Part shown: one piece after another, positions 1 through 64,000 of the stretch
Layout of the letters: each line of letters opens with the position of its first letter
Position numbering within the stretch: position 1 is the stretch's first letter
NCBI RefSeq assembly: GCF_009734185.1
Contig: NZ_CP046393.1
Coordinates: 1,232,501-1,296,500 of the forward strand
Length of the DNA: 64,000 nt
Direction of reading: 5' to 3'
From: Commensalibacter melissae
GTDB taxonomy: Bacteria > Pseudomonadota > Alphaproteobacteria > Acetobacterales > Acetobacteraceae
The notes under the pieces: model-generated
The model's input: only the letters and a program-made list of their open reading frames with translations
Databases searched by the model: none
Told to the model about the DNA's origin: nothing
Position numbers and translations under genes: made by a program

Positions 1-1143
1 AAAAATAGCTGGCAGGATTGAAGCCATCACACCGATAAAACAATTCAATAATATGGCAAGAATTAATAAACCAATAAATATAAAACCGACTGAATTGGTT
101 TGAATCATCAAAAAGGCAGGATAAGATAATAAAAAAAGTCCAGTGCTACCCCCCAATATAAAAGGACGCCGTCCAATTTTATCACTTGTCATTCCAATTA
201 TAGGCTGAACAAATAACATACCAACCATTACGGCAATAATAATCAGTACGCCGTGATTTTCTGAATAATGCAAATTATGTGAAAGATAACTCGGCATATA
301 AGTCAAAAGAACATAATACGTCACGTTGGTAACAATTACTATTCCAACACATATCATTAAACTTTTCCAATATTTACCGGCCACTTCCCGATATGATAGC
401 TTGGGTGAATTTCTGAGGTTTACCTTACTTTCAGCCTCCATGTCCTCGACATGCTTTTGAAAGGCTGGTGTTTCCTCCAATTCATGACGCAAATATAATC
501 CTATTGCTCCCAAAGGAAGGGCTAAAAAGAAAGGAATACGCCATCCCCATCTCTCAAACTGCACATCAGAAATCATGCTGGATATCAAAACAACAACACC
601 AGCCCCAATTACAAACCCTGCGATGGATCCGAAATCAAGCCAACTTCCCATTAATCCACGTTTACGATCAGGGGAATATTCCGCGACAAAAATTGCAGCA
701 CCGGAATATTCTCCACCTACTGAAAACCCCTGTACAAGCTTTGCAATCAATAATAAGATCGGGGACATAATACCAATGGATTGATAACTTGGGATTAATC
801 CAATACTACAAGTACCCAAGGACATTATGATTATAGTTATCGCCAGGATTTTTTGTCTTCCGTATCGATCCCCCAAAATACCACAAACTATTCCCCCCAA
901 TGGACGAACAAGAAAAGGAACAGAAAAAGTCCCCAATGAGGCAATCATTTGAACACTTGGTGAAGCATCAGGAAAAAAAACCTTACCCAATACAAAGGCC
1001 AAAAATCCATAAACCCCAAAATCGAACCATTCCATTGCATTTCCAAGTGCGGCTGCAGTTATGGCTTTTTTTAATTTATCATCATCGATAATGGTGATGT
1101 CATTAATATTCATTGGTTTATATATTTTTTTTACTGGCCTCAT
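1..1143 (-). CDS. proP: Proline/glycine-betaine:H+ symporter ProP, 3' end cut by the window edge
   Basis: Major facilitator superfamily (metabolite:H+ symporter subfamily) inner-membrane protein that imports proline, betaine and related osmolytes with protons. I translated it from the ATG at 1143, preceded by GAAGGA; the frame is open to base 1, giving 381 residues of an expected 450-500. The translation tracks E. coli ProP closely: KLRKAI-like KLKKAITAAALGNAMEWFDFG near residues 24-43, GDRYGRQK in the first cytoplasmic loop, VQGFSVGGEYSGA, FVAEYSPDRKRGLMGSW, and TYMPSYLSHNLHYSENHG in the second half. The last one or two membrane helices and the C-terminal tail (a coiled coil in some ProPs) lie outside the window, so osmosensing type cannot be judged. 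Confidence 0.93.
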   Translation of the reverse strand, partial: MRPVKKIYKPMNINDITIIDDDKLKKAITAAALGNAMEWFDFGVYGFLAFVLGKVFFPDASPSVQMIASLGTFSVPFLVRPLGGIVCGILGDRYGRQKILAITIIIMSLGTCSIGLIPSYQSIGIMSPILLLIAKLVQGFSVGGEYSGAAIFVAEYSPDRKRGLMGSWLDFGSIAGFVIGAGVVVLISSMISDVQFERWGWRIPFFLALPLGAIGLYLRHELEETPAFQKHVEDMEAESKVNLRNSPKLSYREVAGKYWKSLMICVGIVIVTNVTYYVLLTYMPSYLSHNLHYSENHGVLIIIAVMVGMLFVQPIIGMTSDKIGRRPFILGGSTGLFLLSYPAFLMIQTNSVGFIFIGLLILAILLNCFIGVMASILPAIF

Positions 1144-1240
1144 TAATATTTCCTTCAAAAGTATAATTTATCTTCATAAATCAATTTTTTTTATTTTTTA
1201 AATTTTTAATTTTTTTTGATTTTAACAAGATTTAAACATT

Positions 1241-1747
1241 TTAAGGAAAATCTGTCCTTTCATAATCATATTGATCAACAAGCTTTCTTAATGGATCAAA
1301 AGCACTATCATTACAATCTTTTACAAATATCTTGCTTTCACTCTCATTGATGACTTCATAAAATATCTTATTATTCCAATCCGCCTGACTGATCCCAAGC
1401 CACAATACCAAAGTGAAAGGATGAGGTTTTTCATGTTCAGGTTTGTTAATATAATAGTTTTTGTCCAGATCACGATTAAACTGAATTTCAACATCCCCGG
1501 TAGATGGCGGGTTCTGATGTAATGGTCCCCAACCTTTTAGATTGGATTTTATCCATTTCTTAACCAATTCAAGCTCTGAAGGTGTTAAACTACGTTTTTT
1601 GTGCAAGGGCCCAACAACAAGTTCCGCATTGACTATCGGTGGAAAAGTAACAGGTTGAATTTTATCCCTGACCGAAAGCCATATAATCATCACAATGGTA
1701 AGACAAACGATTAATACAAGGGTTAAAATTATATTTTGCTTTCTCAT
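1241..1747 (-). CDS. Hypothetical protein with one N-terminal membrane anchor
   Basis: 168 residues; I do not recognise a family. Residues about 6-26 form one hydrophobic helix after MRKQN, so it is probably an inner-membrane-anchored protein with a periplasmic body of about 140 residues. The body has a segment that reads like a small folded domain (SLTPSELELVKKWIKSNLKGWG, quoted in part) and a single cysteine late in the chain. It starts 4 bases after the aminotransferase stop on the same strand, so it is probably co-transcribed with the sugar genes; a link to glycan export is only a guess from position. Confidence 0.6.
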   Translation of the reverse strand: MRKQNIILTLVLIVCLTIVMIIWLSVRDKIQPVTFPPIVNAELVVGPLHKKRSLTPSELELVKKWIKSNLKGWGPLHQNPPSTGDVEIQFNRDLDKNYYINKPEHEKPHPFTLVLWLGISQADWNNKIFYEVINESESKIFVKDCNDSAFDPLRKLVDQYDYERTDFP

Positions 1748-1751
1748 TCTT

Positions 1752-2885
1752 TTATTTTTTTACTTTTAAAACTGCTTGAATAACACGGTTAACCTGAGCA
1801 TTCGAAAGTTCTGGATGAATAGGTAATGCCAAAATCCGTTTGGAAACTTCCTCTGATACTGACAAATATGTTCCATCATGATAGGAGTGATAGGCAGGTT
1901 GTAAATGCAATGGTAAGGGATAATAAATGGCCGAGGGAATATTTTCAGCCTTTAACGTATCTTGTACAAATTTGCGTTCTGCTTCATCACTTAATAGAAT
2001 TGAATAAATTGCCCAGGCACTTTTACTATTTAATACCCGAGCGGGTATTTTTACACAAGACAAAAGCGCGGCATCGTATAAAGTTGCAATTTCTTCTCTT
2101 CTTACAAGCTCCTCTTCAAGATAACCGAATTTGGCCAACAATATTGCTGCCTGTATCGTATCCAAACGTCCATTTATTCCCGTTCGCAAAACCTGATAAC
2201 GTGTTTGTCCTTCGCCATGCGAACGCAACGAGCGATAAAGTTCAAACTTTTCTAAACTGTTTGTAAAAATTGCACCACCATCCCCATAGGCTCCAAAAGG
2301 TTTGGATGGAAAAAATGAAGTGATCGTAGCATCTGCCTGACTCCCCAGCTTCTTTCCATGATATTGACCACCAAAGGACTGAGCACAATCATCCAACAAA
2401 AATAAATTTTCATCGTTAGCAATCTGGCATAATTCATTCCATGGCGCAGGCTGTCCAAAAAGATCTACCCCAATAATGGCTTTAGGTTTTAATTTATTTT
2501 CTTTTTTAACCTTATCAATTGCACTTTTGAGATTAATTGGATCAATTTGAAAAGTTTCAGGATTAATATCAACAAAAATGGGAGTTGCACCCAGCAATAA
2601 TGGAACCTCAGCTGTTGCTGTATAGGTAAATGCAGGTAAAAATACAGCATCCCCTCTTCCAACATTTTCACCCATTAACGCAATCTGGATTGCATCTGTT
2701 CCAGATGAAACCCCTATACAATATGAAACACCGACATATTCCGCCAAACGATCTTCAAGCTCCTGAACTTCAGGTCCTAAAATAAACTTTCCATGTGAAA
2801 AAACCTTGTCTATACGATCTTTTAAAATCTTTCCTATACGTACCTGTTGTTTGTTCAAATCTAAAAATAATATCGGATCATTCAT
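1752..2885 (-). CDS. DegT/DnrJ/EryC1-family PLP-dependent sugar aminotransferase
   Basis: Transfers an amino group to a nucleotide-linked 4-keto (or 3-keto) sugar. The family fold is evident: SSGTDAIQIAL (PLP phosphate loop), VDINPETFQIDP, LLDDCAQSFGG with the PLP-ring aspartate, and SFFPSKPFGAYGDGGA carrying the Schiff-base lysine (about residue 195). Length (377) is normal. A GTG two codons upstream at 2891 lies inside the GAGGTGA ribosome-binding site, so I use the ATG at 2885. Next to a CapD-type dehydratase, the likely product is a UDP-4-amino-sugar of the bacillosamine/QuiNAc4N kind. The exact sugar cannot be read from sequence. Confidence 0.88.
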   Translation of the reverse strand: MNDPILFLDLNKQQVRIGKILKDRIDKVFSHGKFILGPEVQELEDRLAEYVGVSYCIGVSSGTDAIQIALMGENVGRGDAVFLPAFTYTATAEVPLLLGATPIFVDINPETFQIDPINLKSAIDKVKKENKLKPKAIIGVDLFGQPAPWNELCQIANDENLFLLDDCAQSFGGQYHGKKLGSQADATITSFFPSKPFGAYGDGGAIFTNSLEKFELYRSLRSHGEGQTRYQVLRTGINGRLDTIQAAILLAKFGYLEEELVRREEIATLYDAALLSCVKIPARVLNSKSAWAIYSILLSDEAERKFVQDTLKAENIPSAIYYPLPLHLQPAYHSYHDGTYLSVSEEVSKRILALPIHPELSNAQVNRVIQAVLKVKK

Positions 2886-2943
2886 ATTCACCTCTAGAAT
2901 AATTTTTTTAAACTATCTTATTCGATTTTTTGATTTCGTTCAT

Positions 2944-4908
2944 TTAATTCGACAAATGTTTAAATTCAGGCACTAATTTCTGCACATATGTTATTGCCTC
3001 AACAACATCATTATTATCACATGCATATCTAATCCGATCGATATATTCCGTAACCACCTTGATATCCATACCTTTGGGCGTTGCCATCAATAAACCGTCA
3101 TGATCAGTTGGAACTGGGGCTTCACGACCATAAAATAATTCCTCAAATAATTTTTCACCAGGTTTTGCTCCGGTAAATTCTATGACTATATCCTCATCCG
3201 GTTTTAACCCGGCAAGGCGAATCATCTGACGTGCCAAATCCAGAATTTTTATGGGTTTTCCCATATCAAGTACAAAAATGCCCCCCTGATGCAACATCTC
3301 ATCCGTTTTGTCTCCATTCCCAAATCTTATTGTTGCTCTTACGCTAGCCTGTAAAACCAACCCCACCGCTTCTGGAATAGTCATAAAATAGCGTTGCATA
3401 TTTGGATCGGTAACCGTCAAAGGTCCTCCATGACTCAACTGACGTTTGAACAGGGGAACAACAGATCCTGTTGAGCCAAGAACATTTCCAAACCTTACCG
3501 TAATGAATCGCATTTTGCTCATACCCAACCATTCAAAACCCTGATTTTTCTTTTCAGAATCATTGTCACGAATGGTTTTATCGAGAGACTGACAATACAT
3601 TTCTGCAATTCGTTTTGAAACGCCCATAAAGCTTGAGGGATTAACGGCTTTATCAGTTGATATCATAATAAATGCCTGTGTCCCGCATTTAACAGCAGCA
3701 TCAGCCACAACACGCGTACCAATAATATTTGTTAAAAATCCCTCGATTGGATTATTTTCGATTGTAAATACATGTTTCAATGCTGCAGCATGAAAAACCA
3801 AATCTGGTTTATATTTTTGAAAGAGGGAATCCACTCTTTTCTTTTCTCGTATATTGATTAAGATCGTTTCCCTTAAACCTGCAAAATTACTTTCCGATAA
3901 TTCAATATTTATCTTCCATAGTGCATATTCGCTTTGATCAAGCAACAATAATAATTTAGGGGATAAATCAGCAACTTGCCGAACCAATTCTGATCCTATA
4001 CTTCCTCCCGCACCTGTAATGGCCACGACTTTGCCCTTTATCATTTCAGCCATGCCAGCACGATCCAAGACAATCTGTGGCCTGTTCAATAATTCATCAA
4101 GAGCAATCGGTTTCAATTCTAAATTGGCGGCAGGTGATAAATGGGTAATTACTGGTGTTCTCTGAACATCAATATTCCATTTACCCGCAATTGCTAAAAA
4201 ATCCCGCAATTGCTCCCCTCTTAATTCTTGACCAATAATCACGAATAAAGAAGGTAATTTTTTTTGTGCATCAAGCTGTGTAAGTATGACAGAAAAATCA
4301 TCCAAACTTCCTAAAATGGGAATATTATGAATACGATGTCCTTTTCTATTCTGACGAAAAGAGATCAGTCCCATAACCGATAATGCGTTTGAATGATCAA
4401 GCCGTATAGCCCGCATAAACAGATCAATATCTGCATCATTTCCAACAATGATAATTTTTCTTTTTTTATTGAAATAATTTCTAAATGCTTCTGAAGATAA
4501 AATCCGGTAACCTATTCTACCACCGCCCATTAATAGCAAAAGAACCATTGCATAAATAAACGGAAATGTCACGGAAGGTAATGGATATCCGGTTACATAC
4601 AATAAACAGGTAAATAATATCGCACTGCCTACAGATGCAGCGGCTATATTTAACAAATCTGCTATCCCGGAAAAACGCCAATATTGTTGTGGAATATGAA
4701 ATGGTATTCCACTAACCAGCAAGGTCAATACACCACCCGTTAAAAACCATAATGGATGGATAAACCCGCCCTGTGGATCAGAAAGCCAACGTGCCAATGG
4801 AGCGGCAATGGCTGCCAACAGACCATCCATAAAAATATTGATAGCAATACGATTAAATATCTTTTTTTGTTGGCTAGAAATAGTTACATTAGGCTGTTGC
4901 AAAATCAC
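2944..4908 (-). CDS. Membrane-bound NDP-sugar 4,6-dehydratase, CapD/WbpM/PglF type
   Basis: Large form of the FlaA1/CapD family: four hydrophobic helices in residues about 20-135, a CoA-binding-like domain (KIIIVGNDAD near 151), then a short-chain dehydrogenase domain with the nucleotide-binding GAGGSIGS at 299-306. In the active site STDKAVNPSSFMGVSK the usual tyrosine of YxxxK is methionine (M428, K432), which is the known pattern of membrane-bound WbpM/PglF-type enzymes, not a defect. It should convert UDP-GlcNAc to the 4-keto-6-deoxy sugar that the adjacent aminotransferase uses. It starts with GTG at 4908 and diverges from the WecA-like gene, leaving a 57-base shared promoter region. Confidence 0.88.
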   Translation of the reverse strand: MILQQPNVTISSQQKKIFNRIAINIFMDGLLAAIAAPLARWLSDPQGGFIHPLWFLTGGVLTLLVSGIPFHIPQQYWRFSGIADLLNIAAASVGSAILFTCLLYVTGYPLPSVTFPFIYAMVLLLLMGGGRIGYRILSSEAFRNYFNKKRKIIIVGNDADIDLFMRAIRLDHSNALSVMGLISFRQNRKGHRIHNIPILGSLDDFSVILTQLDAQKKLPSLFVIIGQELRGEQLRDFLAIAGKWNIDVQRTPVITHLSPAANLELKPIALDELLNRPQIVLDRAGMAEMIKGKVVAITGAGGSIGSELVRQVADLSPKLLLLLDQSEYALWKINIELSESNFAGLRETILINIREKKRVDSLFQKYKPDLVFHAAALKHVFTIENNPIEGFLTNIIGTRVVADAAVKCGTQAFIMISTDKAVNPSSFMGVSKRIAEMYCQSLDKTIRDNDSEKKNQGFEWLGMSKMRFITVRFGNVLGSTGSVVPLFKRQLSHGGPLTVTDPNMQRYFMTIPEAVGLVLQASVRATIRFGNGDKTDEMLHQGGIFVLDMGKPIKILDLARQMIRLAGLKPDEDIVIEFTGAKPGEKLFEELFYGREAPVPTDHDGLLMATPKGMDIKVVTEYIDRIRYACDNNDVVEAITYVQKLVPEFKHLSN

Positions 4909-4965
4909 TTTTCCATTTAAATAATGTAGAATAACTTTATTTAATTACATTACATTTAAAAAACA

Positions 4966-6000
4966 ATGAACTCTGTAAACTATAAATATTTGTTACTTAT
5001 CTGGCTTATCTCCAATACACTATTATCCGCAACAATTGTGAAATATGTTGCCTCAGTTGGTATTATGGATAATCCAAACCAACGGAGTTCTCATACATTT
5101 CCAATACCAAAAGGCGGTGGGATAGGTATCATTTCCGCCTTTTTAACTGCCAATATAAGTTTTATTTACTTATTTAACCAGCATTATTCTTTATCAATCA
5201 TAGGTTTATTATCAATCATTACATTCATATCATTATTTTCGTGGCTGGACGATATCAAACAATGGTCAGCCTTATCCAAACTGGCAATTCAATTTATTGC
5301 ATCCGTAAGTGTTTGTATTTTTGTCTTTCCAGCCTCTTTCTTAGAAAACCATTTATATTTGCTTCCTTTTTTTATAATCTGGCTTGTTTATATAACTAAT
5401 GCTTATAATTTTATGGATGGTTTAAACGGTTTAGCTGCTGGAGTTGCCGCAATCTGCTGCCTGTTTATTTATTTTTATAGCACAAATCTGGAAAATAAAA
5501 TTTTTGCATTATCTCTATTGACTGGATTGCTCGGTTTTCTTCCTTTTAATTTCCCAAAAGCTGAAATTTTTATGGGAGATGTCGGCAGTCAAGCTTGCGG
5601 TTTGATATTGGCCTCTTTTGCCATTATCCCCTTAGGCACAGCGATCAATTCAGACTTTGTCACCTTAATTTCTCAAAATGTAATAATATTTTTTCTTTTG
5701 TTTGGTTTCATTTTTGATGTGACTTTTACATTAATACGTAGAATAATTAACAAGGAACCTTATTTACAAGCACATCGCAGCCATTTATATCAAATGGCCC
5801 ATCGCAGTCATATTTCTCCGATTTTAATCACGTTTATAGAATGTTTATTTTGCATTTGGGGTGGTTTTTTATTCTATATATTCCCGCTTACTTCATTGCA
5901 AAACATTGAACTCGCGTGCTCGCTACTGATTTTGCCTCAACTTATCTGGACTTTATTCATTCTTTACAAAACACAGTCTTTAAATATAAAAAAATGGTAA
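4966..6000 (+). CDS. Polyprenyl-phosphate sugar-1-phosphate transferase, WecA/WbpL/MraY family
   Basis: Integral membrane enzyme (about ten helices) that transfers a sugar-1-phosphate from a UDP-sugar to undecaprenyl phosphate, the first step of O-antigen or related glycan assembly. Diagnostic motifs are present: RSSHTFPIPKGGG (40-52), WLDDIKQWS with the Asp pair (93-101), NAYNFMDGLNGLAAG (145-159), FMGDVGSQ (202-209) and the cytoplasmic AHRSHLYQ (269-276). The HR(S)H ending is typical of WecA/WbpL rather than MraY. Length of 344 is normal. It is divergently transcribed from the dehydratase and aminotransferase, and the three together fit synthesis of a lipid-linked amino sugar. Confidence 0.88.
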   Translation: MNSVNYKYLLLIWLISNTLLSATIVKYVASVGIMDNPNQRSSHTFPIPKGGGIGIISAFLTANISFIYLFNQHYSLSIIGLLSIITFISLFSWLDDIKQWSALSKLAIQFIASVSVCIFVFPASFLENHLYLLPFFIIWLVYITNAYNFMDGLNGLAAGVAAICCLFIYFYSTNLENKIFALSLLTGLLGFLPFNFPKAEIFMGDVGSQACGLILASFAIIPLGTAINSDFVTLISQNVIIFFLLFGFIFDVTFTLIRRIINKEPYLQAHRSHLYQMAHRSHISPILITFIECLFCIWGGFLFYIFPLTSLQNIELACSLLILPQLIWTLFILYKTQSLNIKKW

Positions 6001-6022
6001 CTGTATGATATCTAGTTACCAT
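5994..6022 (-). terminator. Rho-independent terminator of the exported Gly/Ala-rich gene
   Basis: The 9-bp arms ATGGTAACT and AGTTACCAT surround an 11-base loop. Read on the minus strand the hairpin is followed by seven T. It ends the gene at 6041-6640 and overlaps the stop codon of the convergent WecA-like gene, so the two genes share this end. Confidence 0.75.
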
Positions 6023-6040
6023 TTCCAAAAATTCAAACAA

Positions 6041-6640
6041 CTATTTTTTCATTTTATCTAGTTGTTCACCATTTAATTCATCTGCAGTCATATGACTTTT
6101 ATTTGCAGATTTTTTAATATTTTTTTCTTTCTGCTTGTCAGCTTCAGCTGCTTTTTGCAAATGTTTATCAACAAATTTAATTTCAAAACCTGCAGGTGCA
6201 CCGGCCAATCTTCCGCCAACAGTGTTTGTATCCATTTTAATGATAACATTCTTTGCATTTTTTAGATTTCCAGCCCCTACACCAACACCAGCTGTGGCTT
6301 CACCCGTAGCGGCAGCATATTTTCCAGCAAAATCATATATATTTTTTAACTGAAAAACACGTCCTGTTGCTTGAGATTTTGAAAAACCTAATGCAACAAC
6401 ATCACCACCCTTTATCTTGAACTTGTAAACATGTCCTCTATAATGAAGAATACCATCTCCCCAAGTATAACCAACGCCTAAATCTGCTGAATGAAAGGTC
6501 ATAGTCACCGTACCTACGGATTTTTCAGAAGATGCAGCAGCTTGGTGAACACGTTTGTGATGATTGGCCGCAAATATTGGATTAATTAAAAAAGACGATC
6601 CAATCAGAGTGGCGGCAAAGAGTAAGTTATTATTTTTCAT
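6041..6640 (-). CDS. Exported Gly/Ala-rich protein of unknown function
   Basis: 199 residues with a clean Sec signal peptide (KNNNLLFAATLIGSSFLINPIFA, cut likely after the AxA-like end near residue 24). The mature part has a motif I have seen in uncharacterised periplasmic proteins, GYTWGDGILHYRGHVYKFKI, then a Gly/Ala-rich stretch ATGEATAGVGVGAGNLKN, and a lysine-rich C-terminal tail of about 35 residues. I know no function. The repeated glycines and short beta-like segments suggest a beta-sandwich or an outer-membrane-associated protein. It is single-gene: hairpins flank it on both sides. Confidence 0.72.
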   Translation of the reverse strand: MKNNNLLFAATLIGSSFLINPIFAANHHKRVHQAAASSEKSVGTVTMTFHSADLGVGYTWGDGILHYRGHVYKFKIKGGDVVALGFSKSQATGRVFQLKNIYDFAGKYAAATGEATAGVGVGAGNLKNAKNVIIKMDTNTVGGRLAGAPAGFEIKFVDKHLQKAAEADKQKEKNIKKSANKSHMTADELNGEQLDKMKK

Positions 6641-6738
6641 TATGATTTCCCCAAATAGTTTCTGTACTATAATAACACTTACCTGGAAATAAATAAATAT
6701 ATTAAACTACATTCTCATTTTGGGTATTAAATAAAAAA

Positions 6739-6761
6739 GCAGTTATTGAATTAATAACTGC
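6739..6761 (-). terminator. Rho-independent terminator after the MarR gene
   Basis: Arms GCAGTTATT and AATAACTGC enclose a 5-base loop. On the minus strand the stem is followed by TTTTTTAT. It lies between the stop of the MarR-type gene and the start of the exported protein, separating the two transcripts. Confidence 0.8.
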
Positions 6762-6798
6762 TCTTACAACATATATAGTAATTGTTATATAACCATTA

Positions 6799-7143
6799 TT
6801 ATTGCTTCACAGCTTCGCTCATAATGGATTGAATATTCTGCAAATATTCATAACCTTCTTCTGTACGCTGCACTAATACAGAGCGACGATCCATAGGGTC
6901 TGTTTTTCTACCTAGCAAATTGAGTTCTTCCAATCGATCCAGAGCTCTTGTGATAGCTGGTTTTGAAACTCTTAGAGCCGCTGCCAATCCACGAACAGTC
7001 TGAACTGTTTCATTCAAATAACAAATCAAGAAAACAGCCAATTGACGTGCTGACAAGTCAGGTTTATCCTGACGTACCATTGTCGTGATTGTATTCTGGA
7101 GAATAACAATCTGTTGTTCAAAAGGGATTTTTTTAGAAGTCAT
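6799..7143 (-). CDS. MarR-family transcriptional regulator
   Basis: 114-residue winged-helix DNA-binding protein. The helix-turn-helix reads LAAALRVSKPAITRALDRLEELNLL, followed by the wing DPMDRRSVLVQRTEEG; DxRS at the wing tip is the MarR hallmark. It is shorter than most MarR proteins (about 140), with a reduced N-terminal dimerisation helix. The ATG at 7143 has AAAGG upstream. The gene lies 207 bases downstream of the CycA-type permease on the same strand. Control of that permease is possible but not shown by the sequence. Confidence 0.85.
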   Translation of the reverse strand: MTSKKIPFEQQIVILQNTITTMVRQDKPDLSARQLAVFLICYLNETVQTVRGLAAALRVSKPAITRALDRLEELNLLGRKTDPMDRRSVLVQRTEEGYEYLQNIQSIMSEAVKQ

Positions 7144-7350
7144 TTTATAACCTTTGAATAATTACTTACATATAACGTTGTGTCAGTTAAACAAATGAGT
7201 ATTATGACTTAAAATATCAACCTTCTCTACAAAAAATTATAACAAATTAATTACAATTAATTTGACACACCAAAAAAACATAGGAAAAGTAATAAAAATT
7301 TCTCATTGAAAAATTAGTTTATTAAGATTTAAGCTTTATTTACCTCCTTT

Positions 7351-8748
7351 TTATTTTGATAGTAAAATTATTTTACTCTTTTTTTTTGATTTTGTAACTA
7401 TATAATAACAAAAAGTAATAAAAATAAACCAAGCACTTCCGATATATAATGCCATACGCGTGTCAAACTGTATCATTAGCGTCAATAACGTGAAAAAAAT
7501 AAATATTATGCAAAGAATACAGGAGATATATCCACCAGGTAATTTGAAGAAAGAACTCATGTGTTTATGAAAATGTTTTTTTCTATACTGGATATAGGAC
7601 AGTAATATTAGCAACCAGGTAAATAATGAAATAATTGTCGCAATGGAAGCCACCAAAGTAAAAATTTCAATAATACTTTTATTATTAAAAAGTAATAAGA
7701 TAACTGAAGTTAATAAACATAAGCAAGAAAATCTCAGACCATTTATCGGTATAGAATGTTTGGATAAATTCCCAAAAAAAGCAGGCGCTTTATTAAGTCT
7801 TGCCAAACCATATAACATACGGCTACTGGAAAATACCCCGCTGTTTGTGGATGATGCAGCTGACGTAATCACAACAATATAGACTATTGCAGCAGCTGCA
7901 GGGAGACCAGCAAACAAAAACAACATGATAAATGGACTTTTGGATGGATTGATACTTTGCCAAGGAATAACCGCCATAATAACCATTACAGAAAATACGT
8001 AAAACATCAAAATTCTTAAAGGGATATTATTAATGGCCTTGGGTAAATTTTTTTCCGGATCTTTAGATTCAGCCGCAACGGTACCAATCAGCTCAACTCC
8101 AATAAAGGCAAAGGTGGCACTTTGAAATCCAGCCAAAAACCCCTCAAATCCATTAGGAAACAAATTACCATGATTCCATATGTTTTTTACAGAGGTCACG
8201 TCTCCTGATGGAGAACGAAAACCCGTAACGATAAAAAAGATACCAACAAGAATTAAAACAATAATGGCTAGAATTTTGATAATGGCAAAACTAAATTCCA
8301 TTTCACCAAATATTCGAACAGTCAAGCGGTTTAAAATATAAAATATTGCGATACAGCATAGAGCCGGTATCCAAGAATACAAATTGGGATAAAATATTTG
8401 CGTATATCCTGAAATGGCAATTAGATCTGCAATACCAATGACAATCCAGCACAACCAGTAAGACCAACCCAAAACAAAGCCGCAACAAGGTCCAAGCAAT
8501 TCTGTAACAAAATCTACAAATGATCTGTATCGTAAATCAGATAAAAGAATTTCGCCCAAGGCACGCATTACAAGGAATACAATAATACCAATAATACAGT
8601 AAATAAAAATAATAGAGGGACCAGCAAGTGAAATCGTATTAGCCGCTCCCATAAAAAGACCAGTGCCTATACACCCTCCAATTGCAATTAACTGCATATG
8701 TCGGTTACTCAAATTTCTTTTTAGTTCTGTATCTATACCCTGACCCAT
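7351..8748 (-). CDS. cycA: D-serine/D-alanine/glycine:H+ symporter, CycA type
   Basis: Amino acid/polyamine/organocation superfamily permease, 465 residues and about 12 membrane helices. It matches CycA along its length: RNLSNRHMQLIAIGGCIGTGLFMG at the N-terminus, FGEMEFSFAIIKI, GFQSATFAFIGVELIGTVAAESKDPEKNLPKAIN, and SAASSTNSGVFSSSRMLYGLA (quoted in parts). The best-known substrates are D-alanine, D-serine and glycine, but specificity is not decided by these motifs. The start at 8748 follows AAAGG with good spacing. A 20-base inverted repeat 22 bases upstream is a candidate operator. Confidence 0.88.
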   Translation of the reverse strand: MGQGIDTELKRNLSNRHMQLIAIGGCIGTGLFMGAANTISLAGPSIIFIYCIIGIIVFLVMRALGEILLSDLRYRSFVDFVTELLGPCCGFVLGWSYWLCWIVIGIADLIAISGYTQIFYPNLYSWIPALCCIAIFYILNRLTVRIFGEMEFSFAIIKILAIIVLILVGIFFIVTGFRSPSGDVTSVKNIWNHGNLFPNGFEGFLAGFQSATFAFIGVELIGTVAAESKDPEKNLPKAINNIPLRILMFYVFSVMVIMAVIPWQSINPSKSPFIMLFLFAGLPAAAAIVYIVVITSAASSTNSGVFSSSRMLYGLARLNKAPAFFGNLSKHSIPINGLRFSCLCLLTSVILLLFNNKSIIEIFTLVASIATIISLFTWLLILLSYIQYRKKHFHKHMSSFFKLPGGYISCILCIIFIFFTLLTLMIQFDTRMALYIGSAWFIFITFCYYIVTKSKKKSKIILLSK

Positions 8749-8770
8749 AAAAAACCTTTGTTACATTGAT

Positions 8771-8790
8771 TTTTCAAACGTGTTTGAAAA
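8771..8790. promoter_or_regulatory. Candidate operator: 9-2-9 inverted repeat upstream of cycA
   Basis: TTTTCAAAC-GT-GTTTGAAAA has perfect 9-base arms, with its proximal edge 22 bases before the cycA start. There is no T-run after it, so it is not a terminator. Size and symmetry suit a dimeric repressor or activator site. The regulator is unknown; the MarR gene downstream of cycA is one candidate. Confidence 0.5.
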
Positions 8791-8948
8791 TGATTAATTT
8801 TTTGCAAGCAATAAATTAATTATTTAATTATTAATTAAAATAAAATCTCAAAACAATTGTAATTTATAATTATCATTGAATGATTATCTAGTTAATTTAT
8901 CTATTATCCTGTACGCTTATCAAAAACAGCTGATATAAATTATCTATA

Positions 8949-11447
8949 ATGACACAAATCAAAGCAATACTTGGACCAACAAATACTGGCAAGACCTATA
9001 CAGCTCTTGAACGCTTGCTTGCTTATCCTTCCGGAATCATTGGATTTCCCCTAAGGCTTCTTGCCAAGGAAAACTATGACCGAATGGTTAAAATCAAAGG
9101 AAAAAAAAATGTCGGGCTTATAACAGGTGAGGAAAAAGTTGTCCCACCCCAGGCAAAATGGTTTTCCTGCACTGTTGAGGCAATGCCTGTTCATATACCC
9201 GTTGATATTGTCATCATTGATGAAATTCAGCTTTGTTCAGATCCAGATCGTGGACACATTTTTACCCACCGGCTTCTTCATTGCCGCGGAACATATGAAA
9301 CAATTTTTCTCGGAGCTGATACAATCATCCCTATTTTGAAAAAACTTGTTCCATCTATCGAAATACAAACACGGCCAAGACTTTCATCATTAGTATATAA
9401 TGGATTTACCAAATTAACAAAATTGCCACCACGTTGTGCAATTGTTGCCTTTTCAGCCCATGAAGTTTATGCCATTGCAGAATTGGTCAAGCGTCAAAAA
9501 GGTGGATGTGCAATTATCATGGGACGACTTTCTCCCCGTACTCGTAATGCACAAATGGAACTTTATCAAAATAAAGAGGTTGACTATTTGATTGCCACCG
9601 ATGCAATTGGCATGGGTTTGAATATGGATGTCAATCATATCGCTTTTGTGAATTTATCAAAATATGATGGACGACAGATGCGTAATCTCTATCCAAGTGA
9701 AATTGCTCAAATTGCAGGTAGGGCTGGGAGAGGCTCAAAGGATGGAACATTTGGCATAACCGCGAATTGTCCAATAATTTCTGATAAAATTGTCAATGCC
9801 ATAGAAAATCATGCTTTCGATCCCATAAAACAAATTTATTGGCGTAATCATGATCTCGATTTTCAAAATCCCCTGACACTTTTTTCCACCTTATCCACAC
9901 CTTCACTGTTTCCACAGCTTATAACTGGTCAATATTCTTCTGATCTTAAAAACCTATCTTATCTTATCCAAGACCATGAAGTACGTTCAATATGTACGTC
10001 ACAATTTAAAACTGAATTGTTATGGGAATGTTGTCAAATACCCGACTTTAAAAAAATTGGCAGTGAATATCATGCACGGATATGTAAACAAATTTTCCTT
10101 TTTTTGATCAAACAAGGCCATATACCTGAAAATTGGATTGATCAGCAAATTCAACAGCTAAATCATTTGCAGGGGGACATCGATACCTTAATGCAGAGAC
10201 TTGCCAGTATTCGTATCTATTCATTTTTAACAACAAAAAATAATTGGGTAGAATCATCATCTTATTGGCACGCCCAAACAAAAGAGATAGAAGAAAAACT
10301 TTCCGACACGCTACATGACAGTTTGGTATCAAAGTTCGTTAATCAAAGGGTCACAAACCTTATCCATCATTTATCTCACTCTAAACAAATAAATGCCTTT
10401 ACCTCTATAACAAATGAAGGGAATATTTCAATTGATGGCGAGTTTATTGGTAAAATTCGGGGATTTTGTTTTCAACTTCCGGATTCAATCCATAAAGACG
10501 AACGCTCTTTTATTTTAAAAAAAATTAATAAATCGATTGAAAAATTTATCCCTCAACAGGTTAATCGATTAATTCACGATAATGATAAAGAATTTATGAT
10601 AGATCATGATAAAAAAATTATATCATGGCAAAAATCACCAATCGCTCAATTAAAAAAAGGCAAGGATTTTTTTCATCCAGATATCTGCCTTTTAAATAAG
10701 GATTTAATTCAACAAGTTTTTCAAAATTTAATCTTGAGAAGATTGAAAGAATTTTTAGAAAATTATAATCGAAGATTATTTCCAAATTTTTTTAATGCCT
10801 TGGATAATGATAACAACACATCAGAACTACGTGGAATTCTGCATCAACTTTATGAAAATGGAGGCATTTTATGGACTGAACAATATTTCAATTTGTCAAA
10901 AGACACAATTAAACAATTGAAACATTACAAGATTCATTATGGAAATCACGCAATTTATATCGAAAACTTTTTTAAAGAAAAACAATATTATTTACGACAT
11001 ACACTCCTCACACTCAATGAACAGATTGCTAATCCTGTTTTACTTTCACCTAAACAAGTTGCTTATTTAACTTCTTCGACAATGAACAAAAATCTTGTTG
11101 CCAAGATGGGATGGCTTGTTGCCAATAAACAGATCATCAGATTGGATATTGCAGAAAAATTGACGTTCAAGCTTAAGAAAGCGTCAAAAAAACATCCTGT
11201 TTGTTTTCATAAAAAATGGATAGCACCTGTTCCATATTATAATGATAACATTATTCCACTACTTAAATCTCTAAAATTGCAACCCAAAAAACCTGAAAAA
11301 TTAACATATGAAAAATTTGGCCCTCCAGCACCCTTATTAATTAAAAAAATTAAAATAAAAAAACAGCGCAAAATTAAACATATGACGCATCTTACCCAAG
11401 ATAATCCATTTAACATTCTTAAAAACTTTCTTTTGAATCGTACATGA
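8949..11447 (+). CDS. Suv3-like Ski2-type RNA/DNA helicase
   Basis: 832 residues. The N-terminal half is a superfamily 2 helicase core: Walker A GPTNTGKT (9-16), motif II DEIQ (91-94) in place of DEAD/DEAH, and motif VI QIAGRAGRGSKDG, which is the Suv3 signature. Mitochondrial Suv3 unwinds RNA in the degradosome; alphaproteobacterial homologues are little characterised. The C-terminal 400 residues are Lys/Asn-rich and not obviously a known domain until a basic tail. No clear ribosome-binding site precedes the ATG, and a TATAAT-like sequence lies within 10 bases of it, so the mRNA may have a very short leader. It overlaps the S4 gene by 4 bases. Confidence 0.85.
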   Translation: MTQIKAILGPTNTGKTYTALERLLAYPSGIIGFPLRLLAKENYDRMVKIKGKKNVGLITGEEKVVPPQAKWFSCTVEAMPVHIPVDIVIIDEIQLCSDPDRGHIFTHRLLHCRGTYETIFLGADTIIPILKKLVPSIEIQTRPRLSSLVYNGFTKLTKLPPRCAIVAFSAHEVYAIAELVKRQKGGCAIIMGRLSPRTRNAQMELYQNKEVDYLIATDAIGMGLNMDVNHIAFVNLSKYDGRQMRNLYPSEIAQIAGRAGRGSKDGTFGITANCPIISDKIVNAIENHAFDPIKQIYWRNHDLDFQNPLTLFSTLSTPSLFPQLITGQYSSDLKNLSYLIQDHEVRSICTSQFKTELLWECCQIPDFKKIGSEYHARICKQIFLFLIKQGHIPENWIDQQIQQLNHLQGDIDTLMQRLASIRIYSFLTTKNNWVESSSYWHAQTKEIEEKLSDTLHDSLVSKFVNQRVTNLIHHLSHSKQINAFTSITNEGNISIDGEFIGKIRGFCFQLPDSIHKDERSFILKKINKSIEKFIPQQVNRLIHDNDKEFMIDHDKKIISWQKSPIAQLKKGKDFFHPDICLLNKDLIQQVFQNLILRRLKEFLENYNRRLFPNFFNALDNDNNTSELRGILHQLYENGGILWTEQYFNLSKDTIKQLKHYKIHYGNHAIYIENFFKEKQYYLRHTLLTLNEQIANPVLLSPKQVAYLTSSTMNKNLVAKMGWLVANKQIIRLDIAEKLTFKLKKASKKHPVCFHKKWIAPVPYYNDNIIPLLKSLKLQPKKPEKLTYEKFGPPAPLLIKKIKIKKQRKIKHMTHLTQDNPFNILKNFLLNRT

Positions 11448-11725
11448 ACTATCAAACTGAGCTAATCTGTCAACGTATTGATATCTGGCTTTGGCATGCT
11501 AGAATATATAAATCCCGATCGATTAGTCATTTCTCGATTAAAAACGAAATTATAAAAATAAATTCAAAATCAGTTATCAAACCTGCAACTTTAATAAAAA
11601 AAGACGATATCATTACCATTCCCTGGAATAATAGTAGCAGGGTAATACAGGTCTTGGGTTTTTCAACCCGAAGAGTTTCAGCAAAATTATGTCACTCTTT
11701 ATACAAAGAAATTCTTGAAAAATAG
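11444..11725 (+). CDS. S4-domain RNA-binding protein, HslR/Hsp15-like
   Basis: 93 residues beginning with the S4 fold: RIDIWLWHARIYKSRSISHFSI, where RxDxWLWxAR is typical of the Hsp15 group that binds free 50S subunits carrying nascent chains. A basic C-terminus follows. The ATG overlaps the helicase stop (ATGA), so the two are translationally coupled. The same helicase-S4-fdxA order is common in alphaproteobacteria, which supports the assignment. Whether it acts as a heat-shock ribosome rescue factor here is inferred only from family. Confidence 0.82.
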   Translation: MNYQTELICQRIDIWLWHARIYKSRSISHFSIKNEIIKINSKSVIKPATLIKKDDIITIPWNNSSRVIQVLGFSTRRVSAKLCHSLYKEILEK

Positions 11726-11872
11726 ATTTTGATGTAATAAAGAAAATGAATAATTTTCTTGTTAGTCATCAAGATGATACCTAACTTATATAAGTAAGCT
11801 ATTTTATATAATTAAGAAAAACAATTATTTAGGGAAAAACCCTTATTTAACTAGTATGAATCGGAGAAAACA

Positions 11873-12205
11873 ATGGCCTATGTGGTCACAGAAAACTGTA
11901 TCCGCTGCAAATATATGGATTGTGTAGAAGTATGTCCCGTCGACTGCTTCTATGCGGGTGAAAATTTTCTAGTTATAAGCCCAGAAGAATGTATCGATTG
12001 TGGAGTATGTGAACCTGAATGCCCTGCAGAAGCTATATTCCCTGACAGTGATGATCGTTCTACCGACTGGATTGAGATCAATGCTGAACTGTCCAAATCA
12101 TGGCCAAACATTACAAGAAAAGAAAATACACCTTCGGATGCTGATGAATGGAACGGAAAGCCTGATAAAAAAGATATGCTTTCCCGGGAACCGCATAAGA
12201 GCTAA
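11873..12205 (+). CDS. fdxA: 7Fe ferredoxin FdxA ([3Fe-4S][4Fe-4S])
   Basis: Small soluble electron carrier of 110 residues. Nine cysteines are spaced as in Azotobacter ferredoxin I, shifted by one: C9, C17 and C50 should bind the 3Fe cluster, and C21, C40, C43 and C46 the 4Fe cluster; C12 and C25 are extra. The C-terminal tail ([16 protein letters not shown]) is the usual FdxA extension. GGAGA precedes the ATG. In many alphaproteobacteria carD follows fdxA; here a strong terminator follows instead. Confidence 0.95.
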
Positions 12206-12230
12206 TGTATATCAGTCTTTAATCAATAAA

Positions 12231-12262
12231 AAACCCTTTATCAAATGATAAAGGGTTTTTTT
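12231..12262. terminator. Bidirectional terminator between fdxA and cyoD
   Basis: AAACCCTTTATC and GATAAAGGGTTT pair in a 12-bp stem around a 4-base loop, with A-run before and T-run after. It should end fdxA on the plus strand and the cyo operon on the minus strand. Confidence 0.9.
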
Positions 12263-12317
12263 ACAACTTGATTTCATTTTGCCCCATAATGATTTACAGG
12301 ACAAAACGTAAATATAA

Positions 12318-12653
12318 TTATCGAGACATCATGTTATAACTTGCATTATGCATTACGAATAACGTTCCAAATACAATAACGATTGCTACGAAAAGCGAAA
12401 ATGCATAACTTACCAAATCAACACGTTTTTCTGGAGACACACTGACATGCAAGAAAAATACTGACTGAACAATAATTTGTAATGCTGCCAATACCCCAAG
12501 CGTAGTTGCAGTAGCCATCGTTGAAAACATATGTTCCATAACGATATAAAAAGCAATTACCGTAAGGATGATCGATAATACATACCCGACTATATAGGAT
12601 GCTACAGAGCCGTGTCCTGCCTCTTCTGAGGCTGTAGTGTGATTTTCTGTCAT
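12318..12653 (-). CDS. cyoD: Ubiquinol oxidase subunit IV (CyoD)
   Basis: 111 residues with three membrane helices (about 19-40, 47-69, 80-102), the usual layout of subunit IV of the bo3/ba3 quinol oxidase. The helix segment GYVLSIILTVIAFY and the FFLHVSVSPEKR loop match the family. Subunit IV has no cofactor and helps assemble the CuB site. The start overlaps the cyoC stop as TAATG, so translation is coupled. Confidence 0.93.
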   Translation of the reverse strand: MTENHTTASEEAGHGSVASYIVGYVLSIILTVIAFYIVMEHMFSTMATATTLGVLAALQIIVQSVFFLHVSVSPEKRVDLVSYAFSLFVAIVIVFGTLFVMHNASYNMMSR

Positions 12654-13273
12654 TATGCCATACTCAACAGGTAAACGAAACTAAATACGCAAATCCAAAC
12701 AATATCCAAGAAATGCCAAAATAAACTCATACAAGCCAATCTTGGCATCATTGTTTTGTTTAGACCCTTTGTTACCAATTGAATCATCAGAACCGTCATC
12801 CAAATCAGACCCAAAGTAACATGTAAGCCATGCGTTCCAACAAGTGTAAAGAATGCCGACCAATAAGCGCTAACGGTTGGTGAGGCACCATGTTGAACAA
12901 AAGCGATAAACTCTTGAACTTCCAAAACAAGGAACCCTAAACCAAGAATGGCTGAAACCACCATCCATAAAAGTGTTCCATTGTTACTGTTACGACGCGC
13001 CTGAATCATCGCGAAACCGAAGGTAAGTGAACTTGTCAACAGCAAGGCAGTTTCAATAGCCACTCGTCCCAGTTCAAACATTTCTTTACTGGTTGGACCA
13101 CCAGCAAACTGATTTCTTAAAACCGCATAACTGGTAAATAAACACCCAAAGACAATGCAGTCCGACATCAAATACATCCAAAAGCCAAAGAATGAATGAT
13201 TTTCATGCTCATGTTCGTGTTCATGAACATTTTGTGAAGTATTTGACATCGTTGTACTCATATTCTCAGCCAT
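12653..13273 (-). CDS. cyoC: Ubiquinol oxidase subunit III (CyoC)
   Basis: 206 residues, five membrane helices, homologous to oxidase subunit III. Visible family features are FGFWMYLMSDCIVFGCLFTSYAV, the FELGRVAIETALLL segment, and THGLHVTLGLIWM (each quoted in part). An N-terminal His/Glu-rich stretch (HEHEHEHENH) precedes the first helix and is unusual but short. It is coupled to cyoB by a TAATG overlap and to cyoD in the same way. Confidence 0.95.
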   Translation of the reverse strand: MAENMSTTMSNTSQNVHEHEHEHENHSFFGFWMYLMSDCIVFGCLFTSYAVLRNQFAGGPTSKEMFELGRVAIETALLLTSSLTFGFAMIQARRNSNNGTLLWMVVSAILGLGFLVLEVQEFIAFVQHGASPTVSAYWSAFFTLVGTHGLHVTLGLIWMTVLMIQLVTKGLNKTMMPRLACMSLFWHFLDIVWICVFSFVYLLSMA

Positions 13274-15261
13274 TATTCAGCCACCTGTGTCATAAGTTTA
13301 CGAGAATGTTCTTTTTCAATACGTTCAACTTCTGAAGCAGGAATGACATATTCTTTATCATCTTTAAAGCTATAGCCAATAGCTAATACAAAATTAAGAA
13401 TTACGGTAACAATCACAAGCCACCAGATATGCCAAACTGCCGCAAATCCCAGAACCAATGCAAACATGCCATGCCAAAAACCTGCAGACGTGTTTTTAGG
13501 CATAAGAATATCCTTATAGGTTTCAGACGTACGACGTGTATCAATTCCATGCTCTTTATTATATGCATAAGCATCACGTGATTGAACAACTGGAATATGA
13601 GCAAAGTTATAAACAGGAGCTGGAGAAGAAGTTGACCATTCAAGACTACGACCATCCCATGGATCACCCGTTACATCAATATTTTCAGGTTTTTTCGCGT
13701 TAATAATACCAAGGAAAATCTGTAATAATTGGCAAACAACACCACAAAGGATACAAAATACACCAACACAGGCAATCTGTAACCAGAAATGCCAATTGGG
13801 ATTGTCATAATGATTCAAACGACGAACCATTCCATCAAATCCGGTAATGTATAATGGAACAAATGAAAGGAAAAATCCAAAGAACCAGAAAAAGAATGCG
13901 GCCTTACCAAGTTTCTGACTCATCTTGAAACCGGTTACTTTTGGAGCCCAAAAATTCATCCCCGCGACATAACCAAAATAAACACCACCAATAATAGTAT
14001 TATGGAAGTGAGCAATCAAGAATTCACTATTATGCAAAACGAAGTCACTGGCTGGAATTGCCAGCATAACCCCGGTCATACCACCAATAACGAAAACAAT
14101 CATAAATCCGATTGTCCAATACATTGGTGCAGTAAATTCGATACGTCCTCTAAACATGGTAAAGAGCCAGTTAAAGACCTTAACTCCTGTTGGGATGGCA
14201 ATGATCATCGTCATGATACCAAAAAAGGTATTAACATTTGCTCCGGCACCCATTGTAAAGAAGTGGTGAACCCAAACCAGCAAGGACAAGGTCGTAATCG
14301 CCAAACTTGCATAAACCATTGTTGCATAACCGAATAATGGTTTTTTGCAAAATACAGGAACAACTTCCGAGAAAACACCAAAGGCAGGAATTACAAGAAT
14401 GTAAACTTCAGGATGTCCCCATGCCCAGATCAGATTCAAATACAACATTACATTTCCACCACCATCATTGGTAAAGAAATGCATTCCACAATAACGATCC
14501 AGTGCCAATTCAGCCACAGCTACTGTCAAGGCAGGGAATGTCGTAAAAATCATGATACAAGATGCAATAACAGTCCATGTGAAAACAGGAATACGCATCC
14601 ATGTCATTCCTGGGGCACGCATTTTGACAACTGTAGTTATAAAGTTAACAGCAGTCAAAAGCGTTCCAACACCGGAAATCTGAACAGCCCAGATATAATA
14701 GTCTACCCCTACGCCAGGACTGAACTGCAATTCAGAAACAGGTGGATAGGCCAACCAACCAGCAGTCGAGAAATCACCAATAAACAAAGAGATGTTAACT
14801 AGTATAGCACCAGCAGTCGTTAACCAAAAACTTAATGAGTTGATAAATGGAAAAGCGACGTCACGAGCACCAATCTGCAAAGGAACGATAAGGTTAAATA
14901 GACCCTGCATAAATGCCATGGCCATGAAGAAAATCATGATTGTACCATGAGCAGTGAAAATTTGGTCATAATGCGATGGAGGCAGGTAACCAGGACTATT
15001 ATAAGCCATGGCCTGTTGCAGACGCATCATGATAGCATCCGCAAATCCACGGAATAACATAACAAGTGCAAGCACGATGTACATTATACCGATACGCTTG
15101 TGATCAACCGAGAAAAGCCAGTTTCTGAACAATACACCCCATTTACCATAGTATGTGATCGCTCCTAAAACAGCCAATCCAACAATAACTACCCCAATAA
15201 ATGTCCCTACCAATATAGGTACATGATATGGAATAGCCGAAAGACTTAATTTACCTAACAT
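13273..15261 (-). CDS. cyoB: Ubiquinol oxidase subunit I (CyoB), haem-copper catalytic subunit
   Basis: 662 residues, the catalytic subunit that reduces O2 and pumps protons. All key residues are present: low-spin haem His in [10 protein letters not shown], CuB ligands in [11 protein letters not shown] and WVHHFFTMG, and the AHFHNT pair for the two haems. The quinol-site residues Arg and Asp (RGFADAIM) and His (SHYDQIF) are retained, so it uses quinol and not cytochrome c. K-channel segment [10 protein letters not shown] is intact. The sequence does not decide between haem O (bo3) and haem A (ba3) at the high-spin site. It is 4 bases downstream of cyoA. Confidence 0.96.
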
Positions 15262-15265
15262 TTAT

Positions 15266-16204
15266 CTATTCCTCTGCGTGCTTCATTTCACCAGATTGAC
15301 TTGAGCTCATATGAATCATTTGCCCAGTAGCTTTATCCATAACCATACCATTGTTATATTTTGCTATGATTGTATCGAATAAAACCGGTTCAACATGAGC
15401 ATAGTATTCAACTGGATTTTTGATACTATCTTCATGCAGTTTAGCATATGTTTCATTGTTCAAGTCTTGAGAAGACGCACGAACTTTTTCAATCCAGTCC
15501 TGAAATCCCTTTTCATCTTTAACCAATGTACGGAATCTCATATCTGAATATCCAGCACCACTGTAATTATTGGTTTCCCCCAAATAATCACCTTCTGTAG
15601 AAGCCAATAAATGCAATTGAGTTTGCATACCAGCCATTACATAGACTTGTGACCCTAGCTGCGGAATCCAAAAAGAGTTCATTGTTGCATCGGACGTTAA
15701 TCGGAAGGAAACTGGTGTATTAACAGGTACCACCAATTGATTAACTGTGGCTATACCATATTCAGGATAAATAAATAACCATTTCCAGTTTAACGCAACA
15801 ACCTGAACATCAATTGGCTTGACTTGTGGATTATCAGCAGGTGCAGCGATTGGTTTATAAGGATCCAATTCATGAGATGAAACAAATGTTTTATATGCAA
15901 GAAAAGCAATCAAACACATTGGAATTCCCCACATACATATTTCAATCGGAAGTGAGAAATCCCATTTTGGTGAATATGTTGCACTGGTATTTGATGCACG
16001 ATAACGTCTTGCAATAATTAAGGTTGCAATAATAACGGGAATAACAACGCAAAGCATTGCCCCTACCGTCATCATAATCAATTCTTTCTCACTTTGTCCT
16101 ATCGGTCCTTTTGGATCAAATAAAACCAAGTTACATCCACCCAACATAAGAGTAGATGTTAAACCCACTACCGATAATGTAATTTTCGGTAATAATTTTT
16201 TCAT
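15266..16204 (-). CDS. cyoA: Ubiquinol oxidase subunit II (CyoA), lipoprotein
   Basis: 312 residues from the ATG at 16204, which has GAGG seven bases upstream; an ATG eight codons earlier lacks a site. A lipoprotein signal ends in the lipobox LGGC, as in E. coli CyoA. Two membrane helices follow, then a cupredoxin domain with WKWLFIYPEYGIATVNQ and MNSFWIPQLGSQVY. The CuA cysteines of cytochrome c oxidase subunit II are absent, as expected for a quinol oxidase. It leads the cyoABCD operon. Confidence 0.95.
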   Translation of the reverse strand: MKKLLPKITLSVVGLTSTLMLGGCNLVLFDPKGPIGQSEKELIMMTVGAMLCVVIPVIIATLIIARRYRASNTSATYSPKWDFSLPIEICMWGIPMCLIAFLAYKTFVSSHELDPYKPIAAPADNPQVKPIDVQVVALNWKWLFIYPEYGIATVNQLVVPVNTPVSFRLTSDATMNSFWIPQLGSQVYVMAGMQTQLHLLASTEGDYLGETNNYSGAGYSDMRFRTLVKDEKGFQDWIEKVRASSQDLNNETYAKLHEDSIKNPVEYYAHVEPVLFDTIIAKYNNGMVMDKATGQMIHMSSSQSGEMKHAEE

Positions 16205-16496
16205 TCTATGCCTCGTTGATTCTGACATCGCTCAACTCATCAGCGTGTTTATTTTATAAAACTTCTTTTTAATTGAGAAATCATATAAAAAAACAGTTTT
16301 ATATTATTAAATTTTTACATAAAATTCATTCTTCATAAAAAGACCACAATTTTTTCTAAATTTAGACATATAATCATGATCTTAGTATAATGTTATTTTA
16401 TATCTAATTGTTTACTATAAATAACATCCCATTACAACTCACTTTATAAGCAAGCACTTATTTAAATATTGATTATGGATTATACCTATAGTCAAA
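16205..16496. other. cyo upstream region, no gene seen
   Basis: About 290 bases of very AT-rich sequence between cyoA and the Bax-inhibitor gene's terminator. It must hold the cyo promoter, but I could not place one convincingly: a TATACT is present near 16386-16391 on the minus strand without a good -35. No small ORF or tRNA is apparent. Confidence 0.5.
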
Positions 16497-16528
16497 AAAA
16501 TAGTGCTGAAAAAAAACAGCACTATTTT
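16497..16528 (-). terminator. Terminator after the Bax-inhibitor-1 gene
   Basis: AAAATAGTGCTG and CAGCACTATTTT form a perfect 12-bp stem closed by eight A. The minus-strand transcript of the gene at 16557 would end here with a T-run. The symmetry means it may also stop plus-strand readthrough. Confidence 0.88.
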
Positions 16529-16556
16529 CAACATTCATAAAACTGTCATTTTAAGC

Positions 16557-17327
16557 TTAGTTGTCGTTTTGACGAACACCCATGAATTGCAGCATAAACT
16601 GAAACAGGTTGATAAAATTCAAATACATACTTAAGGCATCATAAACGCTGGCTTTAAGCACGATATCAGACCCTTCATATTGATAAAGATTTTGATAGGA
16701 AAGCTTAATACGTTGAGTATCCGTAGCGGCAAGACCTGTAAAAATGATCACTCCAACTATATTAATGATTAATCCTAGTTGTCCGCTTTTGAAAAAAATA
16801 TTCGCAACCATGGCTAAAACAAGACCAAACAGGCCCATCCCTAAAAAAGAACCTATTCCTGTCAAATCTTTGTGAGTTGAGTATCCCCACAAAGACATTC
16901 CCGCAAACATACCTGCTGTGACCACAAACGTCCTTACGATGGATTCACCTGTATATACATAAAAGATATTTGCCATACTAACGCCCATGACACCACAAAA
17001 TACCCAGAAAAGTGTTTGGGCAGCTTGCGTTGAAAGGCGATTGACCCCAAAGGACATTACCAATACAAATGCCAATGGTGAAAAAATAGCGATATAACCC
17101 AATAATGTTGGTGTGATTCCAATGGTTCTGTACCCCATCACTACCGGATGATAAAATATATTACCTAAAGATGTGTTAACAACCAAATATGAAACTAATG
17201 CAGTTAGCAACAACCCTGATGCCATCCAATTATAGATACGAAGCATATAATTTCTAAGACCTGCATCATATGCGACTTTGGCATTGACATTGGTCATATT
17301 GTTATAAGAATCAGGACGAAATACCAT
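16557..17327 (-). CDS. Bax inhibitor-1/YccA-family membrane protein
   Basis: 256 residues with seven hydrophobic helices. The family signature is visible: YNWMASGLLLTALVSYLV near the first helix, GYSTHKDLTGIGSFLGMGLFGL, and ATDTQRIKLSYQN followed by ALSMYLNFINLFQFMLQFMG (parts quoted). Family members in bacteria include YccA, an FtsH modulator, and YetJ, a pH-sensitive Ca2+ channel. The aspartate in AATDTQ matches part of the di-aspartyl sensor. A precise role here is not established. Confidence 0.9.
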   Translation of the reverse strand: MVFRPDSYNNMTNVNAKVAYDAGLRNYMLRIYNWMASGLLLTALVSYLVVNTSLGNIFYHPVVMGYRTIGITPTLLGYIAIFSPLAFVLVMSFGVNRLSTQAAQTLFWVFCGVMGVSMANIFYVYTGESIVRTFVVTAGMFAGMSLWGYSTHKDLTGIGSFLGMGLFGLVLAMVANIFFKSGQLGLIINIVGVIIFTGLAATDTQRIKLSYQNLYQYEGSDIVLKASVYDALSMYLNFINLFQFMLQFMGVRQNDN

Positions 17328-17464
17328 TTACTTTACTCATTAAAATTTTCATAGACTTATATAATATATTTCATTTACAGCCCAAATATCAAGCGTTGAA
17401 AAAAAATATGTTATATTCATAATTAATACGCAAAGAGTTGAATTATAAAAACAGAATTGATCAT

Positions 17465-18010
17465 ATGCGCTTATTTATAGGTATTGATTTCCCAGATTAT
17501 GTAACTCGCCATTTAAGTCAATTAAGAGGTAGTTTGACCTATGTAAGATGGTATGACCCTAGGACCTACCACCTCACACTAAATTTTATAGGTGAAATTA
17601 ATGACTATGATCTGTTGAATGATCTTGATTTGACACTTGAAAAAATATCGCCTCCTTCATTCAATTTGACAATTGATAAGGTTAATCTATTTCAAACAGC
17701 TTCCAATACCCAAATATTATGGGCGGGGATCCAGCCTTCTGAGAGTCTGGTTCATTTACGTAAAAAAGTGGAACAAATCTTAAGACAATTAGAAATCAAA
17801 ACTCAAAAACAAAAATTTGTTCCCCATATTACACTGGGGAAAGGTTCTTGCCTTCCTCAAGAACATATCAAACAATGGTTGAATCATTATAACCTGTTAA
17901 AAATTCCCGATATTGAAATAACCCACTTCTCATTGTTCAGCTCGTATCCTGGTAAAGAGCAGCCCAATTACATAATTGAGAAAAATTATCCATTATCTTT
18001 TCAAACTTAA
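17465..18010 (+). CDS. thpR: RNA 2',3'-cyclic phosphodiesterase (ThpR/LigT)
   Basis: 2H phosphoesterase of about 181 residues that hydrolyses 2',3'-cyclic phosphate RNA ends. Both catalytic HxT motifs are present: YHLTLNFIG and PHITLGKG. A longer frame begins at a TTG (17438), but family members start MRLF(I/V), which is the ATG at 17465, so I use that; neither start has a strong ribosome-binding site. Its 3' end overlaps the 3' end of the convergent mprF gene by 4 bases. Confidence 0.88.
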   Translation: MRLFIGIDFPDYVTRHLSQLRGSLTYVRWYDPRTYHLTLNFIGEINDYDLLNDLDLTLEKISPPSFNLTIDKVNLFQTASNTQILWAGIQPSESLVHLRKKVEQILRQLEIKTQKQKFVPHITLGKGSCLPQEHIKQWLNHYNLLKIPDIEITHFSLFSSYPGKEQPNYIIEKNYPLSFQT

Positions 18011-20073
18011 GATTTTTTGAATTTACCAATCAGATTAATCATAAAACTAGCATACTGGACTTCACAACAAACAAAATGGTCCGTTTTATCCAGTTTCAAA
18101 CTCGCTAATCCAAAATCATGATAAATGGTCAGGTATTTTTTTCCCGCACCCCAAAAACCAATAGACCGATTTTCTTGTAACGCCAAATCCCTAAGACGCC
18201 AGATAGTATTGACAATTTCACGTTCATTACCCACGGGATCTCCTATTCCGACTAAAAAATTATCCTTACGAATAAAAGGTATAGCCGTTCCCTCCTTTGA
18301 GCAGATCAAGATACCATTCGGTTTAATATCATCCAGTAATTTATTGTCTGTATCAGACATAACCCGATATAATTCTTTAGTTTCCCCTGACCAGGGCCAT
18401 GAAACTATTTTTGCTGGAAGCATAAGCTTAAACAATATTAAAATTCCGCTTATTCCCACCACTGCAATAATTATTTTTGTTGCGATTGAAATATTGCCAG
18501 AGAAAAAAACCTGAACAACTCCATATTGGGCAATTGATTGCGGGATTAACCAGTTTATTATCAATACAGTGGTTAAAAATAAAATAACCTCTACAATAAT
18601 TTTGCTGGAAAACGGTGCATCCGTTAAACTGGCTGATCGATAATAACATTTTCTAAACGGTGCAATAAAAAACGCAACCAAAGTCAGTATGGCCGGAATA
18701 ATGAGATAAGTTCCCATAATCAACGTAATTACTGCTGATGCAATTAAAATACAAAGACTTAATCCCCATGCGAGTGTAATTCTACGGACTAATGACACCG
18801 TAAGAGTTAATAGGATAAGACCTAAAAATGATAAAATATAATCGCCTGTAAGTTCAATAAATAATGAAAAAGTTCCTGCATCGTGAAGAATCAATCCTGA
18901 ATCAAACAAAGGCACAGCCAGATCAATCAAAGCGCAAATAAAAACTGCCGCTGCTGCAATGGCTACAGAAAAAGCCGCATCACTCTCCCGCAGATTTTCA
19001 TCAATGAATAGAGATGGATTAAATCGTAACAAATTCTTTTTTCTGGGCTTATCAAATATGGATTTGCTTCTAATTAAAATTTCATGCACTGCAAACATAC
19101 TGCCTGCAATAAACAATGGTATTAAATAATACAAAAACCGGAAAACAAATATAACACACATAATATTGGCCATTGGCATATAATTTTTTAAAGCCAATAT
19201 CATGCTGCCCTCAAACACCCCTGCACCTCCAGGTACACTTGATATTAACCCGGCAATATAAGAAGCGATATAAATCGCCATAAAAGACATAAAATCAAGT
19301 GCAGGATAACCGATCATGATTGAATGAGACGGCACGACACAATAAGGGATTGCAGCCGTTATTATAACTTCAGCAGTTGCGACAACAATTTGTGAAATAG
19401 CCATGGATGGCCGAGGAAACGATAAAGTATATTTCCAAACTTTTAACGTGTTGCATCGGAATGAAAGAAAAATATAACCAAAGACCCCTAACCACGCGAT
19501 AATTCCGATAAAAATAAATATCCAGCCTGGCAATGCCTGCCCAATGATTGGTAATGAATTCGATTTAAATATTAATAACCCGCCTACTAGCACCGCAACA
19601 CCTATAAAATAGGTAATGGAACAAAAGGCGATAACCTGGAGGATTTCTAAAGGCTTAAGCCCCCAACTCCCATATAAACGGAAACGAACCATTGCACCAG
19701 AAACTGCCGACAAACCAATATTATGTGAAAGCACATAGGAACAAAAAGATGCAAAGGCAGTTTTCAAAAAAGACAAGCGGTATCCAATTTGTCTAACAGC
19801 CATTTTATCATAAAACGACAGGACAAAAAATGACAATAAAGTGCACACACCAGCCATTAACAAGGAAAAAGTGGGAATTTGTTCAAAAGATAGCTTAATC
19901 TCTTTCAGGCTGAGATGTTTGAATTCCTTTTGCACAACATAAATTGCAGCCACGAATAACAAAACACCAAGAATACGAGAACAATATTTTAAGTGAATCT
20001 TCCAACCCGTGTTTTTATAATGTTTCCCATCATTCTGGGTGTTATTGAGTTTTTCGAAATCCGATGGCTGCAT
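18007..20073 (-). CDS. mprF: MprF-like phosphatidylglycerol flippase with truncated synthetase domain
   Basis: MprF adds lysine or alanine from tRNA to phosphatidylglycerol and flips the product, lowering surface charge. Residues about 25-540 give the multi-helix flippase part, including LSAVSGAMVRFRLYG and SSVPGGAGVFEGSM, both typical. The cytosolic DUF2156 domain starts near 565 (ELYRVMSDTD, GDPVGNEREI, GFWGAGKKYLTIYHDFGLASLKL) but ends at 688 with an unrelated tail. MprF proteins usually run 840-880 residues, so about 150-200 residues including most of the acyltransferase half are missing. The DNA beyond the stop is thpR on the other strand, so a simple frameshift does not explain it. Flippase function may remain; synthesis is doubtful. 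Confidence 0.82.
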   Translation of the reverse strand: MQPSDFEKLNNTQNDGKHYKNTGWKIHLKYCSRILGVLLFVAAIYVVQKEFKHLSLKEIKLSFEQIPTFSLLMAGVCTLLSFFVLSFYDKMAVRQIGYRLSFLKTAFASFCSYVLSHNIGLSAVSGAMVRFRLYGSWGLKPLEILQVIAFCSITYFIGVAVLVGGLLIFKSNSLPIIGQALPGWIFIFIGIIAWLGVFGYIFLSFRCNTLKVWKYTLSFPRPSMAISQIVVATAEVIITAAIPYCVVPSHSIMIGYPALDFMSFMAIYIASYIAGLISSVPGGAGVFEGSMILALKNYMPMANIMCVIFVFRFLYYLIPLFIAGSMFAVHEILIRSKSIFDKPRKKNLLRFNPSLFIDENLRESDAAFSVAIAAAAVFICALIDLAVPLFDSGLILHDAGTFSLFIELTGDYILSFLGLILLTLTVSLVRRITLAWGLSLCILIASAVITLIMGTYLIIPAILTLVAFFIAPFRKCYYRSASLTDAPFSSKIIVEVILFLTTVLIINWLIPQSIAQYGVVQVFFSGNISIATKIIIAVVGISGILILFKLMLPAKIVSWPWSGETKELYRVMSDTDNKLLDDIKPNGILICSKEGTAIPFIRKDNFLVGIGDPVGNEREIVNTIWRLRDLALQENRSIGFWGAGKKYLTIYHDFGLASLKLDKTDHFVCCEVQYASFMINLIGKFKKS

Positions 20074-20124
20074 GAATCTTCTATGTTATAATTGATAAAG
20101 CAAAATCTTTCGATCTTCTTATAT

Positions 20125-21738
20125 TTATCTTTTTACCGCCTTGTTAATCAACTCTATTGTTTCTTTTATTCCATATACGGCGATAAACATTCCGAAACGT
20201 GGCCCATCTTTTTGTCCGAGTAACACTTCATAAAGACAACCAAACCAATCCCTTAACGGTTCAAATTCGTATTTTTTACCAATTGCAAACACCAAATTTT
20301 GTAAAATATCTGGTTTATGCTCTTCCGCTGGTAATTTCTTCAATTCAACAGATAACTCAATCAAAGCCCTTGCCTCTCGTTCATCCGGTGTACGATAAAC
20401 CTTATGGGGACGAATGAAATCAGCATAATATGCCAGGGCATTCTCTACTAGCTGAGCCAACATGGGGTTATTATCTGGCGATACAGATTCATCATATCGT
20501 TTAAGAAATCCCCATAATATTTCGGCTCTTTCCGCATTCGCAACACTGGCAAGATTTAATAACATTGCGAATGAAATCGGACTTCCCGCTTTTTTTGGTA
20601 AAACACCTCCATGTATGAACCAGGCAGGATTAGCATATTTCTTTTCTTTTTCAGCGGGTCCGACACTATCATCTCCCCGCTCTGATTTCTGCCAATTTTC
20701 AACATGTTTAAGATATTCATCTGTAGTCTTGGGTATAACATCAAAAAATAATCTTTTCGCCCGCCTAGGTGCATTAAACATATATTGCGCAAGACTTTCC
20801 GAGGGACCATATCGCAACCATTCTTCAATCGATAATCCATTTCCTTTCGATTTTGAGATTTTTTGCCCCTGATCATCAAGAAATAATTCATATGTTAGAT
20901 TGGCTGGTGGAGTGCCACCAAGAATTTTACAAATCTTGCTTGAAAGTCGAACACTGTCAATCAGATCCTTTCCTGACATTTCATAATCTACCCCCAGGGC
21001 ATACCAGCGCATTGCCCAATCAGCTTTCCATTGTAATTTTGCATGTCCACCTGTAACAGGGGTTTCAAAAAGCTTGCCATTCTCATCACGCCATTGAATA
21101 GTTCCAGATACCGGATCAATTTTTTCCATAGGAACTTGCATAACAATTCCCGTTTCAGGATGGACAGGTAATACAGGGGAATAGGTGGCCCGTCTTTCTT
21201 CTCTCAGTGTCGGTGCAATTACAGCAACTATCTTGTCGTGAACTTCCAATATTCTTTTCAAAGCGGAATCGAATTTTCCTGATTGATAATATTCTGTTGA
21301 GGAGGCAAATTTATATTCAAATCCAAAATGATCAAGAAAGGAACAAAGTTGGGCATTATTATGTGCACCAAAAGATTCATGTGTTCCAAATGGATCAGGT
21401 ATACTTGACAAAGGTTTTCCTAAATGTTCTTTTAACATTTCCTGATTAGGTACATTTTCTGGAACTTTACGTAAACCATCCATATCATCGGAAAATGCAA
21501 GAATGACAGCTTTTTTCCCTGTCAGGGCCTGATATGCCTGGCTGACCCAAGAAGTGCGAGCCACTTCGCCAAATGTTCCGATATGCGGTAAACCAGAAGG
21601 ACCATATCCTGTTTCAAGCAAGGCGGGTTTATCCGATTTATCTTTTTTATTCCGAACATGTTCAGCCAATTTTACGGCTTCCTCGAAAGGCCATATTTTG
21701 GGTATTGAAGTAAAAGAAGAAAAATCGTTTATTGTCAT
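20125..21738 (-). CDS. lysS: Class I lysyl-tRNA synthetase
   Basis: 537 residues, cytosolic, charges tRNA-Lys. This is the class I (archaeal/alphaproteobacterial) enzyme, unrelated to the class II LysRS of E. coli. The Rossmann-fold signatures are clear: GPSGLPHIGTFGE with HIGT at 52-55, and KISKSKGNG near residue 295 for KMSKS. Length is normal. It lies 52 bases upstream of mprF on the same strand; since MprF uses Lys-tRNA as substrate, the arrangement is suggestive. Confidence 0.95.
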   Translation of the reverse strand: MTINDFSSFTSIPKIWPFEEAVKLAEHVRNKKDKSDKPALLETGYGPSGLPHIGTFGEVARTSWVSQAYQALTGKKAVILAFSDDMDGLRKVPENVPNQEMLKEHLGKPLSSIPDPFGTHESFGAHNNAQLCSFLDHFGFEYKFASSTEYYQSGKFDSALKRILEVHDKIVAVIAPTLREERRATYSPVLPVHPETGIVMQVPMEKIDPVSGTIQWRDENGKLFETPVTGGHAKLQWKADWAMRWYALGVDYEMSGKDLIDSVRLSSKICKILGGTPPANLTYELFLDDQGQKISKSKGNGLSIEEWLRYGPSESLAQYMFNAPRRAKRLFFDVIPKTTDEYLKHVENWQKSERGDDSVGPAEKEKKYANPAWFIHGGVLPKKAGSPISFAMLLNLASVANAERAEILWGFLKRYDESVSPDNNPMLAQLVENALAYYADFIRPHKVYRTPDEREARALIELSVELKKLPAEEHKPDILQNLVFAIGKKYEFEPLRDWFGCLYEVLLGQKDGPRFGMFIAVYGIKETIELINKAVKR

Positions 21739-21864
21739 TATTTTACAGCCACTATAAAAATGCCTGCCCTCTGATTAAATATGGATTTAAAAAACTATTA
21801 TCTGTTAGATTAACAGGATAAAAATCAATATATTATCATATACGTATGAATTGTTAGAAAATAA

Positions 21865-24687
21865 ATGGTTTTAAAAGATTATTCCGCATTAATTATTCAT
21901 GATAATCAATTTTCATTATTTAATACGGATGGAGAAATTCTTAATTTACCGTTACAGACATTGATTGCTGAACTTGAACAAACAACTGAATTGCTGATCA
22001 TACACAAATCTTATACCTACCGTAAACTAAAATCCCCAAAAACCATTCATACTGACCGGTGGCTTGATTTGCTTGAACTTGCCGCATTTGTATTTCCCGT
22101 TCAATCCTTTGGCTATACAGTCACAAATTTTGCCAATGCATTAAAAATCCCCATGCCTTTAAATCCTGAAGCTGATTTTTTAATAATTATCTGCGATTAT
22201 CTTATCCTAAAATTCAAGGAAGAATATAATCATGGCAACAAAGACATGATTGCTGCTCGGCTAGCGGCCCTCTATCATGCACAATGGTTATGGGCTCCAA
22301 TATTATTATCTGCACTTGATATTTCTCTACCGTTACCAGCGCAACAACTGCAAGCTTCCGACGCGCTCAGAATATGGCAACGATTACCAAAATGGCAAGA
22401 ACTTTCCCCACGTCCCCAACCCAGCCAATTTCCTGTCAAACGCCAGGAAACCTTTAATCGTTTGGCCGAAATTCTGGGACTTGGCGCTGAAGATCGAGCT
22501 GGACAAATTGATTTTACAGATGTTGCCCGTTATGCATTTGAACCTTGTGTGGAACAGGGAAAACCCAATATTGTATTAGCCGAGGCAGGAACAGGTACAG
22601 GAAAGACCTCTGCCTATATTGCTCCAGCAAGTTTATGGGCTGAACACAATAAAGGAACAGTTTGGATAAATACCTACACGCGCCATTTACAAAGGCAAAT
22701 CGAACATGAATTCCATCATCTTTATCCAGATCCTGCCACCCGCAAGAAAAAAATTGTTGTCCGAAAAGGTAGAGAGAATTATTTATGTTTATTAAATTTA
22801 GATGAATATATTACGCTTCATTTCAATAAAAATGATGGTAACGGTGATAATATCGCCATTATTTTATTATGCAACTGGGCTGAACAAAGTAATGATGGTG
22901 ATCTTTTTGGAGGTGACCTGCCCAACTGGTTCCATGATCTTTTTGACAACAGAATATTATCTATTCTTGCTGAAAGACGGGGTGAATGCATTCATGCAAG
23001 TTGCCCACATTACCAAACTTGTTTTGTTGAACATTCCATTCGCAGAGCCCAAAATGCAGAAATTGTTATTGCAAATCACGCCCTGGTCATTAACCACTTT
23101 GCCTGGTCTTTAGATAATGCCTCTCCTGAATGGGAAAGTAATCTACCGTCCCGCTTGATTTTTGACGAGGCCCATCATATATCGGATGCAGCCGATTCAG
23201 CTTTTTCAACCGCTTTCTCAGCTACTGAAACCAGCGAATTGAGACGATGGCTATTAGGAAATGAAGGAAACAATACACGTTCAAAAGGATTGAAAAAGCG
23301 TATTCATGACGTAATTATTGGCAATAAAGCGCTTGAAAAAGATTTGGAAGAAATTATTGATTCCGCCTTTATTTTACCCCCCTTAAATTGGTCAAGTCAT
23401 CTTGCATCATTTCATGACAATAAGAATGAAAACCTAACCAATTTATCTGAGCGTTTCTTTTACCTCATATATCAGCAAATACAAGCCCGTTCTTCCCGTA
23501 ACCAAATTATCAATCAGTCCTACGCAGAAACAAGACAATATGAATGCGATCTCTATCCGCTATTACCGGAATTAGTTGCACTTGTACCAAATTTAATTCA
23601 ATCCTTTCAAAAATTGCTAAACTATCTTTTAAAATTTACACGCAATATAGAAACCAAATTAAATAATGAAAAAGACTCTCTGGACAAAATGTCCCTTGAG
23701 AGACTTGAGACAACTCACGCAACATTAACCCGGAAAGCGGTTACTCCCTTAACTCTATGGTTGGATCTTTTGACTTCATTGAATAAACCAGAACATTCCA
23801 ATAGCCAACCTAAAACTCATGTTTCATTTCTGAAATCTGAACATAAGAATAAAAATATAACAAACGTAGGTTTATTTCATCATTGGCTTGACCCAACCAT
23901 TCCATTGATGAAAATGCTGGCACCTTCAATACAAGGTATGCTTTTCACCTCTGCAACCTTACGCGATGAAAGTAACAATGACACAGAAGCATCCTGGCAA
24001 GCAGCCGAACAAAGAGTTGGGACAGAACATCTTCCCGTTCAACCTCTTAGAGCTGCATTAAGTTGTCCCTTCAATTATGACAAGCAAGCCCGTGTTTTTG
24101 TAGTTAATGACATTAATATTCATTCCATCAATGAAGTGGCCCATGCCTACCTGCATTTATTCAAGGCCTCCAAAGGTGGCGCATTGGGATTGTTTACAGC
24201 AATTCATCGGTTACGTGCAATTTATCACCAGATTAATGAATCTTTGGAAAAAGATAATATTTCTCTTTTTGCACAACATATCGATCCATTGAGTAATAAT
24301 AGTCTGGTTGAATTGTTTAAAAATGATATGCACTCCTGTCTATTTGGTACTGATGCCATGCGGGATGGAATCAATATTCCAGGTAATTCTTTACGCCTTG
24401 TTGTATTTGAAAGAATACCCTGGCCTCGCCCTGATATTCTTTATCGAGAAAGAAGAAAGTATTTTTATAAAGACAAACCCAATCTTTATGATGAGCAAAT
24501 TGTTCGCTTGCGCTTAAGACAGGCTTTTGGCAGATTGATACGTACTCAATCAGACAAGGGAATTTTTATTATTTTGGACCGTCGTACACCAACTCGTGTA
24601 TTGTCCGCTTTCCCAAAAAATGTTCCGATACGAAGACAGAGCCTACAAGAGATAATCAATCAGACGACCCTTTTTTATGAAAAATAA
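21865..24687 (+). CDS. DinG/XPD-family ATP-dependent DNA helicase
   Basis: 940 residues, superfamily 2 helicase of the iron-sulfur XPD/DinG group. Walker A AEAGTGTGKT lies near residue 240, the four-cysteine Fe-S region is represented by CIHASCPHYQTC near 375 with an earlier cysteine, DEAHH is near 433, and motif VI RLRQAFGRLIRTQSDKG is near the end. The 200 residues before Walker A are an extra N-terminal region (PxxIHTDRWLDLLELAAFVFP) absent from E. coli DinG but usual in alphaproteobacterial versions. It likely resolves DNA secondary structures or R-loops. A terminator follows 20 bases downstream. Confidence 0.88.
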   Translation: MVLKDYSALIIHDNQFSLFNTDGEILNLPLQTLIAELEQTTELLIIHKSYTYRKLKSPKTIHTDRWLDLLELAAFVFPVQSFGYTVTNFANALKIPMPLNPEADFLIIICDYLILKFKEEYNHGNKDMIAARLAALYHAQWLWAPILLSALDISLPLPAQQLQASDALRIWQRLPKWQELSPRPQPSQFPVKRQETFNRLAEILGLGAEDRAGQIDFTDVARYAFEPCVEQGKPNIVLAEAGTGTGKTSAYIAPASLWAEHNKGTVWINTYTRHLQRQIEHEFHHLYPDPATRKKKIVVRKGRENYLCLLNLDEYITLHFNKNDGNGDNIAIILLCNWAEQSNDGDLFGGDLPNWFHDLFDNRILSILAERRGECIHASCPHYQTCFVEHSIRRAQNAEIVIANHALVINHFAWSLDNASPEWESNLPSRLIFDEAHHISDAADSAFSTAFSATETSELRRWLLGNEGNNTRSKGLKKRIHDVIIGNKALEKDLEEIIDSAFILPPLNWSSHLASFHDNKNENLTNLSERFFYLIYQQIQARSSRNQIINQSYAETRQYECDLYPLLPELVALVPNLIQSFQKLLNYLLKFTRNIETKLNNEKDSLDKMSLERLETTHATLTRKAVTPLTLWLDLLTSLNKPEHSNSQPKTHVSFLKSEHKNKNITNVGLFHHWLDPTIPLMKMLAPSIQGMLFTSATLRDESNNDTEASWQAAEQRVGTEHLPVQPLRAALSCPFNYDKQARVFVVNDINIHSINEVAHAYLHLFKASKGGALGLFTAIHRLRAIYHQINESLEKDNISLFAQHIDPLSNNSLVELFKNDMHSCLFGTDAMRDGINIPGNSLRLVVFERIPWPRPDILYRERRKYFYKDKPNLYDEQIVRLRLRQAFGRLIRTQSDKGIFIILDRRTPTRVLSAFPKNVPIRRQSLQEIINQTTLFYEK

Positions 24688-24706
24688 ATCATCATAAACA
24701 ACAAAA

Positions 24707-24730
24707 CCAGCTCTTTATCAAAAGAGCTGG
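24707..24730. terminator. Bidirectional terminator between the DinG-family gene and the cold-shock gene
   Basis: CCAGCTCTTT and AAAGAGCTGG form a 10-bp stem with a 4-base loop. The genes on either side converge here, and on the minus strand the stem is followed by TTTTGTTGTTT. Confidence 0.82.
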
Positions 24731-24782
24731 CTTGCTTACGGTAAATAGATAACTCTAATACCAGTAATCGTATGCTTCGATC

Positions 24783-24986
24783 TTACAAAGGCTTGAGATT
24801 AGCTGCAGCAGCTTTACCTCTTTCTGTTACAATATCATAGCTTACACGCTGATTTTCCTTCAAATCACGAAGTCCAGCAGCCTGAACAGCTGTAATATGC
24901 ACAAAAACGTCCTTGCCACCTTCTTCAGGGACAATAAAACCAAATCCTTTTGTAGGATTAAACCATTTCACGGTTCCAGTATACAT
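24783..24986 (-). CDS. Cold-shock domain protein (CspA family)
   Basis: 67-residue single OB-fold RNA chaperone. RNP1 (KGFGFI) and RNP2 (VFVHI) are both intact. It is likely expressed on its own from the long AT-rich region upstream; an AAGGA lies 12 bases before the ATG, a loose spacing. Whether it is cold-induced cannot be read from sequence. Confidence 0.95.
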
Positions 24987-25366
24987 TATAACCGCGCATC
25001 CTTATCATATATAGAATATCAAGCCTTGAAACATAGACCTGATATAGAGTTAAAATCAAAACGAATAAATCGTTTACCTATTCAGAAAGAAAACTTTCAT
25101 GGGACTATTTGACACATAAAATAAATAAACTGTCAATATAATTATTATTTATTAAATAAAAAAAACATATATATTGTAAATTTAATATAAAATATAAATA
25201 AATTTTTAGTATTTATTAAAATTTTATAATATTTATTTATTATTTAGAATAAAACACTTAAAAAATATATCGCAACATTTCATTTACAATATTATTCAAG
25301 ACTATTTAATATGGTTAATTTAATAATTACTACTTCATAAGTGTGACCAAATATTCATATATATAA
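24987..25366. other. Long AT-rich intergenic region upstream of the cold-shock gene
   Basis: 380 bases with only short, out-of-frame ORFs. On the minus strand TTGACA occurs at about 25123-25128, some 140 bases from the csp start, so the csp mRNA could have a long 5' leader as in E. coli cspA. I see no clear -10 for it. Beyond about 25130 the sequence is nearly all A/T and I see nothing else. Confidence 0.4.
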
Positions 25367-25398
25367 AAAGGTTACTGCCATTATTGACAGTAACCTTT
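25367..25398 (-). terminator. Terminator after groEL
   Basis: AAAGGTTACTG and CAGTAACCTTT form an 11-bp stem with a 10-base loop, followed on the minus strand by TTTATATATA. It lies 50 bases beyond the groEL stop. Confidence 0.8.
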
Positions 25399-25448
25399 CA
25401 GGATAAGATAATTATTTAGTTATTATCCTTTGTGCAATAAGGGAGAAA

Positions 25449-27107
<1,659 letters not shown>

Positions 27108-27162
27108 CTACAAGAAATTCTTTAAAAAAAGTCAAAATCAAAAGCTGGTGAAAAATTGCGGA

Positions 27163-27453
27163 TTAACCTACAATTCCCATAATATCGCTTTCTTTCATAA
27201 TCAAAAGCTCTTCGCCATTTAATTTGACTTCGGTCCCAGACCATTTACCGAATAAAACTTTATCACCTTTTTTAACATCCAGAGGAACAATTTGTCCCTG
27301 CTCATTACGAGCTCCCGGACCTACGGCAATGACTTCGCCTTCTTGAGGTTTTTCTTTTGCTGTATCTGGAATGATAATTCCACCGACAGTTTTTTCTTCA
27401 CTGTTTAGCCGACGAACGACTACACGGTCATGTAATGGACGAAAATTCGTCAT
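27163..27453 (-). CDS. groES: Co-chaperonin GroES (Hsp10)
   Basis: 96 residues, heptameric lid of the GroEL chamber. [22 protein letters not shown] and [24 protein letters not shown] include the mobile loop (both quoted in part, 20 residues or fewer of each needed to recognise it). It is the first gene of the groE operon. Upstream lies a good vegetative promoter and a strong hairpin instead of the CIRCE element often found at groE. Confidence 0.97.
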
Positions 27454-27538
27454 TTGGATCGCTCCATAATTTCTATATAATGCCCTTAATCAAAGCAGCA
27501 TTATGGGTTTTAACTACGCGCGTTTTTGCCGCGTTACT

Positions 27539-27576
27539 CCAAATATTACAGTGGCATTATTGCCACTTATATTTGG
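27539..27576 (-). promoter_or_regulatory. Inverted repeat at the predicted groES transcription start
   Basis: On the minus strand, CCAAATAT and AGTGGCA pair with TGCCACT and ATATTTGG around a TAAT-type loop, giving a long interrupted stem that begins about 5 bases after the -10 box. It has no T-run. It could be an operator overlapping the start site or a 5'-leader hairpin controlling mRNA stability or translation. It does not match CIRCE (TTAGCACTC-N9-GAGTGCTAA). Confidence 0.6.
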
Positions 27577-27580
27577 TTTT

Positions 27581-27609
27581 AAGGTAACCATAATCATGTA
27601 CAATGTCAA
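27581..27609 (-). promoter_or_regulatory. Predicted groES-groEL promoter
   Basis: On the minus strand TTGACA (27609-27604) is separated by 17 bases from TACCTT (27586-27581). The -35 is consensus and the spacing ideal; the -10 is imperfect. No RpoH-type CTTG/CCTATNT pair was seen at this place. Confidence 0.6.
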
Positions 27610-27792
27610 CTAAATTTAATTCCTATACACAGATATAAGTTACTTAATTTTTATCGATTGATTTATTGTGTATAATTACAATATATTTTAAAGAATAATA
27701 CTTATTAAGTAAGTTGCTTACAAAAGATTTTATCACATAACATAACGTGCTTTCAGACTTAAATCTCTTTTTCCGTAACCTCATATCGTCTT
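27610..27792. promoter_or_regulatory. Divergent control region between groES and the TetR-type gene
   Basis: Together with the groES leader this fills the 340-base gap. Two short inverted repeats, TAAGT-T-ACTTA (27636-27646) and GTAAG-TTG-CTTAC (27709-27721), lie before the TetR-type gene and could be operators. No ORF is apparent. Confidence 0.35.
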
Positions 27793-28380
27793 ATGAATGC
27801 TAAAAATAAAAAAAATCTTCTTTTGAAAATTGGTCAGGAATTTTTTGCAAGCCAAGGTTTTACAAATGTTGGTTTAGCTGAAATTCTCAAACAAGCAAAT
27901 ATTCCCAAAGGCTCATTCTATTATTATTTCAATTCCAAGGAAGATTACGGCGTTCAGGTCATTGATCACTATGTTGACAATTATATAATGGCTCTTCAGT
28001 CCTTACTTAAGTCTTCTTCACTTTCAGGAAAAGATCGTCTACTTAAATATTGGGAAAAATGGCAATTTTCACAATGCGACAATAATTTTGAGGGACATTG
28101 TCTTATCGTTAAATTAAGTTCTGAGGTTACAGATTATTCCGAACCGATGCGTAAGGCATTCTGTAGAGGAACCGACCGGATATTATCCCTTATCGCACAA
28201 ATTATTGCCATAGGCCAAAAAGATAATTCCATTCACAATCAGGCTGACAATTTTTTTATAGCTCAACAATTATATCAACAATGGTTGGGGGCAAGTTTAA
28301 TGGTGAAAATACAAAAACGGTCTACAGCATTTACTATTGCTCTCCATTTCACAAACTTTCTTCTTGACAATAATATTTAA
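27793..28380 (+). CDS. TetR-family regulator, NemR-like
   Basis: 195 residues. The N-terminal helix-turn-helix is typical: GLAEILKQANIPKGSFYYYFNSKEDYG, of which KGSFYYYF is the family signature. The C-terminal ligand domain contains a cysteine in CDNNFEGHCLIVKLSSE, reminiscent of the redox-active Cys of NemR, which senses quinones, aldehydes and hypochlorite. Position immediately before two old yellow enzymes, with a GGTCTA-type palindrome between, strongly suggests it represses them and is relieved by electrophiles. The naming as NemR is inference. Confidence 0.82.
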   Translation: MNAKNKKNLLLKIGQEFFASQGFTNVGLAEILKQANIPKGSFYYYFNSKEDYGVQVIDHYVDNYIMALQSLLKSSSLSGKDRLLKYWEKWQFSQCDNNFEGHCLIVKLSSEVTDYSEPMRKAFCRGTDRILSLIAQIIAIGQKDNSIHNQADNFFIAQQLYQQWLGASLMVKIQKRSTAFTIALHFTNFLLDNNI

Positions 28381-28395
28381 TTTTTCATAGATTAA

Positions 28396-28410
28396 TAGAC
28401 GACCGGTCTA
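28396..28410. promoter_or_regulatory. Candidate NemR-type operator
   Basis: TAGAC-GACCG-GTCTA lies 42 bases before the first old yellow enzyme start. The right half GGTCTA equals the NemR half-site as I know it from E. coli (TAGACC-N4-GGTCTA), the left half differs at one base and the spacing is one shorter. The site sits where a repressor would block the enzyme gene promoter. Confidence 0.6.
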
Positions 28411-28451
28411 CTATTTTTTTAAAAATATAATTATTAGTGAGGTTTACCACT

Positions 28452-29537
28452 ATGCCTATCCTATTTGATCCCATTCAATTGGGCGCAATAAAAGCTTCCA
28501 ACCGTATCATCATGGCTCCTATGTCACGTTCAAGAGCGACAAAAGATCACATCCCCACCCCTATGATGATTGAATATTATCGTCAAAGGGCAACAGCTGG
28601 TTTGATCATTTCCGAGGGTACAGGAATTTCACAAGAGGGAATGGGATTTCCCTATGCTCCTGGTATATGGAATAAGGAACAGGTTGAAGCTTGGAAACCC
28701 ATAACCCGGGCTGTTCATGATGAAGGCGGTAAAATTATTTGCCAATTGTGGCATATGGGACGCACAGTTCATTCTTCATTTTATCCATCTCCCATTTCTG
28801 CATCAGCAACCACAGCGCCAGGTCATGCACATACTTATGATGGGAAGAAAGCCTATGTTCAGGCAAGGGCTTTACCTGTTGATGAAATTCCAAGATTACT
28901 CAATGATTATGCCAAAGCGGCACAAAATGCGATGAACTCTGGTTTTGATGGTGTCCAGATTCATGCCGCAAATGGCTACCTGATTGATGAATTTTTACGT
29001 GACAGCAGTAATTTCCGTCAAGATGAATATGGCGGTTCAATTGAAAATCGCCTACGTCTACTAATCGAGATTACGCAAAGGGTTTGCCATGAGGTGGGTT
29101 CAGATCGAACATCTGTGCGTCTTTCTCCAAATGAACGTGTACAGGGTGTATTTGACAGTAATGCCAAAAGTCTTTTTATCGCTGCCAGCCAAGCGTTGAG
29201 TAGAGAAAAAATTAATTTCCTGGAAGTCAGGGAACCACAAATCGGCAATAAAGATAATTATGTGGAGAAAGATTTGACAGAAGCTGACTATCATCCACCG
29301 ATTTTTCCTTCTATGCGGGAAAATTTCAAGGGTAATTTCGTTATTAATGGAACGTATAATGGTCAACTGGCCCAAAAAATTGTTAAAGCGGGACAAGTCG
29401 ATGCAGTTTCTTTTGGCCGTCCTTTTATTTCCAATCCGGATTTGGTCGAAAAAATTAAAACGGGTAAACCTTTTGTCGCACATGATTCGTCCATTTGGTA
29501 TACTCAGGATGAAAAAGGCTATATTGACTTCAAGTAA
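28452..29537 (+). CDS. Old yellow enzyme family ene-reductase, NemA-like (copy 1)
   Basis: FMN-dependent NADPH ene-reductase of 361 residues that reduces electrophilic alkenes such as N-ethylmaleimide and may reduce nitro esters. A TIM-barrel with the expected QLWHMGRTVH, the substrate-binding pair His/Asn in HAANGYLIDEFL, RQDEYGGSIENR and SFGRPFISNPDL for FMN phosphate. A GTG five codons upstream (28437) overlaps the GTGAGG ribosome-binding site, so the ATG at 28452 is used. It is about three-quarters identical by eye to the next gene, so it is a recent tandem duplicate. Confidence 0.88.
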   Translation: MPILFDPIQLGAIKASNRIIMAPMSRSRATKDHIPTPMMIEYYRQRATAGLIISEGTGISQEGMGFPYAPGIWNKEQVEAWKPITRAVHDEGGKIICQLWHMGRTVHSSFYPSPISASATTAPGHAHTYDGKKAYVQARALPVDEIPRLLNDYAKAAQNAMNSGFDGVQIHAANGYLIDEFLRDSSNFRQDEYGGSIENRLRLLIEITQRVCHEVGSDRTSVRLSPNERVQGVFDSNAKSLFIAASQALSREKINFLEVREPQIGNKDNYVEKDLTEADYHPPIFPSMRENFKGNFVINGTYNGQLAQKIVKAGQVDAVSFGRPFISNPDLVEKIKTGKPFVAHDSSIWYTQDEKGYIDFK

Positions 29538-29567
29538 AATAATGAACGAATAGCCTTCCCGTATCTT

Positions 29568-29584
29568 TAATGATAATATCATTA
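29568..29584. repeat. 8-1-8 perfect palindrome between the two old yellow enzyme genes
   Basis: TAATGATA-A-TATCATTA lies 31 bases after the first gene and 65 bases before the second. There is no T-run. It may be an operator for the second copy or an mRNA processing hairpin. It does not resemble the GGTCTA palindrome upstream of copy 1. Confidence 0.45.
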
Positions 29585-29648
29585 TGTTCATTTGCTTACG
29601 TCAATAGATAAAACTGACTTAACAAGATAATAATATTGGAAAAATTAA

Positions 29649-30740
29649 ATGGTTACTTTATTTGACTCTATTCAATTGGGCGCAATAAAAGCATCTAACC
29701 GTATCATCATGGCACCCTTAACCCGGGGACGGGCCACAAAGGATCATATTCCAACTTCTTTAATGATAGAATATTATCGCCAAAGAGCCTCTGCAGGTCT
29801 GATCATTTCAGAAGGAACAGGAATTTCACAAGAAGGATTGGGATGGGCATATGCTCCAGGCATATGGAATAAACAGCAAGTTGAGGCATGGAAACCTATA
29901 ACCCAGGCTGTTCATGATGAGGGGGGTCATATTATTTGTCAGTTATGGCATATGGGTCGAACCGTACATCCATCATTTTACCCTTCTCCTATTTCCGCAT
30001 CAGCAACCACAGCTCCAAGATATGCACACACATATGAAGGAAAAAAGCCGTATGAAAAAGCGCGTGCATTACCCAAAGAAGAAATTCCCCGATTAATCAA
30101 TGATTATATAAAAGCTGCAAATCATGCCATGGAAGCGGGATTTGACGGTGTACAAATACATGCCGCCAATGGATATTTGATTGATGAATTTTTAAGAGAC
30201 AATTGCAATTTTAGAACGGATGAGTACGGCGGAAGTATTGAAAATAGAATCAGGCTACTAATTGAAATAACACATAATGTCTGCAAAACAGTGGGATCAG
30301 ACAGAACATCAGTTAGACTTTCACCAAATGAGGAAATTCAAGGCGTTCATGACAGTAATCCCGAACCATTATTTATTGCCGCCTCAAAGGCTTTAAGTAA
30401 AGAAAATATTAATTTTTTGGAAGTGAGGGAACCACGACCAGGTGAAGACAATTTCGTCATGTCAACCCTTACAGATCAGGATTTCTATTCCCCTATCGCT
30501 CCCGCAATGAGGAAAAATTTTAAGGGAAATTTTGTTATTAATGGTTCCTATAATGGGCACTCTGCTCAAAAAATTATCAAGAACAATGAGGCGGATGCCG
30601 TTTCATTCGGCCGACCATTTATTTCCAATCCTGACCTTGTTCACAAAATCAAAAATGATATCCCCCTAAAACCATCTGATAGCAAAACCTGGTTCAGTCA
30701 GGGAAAAGAAGGTTATACGGATTATCCCGTTGCAAAATAA
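29649..30740 (+). CDS. Old yellow enzyme family ene-reductase, NemA-like (copy 2)
   Basis: 363 residues with the same motifs as copy 1 (QLWHMGRTVH, HAANGYLIDEFL, RTDEYGGSIENR, SFGRPFISNPDL). Differences cluster in the loops, for instance PMSRSRATK versus PLTRGRATK and the C-terminal 20 residues, so substrate range may differ. It lies 111 bases downstream of copy 1 in the same direction. Both are expected to be soluble flavoproteins under the TetR-type regulator. Confidence 0.88.
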   Translation: MVTLFDSIQLGAIKASNRIIMAPLTRGRATKDHIPTSLMIEYYRQRASAGLIISEGTGISQEGLGWAYAPGIWNKQQVEAWKPITQAVHDEGGHIICQLWHMGRTVHPSFYPSPISASATTAPRYAHTYEGKKPYEKARALPKEEIPRLINDYIKAANHAMEAGFDGVQIHAANGYLIDEFLRDNCNFRTDEYGGSIENRIRLLIEITHNVCKTVGSDRTSVRLSPNEEIQGVHDSNPEPLFIAASKALSKENINFLEVREPRPGEDNFVMSTLTDQDFYSPIAPAMRKNFKGNFVINGSYNGHSAQKIIKNNEADAVSFGRPFISNPDLVHKIKNDIPLKPSDSKTWFSQGKEGYTDYPVAK

Positions 30741-30747
30741 TCCAAGC

Positions 30748-30781
30748 TCTACTCTGGTTTATAAAAATTGATCAGAGTAGA
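30748..30781. terminator. Possible bidirectional terminator between the OYE gene and mtnP
   Basis: TCTACTCTG and CAGAGTAGA form a 9-bp stem with a 16-base AT-rich loop, between two convergent genes. There is no proper T-run on either side, so efficiency is uncertain. Confidence 0.45.
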
Positions 30782-30794
30782 TTCAAAAATGAAA

Positions 30795-31688
30795 TTATAA
30801 AACCCGACCAGCAATCGTTTTTAAACGTTCAACCAAAACAGGATCACGTTTTTCCGGTGCCGTTATCAATGCATAATCCAGGGCATGTTTACATTGACAT
30901 TCACTGTTTCCCTGAGGTCTTTTCCCTAAAGCTGGAATAAATTTCTCAACCAAAGAGCTAGCATGTCTGGCATTTTGCTTCAGTATTCCGACAACAGCTT
31001 TAACGCTAACCGCATCATGTTCCTCATGCCAACAATCATAATCGGTAACCATAGCAATTGTCGCATAACAGATTTCTGCCTCTCGCGCCAAAGCTGCCTC
31101 TGGCATATTGGTCATACCAATAACCGATGCACCCCATGAACGATAAAGCTGACTTTCCGCCCGTGTTGAAAACTGGGGGCCTTCCATAACAAGATAGGTT
31201 CCCCCCTTGACAACTTTGATTTCTAATTGTTTTGCCTGTTCATACAGCATCTGACACAATTTAGGACAAAATGGATCAGCCAGAGATACATGGGCAACCA
31301 ATCCCTTTTCAAAAAAACTTTTGGTTCGTAAACGTGAACGGTCAATTAATTGATCCACAACAACAAATGTACCTGGGGACAATTCCTCTTTCAGGGAACC
31401 GACAGCAGAAACAGAAACAAGATCCGTAACACCTAGTTTTTTCATCGCTGCAATATTCGCCCGATAATTCACATCTGTTGGGGAATATACATGGCCCCGA
31501 CCATGTCTCGGTAAGAATACACAGGAAACACCATCAAGTGTACCTTTTAATAACTGATCGGATGGCTTGCCCCAGGGCGTATCAACTTCCACCCACTGTT
31601 GATCACTCAAACCTGAAATATTATATAATCCCGAACCACCGATAACCCCAATAACAGGTTTATCATGAGTATGACTATTTATTGACAT
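30795..31688 (-). CDS. mtnP: S-methyl-5'-thioadenosine phosphorylase
   Basis: 297 residues. It phosphorolyses methylthioadenosine, a by-product of polyamine synthesis, to adenine and methylthioribose-1-phosphate. The purine nucleoside phosphorylase family signatures are IGVIGGSGLYNISGL, LPRHGRGHVYSPTDVNYRAN, EGPQFSTRAESQLYR and MTNMPEAALAREAEICY. Its first 14 bases overlap the end of the cytochrome c1 gene, so it is the last gene of that transcript, though the two functions are unrelated. Confidence 0.94.
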   Translation of the reverse strand: MSINSHTHDKPVIGVIGGSGLYNISGLSDQQWVEVDTPWGKPSDQLLKGTLDGVSCVFLPRHGRGHVYSPTDVNYRANIAAMKKLGVTDLVSVSAVGSLKEELSPGTFVVVDQLIDRSRLRTKSFFEKGLVAHVSLADPFCPKLCQMLYEQAKQLEIKVVKGGTYLVMEGPQFSTRAESQLYRSWGASVIGMTNMPEAALAREAEICYATIAMVTDYDCWHEEHDAVSVKAVVGILKQNARHASSLVEKFIPALGKRPQGNSECQCKHALDYALITAPEKRDPVLVERLKTIAGRVL

Positions 31689-32478
31689 TTGACCACACTT
31701 TACGATTAATAAGAAATACCAGAATAACGATAAAAATCATATAAAGGAAAAACATTATTCCCATACGATGACGTTCTGTCAAATGGGGATGTGCAGCCCA
31801 ATTCAGAAAAATGACAACATCTTTTGCTTGTTGTTCAACAGTTGCTGGCGTGCCATCTTTATAATGAATACCTCCATCAGTCAAAGGAGGTTTCATCCCT
31901 ATCTGGTGATGCGGTGCATAAAGATTATAATATGAGGCTTTATTGTCAAAATGAAAACCTGATGGTGCAGTTTTATAACCCAATAATAGAGCCATCACAT
32001 AATTGGCCCCGTTTTTTCTGATCATCATGTAACGTGAAAAATCCGGCGGTATTTTACCGTTATTGGCTGTTTTCGCAATATTATCATTAAAGTACGGTTT
32101 TTTTAAATAATCAGTTACATTGGCTGGACGGTAATAATCCTGCCCTTGATTATCCTTGCCATCCATGACCTGCTCCCTATGGGCAATTTTATCAATATGC
32201 TCAAGAGTCAATCCCATTTGCTGCAAATCAGCATAACGCATCACATTGATGGAGTGACATGAGGCACATTTTTGTCTATAAACCTGATAACCCCTTTGCA
32301 CACTCGCATTGTCAAAATATCCTAATGAACCGTTAAAGCTCCACTCATAATGCGGTAAAGTAATTTCATGATTTTTAATTAATTGATTTTTATCCGCTGC
32401 CCAGATTGTCATTATTGCCGTTATAAAAATCAGGATATTTAAGAAAAAACCTAGAACAATCTTCTTAATCATGCCCAT
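31675..32478 (-). CDS. petC: Cytochrome c1 of the bc1 complex
   Basis: 267 residues from the ATG at 32478, chosen because AGGA precedes it and it starts 10 bases after the cytochrome b stop; a longer frame to 32538 would overlap cytochrome b. A signal/anchor helix is followed by the haem motif CASCH at 71-75, RYADLQQMG, an axial-ligand candidate in IGMKPPL, and a C-terminal membrane anchor, all as expected. It carries electrons from the Rieske centre to a soluble cytochrome c, but no Rieske gene accompanies it. Confidence 0.93.
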   Translation of the reverse strand: MGMIKKIVLGFFLNILIFITAIMTIWAADKNQLIKNHEITLPHYEWSFNGSLGYFDNASVQRGYQVYRQKCASCHSINVMRYADLQQMGLTLEHIDKIAHREQVMDGKDNQGQDYYRPANVTDYLKKPYFNDNIAKTANNGKIPPDFSRYMMIRKNGANYVMALLLGYKTAPSGFHFDNKASYYNLYAPHHQIGMKPPLTDGGIHYKDGTPATVEQQAKDVVIFLNWAAHPHLTERHRMGIMFFLYMIFIVILVFLINRKVWSNVNK

Positions 32479-32488
32479 AAATCGCGTC

Positions 32489-33730
32489 CTATTTATTATC
32501 ACATAATGAAGAATCATGTAATTTACATCCAATTTCAAAACGGGCCGATAAGGGTAAAATCACTAAAAAATGGCAATAATAATACAATAATGAAAGGCGT
32601 CCCAACCATATAAGTGAGTTAAATGTATGAAATTTTCCTACAATACCCAACATTACGAAAGCAATAACCAAAATAATCAATGATATACGGTAAATAGGTC
32701 TGTATCGTGCCGATTTAACAGGTGATGAGTCCAGCCACGGAACCAAGAATAGAAGAAAAATCGTTCCTGCTGATAAAGCCATTCCCCCAAATTTATATGG
32801 TATTATTTGTAAAATTCCGTAAAAAGGTAGGAAATACCATTCTGGAGCAATGGACGCTGGGGTTTCCAGTGGATTGGCTGGAATATAATTTTCACTATTT
32901 GTCAACAACCCTGGTTCAAAAAAAATCAAAATAACCATTATTAATCCGGAAACGCCTAGAACCAGCCCATCTTTTGCCACAAAATAAGGAAAGAAAGGAA
33001 GAACATTCTTTTTTGATGTAATGTCGATTCCTTCAGGATTATTGGATTTTACATGATGCATGCAAATGATATGAAGAAAAACGATAAAACAGATTATAAA
33101 CGCCATAACAAAATGAATTGTATAGTAACGATGTAATGTCAGTGCGTTTGGTATTTCCCCACCCATCAACCAACCGGACAAATTTTGTCCTATGATTGGA
33201 ATGGATGAAATCGCTTGAATAACTACATTAGCAGCCCAGTAAGACATTTGCCCCCATGGCAATATATATCCAGCAAAAGCCGTTATCATTACAGAAACTG
33301 TCAAAATCATCCCCGAACACCAGACCAGCTCTCTTGGTGATTTATAAGAACCGTAATATAATCCCCTAAACAAATGCAAATATAGAAAAGCCAGAAACAA
33401 ATTTGATCCTGCCATATGAATGGATCTAATTAACCAGCCGCTTGGCACCCTTCTTTCAATCATCTCTATTGATAGAAAAGCATGATAAGGCAAAGCCGTA
33501 TAATATAAAGTTAAAAAAATCCCCGTCAGTAACATCAAGAATAAAATAACAGTTAAGGCAGCACCAAATGTCCACCAAATATTCAAATTCTTAGGCATTG
33601 GAAACTGAATGTATTCTTTCTGAATTACCGAAAAAAAGGGAAAACGTTTGTCCAGCCATAATTTAAAAGACTGTTTGTTCCTAACAGTTTTTTTTCTTTG
33701 CCCATTCTGGGATAAATTCAGATCACCCAT
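32489..33730 (-). CDS. petB: Cytochrome b of the bc1 complex
   Basis: 413 residues with eight membrane helices. Both haem pairs have the H-X13-H spacing: H105/H119 and H206/H220. The quinol-site PEWY motif is intact (APEWYFLPFYGILQIIP), so the protein itself looks functional. The last 20 residues are hydrophobic then polar. In most bacteria petA (Rieske) precedes this gene; here the 180 bases upstream are AT-rich non-coding and the next gene is unrelated and divergent. Confidence 0.94.
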   Translation of the reverse strand: MGDLNLSQNGQRKKTVRNKQSFKLWLDKRFPFFSVIQKEYIQFPMPKNLNIWWTFGAALTVILFLMLLTGIFLTLYYTALPYHAFLSIEMIERRVPSGWLIRSIHMAGSNLFLAFLYLHLFRGLYYGSYKSPRELVWCSGMILTVSVMITAFAGYILPWGQMSYWAANVVIQAISSIPIIGQNLSGWLMGGEIPNALTLHRYYTIHFVMAFIICFIVFLHIICMHHVKSNNPEGIDITSKKNVLPFFPYFVAKDGLVLGVSGLIMVILIFFEPGLLTNSENYIPANPLETPASIAPEWYFLPFYGILQIIPYKFGGMALSAGTIFLLFLVPWLDSSPVKSARYRPIYRISLIILVIAFVMLGIVGKFHTFNSLIWLGRLSLLYYYCHFLVILPLSARFEIGCKLHDSSLCDNK

Positions 33731-33910
33731 GCCATTAACTTACTCAATAAAAAGCATACAAATTCTAAAAAATTATAAATAGTATAATAAATAACAATTT
33801 CGCCTTTATATTGCTACAATTCCATGTAAAATAAAACCAGTCATGTTTTTTATTAATGATTTACTTGTTTTTTCCTCTTAAAAAAATAATTTTCTATAAA
33901 GCAATCCTTC

Positions 33911-34978
33911 ATGTCTTTATCGATATCCAGACGACATCTACTTAAATTTTTATCTCTGACAGGTATGACAACAGCTCTACCCTCATTACCTATTAAGGCT
34001 AATGAAGTTTTATCAACGGTTGACCCTACTAAAGATGGTAAAGATGACTATTCACTTATCGTGGGTGGTACAAAAGAAAGTCGAATAGGTCAATTTTCCA
34101 GCACACTAGCAGATTTATTTAAACAGAATATCGAGAGTAACCCTTTGTTATCTCTGCAATTCACAACTGGTTATGATAGTGTAACAGCATCAAATTTATT
34201 CGATACAAGATTAACCCAAGACGGCTCGATCGCATTGATAACTTCTGGATCTGCCATTATCGCAGCCTTGGCCGCTGATCCGCGTGTTCATTTTGATTAT
34301 CAACATTGGATACCTGTATTTTCAACCATCACTCCAATTATTGTCATATCGAGGCAACCTTTTCACAACTCTATTCCTGATCTTTTAAAAAATAGAACAA
34401 TGAAAGTTGGAGTCTCCACCCTTATTGGAAAAGAACTTCCAACATTATTGGGAATTGAACTTTTACAAATCAGTACTAAACCCGTAATCGGAATTACAAC
34501 GTTATCAACTGGAATTGAAGCGTTACGTAACCGAACAATAGATATATTACAGATAGATTCCCCTGAGGGGTTTGCAGAACTGCCAAAATTGTTGGCCGAG
34601 GGATTTCATATCTTTTTTTCATTTGATCAGGAATCCTCGTATAGCCCTTCTTTTTCCAGTCTCTACACGAAATTGCCCCATTATCGCACAGGCAACACAT
34701 TATTTGAAATATGGCAAACCCTTGCCCTTGCAGCCAGAATTAATTTTGCCGTTTTCTTGCCCATGCTGACCCCTTCAGCGCTTGTTACAAAATGGCGTTT
34801 GAATTTCGAAAAAATCACTGATAATCCTTATTTTCAATCAATTGTACATGCCAACAATATTGTCACTCAAAATAGTTTAAAAACAATTGATAATTTTTCA
34901 AAATTGATTCCTTCTGCTACAGCAACTTTGGCATTGAGACGCTGGTTGTCATTGAAAATTTCCCAATGGGAAAATTGA
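33911..34978 (+). CDS. Tat-exported periplasmic substrate-binding protein, Bug/TctC-like
   Basis: 355 residues with a twin-arginine signal (SRRHLLKFLSLTG) and likely cut after about residue 31. The mature part resembles the Bug/TctC tricarboxylate-binding fold: a first lobe with DYSLIVGGTKESRIGQFS, mid segment WIPVFSTITPIIVISRQP, and a late FLPMLTPSALVTKWRLNFEKI. No permease genes adjoin it, so it acts with a distant transporter or as an orphan sensor. The family call is moderate; TAXI-type binding protein is the main alternative. Confidence 0.6.
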   Translation: MSLSISRRHLLKFLSLTGMTTALPSLPIKANEVLSTVDPTKDGKDDYSLIVGGTKESRIGQFSSTLADLFKQNIESNPLLSLQFTTGYDSVTASNLFDTRLTQDGSIALITSGSAIIAALAADPRVHFDYQHWIPVFSTITPIIVISRQPFHNSIPDLLKNRTMKVGVSTLIGKELPTLLGIELLQISTKPVIGITTLSTGIEALRNRTIDILQIDSPEGFAELPKLLAEGFHIFFSFDQESSYSPSFSSLYTKLPHYRTGNTLFEIWQTLALAARINFAVFLPMLTPSALVTKWRLNFEKITDNPYFQSIVHANNIVTQNSLKTIDNFSKLIPSATATLALRRWLSLKISQWEN

Positions 34979-34986
34979 AAAAAATT

Positions 34987-35598
34987 CTAACGCCTTTTTT
35001 TTAGTAGAATTTTAACCGCTCCATTATTCGTAGCGGACACATAGGAAGTTGCAAGTATCATTGAATGTATATAAGGACGATTTAACCAATGAGGTAATTC
35101 TCTTTTGAGTATACCACCACCTTGGGATAGATTTCCAACACCTGTTATAATTTCGATACATCTTATTTGTTGTCTATAGGCATTTAAAATAAAATTTTCC
35201 AAGGCTAAAAATGCATGATGTGCTGTAAAACCGTGTAAATCTAATCTCCATTGCGATTTTAACTCGCCATTCTGAAACTTCTTCCAGGTATTTTTATCCA
35301 GTCCGGGTTGTTTCTGTCCAATTGCCATGAAAGAATCATTTTTATTATCTAATTGATTCTTATGAGCTTTAAAAAGTTTATAATGCTGTATGAACAAGGA
35401 ATTTTCATTAAGCACTATTTTCTTAATATTGTTCGTCTGTTTGAAATTATTTTTATTCGTTTGTTTTTGAGACATGAAAAATGAATCAAGATCATTTTTT
35501 ATATATATTAATTTATCCCGTTTTGCAGATTTTTTAATTGAATATGTAAAATTATCCCATAATATTCGTTCCTCTTTACTAAGCTGTCTTTTTTTCAA
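34987..35598 (-). CDS. Smr-domain protein
   Basis: 203 residues. The C-terminal 90 residues are a Smr domain: DLHGFTAHHAFLALENF with the LDLHG motif and IITGVGNLSQGGGILKREL with TGxGxxS. Smr domains are nucleases or nicking enzymes in mismatch repair and in ribosome rescue (SmrB). The N-terminal half is Lys/Asn-rich and probably disordered. It starts at TTG (35598) after AGAGGA. The usual alphaproteobacterial neighbours mltA, Tim44 and secB follow after two inserted genes. Confidence 0.85.
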   Translation of the reverse strand: MKKRQLSKEERILWDNFTYSIKKSAKRDKLIYIKNDLDSFFMSQKQTNKNNFKQTNNIKKIVLNENSLFIQHYKLFKAHKNQLDNKNDSFMAIGQKQPGLDKNTWKKFQNGELKSQWRLDLHGFTAHHAFLALENFILNAYRQQIRCIEIITGVGNLSQGGGILKRELPHWLNRPYIHSMILATSYVSATNNGAVKILLKKRR

Positions 35599-35640
35599 AA
35601 TAATCCTCTTTCATTTACCCTTATCTTATCATAACAAAAA

Positions 35641-35672
35641 AACCTTTCACCCGTTTTAACAGGTGAAAGGTT
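35641..35672 (-). terminator. Terminator after the tri-haem peroxidase gene
   Basis: AACCTTTCACC and GGTGAAAGGTT make an 11-bp stem with a 10-base loop and a seven-T run on the minus strand. Confidence 0.88.
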
Positions 35673-35694
35673 AAACAAATAAACTAGCTTGAAA

Positions 35695-37113
35695 TTATGG
35701 ATTCATTTTATCAATAGCTTGACCTTGATATTTTCCTGTTAATGATTTCAGGAATTCTACAATATCATCAACATCCTGATCTGGAATTTGATGATCAGGA
35801 GTTTGATATTTAACCATTTCAATTACAGCCTCTTTTAGAGTTTTCGCGCTGCCATCGTGAAAATAAGGCGCGGTCAAGGCAATATTGCGTAATAAGGGAA
35901 TCTTAAAGAAGAAACGATCATTTTGATTATGTGTAAAATTAAATCGGCCAAAATCCGCATTTGTCAAGGCTTTGTTTAGACGATCCTGGAAAAAATCACG
36001 TTGCAATCCCATTTTGGCAAAAGATGCTCCACCAACACCGACTCCATTATGGCAACTTGCGCAACCGATATTCTTAAAAACTTGATATCCATGTTTAGCC
36101 CGTTCACTAATCGCACTATCTATACCCTTTAAATACATATCAAAGGGACTGTCTGGCGTAATCAAGGTTTTTTCATATTCTGCAATCGCTTCTGTTATTG
36201 TTTTCTGGTCAATTACGGGGCTGTTATAGACATTCATGAAATCTTTTTCATATGAAGGGTCTTTACGTAATTTGTCAGCAACTTCCTCCCATTTTTTTGA
36301 TCCCATTTCAATCGGGTTCATTACGGGCCCTGCAGCCTGTGCCATCAGATCGCTGGCTCTTCCGTCCCAAAACTGGGTGTGATTGAATACAGAATTATAT
36401 ACGGTGGGTACATTGATAGGACCTTTTTGACCATTAATCCCGGTTGCTGTTACAAGATTATCTACCCCGCCCTTTTTCAGATCATGGCATGAAGCACAGG
36501 TAAGGGTATTGTCACCAGACAAACGTTTTTCGAAAAACAGTTTTTCTCCCAGGGCAACCTTTTTGGCATCGACATCTAAAGATTCAGGAATAGGTTGAAT
36601 GGGTTCATCAGCAAATTGTTCTGCCACACCTGATGTTGCGTAACTTTGTCTACGTTCACGCTTGATCCATTTAATCACGGTATCCCGTTGCTCAGCTGAA
36701 AGGCGTGCATGCCAGTGCATTAATAAATACAGTGATGGCGGCATAAGATTTCGTTGCATTACGAATTCTATACGAGACAGGGAAACATTATCAACTGGCT
36801 CGCCTTTATTCATCGCATCAAGAACGGGTTCAAGATGAAAATTTTCCAGTCCCTTTGTGCGATCACTTTGCATCAACTGATTTGCCACAGGTATCTTGAA
36901 ATAGAAAGGCATATCCACTTTTTGCGTATGACAGTAATCACAACGGGCTTCCCTTAAAACATTAAAAACATCCATCGCCATTTTATCGTGACGCAATGGT
37001 GAACTATCTGACAAACTAGGAGCTGTAGAATGATCATAACGGGTTAAATACGTAACAACCCCTCCATAAACGATGGCAAAAACCACCAGAAGCATTAAAA
37101 TAAGTTTTTTCAT
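35695..37113 (-). CDS. Tri-haem cytochrome c (quinol) peroxidase, YhjA-like
   Basis: 472 residues from the ATG at 37113 (a TTG at 37131 is an alternative). An N-terminal anchor helix is followed by a CDYCH haem at about 58-62, the extra domain that marks E. coli YhjA, then the classical two peroxidase haems, CASCHD near 210 and CASCHN near 350. The sequence between follows YhjA closely (NPIEMGSKKWEEV, TEAIAEYEKTLITPDSPFD). In E. coli this enzyme takes electrons from quinol to reduce H2O2 in the periplasm. A bo3-only organism without an aa3 or cbb3 oxidase could use it in the same way. It sits between smr and mltA. Confidence 0.9.
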   Translation of the reverse strand: MKKLILMLLVVFAIVYGGVVTYLTRYDHSTAPSLSDSSPLRHDKMAMDVFNVLREARCDYCHTQKVDMPFYFKIPVANQLMQSDRTKGLENFHLEPVLDAMNKGEPVDNVSLSRIEFVMQRNLMPPSLYLLMHWHARLSAEQRDTVIKWIKRERRQSYATSGVAEQFADEPIQPIPESLDVDAKKVALGEKLFFEKRLSGDNTLTCASCHDLKKGGVDNLVTATGINGQKGPINVPTVYNSVFNHTQFWDGRASDLMAQAAGPVMNPIEMGSKKWEEVADKLRKDPSYEKDFMNVYNSPVIDQKTITEAIAEYEKTLITPDSPFDMYLKGIDSAISERAKHGYQVFKNIGCASCHNGVGVGGASFAKMGLQRDFFQDRLNKALTNADFGRFNFTHNQNDRFFFKIPLLRNIALTAPYFHDGSAKTLKEAVIEMVKYQTPDHQIPDQDVDDIVEFLKSLTGKYQGQAIDKMNP

Positions 37114-37215
37114 CCACTGTTTTCCAAACAATACTTAACCTAGAATTTTTATAAATCTTTAGAATTTCAAAAAAAATATCAAGTTTTGAATTAATAATAA
37201 ATCAGAATTTATCTT

Positions 37216-38067
37216 TTATTTGGTCAATACCGCTTTTTCCAACCTTTCTTTGGCAATTTTTACATAATTTTTATCAATATCCATTCCTATGGCCCTTCCT
37301 CCTTCATAATGGGCTGCCAATAAAGTAGTTCCCGTACCCATAAACGGATCCACTACAACTGGATTTTTTCTTCCATGCAACCTTAGACACATTTGGGGCA
37401 ACGCAATTGGAAAAGTTCCAGGATGATTGAATTTTTCCGATTTTTTTCTAATCGTGTCATAGGGAATAAACCATACATCACCTCGACAACGTAAATCATA
37501 CGTATGAGATCGTCTAGCAATATTGGACTTATCCTTATATGGAACCCCTACATTGAGACGATTTAACTGCACGATTCCAGTTTTCGTCAAATGGAATATA
37601 TATTCATGATTGCGATGCAGAAATCGTTTGCTGACTACAGGTTTGAAATGACCGTAACTTTCCTTACCTATTGAAATAGACTTCACCCATTCTATGTGAT
37701 TTTGCAATATGAAAATTTTTCTCAATCGGACAATCAGTTCAAATGGCAACCAAGGATTTGATGATGATCCGGCAATATTCAAAAAAAACGAAGCATCATC
37801 CTTCATGACTCTTTTAATTTCAAAACATATTTTTTCAAGCCAATCGAGATATTCTGCCTCTCCCTTTTTATCCTGATAAGCGCTATAGATTATACCAAGA
37901 TTATATGGGGGAGAGGTAATAAAAACATCTACGGAACGGTCTTTCATTTTTTGCAAAACCGTTAAACAATCCCCCCTAATAATAGTATGCCTATCAACCC
38001 TGAAGCTATATGGACGTAATAAAAGTTCCTGTTTTATTTGAACTTTGGTCTTTTTACGTAAAGACAC
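37216..38067 (-). CDS. Solitary DNA methyltransferase, beta-class N6-adenine/N4-cytosine
   Basis: 283 residues. Motif IV comes first (TSPPYNLG near 51-58) and the AdoMet motif I near the C-terminus (DPFMGTGTTLLAAHYEGG), the beta-class order. The SPPY form fits an N4-cytosine enzyme but N6-adenine enzymes also have it. No restriction gene is adjacent, so it is probably an orphan, as with CcrM-type regulators, but CcrM itself has DPPY and a long C-terminus. The GTG start at 38067 is 16 bases after the mltA stop, so it is co-transcribed with mltA. A recognition site cannot be deduced. Confidence 0.82.
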   Translation of the reverse strand: MSLRKKTKVQIKQELLLRPYSFRVDRHTIIRGDCLTVLQKMKDRSVDVFITSPPYNLGIIYSAYQDKKGEAEYLDWLEKICFEIKRVMKDDASFFLNIAGSSSNPWLPFELIVRLRKIFILQNHIEWVKSISIGKESYGHFKPVVSKRFLHRNHEYIFHLTKTGIVQLNRLNVGVPYKDKSNIARRSHTYDLRCRGDVWFIPYDTIRKKSEKFNHPGTFPIALPQMCLRLHGRKNPVVVDPFMGTGTTLLAAHYEGGRAIGMDIDKNYVKIAKERLEKAVLTK

Positions 38068-38083
38068 CTAAAATCTCACTTGA

Positions 38084-39283
38084 TTATCGCTTCACTGATG
38101 CAGGAACTGACTGATTGGAATGGGAAAACTGACGGGGCAACAAAAGATATATCTTTCCTTTTTCATTCATCAGCCCCGCATACCATTCAGCGGTCTTACC
38201 CCATCCGGTGAATAGGTCCAGCCGGTTCATTCCATGAATATCCCCGCCCAAGTCATGGGCAAAGACCATATGTTTCCATGACCTTTTATCCTGATGTCCA
38301 GGTTCAGGCATTAGGGTTTCAATCCATAAAGGAATACCCAACGGTATCCATTTTTTATCAACAGCAGCAGATCGGCCCGCACTTAAACTAACACCAAAAG
38401 CACCTTTTGGTCCTTCATCAAGAATTTGATTATTTAAAATTTTAAAGAAAACGTAATTTTTATTTTCTTCCATCAGGGAGAGTGCTTGATCAGGATGGTT
38501 GAATAACCACGTCCTTAATGAATAAATATTGATTGCATCAGAATTCATATATCCTTTGTCAATAAGGATTTTTCCTAATGGTGTATAGGGTTGTCCATTC
38601 TTGCCGGCATAAGCCAGACGTAAAATTTTACCGTCCGGTAACAAAATCCGGCCTGATCCTTGAATTTGCATAAAAAACAGATCTGCCGAATTTTTTAACC
38701 ATACAATTTCAAGATTTTTACCGTTTAATGCCCCTCTGTCAATTTCAGCACGTGTGTAGTAGGGAATGAATTGATTATTCTGCATGTGACCATACTGAAT
38801 TTGACCATCAACAGTTTTACGCGCTTTCAGATCGTTGGGACGTGTATATACAGGTACTTGATAATTGCCTGTTTTTACAGTTGACCCTTCAATTTCTGGT
38901 TCATAATATCCTGTCACCTTTCCTTTTTGAATTCTATAGGAATATTGATAGGGTTGCAGCCATTGTTCAAAAAAGTTTTTCACTTGTAGAGGTTGTTTGA
39001 TATCAATCTGTTCCGCAGTAATACAAACTGGAATCCAATCCTTAGTCTGACTTCCTGGCAAACCGCTGACTCCACCTAGATAAGTGATAGATGGCAATTT
39101 TCTTATCTGCCTACAGGTCTGACGAAAAACTGTCAAAATTTGTGAGTGGTTTTCCTGATTCCATCCCTGTAATACCTGATAGGAAACGGGATAGAATTCT
39201 GACAGTTTTTCCTGACCTTCCTGTACACAAGCGGTCAGACATATCCCAAGGGATATCGATATTGCACGAACAAAGCGTTTCAT
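38084..39283 (-). CDS. mltA: Membrane-bound lytic murein transglycosylase A (MltA)
   Basis: 399-residue lipoprotein (lipobox LTAC near residue 19) that cleaves peptidoglycan to 1,6-anhydromuropeptides. Recognisable parts are GYYEPEIEGS, QIQGSGRILLPDG, AFGVSLSAGRSAAVDKKWIPLG and the 3D domain FAHDLGGDIHGMNRLDLFTG with its catalytic Asp. It starts 16 bases after the Tim44 gene stop. The Tim44-mltA pairing is typical of alphaproteobacteria. Confidence 0.93.
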   Translation of the reverse strand: MKRFVRAISISLGICLTACVQEGQEKLSEFYPVSYQVLQGWNQENHSQILTVFRQTCRQIRKLPSITYLGGVSGLPGSQTKDWIPVCITAEQIDIKQPLQVKNFFEQWLQPYQYSYRIQKGKVTGYYEPEIEGSTVKTGNYQVPVYTRPNDLKARKTVDGQIQYGHMQNNQFIPYYTRAEIDRGALNGKNLEIVWLKNSADLFFMQIQGSGRILLPDGKILRLAYAGKNGQPYTPLGKILIDKGYMNSDAINIYSLRTWLFNHPDQALSLMEENKNYVFFKILNNQILDEGPKGAFGVSLSAGRSAAVDKKWIPLGIPLWIETLMPEPGHQDKRSWKHMVFAHDLGGDIHGMNRLDLFTGWGKTAEWYAGLMNEKGKIYLLLPRQFSHSNQSVPASVKR

Positions 39284-39299
39284 AACAAGCCTATTAAAT

Positions 39300-40004
39300 T
39301 CAAGTTCCTGTACGAGTTGATTTTAAACGCCAGGAAATATCCTGACCATTCATTCCTAATACACGTTCAAATAACCAGAAATCAATAAATTCCGTCACAG
39401 ATTCCGTACCAACTACAGGTTCTTTCTTTTTATCAAATATACAATTCAGTTGATCGGAAATGATCTTAACCTCAATCAATGCTTTTTTAGGATCAACTTC
39501 AGATTTAATCTCAGCTTTTGTTATAGCGATCGAACAAATTGCTTTGATTTCAATTTTTTGAATTTCGTGTGCTCCTTGACGTTTTTCAATGGCCCTTTCA
39601 AATGATGAATAGGCATCTGATGTCAACATTGACCCAAGACTATTTAAGTCTGCATTAGCAAATGCAGTTAGAATTTTACGAAATACTATTTCAGTACCTG
39701 CTACAAATTTTTGCGGAACAAAAGTTGAATCGAGCGCACTAATTTTTTGTAAAGTCTGTCCTAATTCACTATTGGCAGCCGGTATTTCATAATTAACCTT
39801 GGGTACAGGTGCTACTGCTGGCTGTACGGGTTTATTTTTTGTATTTGATAAAAAAGCTGGCGCTTTAACTGTCAAGGAAATGGCTTCATGTTTCTCAAAT
39901 CCAGTTTTTTTCCCTAATACGCTTCGCAAACGGAGAATCAGAAAAATCGCTATCAAGGAAAATATTATAATATCTATGGGAATATCACCTACAGAAAAAT
40001 CCAT
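39300..40004 (-). CDS. Tim44-domain inner-membrane protein, TimA-like
   Basis: 234 residues. One N-terminal membrane helix (residues about 10-25, IDIIIFSLIAIFLILRL) is followed by a linker and a C-terminal Tim44-like domain (TEIVFRKILTAFANADLNSLGSMLT, quoted in part). This is the bacterial ancestor of the mitochondrial import motor subunit Tim44; in Caulobacter it is inner-membrane-associated. It is divergent from secB and leads the transcript with mltA and the methyltransferase. Confidence 0.85.
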   Translation of the reverse strand: MDFSVGDIPIDIIIFSLIAIFLILRLRSVLGKKTGFEKHEAISLTVKAPAFLSNTKNKPVQPAVAPVPKVNYEIPAANSELGQTLQKISALDSTFVPQKFVAGTEIVFRKILTAFANADLNSLGSMLTSDAYSSFERAIEKRQGAHEIQKIEIKAICSIAITKAEIKSEVDPKKALIEVKIISDQLNCIFDKKKEPVVGTESVTEFIDFWLFERVLGMNGQDISWRLKSTRTGT

Positions 40005-40236
40005 CTTTTAACCTGTTAACTTGAACCTATATTGAAGTTATTTACTATATTCTTTTATGATCATTTAAAACATTAAAAACAAATTATTTTATTTAATTAT
40101 TTCAATTTTTAAACTGCCTCTTGTTTTTTTATTATAAGTTTAATTAGTATAAATCGTTTTATTTAATGATAAAATTTATGTTATATGAAAATTTAAAAAT
40201 TTTTAAATTAAGAATAAAGAATATATAGAGAATATA

Positions 40237-40761
40237 ATGACTAACTCAACAAATACGGTATCGAGCAATCAAACAGAAGGAACACCCCCTTCCCTTCCAT
40301 TAACCCTTAATATCCAGTTTACAAAAGATCTTTCGTTTGAAGTCCCTCACGGAGCTGCCATTTTCGCGAGTTTGCAAGAGGCTCCCCAAATATCGGTTTC
40401 AATTGACACAAATGCCAACCGATTAAATGAAAACGGAGTTTATGAGGTCAGTTTAAAAATTAAAATTGACGCTGTAGAGGCACAAAAACAAAATGAAGGT
40501 ACCAGTCGCACAATTTTTATTGCGGAACTTATCTACTGTGCTGTTGTAACCCTGAATAATCCGCCAGAAGAATTGATTGAACCCATTCTTCTTGTCGAAG
40601 TTCCTCGTTTGATTTTCCCTTATGCACGAAATATTATAAGTGAAGTTACACGAGATGGAGGGTTTCCACCCGTTGTTCTACAACCCATAGATTTTGTTTC
40701 TTTATGGCAAAATAAACAACAACAGGCAGCCCAAACACATACCGAGGCAGGTCATGCATAA
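40237..40761 (+). CDS. secB: Protein-export chaperone SecB
   Basis: 174 residues, a homotetrameric cytosolic chaperone that delivers preproteins to SecA. The family hallmarks are KDLSFEVPHGAAIF, AELIYCAVVTL and VEVPRLIFPYARNIISEVTRDGGFPPVVLQPIDF. A Thr/Ser-rich N-terminal stretch of about 20 residues and a Gln/Ala-rich tail are normal. RBS AGAGA is seen. It is divergent from Tim44, as in other alphaproteobacteria. Confidence 0.96.
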   Translation: MTNSTNTVSSNQTEGTPPSLPLTLNIQFTKDLSFEVPHGAAIFASLQEAPQISVSIDTNANRLNENGVYEVSLKIKIDAVEAQKQNEGTSRTIFIAELIYCAVVTLNNPPEELIEPILLVEVPRLIFPYARNIISEVTRDGGFPPVVLQPIDFVSLWQNKQQQAAQTHTEAGHA

Positions 40762-40775
40762 TTTTGAACATGCTA

Positions 40776-41513
40776 TCACTTTATAAGATAAAGCATGGAT
40801 TCAGTAGAGGGATGATCCGCAACGACAATCCCTTTCCACTGAAAATTCTCCAATACCTTTTTCACTTTTTCACTTATTGCAATAGCATAAATTTGGTTAA
40901 GCAAATATCTATACTCTTCATATAAAAGATCCTTAAAAAACTGGGCTGTTTCCGAAGAGAAAAATAGAATTGTACTAATTTCCCCCTGTTTGAGTTTCTC
41001 AATAAAAGAAAAAGGTATAAAATTTTTTCGTCTGGTTTCGTACACTTCTTCCACAATCATTTTGAAACCAGAATTCTGTAAATTGGAAATCAATTGTTTT
41101 CCCTGCCCTTTTCCTACAGGAAACAATAAACCGCCTTGTTTGGGAAACAATTCCCTTTGAATTAAATCATTCAAAGCGTTCGAATCTTTATGCGCACTTT
41201 GAACCTTTTCAAAACCAGCAATTTTAGCATCATGCGCAGTTATATCGCCAACAGCAAAAACAGGGATATCCCTATATCTTATATCTTGCCGAATAAATAA
41301 TTTTACCGTAGAAATGATGGCTTGGCGGCTTGTAAACAAAATAGCCTGAATTTGATCAATATTGGTAAATTCAACAGATAATTGATTAACATTCATCAAG
41401 GGTAAGGCTAATGTTTTCCATCCCAATGTCTGAACCTTTAAAATCGTTTCACTCAACCCTGGTTCTGGCCGAGTTATTACAATATAATTTTTTTGCTTGT
41501 CACCCAATTTCAA
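40776..41513 (-). CDS. hemD: Uroporphyrinogen-III synthase
   Basis: 245 residues, cyclises hydroxymethylbilane to uroporphyrinogen III. The family is poorly conserved, but the N-terminal ITRPEPGLSETILKVQTLG, the AILFTSRQAI segment and TILFFSSETAQFF are recognised, and the position right after hemC supports it. It starts at TTG with a TTGA overlap of the hemC stop, so it is translationally coupled. Confidence 0.88.
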   Translation of the reverse strand: MKLGDKQKNYIVITRPEPGLSETILKVQTLGWKTLALPLMNVNQLSVEFTNIDQIQAILFTSRQAIISTVKLFIRQDIRYRDIPVFAVGDITAHDAKIAGFEKVQSAHKDSNALNDLIQRELFPKQGGLLFPVGKGQGKQLISNLQNSGFKMIVEEVYETRRKNFIPFSFIEKLKQGEISTILFFSSETAQFFKDLLYEEYRYLLNQIYAIAISEKVKKVLENFQWKGIVVADHPSTESMLYLIK

Positions 41514-42580
41514 GACTCAAAAATATCATTCGGACTATCTTTACGCAATTGTTTACCTAACTCATGACCGATCAATTCAGCTTCTTCCAGGGTTCCTATA
41601 ACATCTTTTTTGATTAAAAAAGAACCGTCTCCTCTTGCAACCAATCCCGTTAAATGCAACCGTTCTTCCTGACCCGGAAAAGAAACAACCCTTGCATACC
41701 CGCCAATTGGTGTTCGACAAGATCCATCAAGCTCAGCCAGCAAGGCACGTTCAGCGCTGGATACCGCCTTTGCCTCCCTATTTTCAATTGCCGAAAGCAT
41801 TTCAAGCAATTCTGTGTCTTTTTCTCTAACTGTGATTCCAACAATACCTTGACCCGCCGCTGGAACCATAATTGAGGGATCAATCAAAACATCAATTCGA
41901 TGCTCCATATCCAGTCTTTGCAATCCTGCAGCAGCAAGAAAAGTTGCATCAAATTGTTTTGAGGTAATTTTATCCAAACGTGTCTGAATATTACCCCTCA
42001 ACAATCCAAATTTCAAATCAGGTCTATAATGCAGCAATTGAGCTTGACGTCGTACGGAAGAAGACCCGATCAACGCGCCTTTTGGTAAAACATCAAATGG
42101 ATTTTTAGAATCAATGGGTTGATATTCACTTCTAACAATTAAAGCATCCCTCGCATCTTGTCTTTTTAGCGTACATGCCAAAACAAGACCTTTGGGCAGG
42201 TCTGTTTCAAGATCTTTAAGGCTATGGACAGCAAAATCAATATTCCCTTCTAACAGCTGTTCATGAATTTCCTTGGCAAATAATCCCTTGCCACCGATTT
42301 CGGCCAAACGTCGATCCTGTATGCGATCTCCTGAAGTATGAATTTGAAATTCCTCAAACGCCCCAATCTGACGTAATAAAGGGCAGAATTGTGTTAATAA
42401 TGTGAGAAAATTGCGAGTCTGGACCAAAGCCAAAGGAGAACCCCTGGTTCCTACTCGCAGGGGCAGTCCTCTTTTTCCATGGGTTTTAATATAGTTTGCT
42501 TTCTGTAATTCCGCAGCCTTGGCGGCAACCCGTTGTAAATTGGGATTTGAAGCAATATGTACTATGTTTTTGATATCCAT
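41510..42580 (-). CDS. hemC: Porphobilinogen deaminase (hydroxymethylbilane synthase)
   Basis: 356 residues. It joins four porphobilinogens on a dipyrromethane cofactor. Evidence is RVGTRGSPLALVQT, the KEIHEQLLEGNIDFAVHSLKDLETDLPKG region, RRQAQLLHYRPDL and the cofactor-binding cysteine in LDGSCRTPIGGY. The first 38 residues precede the normal start of the family and may be a non-catalytic extension or a mis-set start; no better internal ATG was seen. Divergent from tsaD. Confidence 0.94.
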   Translation of the reverse strand: MDIKNIVHIASNPNLQRVAAKAAELQKANYIKTHGKRGLPLRVGTRGSPLALVQTRNFLTLLTQFCPLLRQIGAFEEFQIHTSGDRIQDRRLAEIGGKGLFAKEIHEQLLEGNIDFAVHSLKDLETDLPKGLVLACTLKRQDARDALIVRSEYQPIDSKNPFDVLPKGALIGSSSVRRQAQLLHYRPDLKFGLLRGNIQTRLDKITSKQFDATFLAAAGLQRLDMEHRIDVLIDPSIMVPAAGQGIVGITVREKDTELLEMLSAIENREAKAVSSAERALLAELDGSCRTPIGGYARVVSFPGQEERLHLTGLVARGDGSFLIKKDVIGTLEEAELIGHELGKQLRKDSPNDIFES

Positions 42581-42638
42581 AAAAATATACTTTATCTATA
42601 TATATACTCATATTCTCTTTAAAAGAAAAATATTTATT

Positions 42639-43739
42639 ATGATATCCATACACCAAACACGTATAAAAACAAATAACTGCTTTAAAATTCTGGCAATTGA
42701 ATCTTCTTGTGATGATACAGCATGCGCAATCATTCGTTCAGACGGAATGGTTTTGGGAGAAAAGGTTCATTCACAAAAGGAACATGTTCATTTTGGTGGT
42801 GTGGTACCAGAAATAGCTGCCCGTGCTCATATGCACCATCTTCCTTTTTTGGTAAATTCATTATTGGATGAGGCAAAAGTTTCTTGGTGTCAAATTGATG
42901 CCATTGCCGCAACCTGCGGACCCGGTTTAATTGGTGGGGTAATTGTTGGCAGCAGTTTTGCAAAAGGTCTGGCACTTTCAAAAAAAATTCCCTTTATTGG
43001 TATCAATCACATCGAGGCTCATGCCCTTACCGTCCGTTTACCGGATATTTCAAACAAGAAAATAGAATTTCCCTATCTATTATTTTTAACATCAGGTGGC
43101 CATTGTCAATGTATCTATGTTGACGATGTCGGTAAATATCAGCATTTGGGAGGTACTATTGATGATGCGGCTGGCGAGGCTTTTGATAAAGTTGCAAAAA
43201 TGCTTGGACTTCCCTGGCCTGGTGGTCCAGCCCTTGAAGCCTTGGCAAAAGAGGGAAATGAAAATGCATTCATCATGCCTCATCCTTTATATGGCCGTGA
43301 CGGATGTGACTTCTCATTTTCCGGACTTAAAACGGCAGTGGCTAATTTACTTGAACCCTATAAGGACTTATCTTGCTTGCCACGCTCTTTGGCAGCTGAC
43401 ATTGCGGCGAGTTTCCAGAAAACTATAACGGATACCATTATCAACAGATTAGAGAATGCCATTCAAATGGCCCCTAAAACCAAAATTCTTGCGACAGCTG
43501 GTGGGGTTGCGGCCAACCAATATTTAAAGTTTCATCTAATGAGACTTGCCAGTCAATATAATATGGAATTTATAGCCCCTCCAATTCGTTATTGTACGGA
43601 TAACGCAGTTATGATTGGATGGACAGCAATTGAAATTTTAAAAAAGACCATTACAAATAATTTTATTCCAAACGACATTGATTTGATACCTCGTCCACGT
43701 TGGCCTTTGTCTGAAATGAAGTCTCGTTTTGAACACTAA
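42639..43739 (+). CDS. tsaD: tRNA threonylcarbamoyladenosine biosynthesis protein TsaD
   Basis: 366 residues. Transfers the threonylcarbamoyl group to A37 of ANN-decoding tRNAs. The frame is open upstream into hemC, but the true start is the ATG at 42639 because family members begin just before ILAIESSCDDTACAI. The metal-binding HMHHLP and INHIEAHA motifs are intact, and GGVAANQYLKFHL and CTDNAVMIGWTA complete the ASKHA fold. Confidence 0.95.
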   Translation: MISIHQTRIKTNNCFKILAIESSCDDTACAIIRSDGMVLGEKVHSQKEHVHFGGVVPEIAARAHMHHLPFLVNSLLDEAKVSWCQIDAIAATCGPGLIGGVIVGSSFAKGLALSKKIPFIGINHIEAHALTVRLPDISNKKIEFPYLLFLTSGGHCQCIYVDDVGKYQHLGGTIDDAAGEAFDKVAKMLGLPWPGGPALEALAKEGNENAFIMPHPLYGRDGCDFSFSGLKTAVANLLEPYKDLSCLPRSLAADIAASFQKTITDTIINRLENAIQMAPKTKILATAGGVAANQYLKFHLMRLASQYNMEFIAPPIRYCTDNAVMIGWTAIEILKKTITNNFIPNDIDLIPRPRWPLSEMKSRFEH

Positions 43740-43768
43740 GTCTTTTATTATTTGAAGGATTATGAAAC

Positions 43769-44731
43769 ATGAAGAAATCAATTGCTGTCATTGGTGCCGG
43801 CGCTTGGGGAATAGCCCTTGCCATTCATGTTGCTCGTACAAATGCCAACGTATATTTATGGAGTAGAAAAGAGCTTCCCGATCCAAATACAAAAACACTT
43901 TCAAGATTAAAAAATTTCCCTTTACCAAATAATATTCAGGTTCATAATTCATTTCCAAAGAGGGCCGATCTTATTTTTTTGGCAGTACCTCTTCAATTTA
44001 TCCGCTCCATTCTACCGAATATCAATAGTTTACAATGTCCGATTATTGTCTGCTGCAAAGGTGTAGAACAGCAAACCCTTAAATTTCCATCAGAAATAAT
44101 TGAAGAATTTGTGCCAAAACAGAATATCGCCATTTTGTCAGGCCCAAATTTTGCTCACGAAGTAGCAGCAAATTTACCAACAGCCAGTGTTATCGCGTCT
44201 GACAACATACAAATGGCCCAGGAAATTTCAGATGAAATTTCAACTTTTAATTTTCGTTTTTATAAAAATGATGATCCCATTGGTGTTCAAATTGGCGGTG
44301 CTGCAAAAAACATATTTGCAATTGCCGCAGGAGCGGCAATTGGGGCCGGTTTGGGGGAAAATGCCCGTGCTTCGCTAATAACCCGTGGTATTAGCGAACT
44401 CTCGAGACTCAGTCTCGGATTGGGAGGATCTCCCAGAACATTATCAGGATTGGCTGGATTGGGAGACATGATTTTGACATGCACGGGAACGTCATCTAGA
44501 AACTATTCATTAGGAATCGAGTTAGGTAATGGAAAAAAACTTGACGCCATCCTAAAGGAAAGAACTGTCGTGACAGAAGGCGTTACAACCACTCCCGCCT
44601 TGCTTAAAAGAGCGCAAAACCATCATATTGACGTTCCAATTATTGAAACAGTCGCCGCCATATTAAGTGATAAAATCACCATTCATCAAGCAAAGGAAAG
44701 ATTGATGTCCCGTCCCATTCCTTTCGAATAA
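43769..44731 (+). CDS. gpsA: Glycerol-3-phosphate dehydrogenase [NAD(P)+]
   Basis: 320 residues. Reduces dihydroxyacetone phosphate to sn-glycerol-3-phosphate for phospholipid synthesis. Rossmann motif GAGAWG at 9-14, LSGPNFAHEVA, the active-site lysine in GGAAKNIFAIAAG, and LAGLGDMILTCTGTSSRN are all conserved. It lies 29 bases downstream of tsaD in the same direction, a common pairing. Confidence 0.95.
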   Translation: MKKSIAVIGAGAWGIALAIHVARTNANVYLWSRKELPDPNTKTLSRLKNFPLPNNIQVHNSFPKRADLIFLAVPLQFIRSILPNINSLQCPIIVCCKGVEQQTLKFPSEIIEEFVPKQNIAILSGPNFAHEVAANLPTASVIASDNIQMAQEISDEISTFNFRFYKNDDPIGVQIGGAAKNIFAIAAGAAIGAGLGENARASLITRGISELSRLSLGLGGSPRTLSGLAGLGDMILTCTGTSSRNYSLGIELGNGKKLDAILKERTVVTEGVTTTPALLKRAQNHHIDVPIIETVAAILSDKITIHQAKERLMSRPIPFE

Positions 44732-44818
44732 ATAAACATTTATATTTGAAATAATATTTAATATAATAAAAAAAATTTTAAAAATCTTGTCAACGAAACT
44801 GAATCCATAACATATATA

Positions 44819-45307
44819 ATGACCACATCACTCTATGATTTAACTATATCCTCTTCTACAGGAGAAAGTATTAACCTTGGTAAATTTCAGGGTAAGCCTT
44901 TATTAATTATCAATACCGCGTCTCATTGTAAATTTACGCCTCAATATGAAGATTTACAGGATTTATGGCTTTATTTTAGAAATTGGGATTTGAATATTAT
45001 CGCCATTCCTTCCGGTGATTTCGGCAATCAAGAGTTTGAAACAAATGAAGAAATCAGGAATTTTTGTCTTAAGCGTTATCATATTGATTTTATTCTGGCC
45101 CAAAAAAGCCATGTAAAGGGAAAACAGGCCATTCCACTTTTTCAATGGCTGAATAAGGCAGGGGGATATATATCAAAACCAAGATGGAATTTCTATAAAT
45201 ATATTATAAGCCGTCAGGGTAAGTTGTCATCTTGGTACTCATGTTTAACACGTCCTTCATCCAAGAGGTTTATTAATGCGGTTGAACGTGTAGCCTATGA
45301 TTTATAA
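44819..45307 (+). CDS. Glutathione peroxidase family protein (thiol peroxidase)
   Basis: 162 residues. Reduces peroxides with thioredoxin or glutathione. The peroxidatic cysteine is in NTASHCKFTPQY, the catalytic Gln in GDFGNQEFET and the Trp-Asn pair in RWNFYKY, so it looks active. The common PSNQFG motif reads PSGDFG, as in a subset of proteobacterial members. A cysteine at FC in IRNFCLKRYH could be the resolving Cys. Preceded by an 87-base AT-rich gap. Confidence 0.85.
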   Translation: MTTSLYDLTISSSTGESINLGKFQGKPLLIINTASHCKFTPQYEDLQDLWLYFRNWDLNIIAIPSGDFGNQEFETNEEIRNFCLKRYHIDFILAQKSHVKGKQAIPLFQWLNKAGGYISKPRWNFYKYIISRQGKLSSWYSCLTRPSSKRFINAVERVAYDL

Positions 45308-45367
45308 ATCTGATAATAACTAAATAATATTGTTTTATAAAACACCTCCACCTTGGTAAAGGTTTCA

Positions 45368-46921
45368 ATGTTTAAAAATCTTTTAACAGTCAGTGGATGG
45401 ACCATGTTAAGCCGTCTTCTGGGACTGGTTCGGGATCAACTGCTTGCCGCCTTTCTTGGGGCCGGTTCTTTACAGGATGCCTATCAGGTTGCCTTTAGGT
45501 TACCAAACATGTTTCGCCGTTTATTTGGTGAAGGCGCTTTTAACGCCGCTTTTGTCCCCTTATTCACCCTAACTCTTGATAAGAAAAATATTAACGAGGC
45601 TAAGAAATTTGCAAATGAATCGTTCAATATTCTTATATTCATCTTGTTGATTTTCACCTTACTGGGTGAAATTTTTATGCCCCAACTGCTTCACATCATA
45701 GCTCCAGGTTTTACCACCGATAAAAATCGTTATCATGAAGCCATTATTTTAAGCCGTATTACCTTTCCCTATATGATCTTAATCTGTGGAGCAGCTTTAT
45801 TGGCTGGTGTTTTGAACAGTTTACATCATTTCAGCATTGCTGCTGCTGCTTATGTCAGTTTTAATATATTTGGAATTGCCGCGCTGCTCTGGCTAACCCC
45901 TTTTATGCCAAACGCAGCATGGGCTGCAGCATGGGGTGTTACAATTTCAGGAGTGGCCCAGTTTGGCATTTTATGGTTAGCGGCAAGAAAAGCTGGGGTC
46001 ACTATCCTTTTCCATCGACCAAAATTAAGTCCAAGTATCAAAAAACTCTTTAGGAAGATGACCCCCGGCATTATTGGAAGTGGCATCACACAGATCAATT
46101 TAACCATTGATACAATCATCGCCACCTTGTTACCGACCGGTAGCGTTTCAGTCATGTATTTTGCTGACCGAATTAATCAGCTACCCCTTGGTGTTCTAGG
46201 AGCTGCTGCAGGAACAACCCTATTACCCCTATTAACAAAAGAGCTTAATACCGGAAATAAAGAAGCTGCCTTATCCATTCAAAATAAAACTCTTGATTAT
46301 TGTTTGCTTTTGACACTTCCTGCAGCTTTTGGTTTATTTACCTTGGCCCCTCTTATAATTTCAACTTTATTTGGTCATGGTGCTTTTAATCTTGACGCTG
46401 TCTATAAATCAGCTCAATCCTTACGGACCTATACAGTTGGCCTTCCAGCCTTTATCCTTATCAAGGTTTTATCTCCTGGTTTTTTTGCCCGTGGTGATAC
46501 ATCTACTCCTGTAAAAATCGGTATATTCACCCTTTTGTTGAATTTCATCCTGAATCTTATATTCATGTATCCTCTTGCCCATATGGGCCCCCCTCTGGCA
46601 AGCAGTATTGCGGCCATTGCTAATGTCGGGGCCCTTGCTTTCATTTTATGGAAGAAAGATGCGTTTTACCTACCAGTTTCTATAATAAAACGTATCATTT
46701 ATATGATTGTTGCCGCATTCATCATGAGTTTGAGCATATTTTTGACAGAAATGATTTTCTTTCAAAATATAATTAAAAACCCAATTTTATTTCGTATAAT
46801 AGATCTTTCTATTTTAGTATTAACAGGCGGACTTGTTTATGGAGGAATTCTTCACATTCTTGATATCATTGATTTGAATTCGACTTGCCTAAAAGTCAGA
46901 CAAAGAATTTTGAAACGATAA
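45368..46921 (+). CDS. murJ: Lipid II flippase MurJ
   Basis: 517 residues, 14 helices of the MOP exporter superfamily, carries lipid II across the inner membrane. Start at ATG 45368 with AAAGG upstream; the TTG at 45353 is rejected. Family motifs: GWTMLSRLLGLVRDQLLAAFLGAG, FRLPNMFRRLFGEGAFNAAFVP (each partly quoted) and the late LPAFILIKVLSPGFFARGDT. It is 27 bases upstream of mutS. Confidence 0.94.
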   Translation: MFKNLLTVSGWTMLSRLLGLVRDQLLAAFLGAGSLQDAYQVAFRLPNMFRRLFGEGAFNAAFVPLFTLTLDKKNINEAKKFANESFNILIFILLIFTLLGEIFMPQLLHIIAPGFTTDKNRYHEAIILSRITFPYMILICGAALLAGVLNSLHHFSIAAAAYVSFNIFGIAALLWLTPFMPNAAWAAAWGVTISGVAQFGILWLAARKAGVTILFHRPKLSPSIKKLFRKMTPGIIGSGITQINLTIDTIIATLLPTGSVSVMYFADRINQLPLGVLGAAAGTTLLPLLTKELNTGNKEAALSIQNKTLDYCLLLTLPAAFGLFTLAPLIISTLFGHGAFNLDAVYKSAQSLRTYTVGLPAFILIKVLSPGFFARGDTSTPVKIGIFTLLLNFILNLIFMYPLAHMGPPLASSIAAIANVGALAFILWKKDAFYLPVSIIKRIIYMIVAAFIMSLSIFLTEMIFFQNIIKNPILFRIIDLSILVLTGGLVYGGILHILDIIDLNSTCLKVRQRILKR

Positions 46922-46948
46922 ATAAAAAAGCAGTTTAAACAGGTATAT

Positions 46949-49591
46949 ATGACACTTCCTTCTGCAAAAGGTGCCACACCCGTAATGGCACAATGGTTTT
47001 CTCTTAAAAAAGAACATCCTGATGCCCTTCTTTTCTTTAGAATGGGTGATTTTTTTGAACTGTTCTTTCATGATGCAGAAGCGGCGGCAAATGCACTCGA
47101 TATTGCCCTGACTGCTCGTGGTACCCATGCCGGACAGCCAATTCCCATGTGTGGTGTTCCCGTTGGTACTGCTGCAACCTATCTTGCTCGTCTCATCAAA
47201 AAAGGATTCAAGGTTGCCGTTGCAGAACAAACAGAAAGTCCAAAAAACAGAGGAAAAAATCAAAAAGGCCCGCTTTCAAGAGCTGTTATACGTTTAATCA
47301 CTCCAGGAACCCTGACCGAAGATGAATTATTAAACGCTTCTCAACCAAATTATATCCTTTGTATCATCCCTGACCTTAAAAAAAATTCCTCCAATCTGGG
47401 AGCGGCATGGATTGATATCTCAACAGGAATTTTTGAAACTAGCTATTTCAAATCCTTTCAATTAGATGATTTTTTAGCCCGTATCAATCCCTCTGAAATC
47501 TTGGCACCCAATCAATTATATCTAAATTCTTATGAAAATCGTCAAACAATATTGAATGAAATCAGTAATATCAAGATTGCTCAAAAACAACTTGCGACTT
47601 TATTCAATATCAACTCCTTATCCGCACTAGGTGATTTCAAAAATGAAGAAATTATTGCTGGATATGAACTGATCACCTATATTGGCCAAACACAAAATGG
47701 TAGAATTCCACAATTATCACGTCCTCAATCACAAAAATACGAATCAATCCTAGCTATTGATCCAGCAACGAGAAACAGTCTTGAAATTCTTGAAAATAAT
47801 GCCGGCAACAACCAATTTACCCTATTTTCCAGCATTAACCGTGCCATTACGGCACCAGGTTCAAGAATGTTGGCAAATTGGCTGTCGTCACCCCTGACTG
47901 AAATCGATAAAATTGAAGCCCGACAAAAAGGATGGATTTATCTATATCAAAATACACAGCTTTTAACCCTTCTACGCCAGACCCTGAAAGGTTCGCCAGA
48001 CATTTCCCGCTCTTTGGGTCGAATTTCGGTCGGCAGAGGTTCTCCCCGTGATCTGGCATCCATACGAAACGGTTTGCATGTTGCCAGAAAAATAGCACAA
48101 ATCTTGTCGAAATACGAAAAAAAAATTGACCGGACTCCACCCTATATCCATAAAATCAAACATTATCTTTTATCAGGAAACATCCTTCTTGAAAATTTAA
48201 CCAAAGCCTTGATGGAAAATCCTCCCCTTAAACTGGAAGAGGGTTCAATTATCAAAGAGGGTTATGATGAAAAGCTTGACACTTACCGTCATCTTCATCA
48301 GCAAAGCCGGCAAATAATTATTGATTTGCAACAAAAATACTGCAAAAAATATGATATCTCCACATTAAAGATTCGATTTAGCAACCAATTGGGATATATC
48401 ATTGAGCTTAGTCGTACTGCAGCCGCAAAATTAAAAGATTGTCCAGAACTGATTTTAAGACAGGGAACAGTTAATCTTGCACGTTATACAACCGACGAAT
48501 TAAATATCTTAAATACAAAGATCCTTGAAGCTTCCTCCAATTCTGCAGAATATGAAAAGATGCTTTTTGATAAGCTGATTGAGGAAACGTTACGGGAAAG
48601 GGATTTGCCGCTTCTGGCAAACGCCATTGCCGTCATTGATGTTTTACAGGCATGTGCGACGCTTTATTCCTCGCAAGAATGGTGTGTACCAACTTTAACC
48701 AATGATACACGCTTCACACTTAAAAACGCACGCCATCCAGTTGTTGAGGCTGCGTTACAAAAACCTGATAAGTTTACACCCAACTCCTGCAATTTATCCA
48801 ACAATAAAAGGGTTATGCTGCTTACAGGTCCTAACATGGCCGGAAAATCAACATTCCTAAGACAAGTCGCCCTAAACGTCATTCTTGCACAAAGTGGTTT
48901 GCCCTTACCTGCAATAAATGCCGAAATTGGAATTGTCGATCGCCTGTTCTCAAGGGTGGGTGCCTCTGATGACCTTGCCAATGGCCGATCAACCTTTATG
49001 GTTGAAATGACCGAGGCAGCTTCAATTCTAAATCAGGCTGGTCCCCGTTCTCTTGTTGTAATTGATGAAATAGGAAGAGGAACTTCAACTCTGGATGGAT
49101 TGGCCATCGCTTGGGCTATATTAGAAACCTTGCATAATACGATACAATGTCGTACAATTTTTGCCACACATTTTCATGAATTATCACAATTGACCCATCA
49201 TTTGCCATTTATACAAAATTTTACCATGAAAATTAAAGAATGGAAAGGTTCCATAATTTTCCAATATGAGGTAGTGCCTGGCGCAGCCGAACATAGTTGG
49301 GGTATTCATGTCGCACAGTTAGCAGGTGTGCCAACAACAACGTTAAACAGGGCAAAATCGGTTTTACAAACTCTTGAAACGCAACAGTATGGTTCCCAAA
49401 TCTCACTTCCTCTATCAGACACTGATGCAACGGTTGGAAATCAGGATCATTCCCAAGTAAATTTTGATACTAAAAAACGAAAAATGCTTAATGAAATAGA
49501 AACTGCCTTTATGGAAATCAATCCTGATCAAATCACTCCAATGGATGCCATAAATATTCTTTATAAACTAAAAAAAGTTATTGATAGATGA
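46949..49591 (+). CDS. mutS: DNA mismatch repair protein MutS
   Basis: 880 residues. The mismatch-contacting Phe-X-Glu is present as FFELFF in MGDFFELFFHDAEAAA, Walker A is GPNMAGKST near residue 626, Walker B is VVIDEIGRGTST, and the C-terminal dimer helix is complete. No mutL is in the window. It follows murJ closely and precedes glnD, the order mutS-glnD being common in alphaproteobacteria. Confidence 0.97.
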   Translation: MTLPSAKGATPVMAQWFSLKKEHPDALLFFRMGDFFELFFHDAEAAANALDIALTARGTHAGQPIPMCGVPVGTAATYLARLIKKGFKVAVAEQTESPKNRGKNQKGPLSRAVIRLITPGTLTEDELLNASQPNYILCIIPDLKKNSSNLGAAWIDISTGIFETSYFKSFQLDDFLARINPSEILAPNQLYLNSYENRQTILNEISNIKIAQKQLATLFNINSLSALGDFKNEEIIAGYELITYIGQTQNGRIPQLSRPQSQKYESILAIDPATRNSLEILENNAGNNQFTLFSSINRAITAPGSRMLANWLSSPLTEIDKIEARQKGWIYLYQNTQLLTLLRQTLKGSPDISRSLGRISVGRGSPRDLASIRNGLHVARKIAQILSKYEKKIDRTPPYIHKIKHYLLSGNILLENLTKALMENPPLKLEEGSIIKEGYDEKLDTYRHLHQQSRQIIIDLQQKYCKKYDISTLKIRFSNQLGYIIELSRTAAAKLKDCPELILRQGTVNLARYTTDELNILNTKILEASSNSAEYEKMLFDKLIEETLRERDLPLLANAIAVIDVLQACATLYSSQEWCVPTLTNDTRFTLKNARHPVVEAALQKPDKFTPNSCNLSNNKRVMLLTGPNMAGKSTFLRQVALNVILAQSGLPLPAINAEIGIVDRLFSRVGASDDLANGRSTFMVEMTEAASILNQAGPRSLVVIDEIGRGTSTLDGLAIAWAILETLHNTIQCRTIFATHFHELSQLTHHLPFIQNFTMKIKEWKGSIIFQYEVVPGAAEHSWGIHVAQLAGVPTTTLNRAKSVLQTLETQQYGSQISLPLSDTDATVGNQDHSQVNFDTKKRKMLNEIETAFMEINPDQITPMDAINILYKLKKVIDR

Positions 49592-49654
49592 TGATTTTTT
49601 TTTAATTATTATCTGTAAATGCCCTTTATTCTATTATGAAATTGGTTAAATAAA

Positions 49655-52582
49655 TTGAAGCAATCTTTACTTAATTTCTCCTCTAACCCTGAAAAAGCGA
49701 CAGAATCTCTTCGCAATTACGTTCAAAAGATTTTAAATAATAATCCAGATTTATCCAGAGAGGAATTGCTTCAAATTTTCAGACGTCATCTCGGGCGCAT
49801 ACAGACACAAATTCAATCCGAATTTGAGATATCCAAAATTCCAGGACTGAAAGCCGCCACGGAACTGGCCGAATATATTGACGGTTTAATTACCGTTATA
49901 TTTGATTTTATCTATAAAACCTTACCTGCCACAGATATCGCCACACATTCCATAGCATTGGTCGCGACAGGTGGATATGGAAGAAAGGCCCTTGCCCCGT
50001 TCAGTGATATCGACCTTCTTTTTTTAACGTCTGAGCATCCCTCAAGCAATCTGCTTAATACGATTGAACAATTTTTATATTTTCTTTGGGATTTAGGGTT
50101 AAAAGTTGGTCATGCCACACGTTCCATCTCGGAATGTCTTTCAACAGCACAAAAAGACATAACCATTTTGACCACTTTACTTGATTCACGTTTTGTAAGC
50201 GGAGATCAAAAACTTTTCAACCAATTTAGTATTGAATTCAAAAGGACCCATGAAAACGTGGGTGATGTTCGTTATATTCAGGAAAAGCGTAAAGAGAAAA
50301 AAAACAGGTACAAAAAATTTGGAGAAACTCCGTATCTAGTTGAACCTAATATCAAAGAAGGTTTGGGAGGACTAAGAGACTTACAGACAATTCATTGGGA
50401 ATGCCGCTATATCCTCGGGTTAAATCAGCAGGACAATATCTTCATCAATCCATATATCGGATCCTTGAATGTACTGAATGAACAAGAGGTTCGACGTTTA
50501 AGGAGAGCGCATAATTTTTTATGGACGGTTCGTTTTCAGTTGCACTATATCGCAGGACGAGCTGAAGACCGATTGACTTTTGATATGCAGCCCATCATTG
50601 GGGGGAGGATGGGATACACACGACATGGACAACAAGTCGGTGTTGAACGATTTATGCGACATTATTTTCTTACGGCCCGCGAAATAACGCGTTTAACCTA
50701 TGTTATCGAGGCGGCTTTATATCTTCATGCCCAACGGCTCAAAATAACCGATTACCAAAACAATAAATTTCTTGAACATACCGGTTTTGCCCTTTTAGAA
50801 AACCAGCTTTTTCCAACGCCAAAAATTTCATTTGACAATCAACCCATTTACATGATGCGGATGCTTAAGATTGCCCAGACCCAAAAACGTGCCATTCATC
50901 CTCTGGCAATTCATCAAATGATCAGAGCGGAACGACAGACCAACCTATTACGTGGGGACAAAGAGGCTTCCCATATTTTCCTTGATCTGTTATGCGATAT
51001 ACCGAAATTACTTACTTCAAAGGCACGCTATAAACGTCTAAGCCAGAATAAAAATGAACGTCAGATAGCTGTTCCGTTTGACCCAGTCTCGGACGAACAA
51101 TATAATTTTCATTGGCTGCAAATCCTTAATACAACAGGTGTATTGGGTCAGTTCATTCCTGAATGGCGTCATATGGTGGGACAGATGCAATTTGATACCT
51201 ATCATGTATTTACCGTTGATCAACATAGTATTGAAGCTGTCAAACTTTTGGCGCTACTCGAAGCAGGATATTATCCCGAGGATTTACATTTTGCCTACAA
51301 ACTCATTCAGGGATTACAGTCACGACGGGCATTATATCTTGCCACCCTTCTTCATGATTCAGGCAAAGGCAAAGGTTCAGATCATTCTGAACTTGGTTCT
51401 CAAATGGCGGTTAATATTTGTGCAAGATTGCATATGTCAGCCGATGAATCAGATACCGTTTCCTGGCTTATCCTTCATCACCTGCTTTTAAGCAGTACTG
51501 CATTTCAACGCGATATCGATGACCCAAAAACAATTTTGGATCTGGTTGATACCATTCAATCTCCAGAACGTCTTCGTTTATTATTTTTACTAACCGTTTC
51601 TGATATTCGTGCCGTTAACGATAAAGTTTGGAATGCATGGAAAGCTACCCTTTTAGTCGAACTTTACAACCGAATATCCGAGGTGTTAGAAGGAAGTCTT
51701 GCAACTGCTGAACAAGATACCCGAGTCCACCAGAGTAAAGATAGTATCACCAACCTGTTGAATAGCAAAGAATTCAATTCATGGGAAATTGATAATTTTA
51801 TCAAGCTGGGATATGCCAGTTATTGGCTATCTTTTGATCAAGACACATATTTGCGCCACGCGGAAATAATTACAAAAGCGAATCAATCAAGCTCTCCCCT
51901 AACGGTCCATACCCATCCCATTCATGACCGTGGTGTCACAGAAGTCACCATCTATACACAGGATCACTCCGGTTTATTTTCAAAAATCGCAGGTGCCCTA
52001 TCAATTGCTGGGGCATCCATTGTGGATGCACGAATTCACACCCTTACAAATGGCATGATTCTGGATACATTCTGGATACAAAATGCCTCCAAAGATGTTT
52101 TTGATGAACCCCACCGCCTGAAAAGAGTTGAGGAATTAATTCATTCAACTCTCGAACAGAAAACAGACATAGAACAATGCATATATAATTATTCCCATCA
52201 CCTGTTATATGGAAGACGTATGCGGGCAATTCATGTCCCTCCCCGTGTTGTTATAGATAATCAGGCTTCTAACAGTTTTACCGTCATTGAAATTAATGGA
52301 CGTGACCGGATTGGTTTACTTTATGATGTGACAAAGACTATTAAGGAACAAAATCTACAGATAAGTTCCGCCCATATTACAACTTATGGTATTAGAGCTG
52401 TGGATGTTTTCTATGTTAAAGACGCGTTTGGTCTAAAAATTCAAGATAAAACCAAATTATCTCTCATAAGAGACGCTATTCTTCAAAAACTATACCAAGC
52501 TGAAGAAAAAATTACTGGTCAACAATCTGAAAAATCTAAGGTAACACAGCATCAACCTCAGTCAGAAAATATCAATTTATAA
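49655..52582 (+). CDS. glnD: [Protein-PII] uridylyltransferase/uridylyl-removing enzyme GlnD
   Basis: 975 residues. Uridylylates PII under nitrogen limitation and de-uridylylates it with glutamine. Nucleotidyltransferase motif GGYGRKALAPFSDIDLLFL near 105, HD phosphohydrolase LLHDSGKGKGSDHS near 566, and two ACT domains starting about 764 and 877. In the first motif the usual GR(G/A)EL is GRKAL, a mild change outside the catalytic Gly-Ser-Asp-x-Asp. TTG start. Its 3' end overlaps the convergent TPR gene by 11 bases. Confidence 0.95.
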   Translation: MKQSLLNFSSNPEKATESLRNYVQKILNNNPDLSREELLQIFRRHLGRIQTQIQSEFEISKIPGLKAATELAEYIDGLITVIFDFIYKTLPATDIATHSIALVATGGYGRKALAPFSDIDLLFLTSEHPSSNLLNTIEQFLYFLWDLGLKVGHATRSISECLSTAQKDITILTTLLDSRFVSGDQKLFNQFSIEFKRTHENVGDVRYIQEKRKEKKNRYKKFGETPYLVEPNIKEGLGGLRDLQTIHWECRYILGLNQQDNIFINPYIGSLNVLNEQEVRRLRRAHNFLWTVRFQLHYIAGRAEDRLTFDMQPIIGGRMGYTRHGQQVGVERFMRHYFLTAREITRLTYVIEAALYLHAQRLKITDYQNNKFLEHTGFALLENQLFPTPKISFDNQPIYMMRMLKIAQTQKRAIHPLAIHQMIRAERQTNLLRGDKEASHIFLDLLCDIPKLLTSKARYKRLSQNKNERQIAVPFDPVSDEQYNFHWLQILNTTGVLGQFIPEWRHMVGQMQFDTYHVFTVDQHSIEAVKLLALLEAGYYPEDLHFAYKLIQGLQSRRALYLATLLHDSGKGKGSDHSELGSQMAVNICARLHMSADESDTVSWLILHHLLLSSTAFQRDIDDPKTILDLVDTIQSPERLRLLFLLTVSDIRAVNDKVWNAWKATLLVELYNRISEVLEGSLATAEQDTRVHQSKDSITNLLNSKEFNSWEIDNFIKLGYASYWLSFDQDTYLRHAEIITKANQSSSPLTVHTHPIHDRGVTEVTIYTQDHSGLFSKIAGALSIAGASIVDARIHTLTNGMILDTFWIQNASKDVFDEPHRLKRVEELIHSTLEQKTDIEQCIYNYSHHLLYGRRMRAIHVPPRVVIDNQASNSFTVIEINGRDRIGLLYDVTKTIKEQNLQISSAHITTYGIRAVDVFYVKDAFGLKIQDKTKLSLIRDAILQKLYQAEEKITGQQSEKSKVTQHQPQSENINL

Positions 52583-54455
52583 ATTTACTTACTTTTTTTT
52601 CCAATGCAAGTTTTACCTTATCAATAACAGCTTGCCAGCTCTCTTCCCCATTCCCCGCTTTTTCTTGTTTGAATAATGTCAAAGTTGGATACCACAAATT
52701 CTTTTTTGGTATATCGGGACTTTGATTGTACCATCGCCAGTCCCCACCATAACGGTTTAAAAGCCAGGTCTCTTTACCTAAAATACCGGCAAGATGCGCT
52801 ATTACAGTATCAACTGTTATGATCAAGTCCATTTTCTGCATAATTATGGCTGTATCAAGTAAATCACCCTGTGGTAAAGTCAATATTTTATATTTATCAA
52901 GTAATTTCTGAGAAAAATTAATTTGTAAAGATTGAAAAATCACATGTTGAATTGAAAATAACGTTGATAATAATTTAAAAGATATAGACCTTATTCGGTC
53001 AAATCGATAATCCGGACTACCTGCCCAACAAATTCCAACATGAAATTTGTTTTCATGCAAAACTATTTCATTTGTTTTATCAAGAATAACTGTAGGCATA
53101 ATTGGAATGAAATTAATATCTAACAAATAGGGCAAACTCATTAATCTTGCCTGGAAATCAATTGGCTGATTAATTTCCTCCCCTTTTACAATAACTTTAC
53201 AAATATTATTTAATTCTTGTTGAACAATAACCAATCCAACCAATCGATATACTGGTAAAGGAACTTCCAAAATTATAGAAAGGTTTTTATCTAAATATGG
53301 TAGATACCGGATAAACTGAAGAATATCCCCCAATCCCTGTTCTGATCTTATCAGCAATGTGCCTTTTAGCACTTTCCCGTCCCAAAAAGGTATATCAGAA
53401 TATTCTGGAGCAATTTCAAGTAAAGGATGACGAGATTCCATAAGTCTCCAGCCTTCTTTAAATTGACACTTAGCCAATAATATCGATGACAAATTATATT
53501 TTATTCTGTTCTGATCTTCCTCTGACAAAAAATGTAAATCATCATCATGAAACAATCTAATATACAGTTTTTCAGCCTCGTCAATCATTCCTAATTCAAA
53601 AAATAACGTACCTAAATTCAAGCCTATTTTCAGATCTGCCGGAAATTTGTCATAAACCTTCTTCAGTAACTTTAGAGATTTCAGCAATGATCCCTCTGCC
53701 ATATAAACAAGGGACAAATTAACCTGACATTCTGAATTGTCATTCTGCTTATCAAATGCTTTTTCCAAATAATGTTTGGCTTCATCAATTTGATTTAATT
53801 GAAATAATATCCCCCCTAAATTAGCATAGGCACCGTAATCATCATGTTTTAAATGAATAATTTTCTTATAAACAATAACAGCTTCATCCAACAAATTTAA
53901 CGCCTGCAAAACCAATGCAAGTTTGAATAGAAAATCTATTTCTCCTGGATTATTCCTGACAGATTCCTGTGCAACCGACAAAGCTGTTTCATAAAAATGC
54001 CGATCCCAATAAAAATCGATCAAATCATTCCAATAATTGAATGTCTTCTGTTGTAATTCAACCGCCTGCTTAAATGCCTGTTCGGCACGTGTATAATCAT
54101 CTAAATCGTTATAAACTCTTGCTATGGCGTTTAATGCCCGATCATCGGATGGTTGTAAAATAATTGCACTTTTTAGCGCTGATTTAGCCTCATTTAAATG
54201 ACCCTGACAATGCAACGCTTTCCCAAGAATTACATAATATTCAGGTTTGGAAGAAAGTTGGACGGCCCTACCTGCGAAACCTATGGATAGATCAAACCTT
54301 TTGGCCATATAAAAAACAAGTGAGCGCCCATATAATGCATCTGGTTCATCAGGATTGCTTTCTAAAATTTCAAAGAAAGCTTGATCCGCTTCTTGAAATT
54401 TTCCCTCGGATATGTAATCCATACCCAATTTTATCAACAGCTTATAATTTGTCAT
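52572..54455 (-). CDS. TPR-repeat protein with C-terminal glycosyltransferase-like domain
   Basis: 627 residues from the ATG at 54455 (TTG at 54461 also open). Residues about 1-310 are roughly eight tetratricopeptide repeats, with typical ALNAIARVYNDLDDYTRAEQAF and AYANLGGILFQLNQIDEAKHYL (quoted in part). From about 370 a GT-B-like region follows: LLIRSEQGLGDILQFIRYLP, HVGICWAGSPDYRFDRIRS and LIITVDTVIAHLAGILGKETW, which resemble the nucleotide-sugar site of GT9 and O-GlcNAc transferase relatives. It may glycosylate proteins or glycans; substrate unknown. No signal peptide. Confidence 0.72.
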   Translation of the reverse strand: MTNYKLLIKLGMDYISEGKFQEADQAFFEILESNPDEPDALYGRSLVFYMAKRFDLSIGFAGRAVQLSSKPEYYVILGKALHCQGHLNEAKSALKSAIILQPSDDRALNAIARVYNDLDDYTRAEQAFKQAVELQQKTFNYWNDLIDFYWDRHFYETALSVAQESVRNNPGEIDFLFKLALVLQALNLLDEAVIVYKKIIHLKHDDYGAYANLGGILFQLNQIDEAKHYLEKAFDKQNDNSECQVNLSLVYMAEGSLLKSLKLLKKVYDKFPADLKIGLNLGTLFFELGMIDEAEKLYIRLFHDDDLHFLSEEDQNRIKYNLSSILLAKCQFKEGWRLMESRHPLLEIAPEYSDIPFWDGKVLKGTLLIRSEQGLGDILQFIRYLPYLDKNLSIILEVPLPVYRLVGLVIVQQELNNICKVIVKGEEINQPIDFQARLMSLPYLLDINFIPIMPTVILDKTNEIVLHENKFHVGICWAGSPDYRFDRIRSISFKLLSTLFSIQHVIFQSLQINFSQKLLDKYKILTLPQGDLLDTAIIMQKMDLIITVDTVIAHLAGILGKETWLLNRYGGDWRWYNQSPDIPKKNLWYPTLTLFKQEKAGNGEESWQAVIDKVKLALEKKVSKFIN

Positions 54456-54651
54456 AAACAAATGTCACTTTATAAACAGAAGAATGGTCAAAAATTAATC
54501 AATACAAATTTTTTGGTTTAAAATTTCGTGCGTTATACATTTTTTTTATTCTATTATGAGAATAACAGTATTAAATAAGGTTTGTCTCTATCATAATCTT
54601 TGATTTTAACTTATAAATAAACAAAAATTAACTGGTAATAGAATATTCATC

Positions 54652-55791
54652 ATGAGCATTTTAAAATATTGTTTCATTGCCCTGTCCATGATCCTGATGG
54701 TTGTGTTCGTCTCTTTTGACAAGGGTATGGCAAAGCAAAAATTAGATCAACCCTCTCTATTACCATCCAATGCGTTACAAAGCGTTGCAACTGTTAATCA
54801 ATATATTCCAAATTATATTGCGGTTGATACGGAAAAAAGAATTTTTGTTCAATTTTTCAATTACAATAGAGATTCAGGCCCTTCTCTGGCAACTATAAAC
54901 GCTGATAACTCAGTTACTCCATATCCGGGAGGTCAATGGAATGACTGGAACAAGACATCCAACCTTGATCCCTCAAACGCATTTGTTGGATTGTCTGGAA
55001 TGACCTTAACACCTGATGGTTATCTATGGATCATTGATAATGGTATCGATAAATTCGGGAACAAGCCAAATAAAAAAGGCATTAAAATAATTAAGATAGA
55101 TACAAAAACCAATAAGGTTGTTGATACCTATCCCATTCCTTCCTCTGTCATTTTGCCTAAATCGGTTTTTAATGCGTTGGCTGTCCACGACCATCATGCT
55201 TATTTTGCAGATAAAGGTGCCCCCGCCTTGATTATTATGGATTTAAACAATAATCAAGCCAGACGTGTCTTAAGCAATTCATCCAGCCTATATTCTCGAC
55301 AACCCATTATCGTCAATCATAATCTTATACGTCCAAGTAGCGATCAGAATTCTTTTTTCAACGTTAACCAAATCGCAATCACCCCCGATGGGAAAAGACT
55401 TTATTATCAGGCTGTCAGTGGTCCACTTTATCGTATCGACACCATGTATCTCAATGATCCTACATATTCGGAATCCGAATTAAATGAAGCGATGATTCTA
55501 TGGCTTGAAACTCCCTCTTCAGGTGGGATCACATGTGATAATGAAGGCAATCTTTATTTTACTGACATCTCCACAAACAGTATCTATCGTTTTACCCAGG
55601 GACGCATTTTAAATAAAATTGTTACGGATCCCCGCCTACAATGGCCCGCTCATCCTTTTGTTCTACAGGATAAAACCCTATATACTCCTGTAAATCAGTT
55701 TATCCATCATTCGGCACTGGATCATAATAATCATTCAACGATTAAATGGCCTTTGACGATTTACAAAATTGACCTTCCACCCTTAAAATAA
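54652..55791 (+). CDS. Exported yellow/major-royal-jelly-protein-family protein
   Basis: 379 residues with an N-terminal hydrophobic signal (about 4-27). The mature part is a six-bladed propeller of the MRJP/yellow group: YIAVDTEKRIFVQFFNYN, LSGMTLTPDGYLWIIDNG, NALAVHDHHAYFADKGAPALIIMDL, FFNVNQIAITPDGKRLYYQAVSGPLYRID and ITCDNEGNLYFTDISTNSIYRF (parts). Homologues in bacteria are known but sporadic and their function is not established; insect relatives include dopachrome-converting enzyme and royal jelly proteins. SMP-30/gluconolactonase is the alternative fold match. It is 24 bases upstream of thrC, same strand. Confidence 0.75.
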   Translation: MSILKYCFIALSMILMVVFVSFDKGMAKQKLDQPSLLPSNALQSVATVNQYIPNYIAVDTEKRIFVQFFNYNRDSGPSLATINADNSVTPYPGGQWNDWNKTSNLDPSNAFVGLSGMTLTPDGYLWIIDNGIDKFGNKPNKKGIKIIKIDTKTNKVVDTYPIPSSVILPKSVFNALAVHDHHAYFADKGAPALIIMDLNNNQARRVLSNSSSLYSRQPIIVNHNLIRPSSDQNSFFNVNQIAITPDGKRLYYQAVSGPLYRIDTMYLNDPTYSESELNEAMILWLETPSSGGITCDNEGNLYFTDISTNSIYRFTQGRILNKIVTDPRLQWPAHPFVLQDKTLYTPVNQFIHHSALDHNNHSTIKWPLTIYKIDLPPLK

Positions 55792-55815
55792 ACTCTATCT
55801 AAAATACAGGTTACC

Positions 55816-57216
55816 ATGCGTTACATATCCACACGGGGACAAGCCCCAATTTTAAATTTTTCTCATACGCTCCTTACGGGTCTTGCAGAAGATGGAGGCT
55901 TATATATTCCTGAAACCTGGCCACACCTTTCCCATAATGATCTTAGAGAATTGAGAAAGCTTGATTATTCAGAACTTGCCGCAAAAATTATTGGTTTATT
56001 TACAGGGGATGATATACCTGCTCCCATCCTTTTGGATTTATGCAAACAATCCTACGCAAACTTTAACCATAAAGCAATTGTCCCCTTGGTTCAGCTCGAA
56101 CACAACCTTTTTGTTCAGGAACTTTTTCATGGTCCCACCCTGGCTTTTAAAGATATGGCGATGCAGCTTTTGGGACGCCTGTTTGATTATGTTCTCAGTC
56201 AACGAGAGGAGCATATCACAATTGTAGGTGCGACGTCAGGCGATACAGGCTCTGCCGCAATAGAGGCTTTTAAGGACAGTAAATATCTTACGGTCACTAT
56301 TTTACATCCCTATGGACGCACTTCAGAAGTTCAGCGTCGTCAAATGACAACCGTCCTTTCACCCAATATCAATAATATTGCCATTAAAGGTTCCTTTGAT
56401 GATTGCCAGGATTTAGTCAAGTCCATGTTTGCGGACATGCCATTCCGTAAAGAAATGCATTTATCTGCCATAAATTCCATTAATTGGGGGCGTATCGCCG
56501 CACAAATTCCCTATTATATTTATGCGGCACTATGTTTAGGCGCTCCTGACCGTGAGATTTCCTTTACTGTCCCAACAGGAAATTTCGGCAATATACTTGC
56601 TGCATGGACGGCAAAGAAAATAGGACTCCCCATTAGATTTTTAGGAGTCGCCTCCAATCATAATGATATCCTAACACGCTTTTTATTAAATAATGACATG
56701 AGTATACAAGAGGTAAAACCGAGTTTATCTCCCTCAATGGATATCCAGATTTCTTCGAATTTTGAACGGTTGCTTTTTGAATTGCTTGATCGTGATGCAG
56801 CGCAATGCTGTCAAATCATGCAAAATTTCCGCAAGGATGGAAAAATGAATATTCCTGAACAATCCTGGACAAAAGCGACGCAGAATTTTAAGGGAATGTC
56901 ACTGAATAATGAAGAAACGAAAAAAGCCATTACAAAAATTTTCAAAGATTCACTGTATCTTGCAGACCCACATACTGCAATCGGGATAATAACCGCACAA
57001 AAATATCTTGAAAAAGATGTCCCTATGGTAACTGTTGCAACAGCTCACCCGGCCAAATTCCCTGATGCGATAAAACAGGCAACAGGAATTCTTCCTCCAC
57101 TGCCACTTGCAATGGCGGATTTATATGAAAGAAAAGAAAACTATCAAATTCTTCCTGCAGATTTACAAGCGATTGAAAATTCAGTCCGCACTGTAGCCTA
57201 TCAAAATAATTTTTAA
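55816..57216 (+). CDS. thrC: Threonine synthase
   Basis: 466 residues, PLP enzyme that makes threonine from O-phosphohomoserine. The Schiff-base lysine is in HGPTLAFKDMAMQ near residue 112, with GATSGDTGSAAIEAF for phosphate binding and PTGNFGNILAAW. The N-terminal YISTRGQAPILNFSHTLLTGLAEDGGLY matches the short bacterial class. First gene of a three-gene run with the M16 peptidase and TldE, 13 bases and 4-base overlap apart. Confidence 0.95.
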   Translation: MRYISTRGQAPILNFSHTLLTGLAEDGGLYIPETWPHLSHNDLRELRKLDYSELAAKIIGLFTGDDIPAPILLDLCKQSYANFNHKAIVPLVQLEHNLFVQELFHGPTLAFKDMAMQLLGRLFDYVLSQREEHITIVGATSGDTGSAAIEAFKDSKYLTVTILHPYGRTSEVQRRQMTTVLSPNINNIAIKGSFDDCQDLVKSMFADMPFRKEMHLSAINSINWGRIAAQIPYYIYAALCLGAPDREISFTVPTGNFGNILAAWTAKKIGLPIRFLGVASNHNDILTRFLLNNDMSIQEVKPSLSPSMDIQISSNFERLLFELLDRDAAQCCQIMQNFRKDGKMNIPEQSWTKATQNFKGMSLNNEETKKAITKIFKDSLYLADPHTAIGIITAQKYLEKDVPMVTVATAHPAKFPDAIKQATGILPPLPLAMADLYERKENYQILPADLQAIENSVRTVAYQNNF

Positions 57217-57229
57217 TTTTAGGATAATT

Positions 57230-58495
57230 ATGAATCAAGCCATAAATATCACACGTCTTCCTTCCGGCATGTTGATCGTGACTGAACAGATGAAACATGT
57301 AGAAACCGTTTCCATGGGAGCTTATGTTTCAGTCGGGACAAGATATGAAAAGGCTGAAGAAAATGGAATATCCCATTTTCTGGAACATATGGCTTTCAAG
57401 GGTACACACTCGCGCTCTGCATCCGTTATTGCGGAAACGGTTGAAAATGTTGGTGGACACATCAATGCCTTTACCGCCCGCGAACTTACAGCCTATTATC
57501 TTAAACTTTTAAAGGATGATGTGGAACTGGGGACAGATATTCTAGGCGATATCTTGACCCATAGTATTTTTGATGCGGAAGAATTTGAAAAAGAAAGAAG
57601 TGTTATTCTTCAGGAAATCGGTCAAGTTAATGATACACCTGATGAAATCATTTTCGATTATTTCCAGGAAACCGCTTATCCCGATCAACCAATGGGACGT
57701 CCCACTCTTGGGACAAGCAGTATTATCAGATCTTTGCAAAAAGAACATCTGCAACACTATATGAATTCACATTATAATGCGGAAAATATTATTTTCTCTG
57801 CAGCTGGTAATATTGAACACAATAAAATTGTTGCGTATGTAAACAAATATTTCAAAGACTTACCAAAAAAAAAATCAGTCTCTCCTGTTGCAGCCCTATA
57901 TAAAGGTGGGGAATTCAGAAAATTAAAACACTTGGATCAGGCACATATTATTCTGGGCTTTCCATCATTTACATTCAAACATCCATGTTATTATGCCTCC
58001 ATTCTTTTATCTATTATTCTCGGTGGCGGAATGTCCTCTCGTCTTTTTCAGGAAATACGAGAAAAAAGAGGGCTTGTTTACACAATCTACGCTTATAACC
58101 TTACCCATCAGGATGATGGAATATTCAGTATTTATACAGGTACTGGTAAAGAACAGGTCAAAGAATTAATGCCTGTTCTTGTACAAGAATTGAAAAATAT
58201 TCAAAAATACATCAAGCCCGAAGAATTACAACGCACCAAGGCTCAATTAAAGTCTTCCCTGTTAATGTCAATGGAAAGCACTAACAGCCGTTGTGAACAA
58301 CTTGCACGTCATTTACAGATTTATGGCCGGATCATTTCCCCCCAGGAAATTTCCAAACGCATTGATGCTGTCACCCTTGATGACATATGCCAAGCTGCAA
58401 AACACATTTTTACCCGTGTTCCCACGCTAACAGCACTGGGTCCTATTGAAAACGTTCCATTTCTATCAAGTATTACCGAAAGTCTTGCACAATGA
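57230..58495 (+). CDS. M16-family zinc metallopeptidase (mitochondrial processing peptidase-like)
   Basis: 421 residues. Zinc site HFLEH at 49-53 (inverted HxxEH) with the downstream Glu in ARELTAYYLKLLKDDVELG, so it is an active-type subunit. The rest follows alphaproteobacterial PepR/MPP-beta-like enzymes, including GGGMSSRLFQEIREKRGLVYTIYAY (quoted in part) which is the Gly-rich domain 2 motif. Cytosolic, no signal peptide. The natural substrates are unknown. Confidence 0.92.
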   Translation: MNQAINITRLPSGMLIVTEQMKHVETVSMGAYVSVGTRYEKAEENGISHFLEHMAFKGTHSRSASVIAETVENVGGHINAFTARELTAYYLKLLKDDVELGTDILGDILTHSIFDAEEFEKERSVILQEIGQVNDTPDEIIFDYFQETAYPDQPMGRPTLGTSSIIRSLQKEHLQHYMNSHYNAENIIFSAAGNIEHNKIVAYVNKYFKDLPKKKSVSPVAALYKGGEFRKLKHLDQAHIILGFPSFTFKHPCYYASILLSIILGGGMSSRLFQEIREKRGLVYTIYAYNLTHQDDGIFSIYTGTGKEQVKELMPVLVQELKNIQKYIKPEELQRTKAQLKSSLLMSMESTNSRCEQLARHLQIYGRIISPQEISKRIDAVTLDDICQAAKHIFTRVPTLTALGPIENVPFLSSITESLAQ

Positions 58496-59829
58496 CAGAT
58501 CATAAAGATTTTATCAAAAACCTGATTTTAAAGGCTAAAAAGGCAGGGGCGACCGATGCGGATGCAATCTATCTTGAATCTACATCCGTTGGTGTGCAGG
58601 TCAGAAATGGTCAGGTGGAAGAGCTTGAACGTTCCGAATCAAAAACAGTTGGATTAAGAGTTTTAGTTAACAAACGCGTTTCAACAGTCTCAACAACTGA
58701 TTTGCAACAACAGAATATGGAAAAGCTAGTAGAGCATGCTATTTCAATGGCAAAAATATTGCCAGAGGATCCCTATGCCGAATTGCCCGCACCCTCAGAA
58801 AAAAATTATATTGAACCGCAAAAGCTAGATCTGTATGACCCTACAGAACAATCAACCAAACAGATGATTGAACAAGCCAAAGCCGTGGAAACTGCCGCAA
58901 TAACCATAAAAGGAATAACAAATAGTATGGGAGGAAGCTGCAGTTATGGCAAGACAGCTATGACCTTGGCAAACAGTAAGGGTTTTTTGGGATCTTATCA
59001 ACGTACCTCTCATTCGCTGGCTGTTTGTGTTCTGGCAGGAACCGGTACAGAAATGCAAAGAGATTATGACTTTCATTCCTCTGTTCATTTTCAGGATTTA
59101 CAGTCCCCCAAAATCATCGGTGAAAATGCCGCCCGTAAAACGTTGGCCAAATTAAATCCTTCCAAACCCAAAACAGGTATATTATCTGTCGTTTTTCATC
59201 CTCGGGTTGCCAACAGCATTGTTTCTCATCTGGCAAGTGCATTAAATGGTCATGCAATTGCAAAAGGAACTTCTTTTTTGAAAGAGAAAATGGGACAGTT
59301 TGTTTTTCCCGAAAATATAACCATTATTGATAATCCATACAAAATAAGAGGGTTGGCATCTCGTCCTTTTGATGCTGAAGGATTGTTTCCTGAAGAATTG
59401 AAACTGGTTGATTCTGGTAAAATAGCCAATTGGTTGTTAGACAATCGTACAGCAAAACAACTCGGTCTGCAAAGCAACGGTCACGCAACCAGAGGTCCAT
59501 CATCTCCACCCACACCAACGACAACCAATCTGTATATTCAGCCTGGCGAACAAACCCCCGAAGAATTGATGAAAGATATTGCAGAAGGTATTTACATAAC
59601 AGAACTATTAGGTTCATCGGTCAATATTGTCACAGGTGACTATAGTCGTGGTGCCAGTGGGTTTATGATCAGAAATGGAAAAATTGCTGAACCAATTATG
59701 GAATTCACACTTGCTGGCAATCTAATGGACATGTTTTCAAAACTTCACGTCGCAAACGATCTTGATTTCAGATATACTACTAATAGTCCAACTCTACGGA
59801 TTGATGAAATCAGTATTGCTGGACAATAA
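58492..59829 (+). CDS. pmbA: TldD/PmbA-family metalloprotease subunit (TldE/PmbA)
   Basis: 445 residues, the PmbA-type partner of TldD in a heterodimeric protease that acts on short or modified peptides. Evidence: VGVQVRNGQVEELERSESKTVGLRVL at the N-terminus (parts), GHAIAKGTSFLKEKMGQ, and ELLGSSVNIVTGDYSRGASGFMIRNGKI at the C-terminus. The HExxxH site sits in TldD, which is not in this window, so this subunit alone would lack it. ATGA overlap with the M16 gene. Confidence 0.9.
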   Translation: MTDHKDFIKNLILKAKKAGATDADAIYLESTSVGVQVRNGQVEELERSESKTVGLRVLVNKRVSTVSTTDLQQQNMEKLVEHAISMAKILPEDPYAELPAPSEKNYIEPQKLDLYDPTEQSTKQMIEQAKAVETAAITIKGITNSMGGSCSYGKTAMTLANSKGFLGSYQRTSHSLAVCVLAGTGTEMQRDYDFHSSVHFQDLQSPKIIGENAARKTLAKLNPSKPKTGILSVVFHPRVANSIVSHLASALNGHAIAKGTSFLKEKMGQFVFPENITIIDNPYKIRGLASRPFDAEGLFPEELKLVDSGKIANWLLDNRTAKQLGLQSNGHATRGPSSPPTPTTTNLYIQPGEQTPEELMKDIAEGIYITELLGSSVNIVTGDYSRGASGFMIRNGKIAEPIMEFTLAGNLMDMFSKLHVANDLDFRYTTNSPTLRIDEISIAGQ

Positions 59830-59859
59830 TTTGATAACCTTAAGAGATGGATCAATAAA

Positions 59860-60930
59860 ATGAAACGTGCGACCTTACACAGCCGTACACTGTTATTTTT
59901 ATTAAGTGCTGCTTTGATTAGCCCCCCGCTCCTCATTTCTTCCTCTCATCAAGCTGAAGCAAGAGCAGGACGAGGGTTTTCCATGGGTAGCAGGGGAAGC
60001 AGAACCTTCAGCTCACCTTCCTATACTAGAATAACACCTAATGGAGGACAATCTTTTCAACGTACCATGACGAGACCTCCAGCAACTAATAATTCAGGTT
60101 TTAATGCGCGCCCTATAGCACCGTCAGCTCCAACTACGCGACAGATATCCCCCAATAACGCAACTGCTCCGCAAAGAGGAAATTTTCTTAAAGGAGTTGC
60201 CGGAGGAGTTGCCGGAGCAGCTGCCTATGATATGTTGATGGGTCATCATCAAACCAACGCCCAAACTCCTGCTGCTAATGCCAATCAAAATACTGATCAG
60301 AACATGAATCCGTCAGATCCCAATACAATGCAATCACATCCGACACCAATGTCTCAACAGACACCCAAAAAACATAATTCATCAGGATCTCTTGTATGGA
60401 TTATAGTTCTTGGGCTTCTGGTATGGTTTGGTATCCGTTATTTTCGCAAAAATTCTGCCATTAATAAAGAACAAGGAAACAATAATTCAATAAATCCGAT
60501 TAAGGAATATATCAAGGAATCAAATATACAACTTAATCAAAACGATTATACTGTTTTCCAACAACGACTCATCGAAATACAGGAAGCCTGGAATCATCAG
60601 GATTTGGGAATTATGCAAAAAATTGCCACTCCCGAGATGGTGTCTTATTTCAATGAGCAACTTACCGATTTGGCTAGTAAAGGTCTGCATAACAGCACTT
60701 CAAATGTACAATTTGAACAAGGGGATCTTTCCGAAGTTTGGACAGAAGGTACACGTGAATATGCTACAGTGGCTATGCGTTATTCGCTAATCGATATAAC
60801 GACCGACAATAACGGAAACGTTGTAGAAGGTAATCCAAATCAGCCTGTAACTGTAACAGAACTTTGGACTTTCGTACGATCGGTTGATCATAATTGGTGG
60901 TTGTTGTCTGCCATCCAACAACAGAAATAA
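59860..60930 (+). CDS. Exported Tim44-like-domain protein
   Basis: 356 residues. Signal peptide, then a Gly/Ser/Arg-rich segment (RAGRGFSMGSRGSRTFSSP), a Pro/Gln/Asn-rich low-complexity region, a membrane helix about 178-194, and a C-terminal Tim44-like domain (about 225-355). A common alphaproteobacterial exported or membrane-bound protein of unknown role, distinct from the TimA-like protein at 39300. It ends 1 base before the convergent CoxF-like gene. Confidence 0.8.
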   Translation: MKRATLHSRTLLFLLSAALISPPLLISSSHQAEARAGRGFSMGSRGSRTFSSPSYTRITPNGGQSFQRTMTRPPATNNSGFNARPIAPSAPTTRQISPNNATAPQRGNFLKGVAGGVAGAAAYDMLMGHHQTNAQTPAANANQNTDQNMNPSDPNTMQSHPTPMSQQTPKKHNSSGSLVWIIVLGLLVWFGIRYFRKNSAINKEQGNNNSINPIKEYIKESNIQLNQNDYTVFQQRLIEIQEAWNHQDLGIMQKIATPEMVSYFNEQLTDLASKGLHNSTSNVQFEQGDLSEVWTEGTREYATVAMRYSLIDITTDNNGNVVEGNPNQPVTVTELWTFVRSVDHNWWLLSAIQQQK

Positions 60931-60931
60931 T

Positions 60932-61072
60932 TTAAACTTTGATTAAGGTGATAATATATAAAATTCCACTTAATCCCAAAAATGCATAAAATAAAATTTT
61001 ATTCCTTTGAATGTTACGGCGTTTTTTTTCCTGCCTTTCTTCAAGGGATATTTTTTTTTCAAAATATATCAT
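60932..61072 (-). CDS. 46-residue CoxF-like single-helix membrane protein
   Basis: I translated this from ATG 61072 to TAA 60932. A charged N-terminal part (EERQEKKRRNIQRNK) is followed by one hydrophobic helix ending in TLIKV. Small proteins of this form, RRxNI...TIVKL, lie between ctaB and ctaG in many alphaproteobacteria and are called CoxF or ORF1; here it lies 8 bases after ctaB. No ribosome-binding site better than AATATCATG's AT-rich leader is seen. Function in oxidase assembly is inferred from context only. Confidence 0.75.
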   Translation of the reverse strand: MIYFEKKISLEERQEKKRRNIQRNKILFYAFLGLSGILYIITLIKV

Positions 61073-61080
61073 GATTGATA

Positions 61081-62046
61081 TTAGACACCCCATAAATCAT
61101 AAATATAATGATCTATAATCAAGGCTAAAAATAAAAAGAAGAGATAAATCAAAGAAAAACGAAAAGACCATCTTGCCGCTTTATCGCTTCTTAAACTTTT
61201 TCCTGAATGATCCTGTTTTTCAAGTAAAACACAAATGGACATAAACATAAATCCGACATTCAATATCAACGCTGCCACCATATAGACGCTATGCGTGAAA
61301 TGAAAATACACAGGCAATAAACTGACAATGGCCAACAAAATAGTATATATGAAAATCTGCCACCGTGTATGTCTGGCCCCTTTTACAACTGGAAGCATGG
61401 GAATACCAGCCCGTCCATAATCCTTACAAGCATATAGGGATAAAGACCAAAAATGGGGAGGTGTCCAGAAAAAAACAATCAAAAATAGTATTATTGGGAA
61501 TAATTGGATCTGTCCAGTTACACTTATCCAACCTATCAAGGGTGGAAAAGCACCCGCTGCCCCACCAATAACAATATTTTGCGGGGTTGATCTTTTTAAC
61601 CAAACTGTATAAATCACACTATAATAAAATATTGAAAACGCCAGTATAAAACTTGCAAAAAAATTTGTAGCCAGAAACATAAGGATGACAGAGATAATGG
61701 ATACAGTTACCCCATAAATCAAAGCATCTGAAGATTGAACCCTCCCCGAGGGCAAAGGACGGGTTATAGTCCTGTTCATAACACGATCAATATCCTGATC
61801 GTACCACATGTTAATGGCACCAGCACCTCCTGACGCAAGACAAATACAAATAATACTTATCAAAGAAATAAAAGGGTTTGCATATCCAGGTGCCAAAATA
61901 ATGCCGACAATTCCTGTAAAAACAACCAAAGAAATAACCCTCGGTTTTAACAGAAGGAACCAATCCCTGACATTGCTTCCAACAATTAGTGGGTCGAAGC
62001 GTATACGCTGGTTGACAGCATTATTCTCAATCTGAATTTTACTCAT
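61081..62046 (-). CDS. ctaB: Protohaem IX farnesyltransferase (haem O synthase)
   Basis: 321 residues from ATG 62046, which overlaps the previous gene's stop as ATGA; the longer frame to 62091 lies in that gene. UbiA-superfamily membrane enzyme that farnesylates haem B to haem O for the Cyo oxidase. Motifs: NMWYDQDIDRVMNRTITRPLPSGR (parts) with the Asp-rich prenyl-diphosphate site, and CKDYGRAGIPMLPVVKGARHTRWQI (parts). No ctaA is in the window, so haem A synthesis cannot be judged. Confidence 0.94.
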   Translation of the reverse strand: MSKIQIENNAVNQRIRFDPLIVGSNVRDWFLLLKPRVISLVVFTGIVGIILAPGYANPFISLISIICICLASGGAGAINMWYDQDIDRVMNRTITRPLPSGRVQSSDALIYGVTVSIISVILMFLATNFFASFILAFSIFYYSVIYTVWLKRSTPQNIVIGGAAGAFPPLIGWISVTGQIQLFPIILFLIVFFWTPPHFWSLSLYACKDYGRAGIPMLPVVKGARHTRWQIFIYTILLAIVSLLPVYFHFTHSVYMVAALILNVGFMFMSICVLLEKQDHSGKSLRSDKAARWSFRFSLIYLFFLFLALIIDHYIYDLWGV

Positions 62047-63374
62047 CTGTTTTGCTTGTTTGCAGTAAACATGGGAGAAGGCAATTTCCATTCATTCGTG
62101 ATTGCACCTTTACCCCAATAATTGGCTACAGGTTTAACCACGTTATAAAATATGGCATTGATAATCACACCCTGAAAAACAAATATGGATAGTCCCATAA
62201 ATATGTCACCCCAAAAAACTGTGTTTCTACCTAATGGGATTATTTTCAATGTCAGAACAATTCCAATCATTGTAATCACAAAATGTGAAATTCCCATTGA
62301 TTCTGAATATTGTTTTCCAAAAATTTTACCCATCCAAAAATAAAACCCTGCAAAAATTGATAATATAATTGCATAAGTTAGAGTTGAATGAATCTGATTT
62401 ATTCCTTGAATTAATCCTTTATATGGCCAAGCAAAAAGTAAAAGGAACAAGCAACCCAACGACCATAACATAGGCGTTGATATGTTTTTTAAGCCTGTTT
62501 TAAACAAGTTCAATGCAAAAATACTTAAAACACATATCAATCCATATAAACCAACAGCAAATATAGTTTCGATGTTCACAAATGAATCTGTCTGAAAGTA
62601 GACTTCTGTAAATATGGATTTATTCCAAAATAAAAATAATAGAAGAGAGAATGCTGTTGTAATGCCAATTAATAAAATTTTATCCGATTTGATTCTGTTT
62701 TCCGAGATTGTCTGAAAAATATGAAATAAGATACCAAATGATGGCAAGATTAAAACTACAACCATGGGAAAAACGAAATTTTTTACAGTTTGTGAAATCG
62801 CCCAATCCAACTGCATATTATAATTGAAATAATCTCGTGTTAATATTCCCAATAATATTGATCCCACTCCCAATAAAAAACTCGCACTTATAACATGCAT
62901 CCAGGCAAATAGGGGAATTGAGTAATATTTAATATCCTGCCCACGATTATTAATAAAAGTAACAAGGACATTAATTGAAAATAAAACCGCACCAATTGAC
63001 CAAAATACCAGGCTTATCAAGCTCATCAATCCAGTTTCTGAATTAAAAAAGGAAAAAAAATTAAAGAAAAATCCCGTCCATAATAAAATGATAGAAAGGA
63101 TATTGACTAATGGAAACGCAAAATTTCTACTTCCAATTAAAACAGGAAAGAACCATGAACCGAAGGCTACCATTAATGCTGGCTGTAAGACAAAAAAAAC
63201 CATCATTCTGGCATGAGTCTGGAAAATGTTAATGGTGGCAGTTTTGTCATGAATTTGAAATAATAAAGGTAGAAATTCATTCAGTTGGTAATATAAAGCG
63301 GTGATCCCTCCACTTAATCCTGCCAAGATAGCCAAAATAATGGCACTCATTCCTACTTTATAATTGATTTTCAT
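62043..63374 (-). CDS. Divergent haem-copper oxidase subunit I homologue lacking the catalytic centre
   Basis: 443 residues, about 12 helices, aligning by eye with aa3-type subunit I (CtaD) from helix II to the C-terminus: THARMMVFFVLQPAL for YHGVLMMFFVVIPAL, STPMLWSLGCLF, IFAGFYFWMGKIFGKQY, NYWGKGAITNEWKLPSP. The two low-spin haem ligands are kept (H54 and H329). The CuB ligands are not: HPEVY is FPMVV (F202-V206) and the HH pair is K252-S253. The high-spin haem His is Q327. The channel Glu and the HPEVY Tyr are also gone. So O2 reduction is very unlikely; a low-spin haem-binding role is possible. No subunit II or III adjoins it. Confidence 0.8.
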   Translation of the reverse strand: MKINYKVGMSAIILAILAGLSGGITALYYQLNEFLPLLFQIHDKTATINIFQTHARMMVFFVLQPALMVAFGSWFFPVLIGSRNFAFPLVNILSIILLWTGFFFNFFSFFNSETGLMSLISLVFWSIGAVLFSINVLVTFINNRGQDIKYYSIPLFAWMHVISASFLLGVGSILLGILTRDYFNYNMQLDWAISQTVKNFVFPMVVVLILPSFGILFHIFQTISENRIKSDKILLIGITTAFSLLLFLFWNKSIFTEVYFQTDSFVNIETIFAVGLYGLICVLSIFALNLFKTGLKNISTPMLWSLGCLFLLLFAWPYKGLIQGINQIHSTLTYAIILSIFAGFYFWMGKIFGKQYSESMGISHFVITMIGIVLTLKIIPLGRNTVFWGDIFMGLSIFVFQGVIINAIFYNVVKPVANYWGKGAITNEWKLPSPMFTANKQNR

Positions 63375-63412
63375 TAATAATTTTCCACAAATATACTTTT
63401 TTTAGATTATAT

Positions 63413-64000
63413 CTATCTTTCAAAACTAACCAAAGTAAATAATCCTAAAGGCGGAACCGAATTTACTTCAGCCCTTTTTAACACTTCTGGTGGTAACAAG
63501 GACTGAATGGCAAAATCGGGATGCCAACCCAATGCCTTGGAGGCAGGAGCCATAATTCGTTCAACATATGACCGGAGTCCTTTTTGAGCTATAAAATGAT
63601 TCACAAAAAGAATATGCCCACCAGGCTTCACTACACGTTGTAATTCCTTAAACAATCGGTCTGGATGAGGCACAACCGAGGCAACAAACATGCCGACCGC
63701 AATGTCAAAAGAATCCGTTTCAAAAGTCGTTGCTTCAGCATCCATTTCCAACAATGCATCAACATTATCGATTTTTTCTTTTTTCACACGCTGTTTGGCC
63801 TTTTCCAGCATATCGGTTGAAAGGTCAATACCCGTCACTCTTTTATCATTATGATAAGAAGGTAAAGCTAGGCCAGTTCCGACACCCACCTCTAATATTT
63901 TTTTCCCCGGTAAAGAATTAACCTTTTCAACGGCACATCGTCGGCCAAATGAAGAAACTGTACCAAAAACAGTATCATAAACCTTGGCCCAGCGACGATA
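63413..64000 (-). CDS. pmtA: Phosphatidylethanolamine N-methyltransferase PmtA-like, 5' end cut by the window edge
   Basis: The frame is open to the right edge; 195 residues are seen of an expected 205-215, so the start is outside. YRRWAKVYDTVFG and KILEVGVGTGLALPSY with GIDLSTDMLEKA are the PmtA signature (Rhodobacter type), and LFTLVSFER closes it. It would methylate phosphatidylethanolamine stepwise to phosphatidylcholine at the membrane. A GTG inside the AdoMet-binding loop is not the start. It lies 38 bases before the COX1-like gene on the same strand. Confidence 0.87.
   Translation of the reverse strand, partial: YRRWAKVYDTVFGTVSSFGRRCAVEKVNSLPGKKILEVGVGTGLALPSYHNDKRVTGIDLSTDMLEKAKQRVKKEKIDNVDALLEMDAEATTFETDSFDIAVGMFVASVVPHPDRLFKELQRVVKPGGHILFVNHFIAQKGLRSYVERIMAPASKALGWHPDFAIQSLLPPEVLKRAEVNSVPPLGLFTLVSFER

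Follow-up and report, generated by a model that had tools for sequence, protein, structure and literature searches.

The locus lies at the end of the window, i.e. the whole 64,000-nucleotide stretch of DNA that was analysed, which belongs to a Commensalibacter genome of 1.96 Mb. Two neighbouring genes of the minus strand are of concern here: ctaB, coding for haem O synthase, and, just upstream of it, a frame called here ctaD*, for a protein apparently derived from CtaD, subunit I of the aa3 oxidase. The features referred to below are the following:

62043..63374, minus strand: ctaD*, CtaD-derived 12-helix protein of 443 aa, as judged from the ORF, profiles, aligned ligand positions and hydropathy
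63213..63215, minus strand: codon for the first His of the low-spin haem, H54 (Rhodobacter H102), located by counting from the ORF start
62388..62390, minus strand: codon for the second His of the low-spin haem, H329 (Rhodobacter H421), located in the same way
62043..62046, minus strand: ATGA overlap between the ctaD* stop and the likely ctaB start, read in the sequence
61081..62046, minus strand: ctaB, haem O synthase (TIGR01473, 325 bits for a cut-off of 210.3)
63413..64000, minus strand: PmtA-like methyltransferase running off the window, a conserved upstream neighbour for which no part in the function is claimed
59860-60930, plus strand: gene convergent with ctaB, coding for a protein that has a Tim44-like domain and a signal-like stretch at its N-terminus
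about 13.8-15.1 kb of the window: CyoB, subunit I of the bo3 quinol oxidase of the same genome

For ctaB, the ATG at 62046 is a likelier start than the listed ATG at 62091, since the former gives the ATGA overlap and the latter would make the gene overlap ctaD* by 49 bases. The ctaD* frame is unbroken over its 443 aa. Its product matched the COX1 profile PF00115 over residues 6-376 with 93.2 bits (cut-off 34.8), and the CtaD equivalog profile TIGR02891 with 96.2 bits, i.e. far below the cut-off of 670.75. Among solved structures, the nearest in sequence are COX1 or aa3 subunit I chains, and hydropathy gives 12 hydrophobic segments, as in CtaD. By its sequence the protein is a member of the haem-copper oxidase superfamily, nearest to the A-type CtaD. 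A protein of C. melissae AMU001 is 98% identical to it. Two more genes of the host genome match PF00115: CyoB and L002 (G000:C1:253912-255261), whose open frame is 772 aa long and which could be, at a guess, a quinol NO reductase. The sole match to CoxB in this genome, beside cyoB, reached 98 bits (below the cut-off of 147.7).

The haem and copper ligand positions were examined with Rhodobacter numbers, in agreement with the alignment to 1m57_A; we take H102 and H421 to be the ligands of the low-spin haem, H284, H333 and H334 those of CuB and H419 that of haem a3. Aligned with the working CtaD of the same family, the window protein has F202, K252 and S253 at the three CuB His positions, Q327 at the haem a3 proximal His, M204 and V206 at the Glu and Tyr of the HPEVY motif and N84 at the D-channel Asp; H54 (H102) and H329 (H421) are retained. 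The intact CtaD-like frame of the original prediction was thus recovered with the PF00115 and TIGR02891 matches, and each of the replaced and kept residues that it had listed was found by alignment. Its remark that the loops are short also held, as can be seen from the gaps counted below.

The same positions were then scored in 63 distinct ctaD* sequences, the window protein and 62 short relatives, from 63 genomes and 18 genera (counted as genus codes). The low-spin His pair was present in all 63. At the binuclear centre, His was found at the H284 position in none, at H333 in 33, at H334 in one (L109) and at H419 in one (L012); no sequence had more than two of these four His, and none had all three of the CuB ligands. 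The HPEVY Glu was retained in 33 sequences and the D-channel Asp in 19. There was never a Tyr at the HPEVY Tyr position, nor a Lys at the K-channel position, a column which is uncertain as the alignments differ there. The position of H411 (Mg site) is a gap in 60 of the 63, and those of R481 and R482 (subunit II docking) are gaps in 62 each, the window protein being every time among the gapped ones. Since the D-channel Asp, the HPEVY Glu and H333 are kept in part of the copies, the window protein is, at the level of sequence, the far end of a range of ligand loss. The most distant Commensalibacter copy, L012 (G173, 1486-2802, minus strand), has His at the H333 and H419 positions and not at H284 or H334; it possibly represents an intermediate state.

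Among 35 ctaD* representatives with less than 70% identity, only four of the 443 columns are invariant: H54, W158, W250 and H329. The two His are also the only His positions invariant in the set of 63. Replacement ligands were sought in the ctaD* alignment: among the columns of His, Cys, Met, Tyr, Asp, Glu, Lys or Arg, only the low-spin pair and Y345 were conserved at 85% or more. This bears on the idea that ctaD* still reduces oxygen or NO, at a binuclear centre made up of other residues. The retention of H333 and of the HPEVY Glu, each in just over half of the set, could be read that way, as could the H333 and H419 kept together in L012. Against it stand the lack of any such ligand-type column, the missing K-channel Lys (with the reservation made above on that column) and the fact that CtaG, the CuB assembly factor, was found in none of the 28 ctaD* genomes of the 42-genome set described below; we regard a rebuilt reductase as extremely improbable.

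Two further sites were considered. The quinol site of bo3-type enzymes comprises R71, D75, H98 and Q101, which we take to be E. coli CyoB numbers. The window protein has S, T, A and N there; across the 63 sequences, Arg, Asp and His never occur at their respective positions and Gln occurs twice. The suggestion that the protein could be a quinol carrier is therefore left without support, the bo3-type quinol site being missing. The other site is an Arg which, in CtaD, presumably contacts the formyl group of haem a; it is a Gln in 38 of the 63 ctaD* sequences. CtaA, the haem A synthase, was present in 16 and absent from 12 of the 28 ctaD* genomes, and a dependence on haem A was rejected on account of these 12. 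The Gln substitution would fit haem B or haem O.

Relatives of the window protein were searched in 397 genomes of the family, and the 30 best matches, its own included, were all short frames of the ctaD* kind. Outside the family, the matches listed from 289 genomes of the class (which include a few of the same family) had open frames of at least 486 aa, a listing from which short forms may have escaped. In the genera carrying it, ctaD* was found throughout, wherever there was an oxidase match. The matched stretch contains a stop in ten genomes (G214, G251, G181, G079, G061, G276, G323, G352, G286 and G705); the seven of these whose frames were extracted are nevertheless full-length (399-450 aa), and in the remaining three the open frame measures 434-466 aa. 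One copy (G701:C146:20908-22066) is split in three frames, in an assembly which is 86% complete and where CyoB is split too: assembly errors are the likely cause. In another genome (G327) the match is partial.

Were ctaD* a decaying relic of ctaD en route to loss, its fast divergence (outside the genus, identity to the window protein is 19-29%), the varied residues at the dead sites, the split copy and the partial match would all be accounted for. What is not is the strength of selection: dN/dS was 0.06-0.26 in 16 pairs (which share sequences and so are not independent, and of which 4 have a saturated dS, above 1, for ctaD*). The gene is under purifying selection, even if it evolved faster than ctaB in 16 of 16 pairs (0.02-0.14 for ctaB, same pairs). 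Neither does decay agree with a His pair that is invariant over the whole clade, with the long frames of the ten stop-bearing matches or with the state of the G701 assembly. The relic explanation, already disfavoured, is in our opinion very unlikely. A pseudogene and chance were both rejected in view of the intact frame, the low-spin His in 63 of 63 and a dN/dS that is not near 1.

Conservation is unevenly spread along the protein. With helix limits set by eye from hydropathy, helices I, II and X of ctaD* are more conserved than helices VI-VIII (mean entropy 1.90 versus 2.51 bits; one-sided p 1.2e-5). The reverse was observed for 13 working CtaD (7 of the family and 6 of the class), where helices VI-VIII (0.29 bits) vary less than helices I, II and X (0.63 bits); these proteins are less diverse than the ctaD* set, so that values were compared within sets only. 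Such a shift of constraint is as expected if the low-spin haem were still used and the binuclear centre were not.

In a tree of 53 rows, the 40 ctaD* rows formed a single clade (support 100/100). This clade grouped with the Acetobacteraceae CtaD with a support of 82/99, a grouping that was not starred, in a tree with long branches and uneven composition. Gene order agrees: where a working CtaD lies beside ctaB, the order is CtaC-CtaD-CtaB (six of six genomes), and in ctaD* genomes it is ctaD*-ctaB. A member of the methyltransferase cluster is found ahead of CtaC in a single CtaD locus (L052), and ahead of ctaD* in the majority of ctaD* loci. The other conserved flanks of ctaD* loci are gshB upstream and, beyond, tim44-like, tldD-like, M16 peptidase and thrC genes. 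The Tim44-like cluster was present in 28 of the 39 loci of the neighbour survey, which missed its target in 8 of them, a longer antisense frame being picked instead (L056-L058, L065, L066, L069, L044 and L054). From the tree grouping and the agreeing gene order, the simplest reading would be that ctaD* is the old ctaD changed in place. With 63 sequences that keep the low-spin pair and one clade, the window gene is not an isolated decaying one, and the view that it was repurposed rather than left to random decay is well supported by the invariant His, the dN/dS values, the single clade and the presence throughout genera.

The connection with ctaB was then looked at. In 102 of 102 ctaD* genomes (counting the partial match of G327), ctaD* lies immediately upstream of ctaB on the same strand. 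This adjacency is by itself weak evidence, because it goes back to the old cta operon and all of the surrounding genes are conserved as well. The pattern of presence and absence was analysed in a set of 42 genomes: 28 with ctaD*, six with a working CtaD, five without A1 match, ctaB or ctaD*, and three others (G001, G077 and G031). All 28 ctaD* genomes had ctaB over cut-off and 26 had a directly seen CyoB-like match; for G173 and G214, also ctaD* genomes, the match seen was to subunit II alone and did not reach the CoxB cut-off. CtaC was over cut-off in four of the 28 (G042, G073, G251 and G132), away from ctaD*. In these four genomes a further long-frame oxidase subunit I match adjoins a CoxB match over cut-off (G042:C1:511672, G073:C23:171635, G251:C1:4576652 and G132:C196:1292).

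The five genomes without ctaD* (G029, G116, G066, G070 and G210) had neither an A1 match nor a ctaB over cut-off, where the lack of an oxidase means that no A-type was detected, the A1 profile and single protein used being liable to miss cbb3 oxidases and NO reductases. A few oddities were revealed. In G001 and G077, ctaB and an oxidase match occur without ctaD*. G031 has no A1 match, and its ctaB, followed by CtaG, is 14 bases from a contig end; this is probably a cut cta operon. All of 74 further genomes had ctaD* and ctaB, each with at least two A1 matches. Of 49 genomes of genus g31, 47 had both ctaD* and a CyoB-like match, the two being distinguished by their score and the length of the frame; the other two genomes had neither. 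Three genomes without A1 match, G711 and G210 (g31) and G070 (g70), have gshB, methyltransferase, tim44-like, tldD-like, M16 and thrC genes in order, with exactly ctaD* and ctaB missing (for G711, ctaB was sought in that stretch only). The flank search found nothing in G029, G116 and G066. This joint loss could be explained as one two-gene deletion if both genes were useless without bo3; even then, no separate task kept ctaD* in those lineages, where no A-type oxidase was detected.

These observations are to be set against the possibility that ctaD* is a stand-alone one-haem cytochrome, in which the low-spin haem would carry electrons between a partner in the periplasm or membrane and some other component, the place of the gene beside ctaB being mere history. 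Electron carriers typically have such an invariant bis-His low-spin site, the loss of the subunit II loops would leave the edge of the haem more exposed, and the protein occurs with or without CtaA (16 and 12 of the 28 genomes). Yet ctaD* is absent from G029, G116, G066, G070, G210 and G711 although cytochrome bd oxidases, according to PMC10715153, are widespread in the family. It also lacks a bo3-type quinol site, and ctaB is the sole known haem gene among its conserved neighbours. We therefore consider a free-standing cytochrome unlikely.

The deranged COX1-like protein, or ctaD remnant, of acetic acid bacteria is reportedly treated in Matsutani 2014, where the A. pasteurianus ctaB is said to have been tested in E. 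coli. In three other papers, a ctaD-like gene next to ctaB in these bacteria is described as an incomplete, inactive or deranged ctaD (PMC3751514, PMC5158111, PMC10715153): APA386B_609 appears as a ctaD remnant (PMC3751514), ctaD APT_01775 is listed beside ctaB APT_01774 (PMC5158111), and a deranged COX1-like protein is said to lack all conserved metal-binding residues and is suggested to stabilise CtaB (Degli Esposti 2023, PMC10715153). By their position, these remnants would be the same gene as ctaD*. They share with it the place beside ctaB, the fold family and the loss of the oxygen-reducing centre; they differ in that they are presented as having no metal ligands or as probably inactive, whereas ctaD* has invariant low-spin His and is under purifying selection. 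The statement that all metal-binding residues are lacking is contradicted, on the aligned sequences, by the low-spin His of all 63 ctaD*. Literature searches found no paper reporting these invariant His, with the proviso that the figures of Matsutani 2014 may do so. The gene and its place beside ctaB are thus already known; as far as searched, the invariant low-spin pair, the constraint moved to it and the keeping or loss of ctaD* and ctaB together with the A-type oxidase are new. The original claim that no characterised family has this pattern needs correcting, the gene itself being in print, though described there as devoid of all metal ligands.

The published suggestion mentioned above amounts to a haem-less structural partner stabilising CtaB (PMC10715153). 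It would agree with the fixed pairing of the two genes and with the loss of the catalytic ligands; it does not readily explain why H54 and H329 are the only invariant His in 63 sequences, nor why no column except these and two Trp is invariant in the 35 representatives. That ctaD* has a purely structural role beside CtaB appears to us quite unlikely.

Among known systems, CtaD has in common with ctaD* the 12 hydrophobic segments, both low-spin His, the residues W230, P285 and W331 in Rhodobacter numbering, and the position directly upstream of ctaB; ctaD* is without CuB, haem a3, the cross-linked Tyr, the Mg site, the subunit II docking positions, a CtaC directly upstream and CtaG. CyoB shares with ctaD* the superfamily fold and the low-spin pair, and differs by a whole binuclear centre and by its quinol-site residues, the window protein having S, T, A and N in their place. 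Surf1 is a small two-helix protein with a fold unrelated to that of ctaD*. The kind of task proposed here for ctaD*, the passing of haem to subunit I, is nonetheless like that of Surf1, described as a haem chaperone of aa3 and ba3 oxidases (PMC5249081).

We give an even chance to the explanation that we prefer, which is that ctaD* is a former aa3 subunit I, now a non-oxidase one-haem membrane protein serving CtaB or bo3. To our knowledge, the bo3/ba3 operon of acetic acid bacteria in general has no haem O synthase gene of its own; PMC4596401 gives this for Asaia. The ancestor of these bacteria would have given up the aa3 oxidase, and ctaD would have changed in place, keeping the 12-helix fold and a bis-His low-spin site with H54 on helix II and H329 on helix X. 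In the absence of a CuB site, a haem a3 site and subunit II docking loops, ctaD* should not reduce oxygen; it would bind a single low-spin haem, B or O. More tentatively, it might act together with CtaB and keep freshly synthesised haem in a pocket like that of CtaD, the periplasmic lid of which (the R481/R482 loop) appears to be gone; it might then pass this haem to the bo3/ba3 oxidase or help to assemble it. A CtaB-linked haem supply to bo3/ba3 would be reasonable, since CtaB-CtaA complexes are known and the E. coli bo3 has no known dedicated assembly protein other than haem O synthase (PMC9145763). The synthesis step itself probably does not need ctaD*, as the A. pasteurianus ctaB is reported in PMC6915089 to be a functional haem O synthase; any role would come after synthesis. 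G001 and G077, with ctaB and an oxidase match and without ctaD*, and the faster evolution of ctaD* relative to ctaB are points against the preferred explanation. A haem chaperone for CtaB was among the original suggestions: a link to CtaB is supported, though not proved, by gene position and by the joint loss of the two genes. The full scenario, in which an oxidase subunit turned once into a haem-handling protein taking haem from CtaB, via an open-sided low-spin pocket, to the replacement bo3/ba3 oxidase, is possible and on the doubtful side.

To conclude, published work has dismissed ctaD* as a remnant, either dead or of structural use only. Should its low-spin haem prove real, ctaD* would be an unstudied membrane haem protein beside haem O synthase in a large bacterial group, the bearers of which include bacteria used for vinegar and cellulose as well as bee-gut dwellers. 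It offers a direct genetic handle on how haem O reaches the bo3 oxidase, and a natural experiment in which half of the haem machinery of an oxidase was kept and the other half released. If the proposal is true, a core catalytic subunit would have become an assembly factor for its own replacement.
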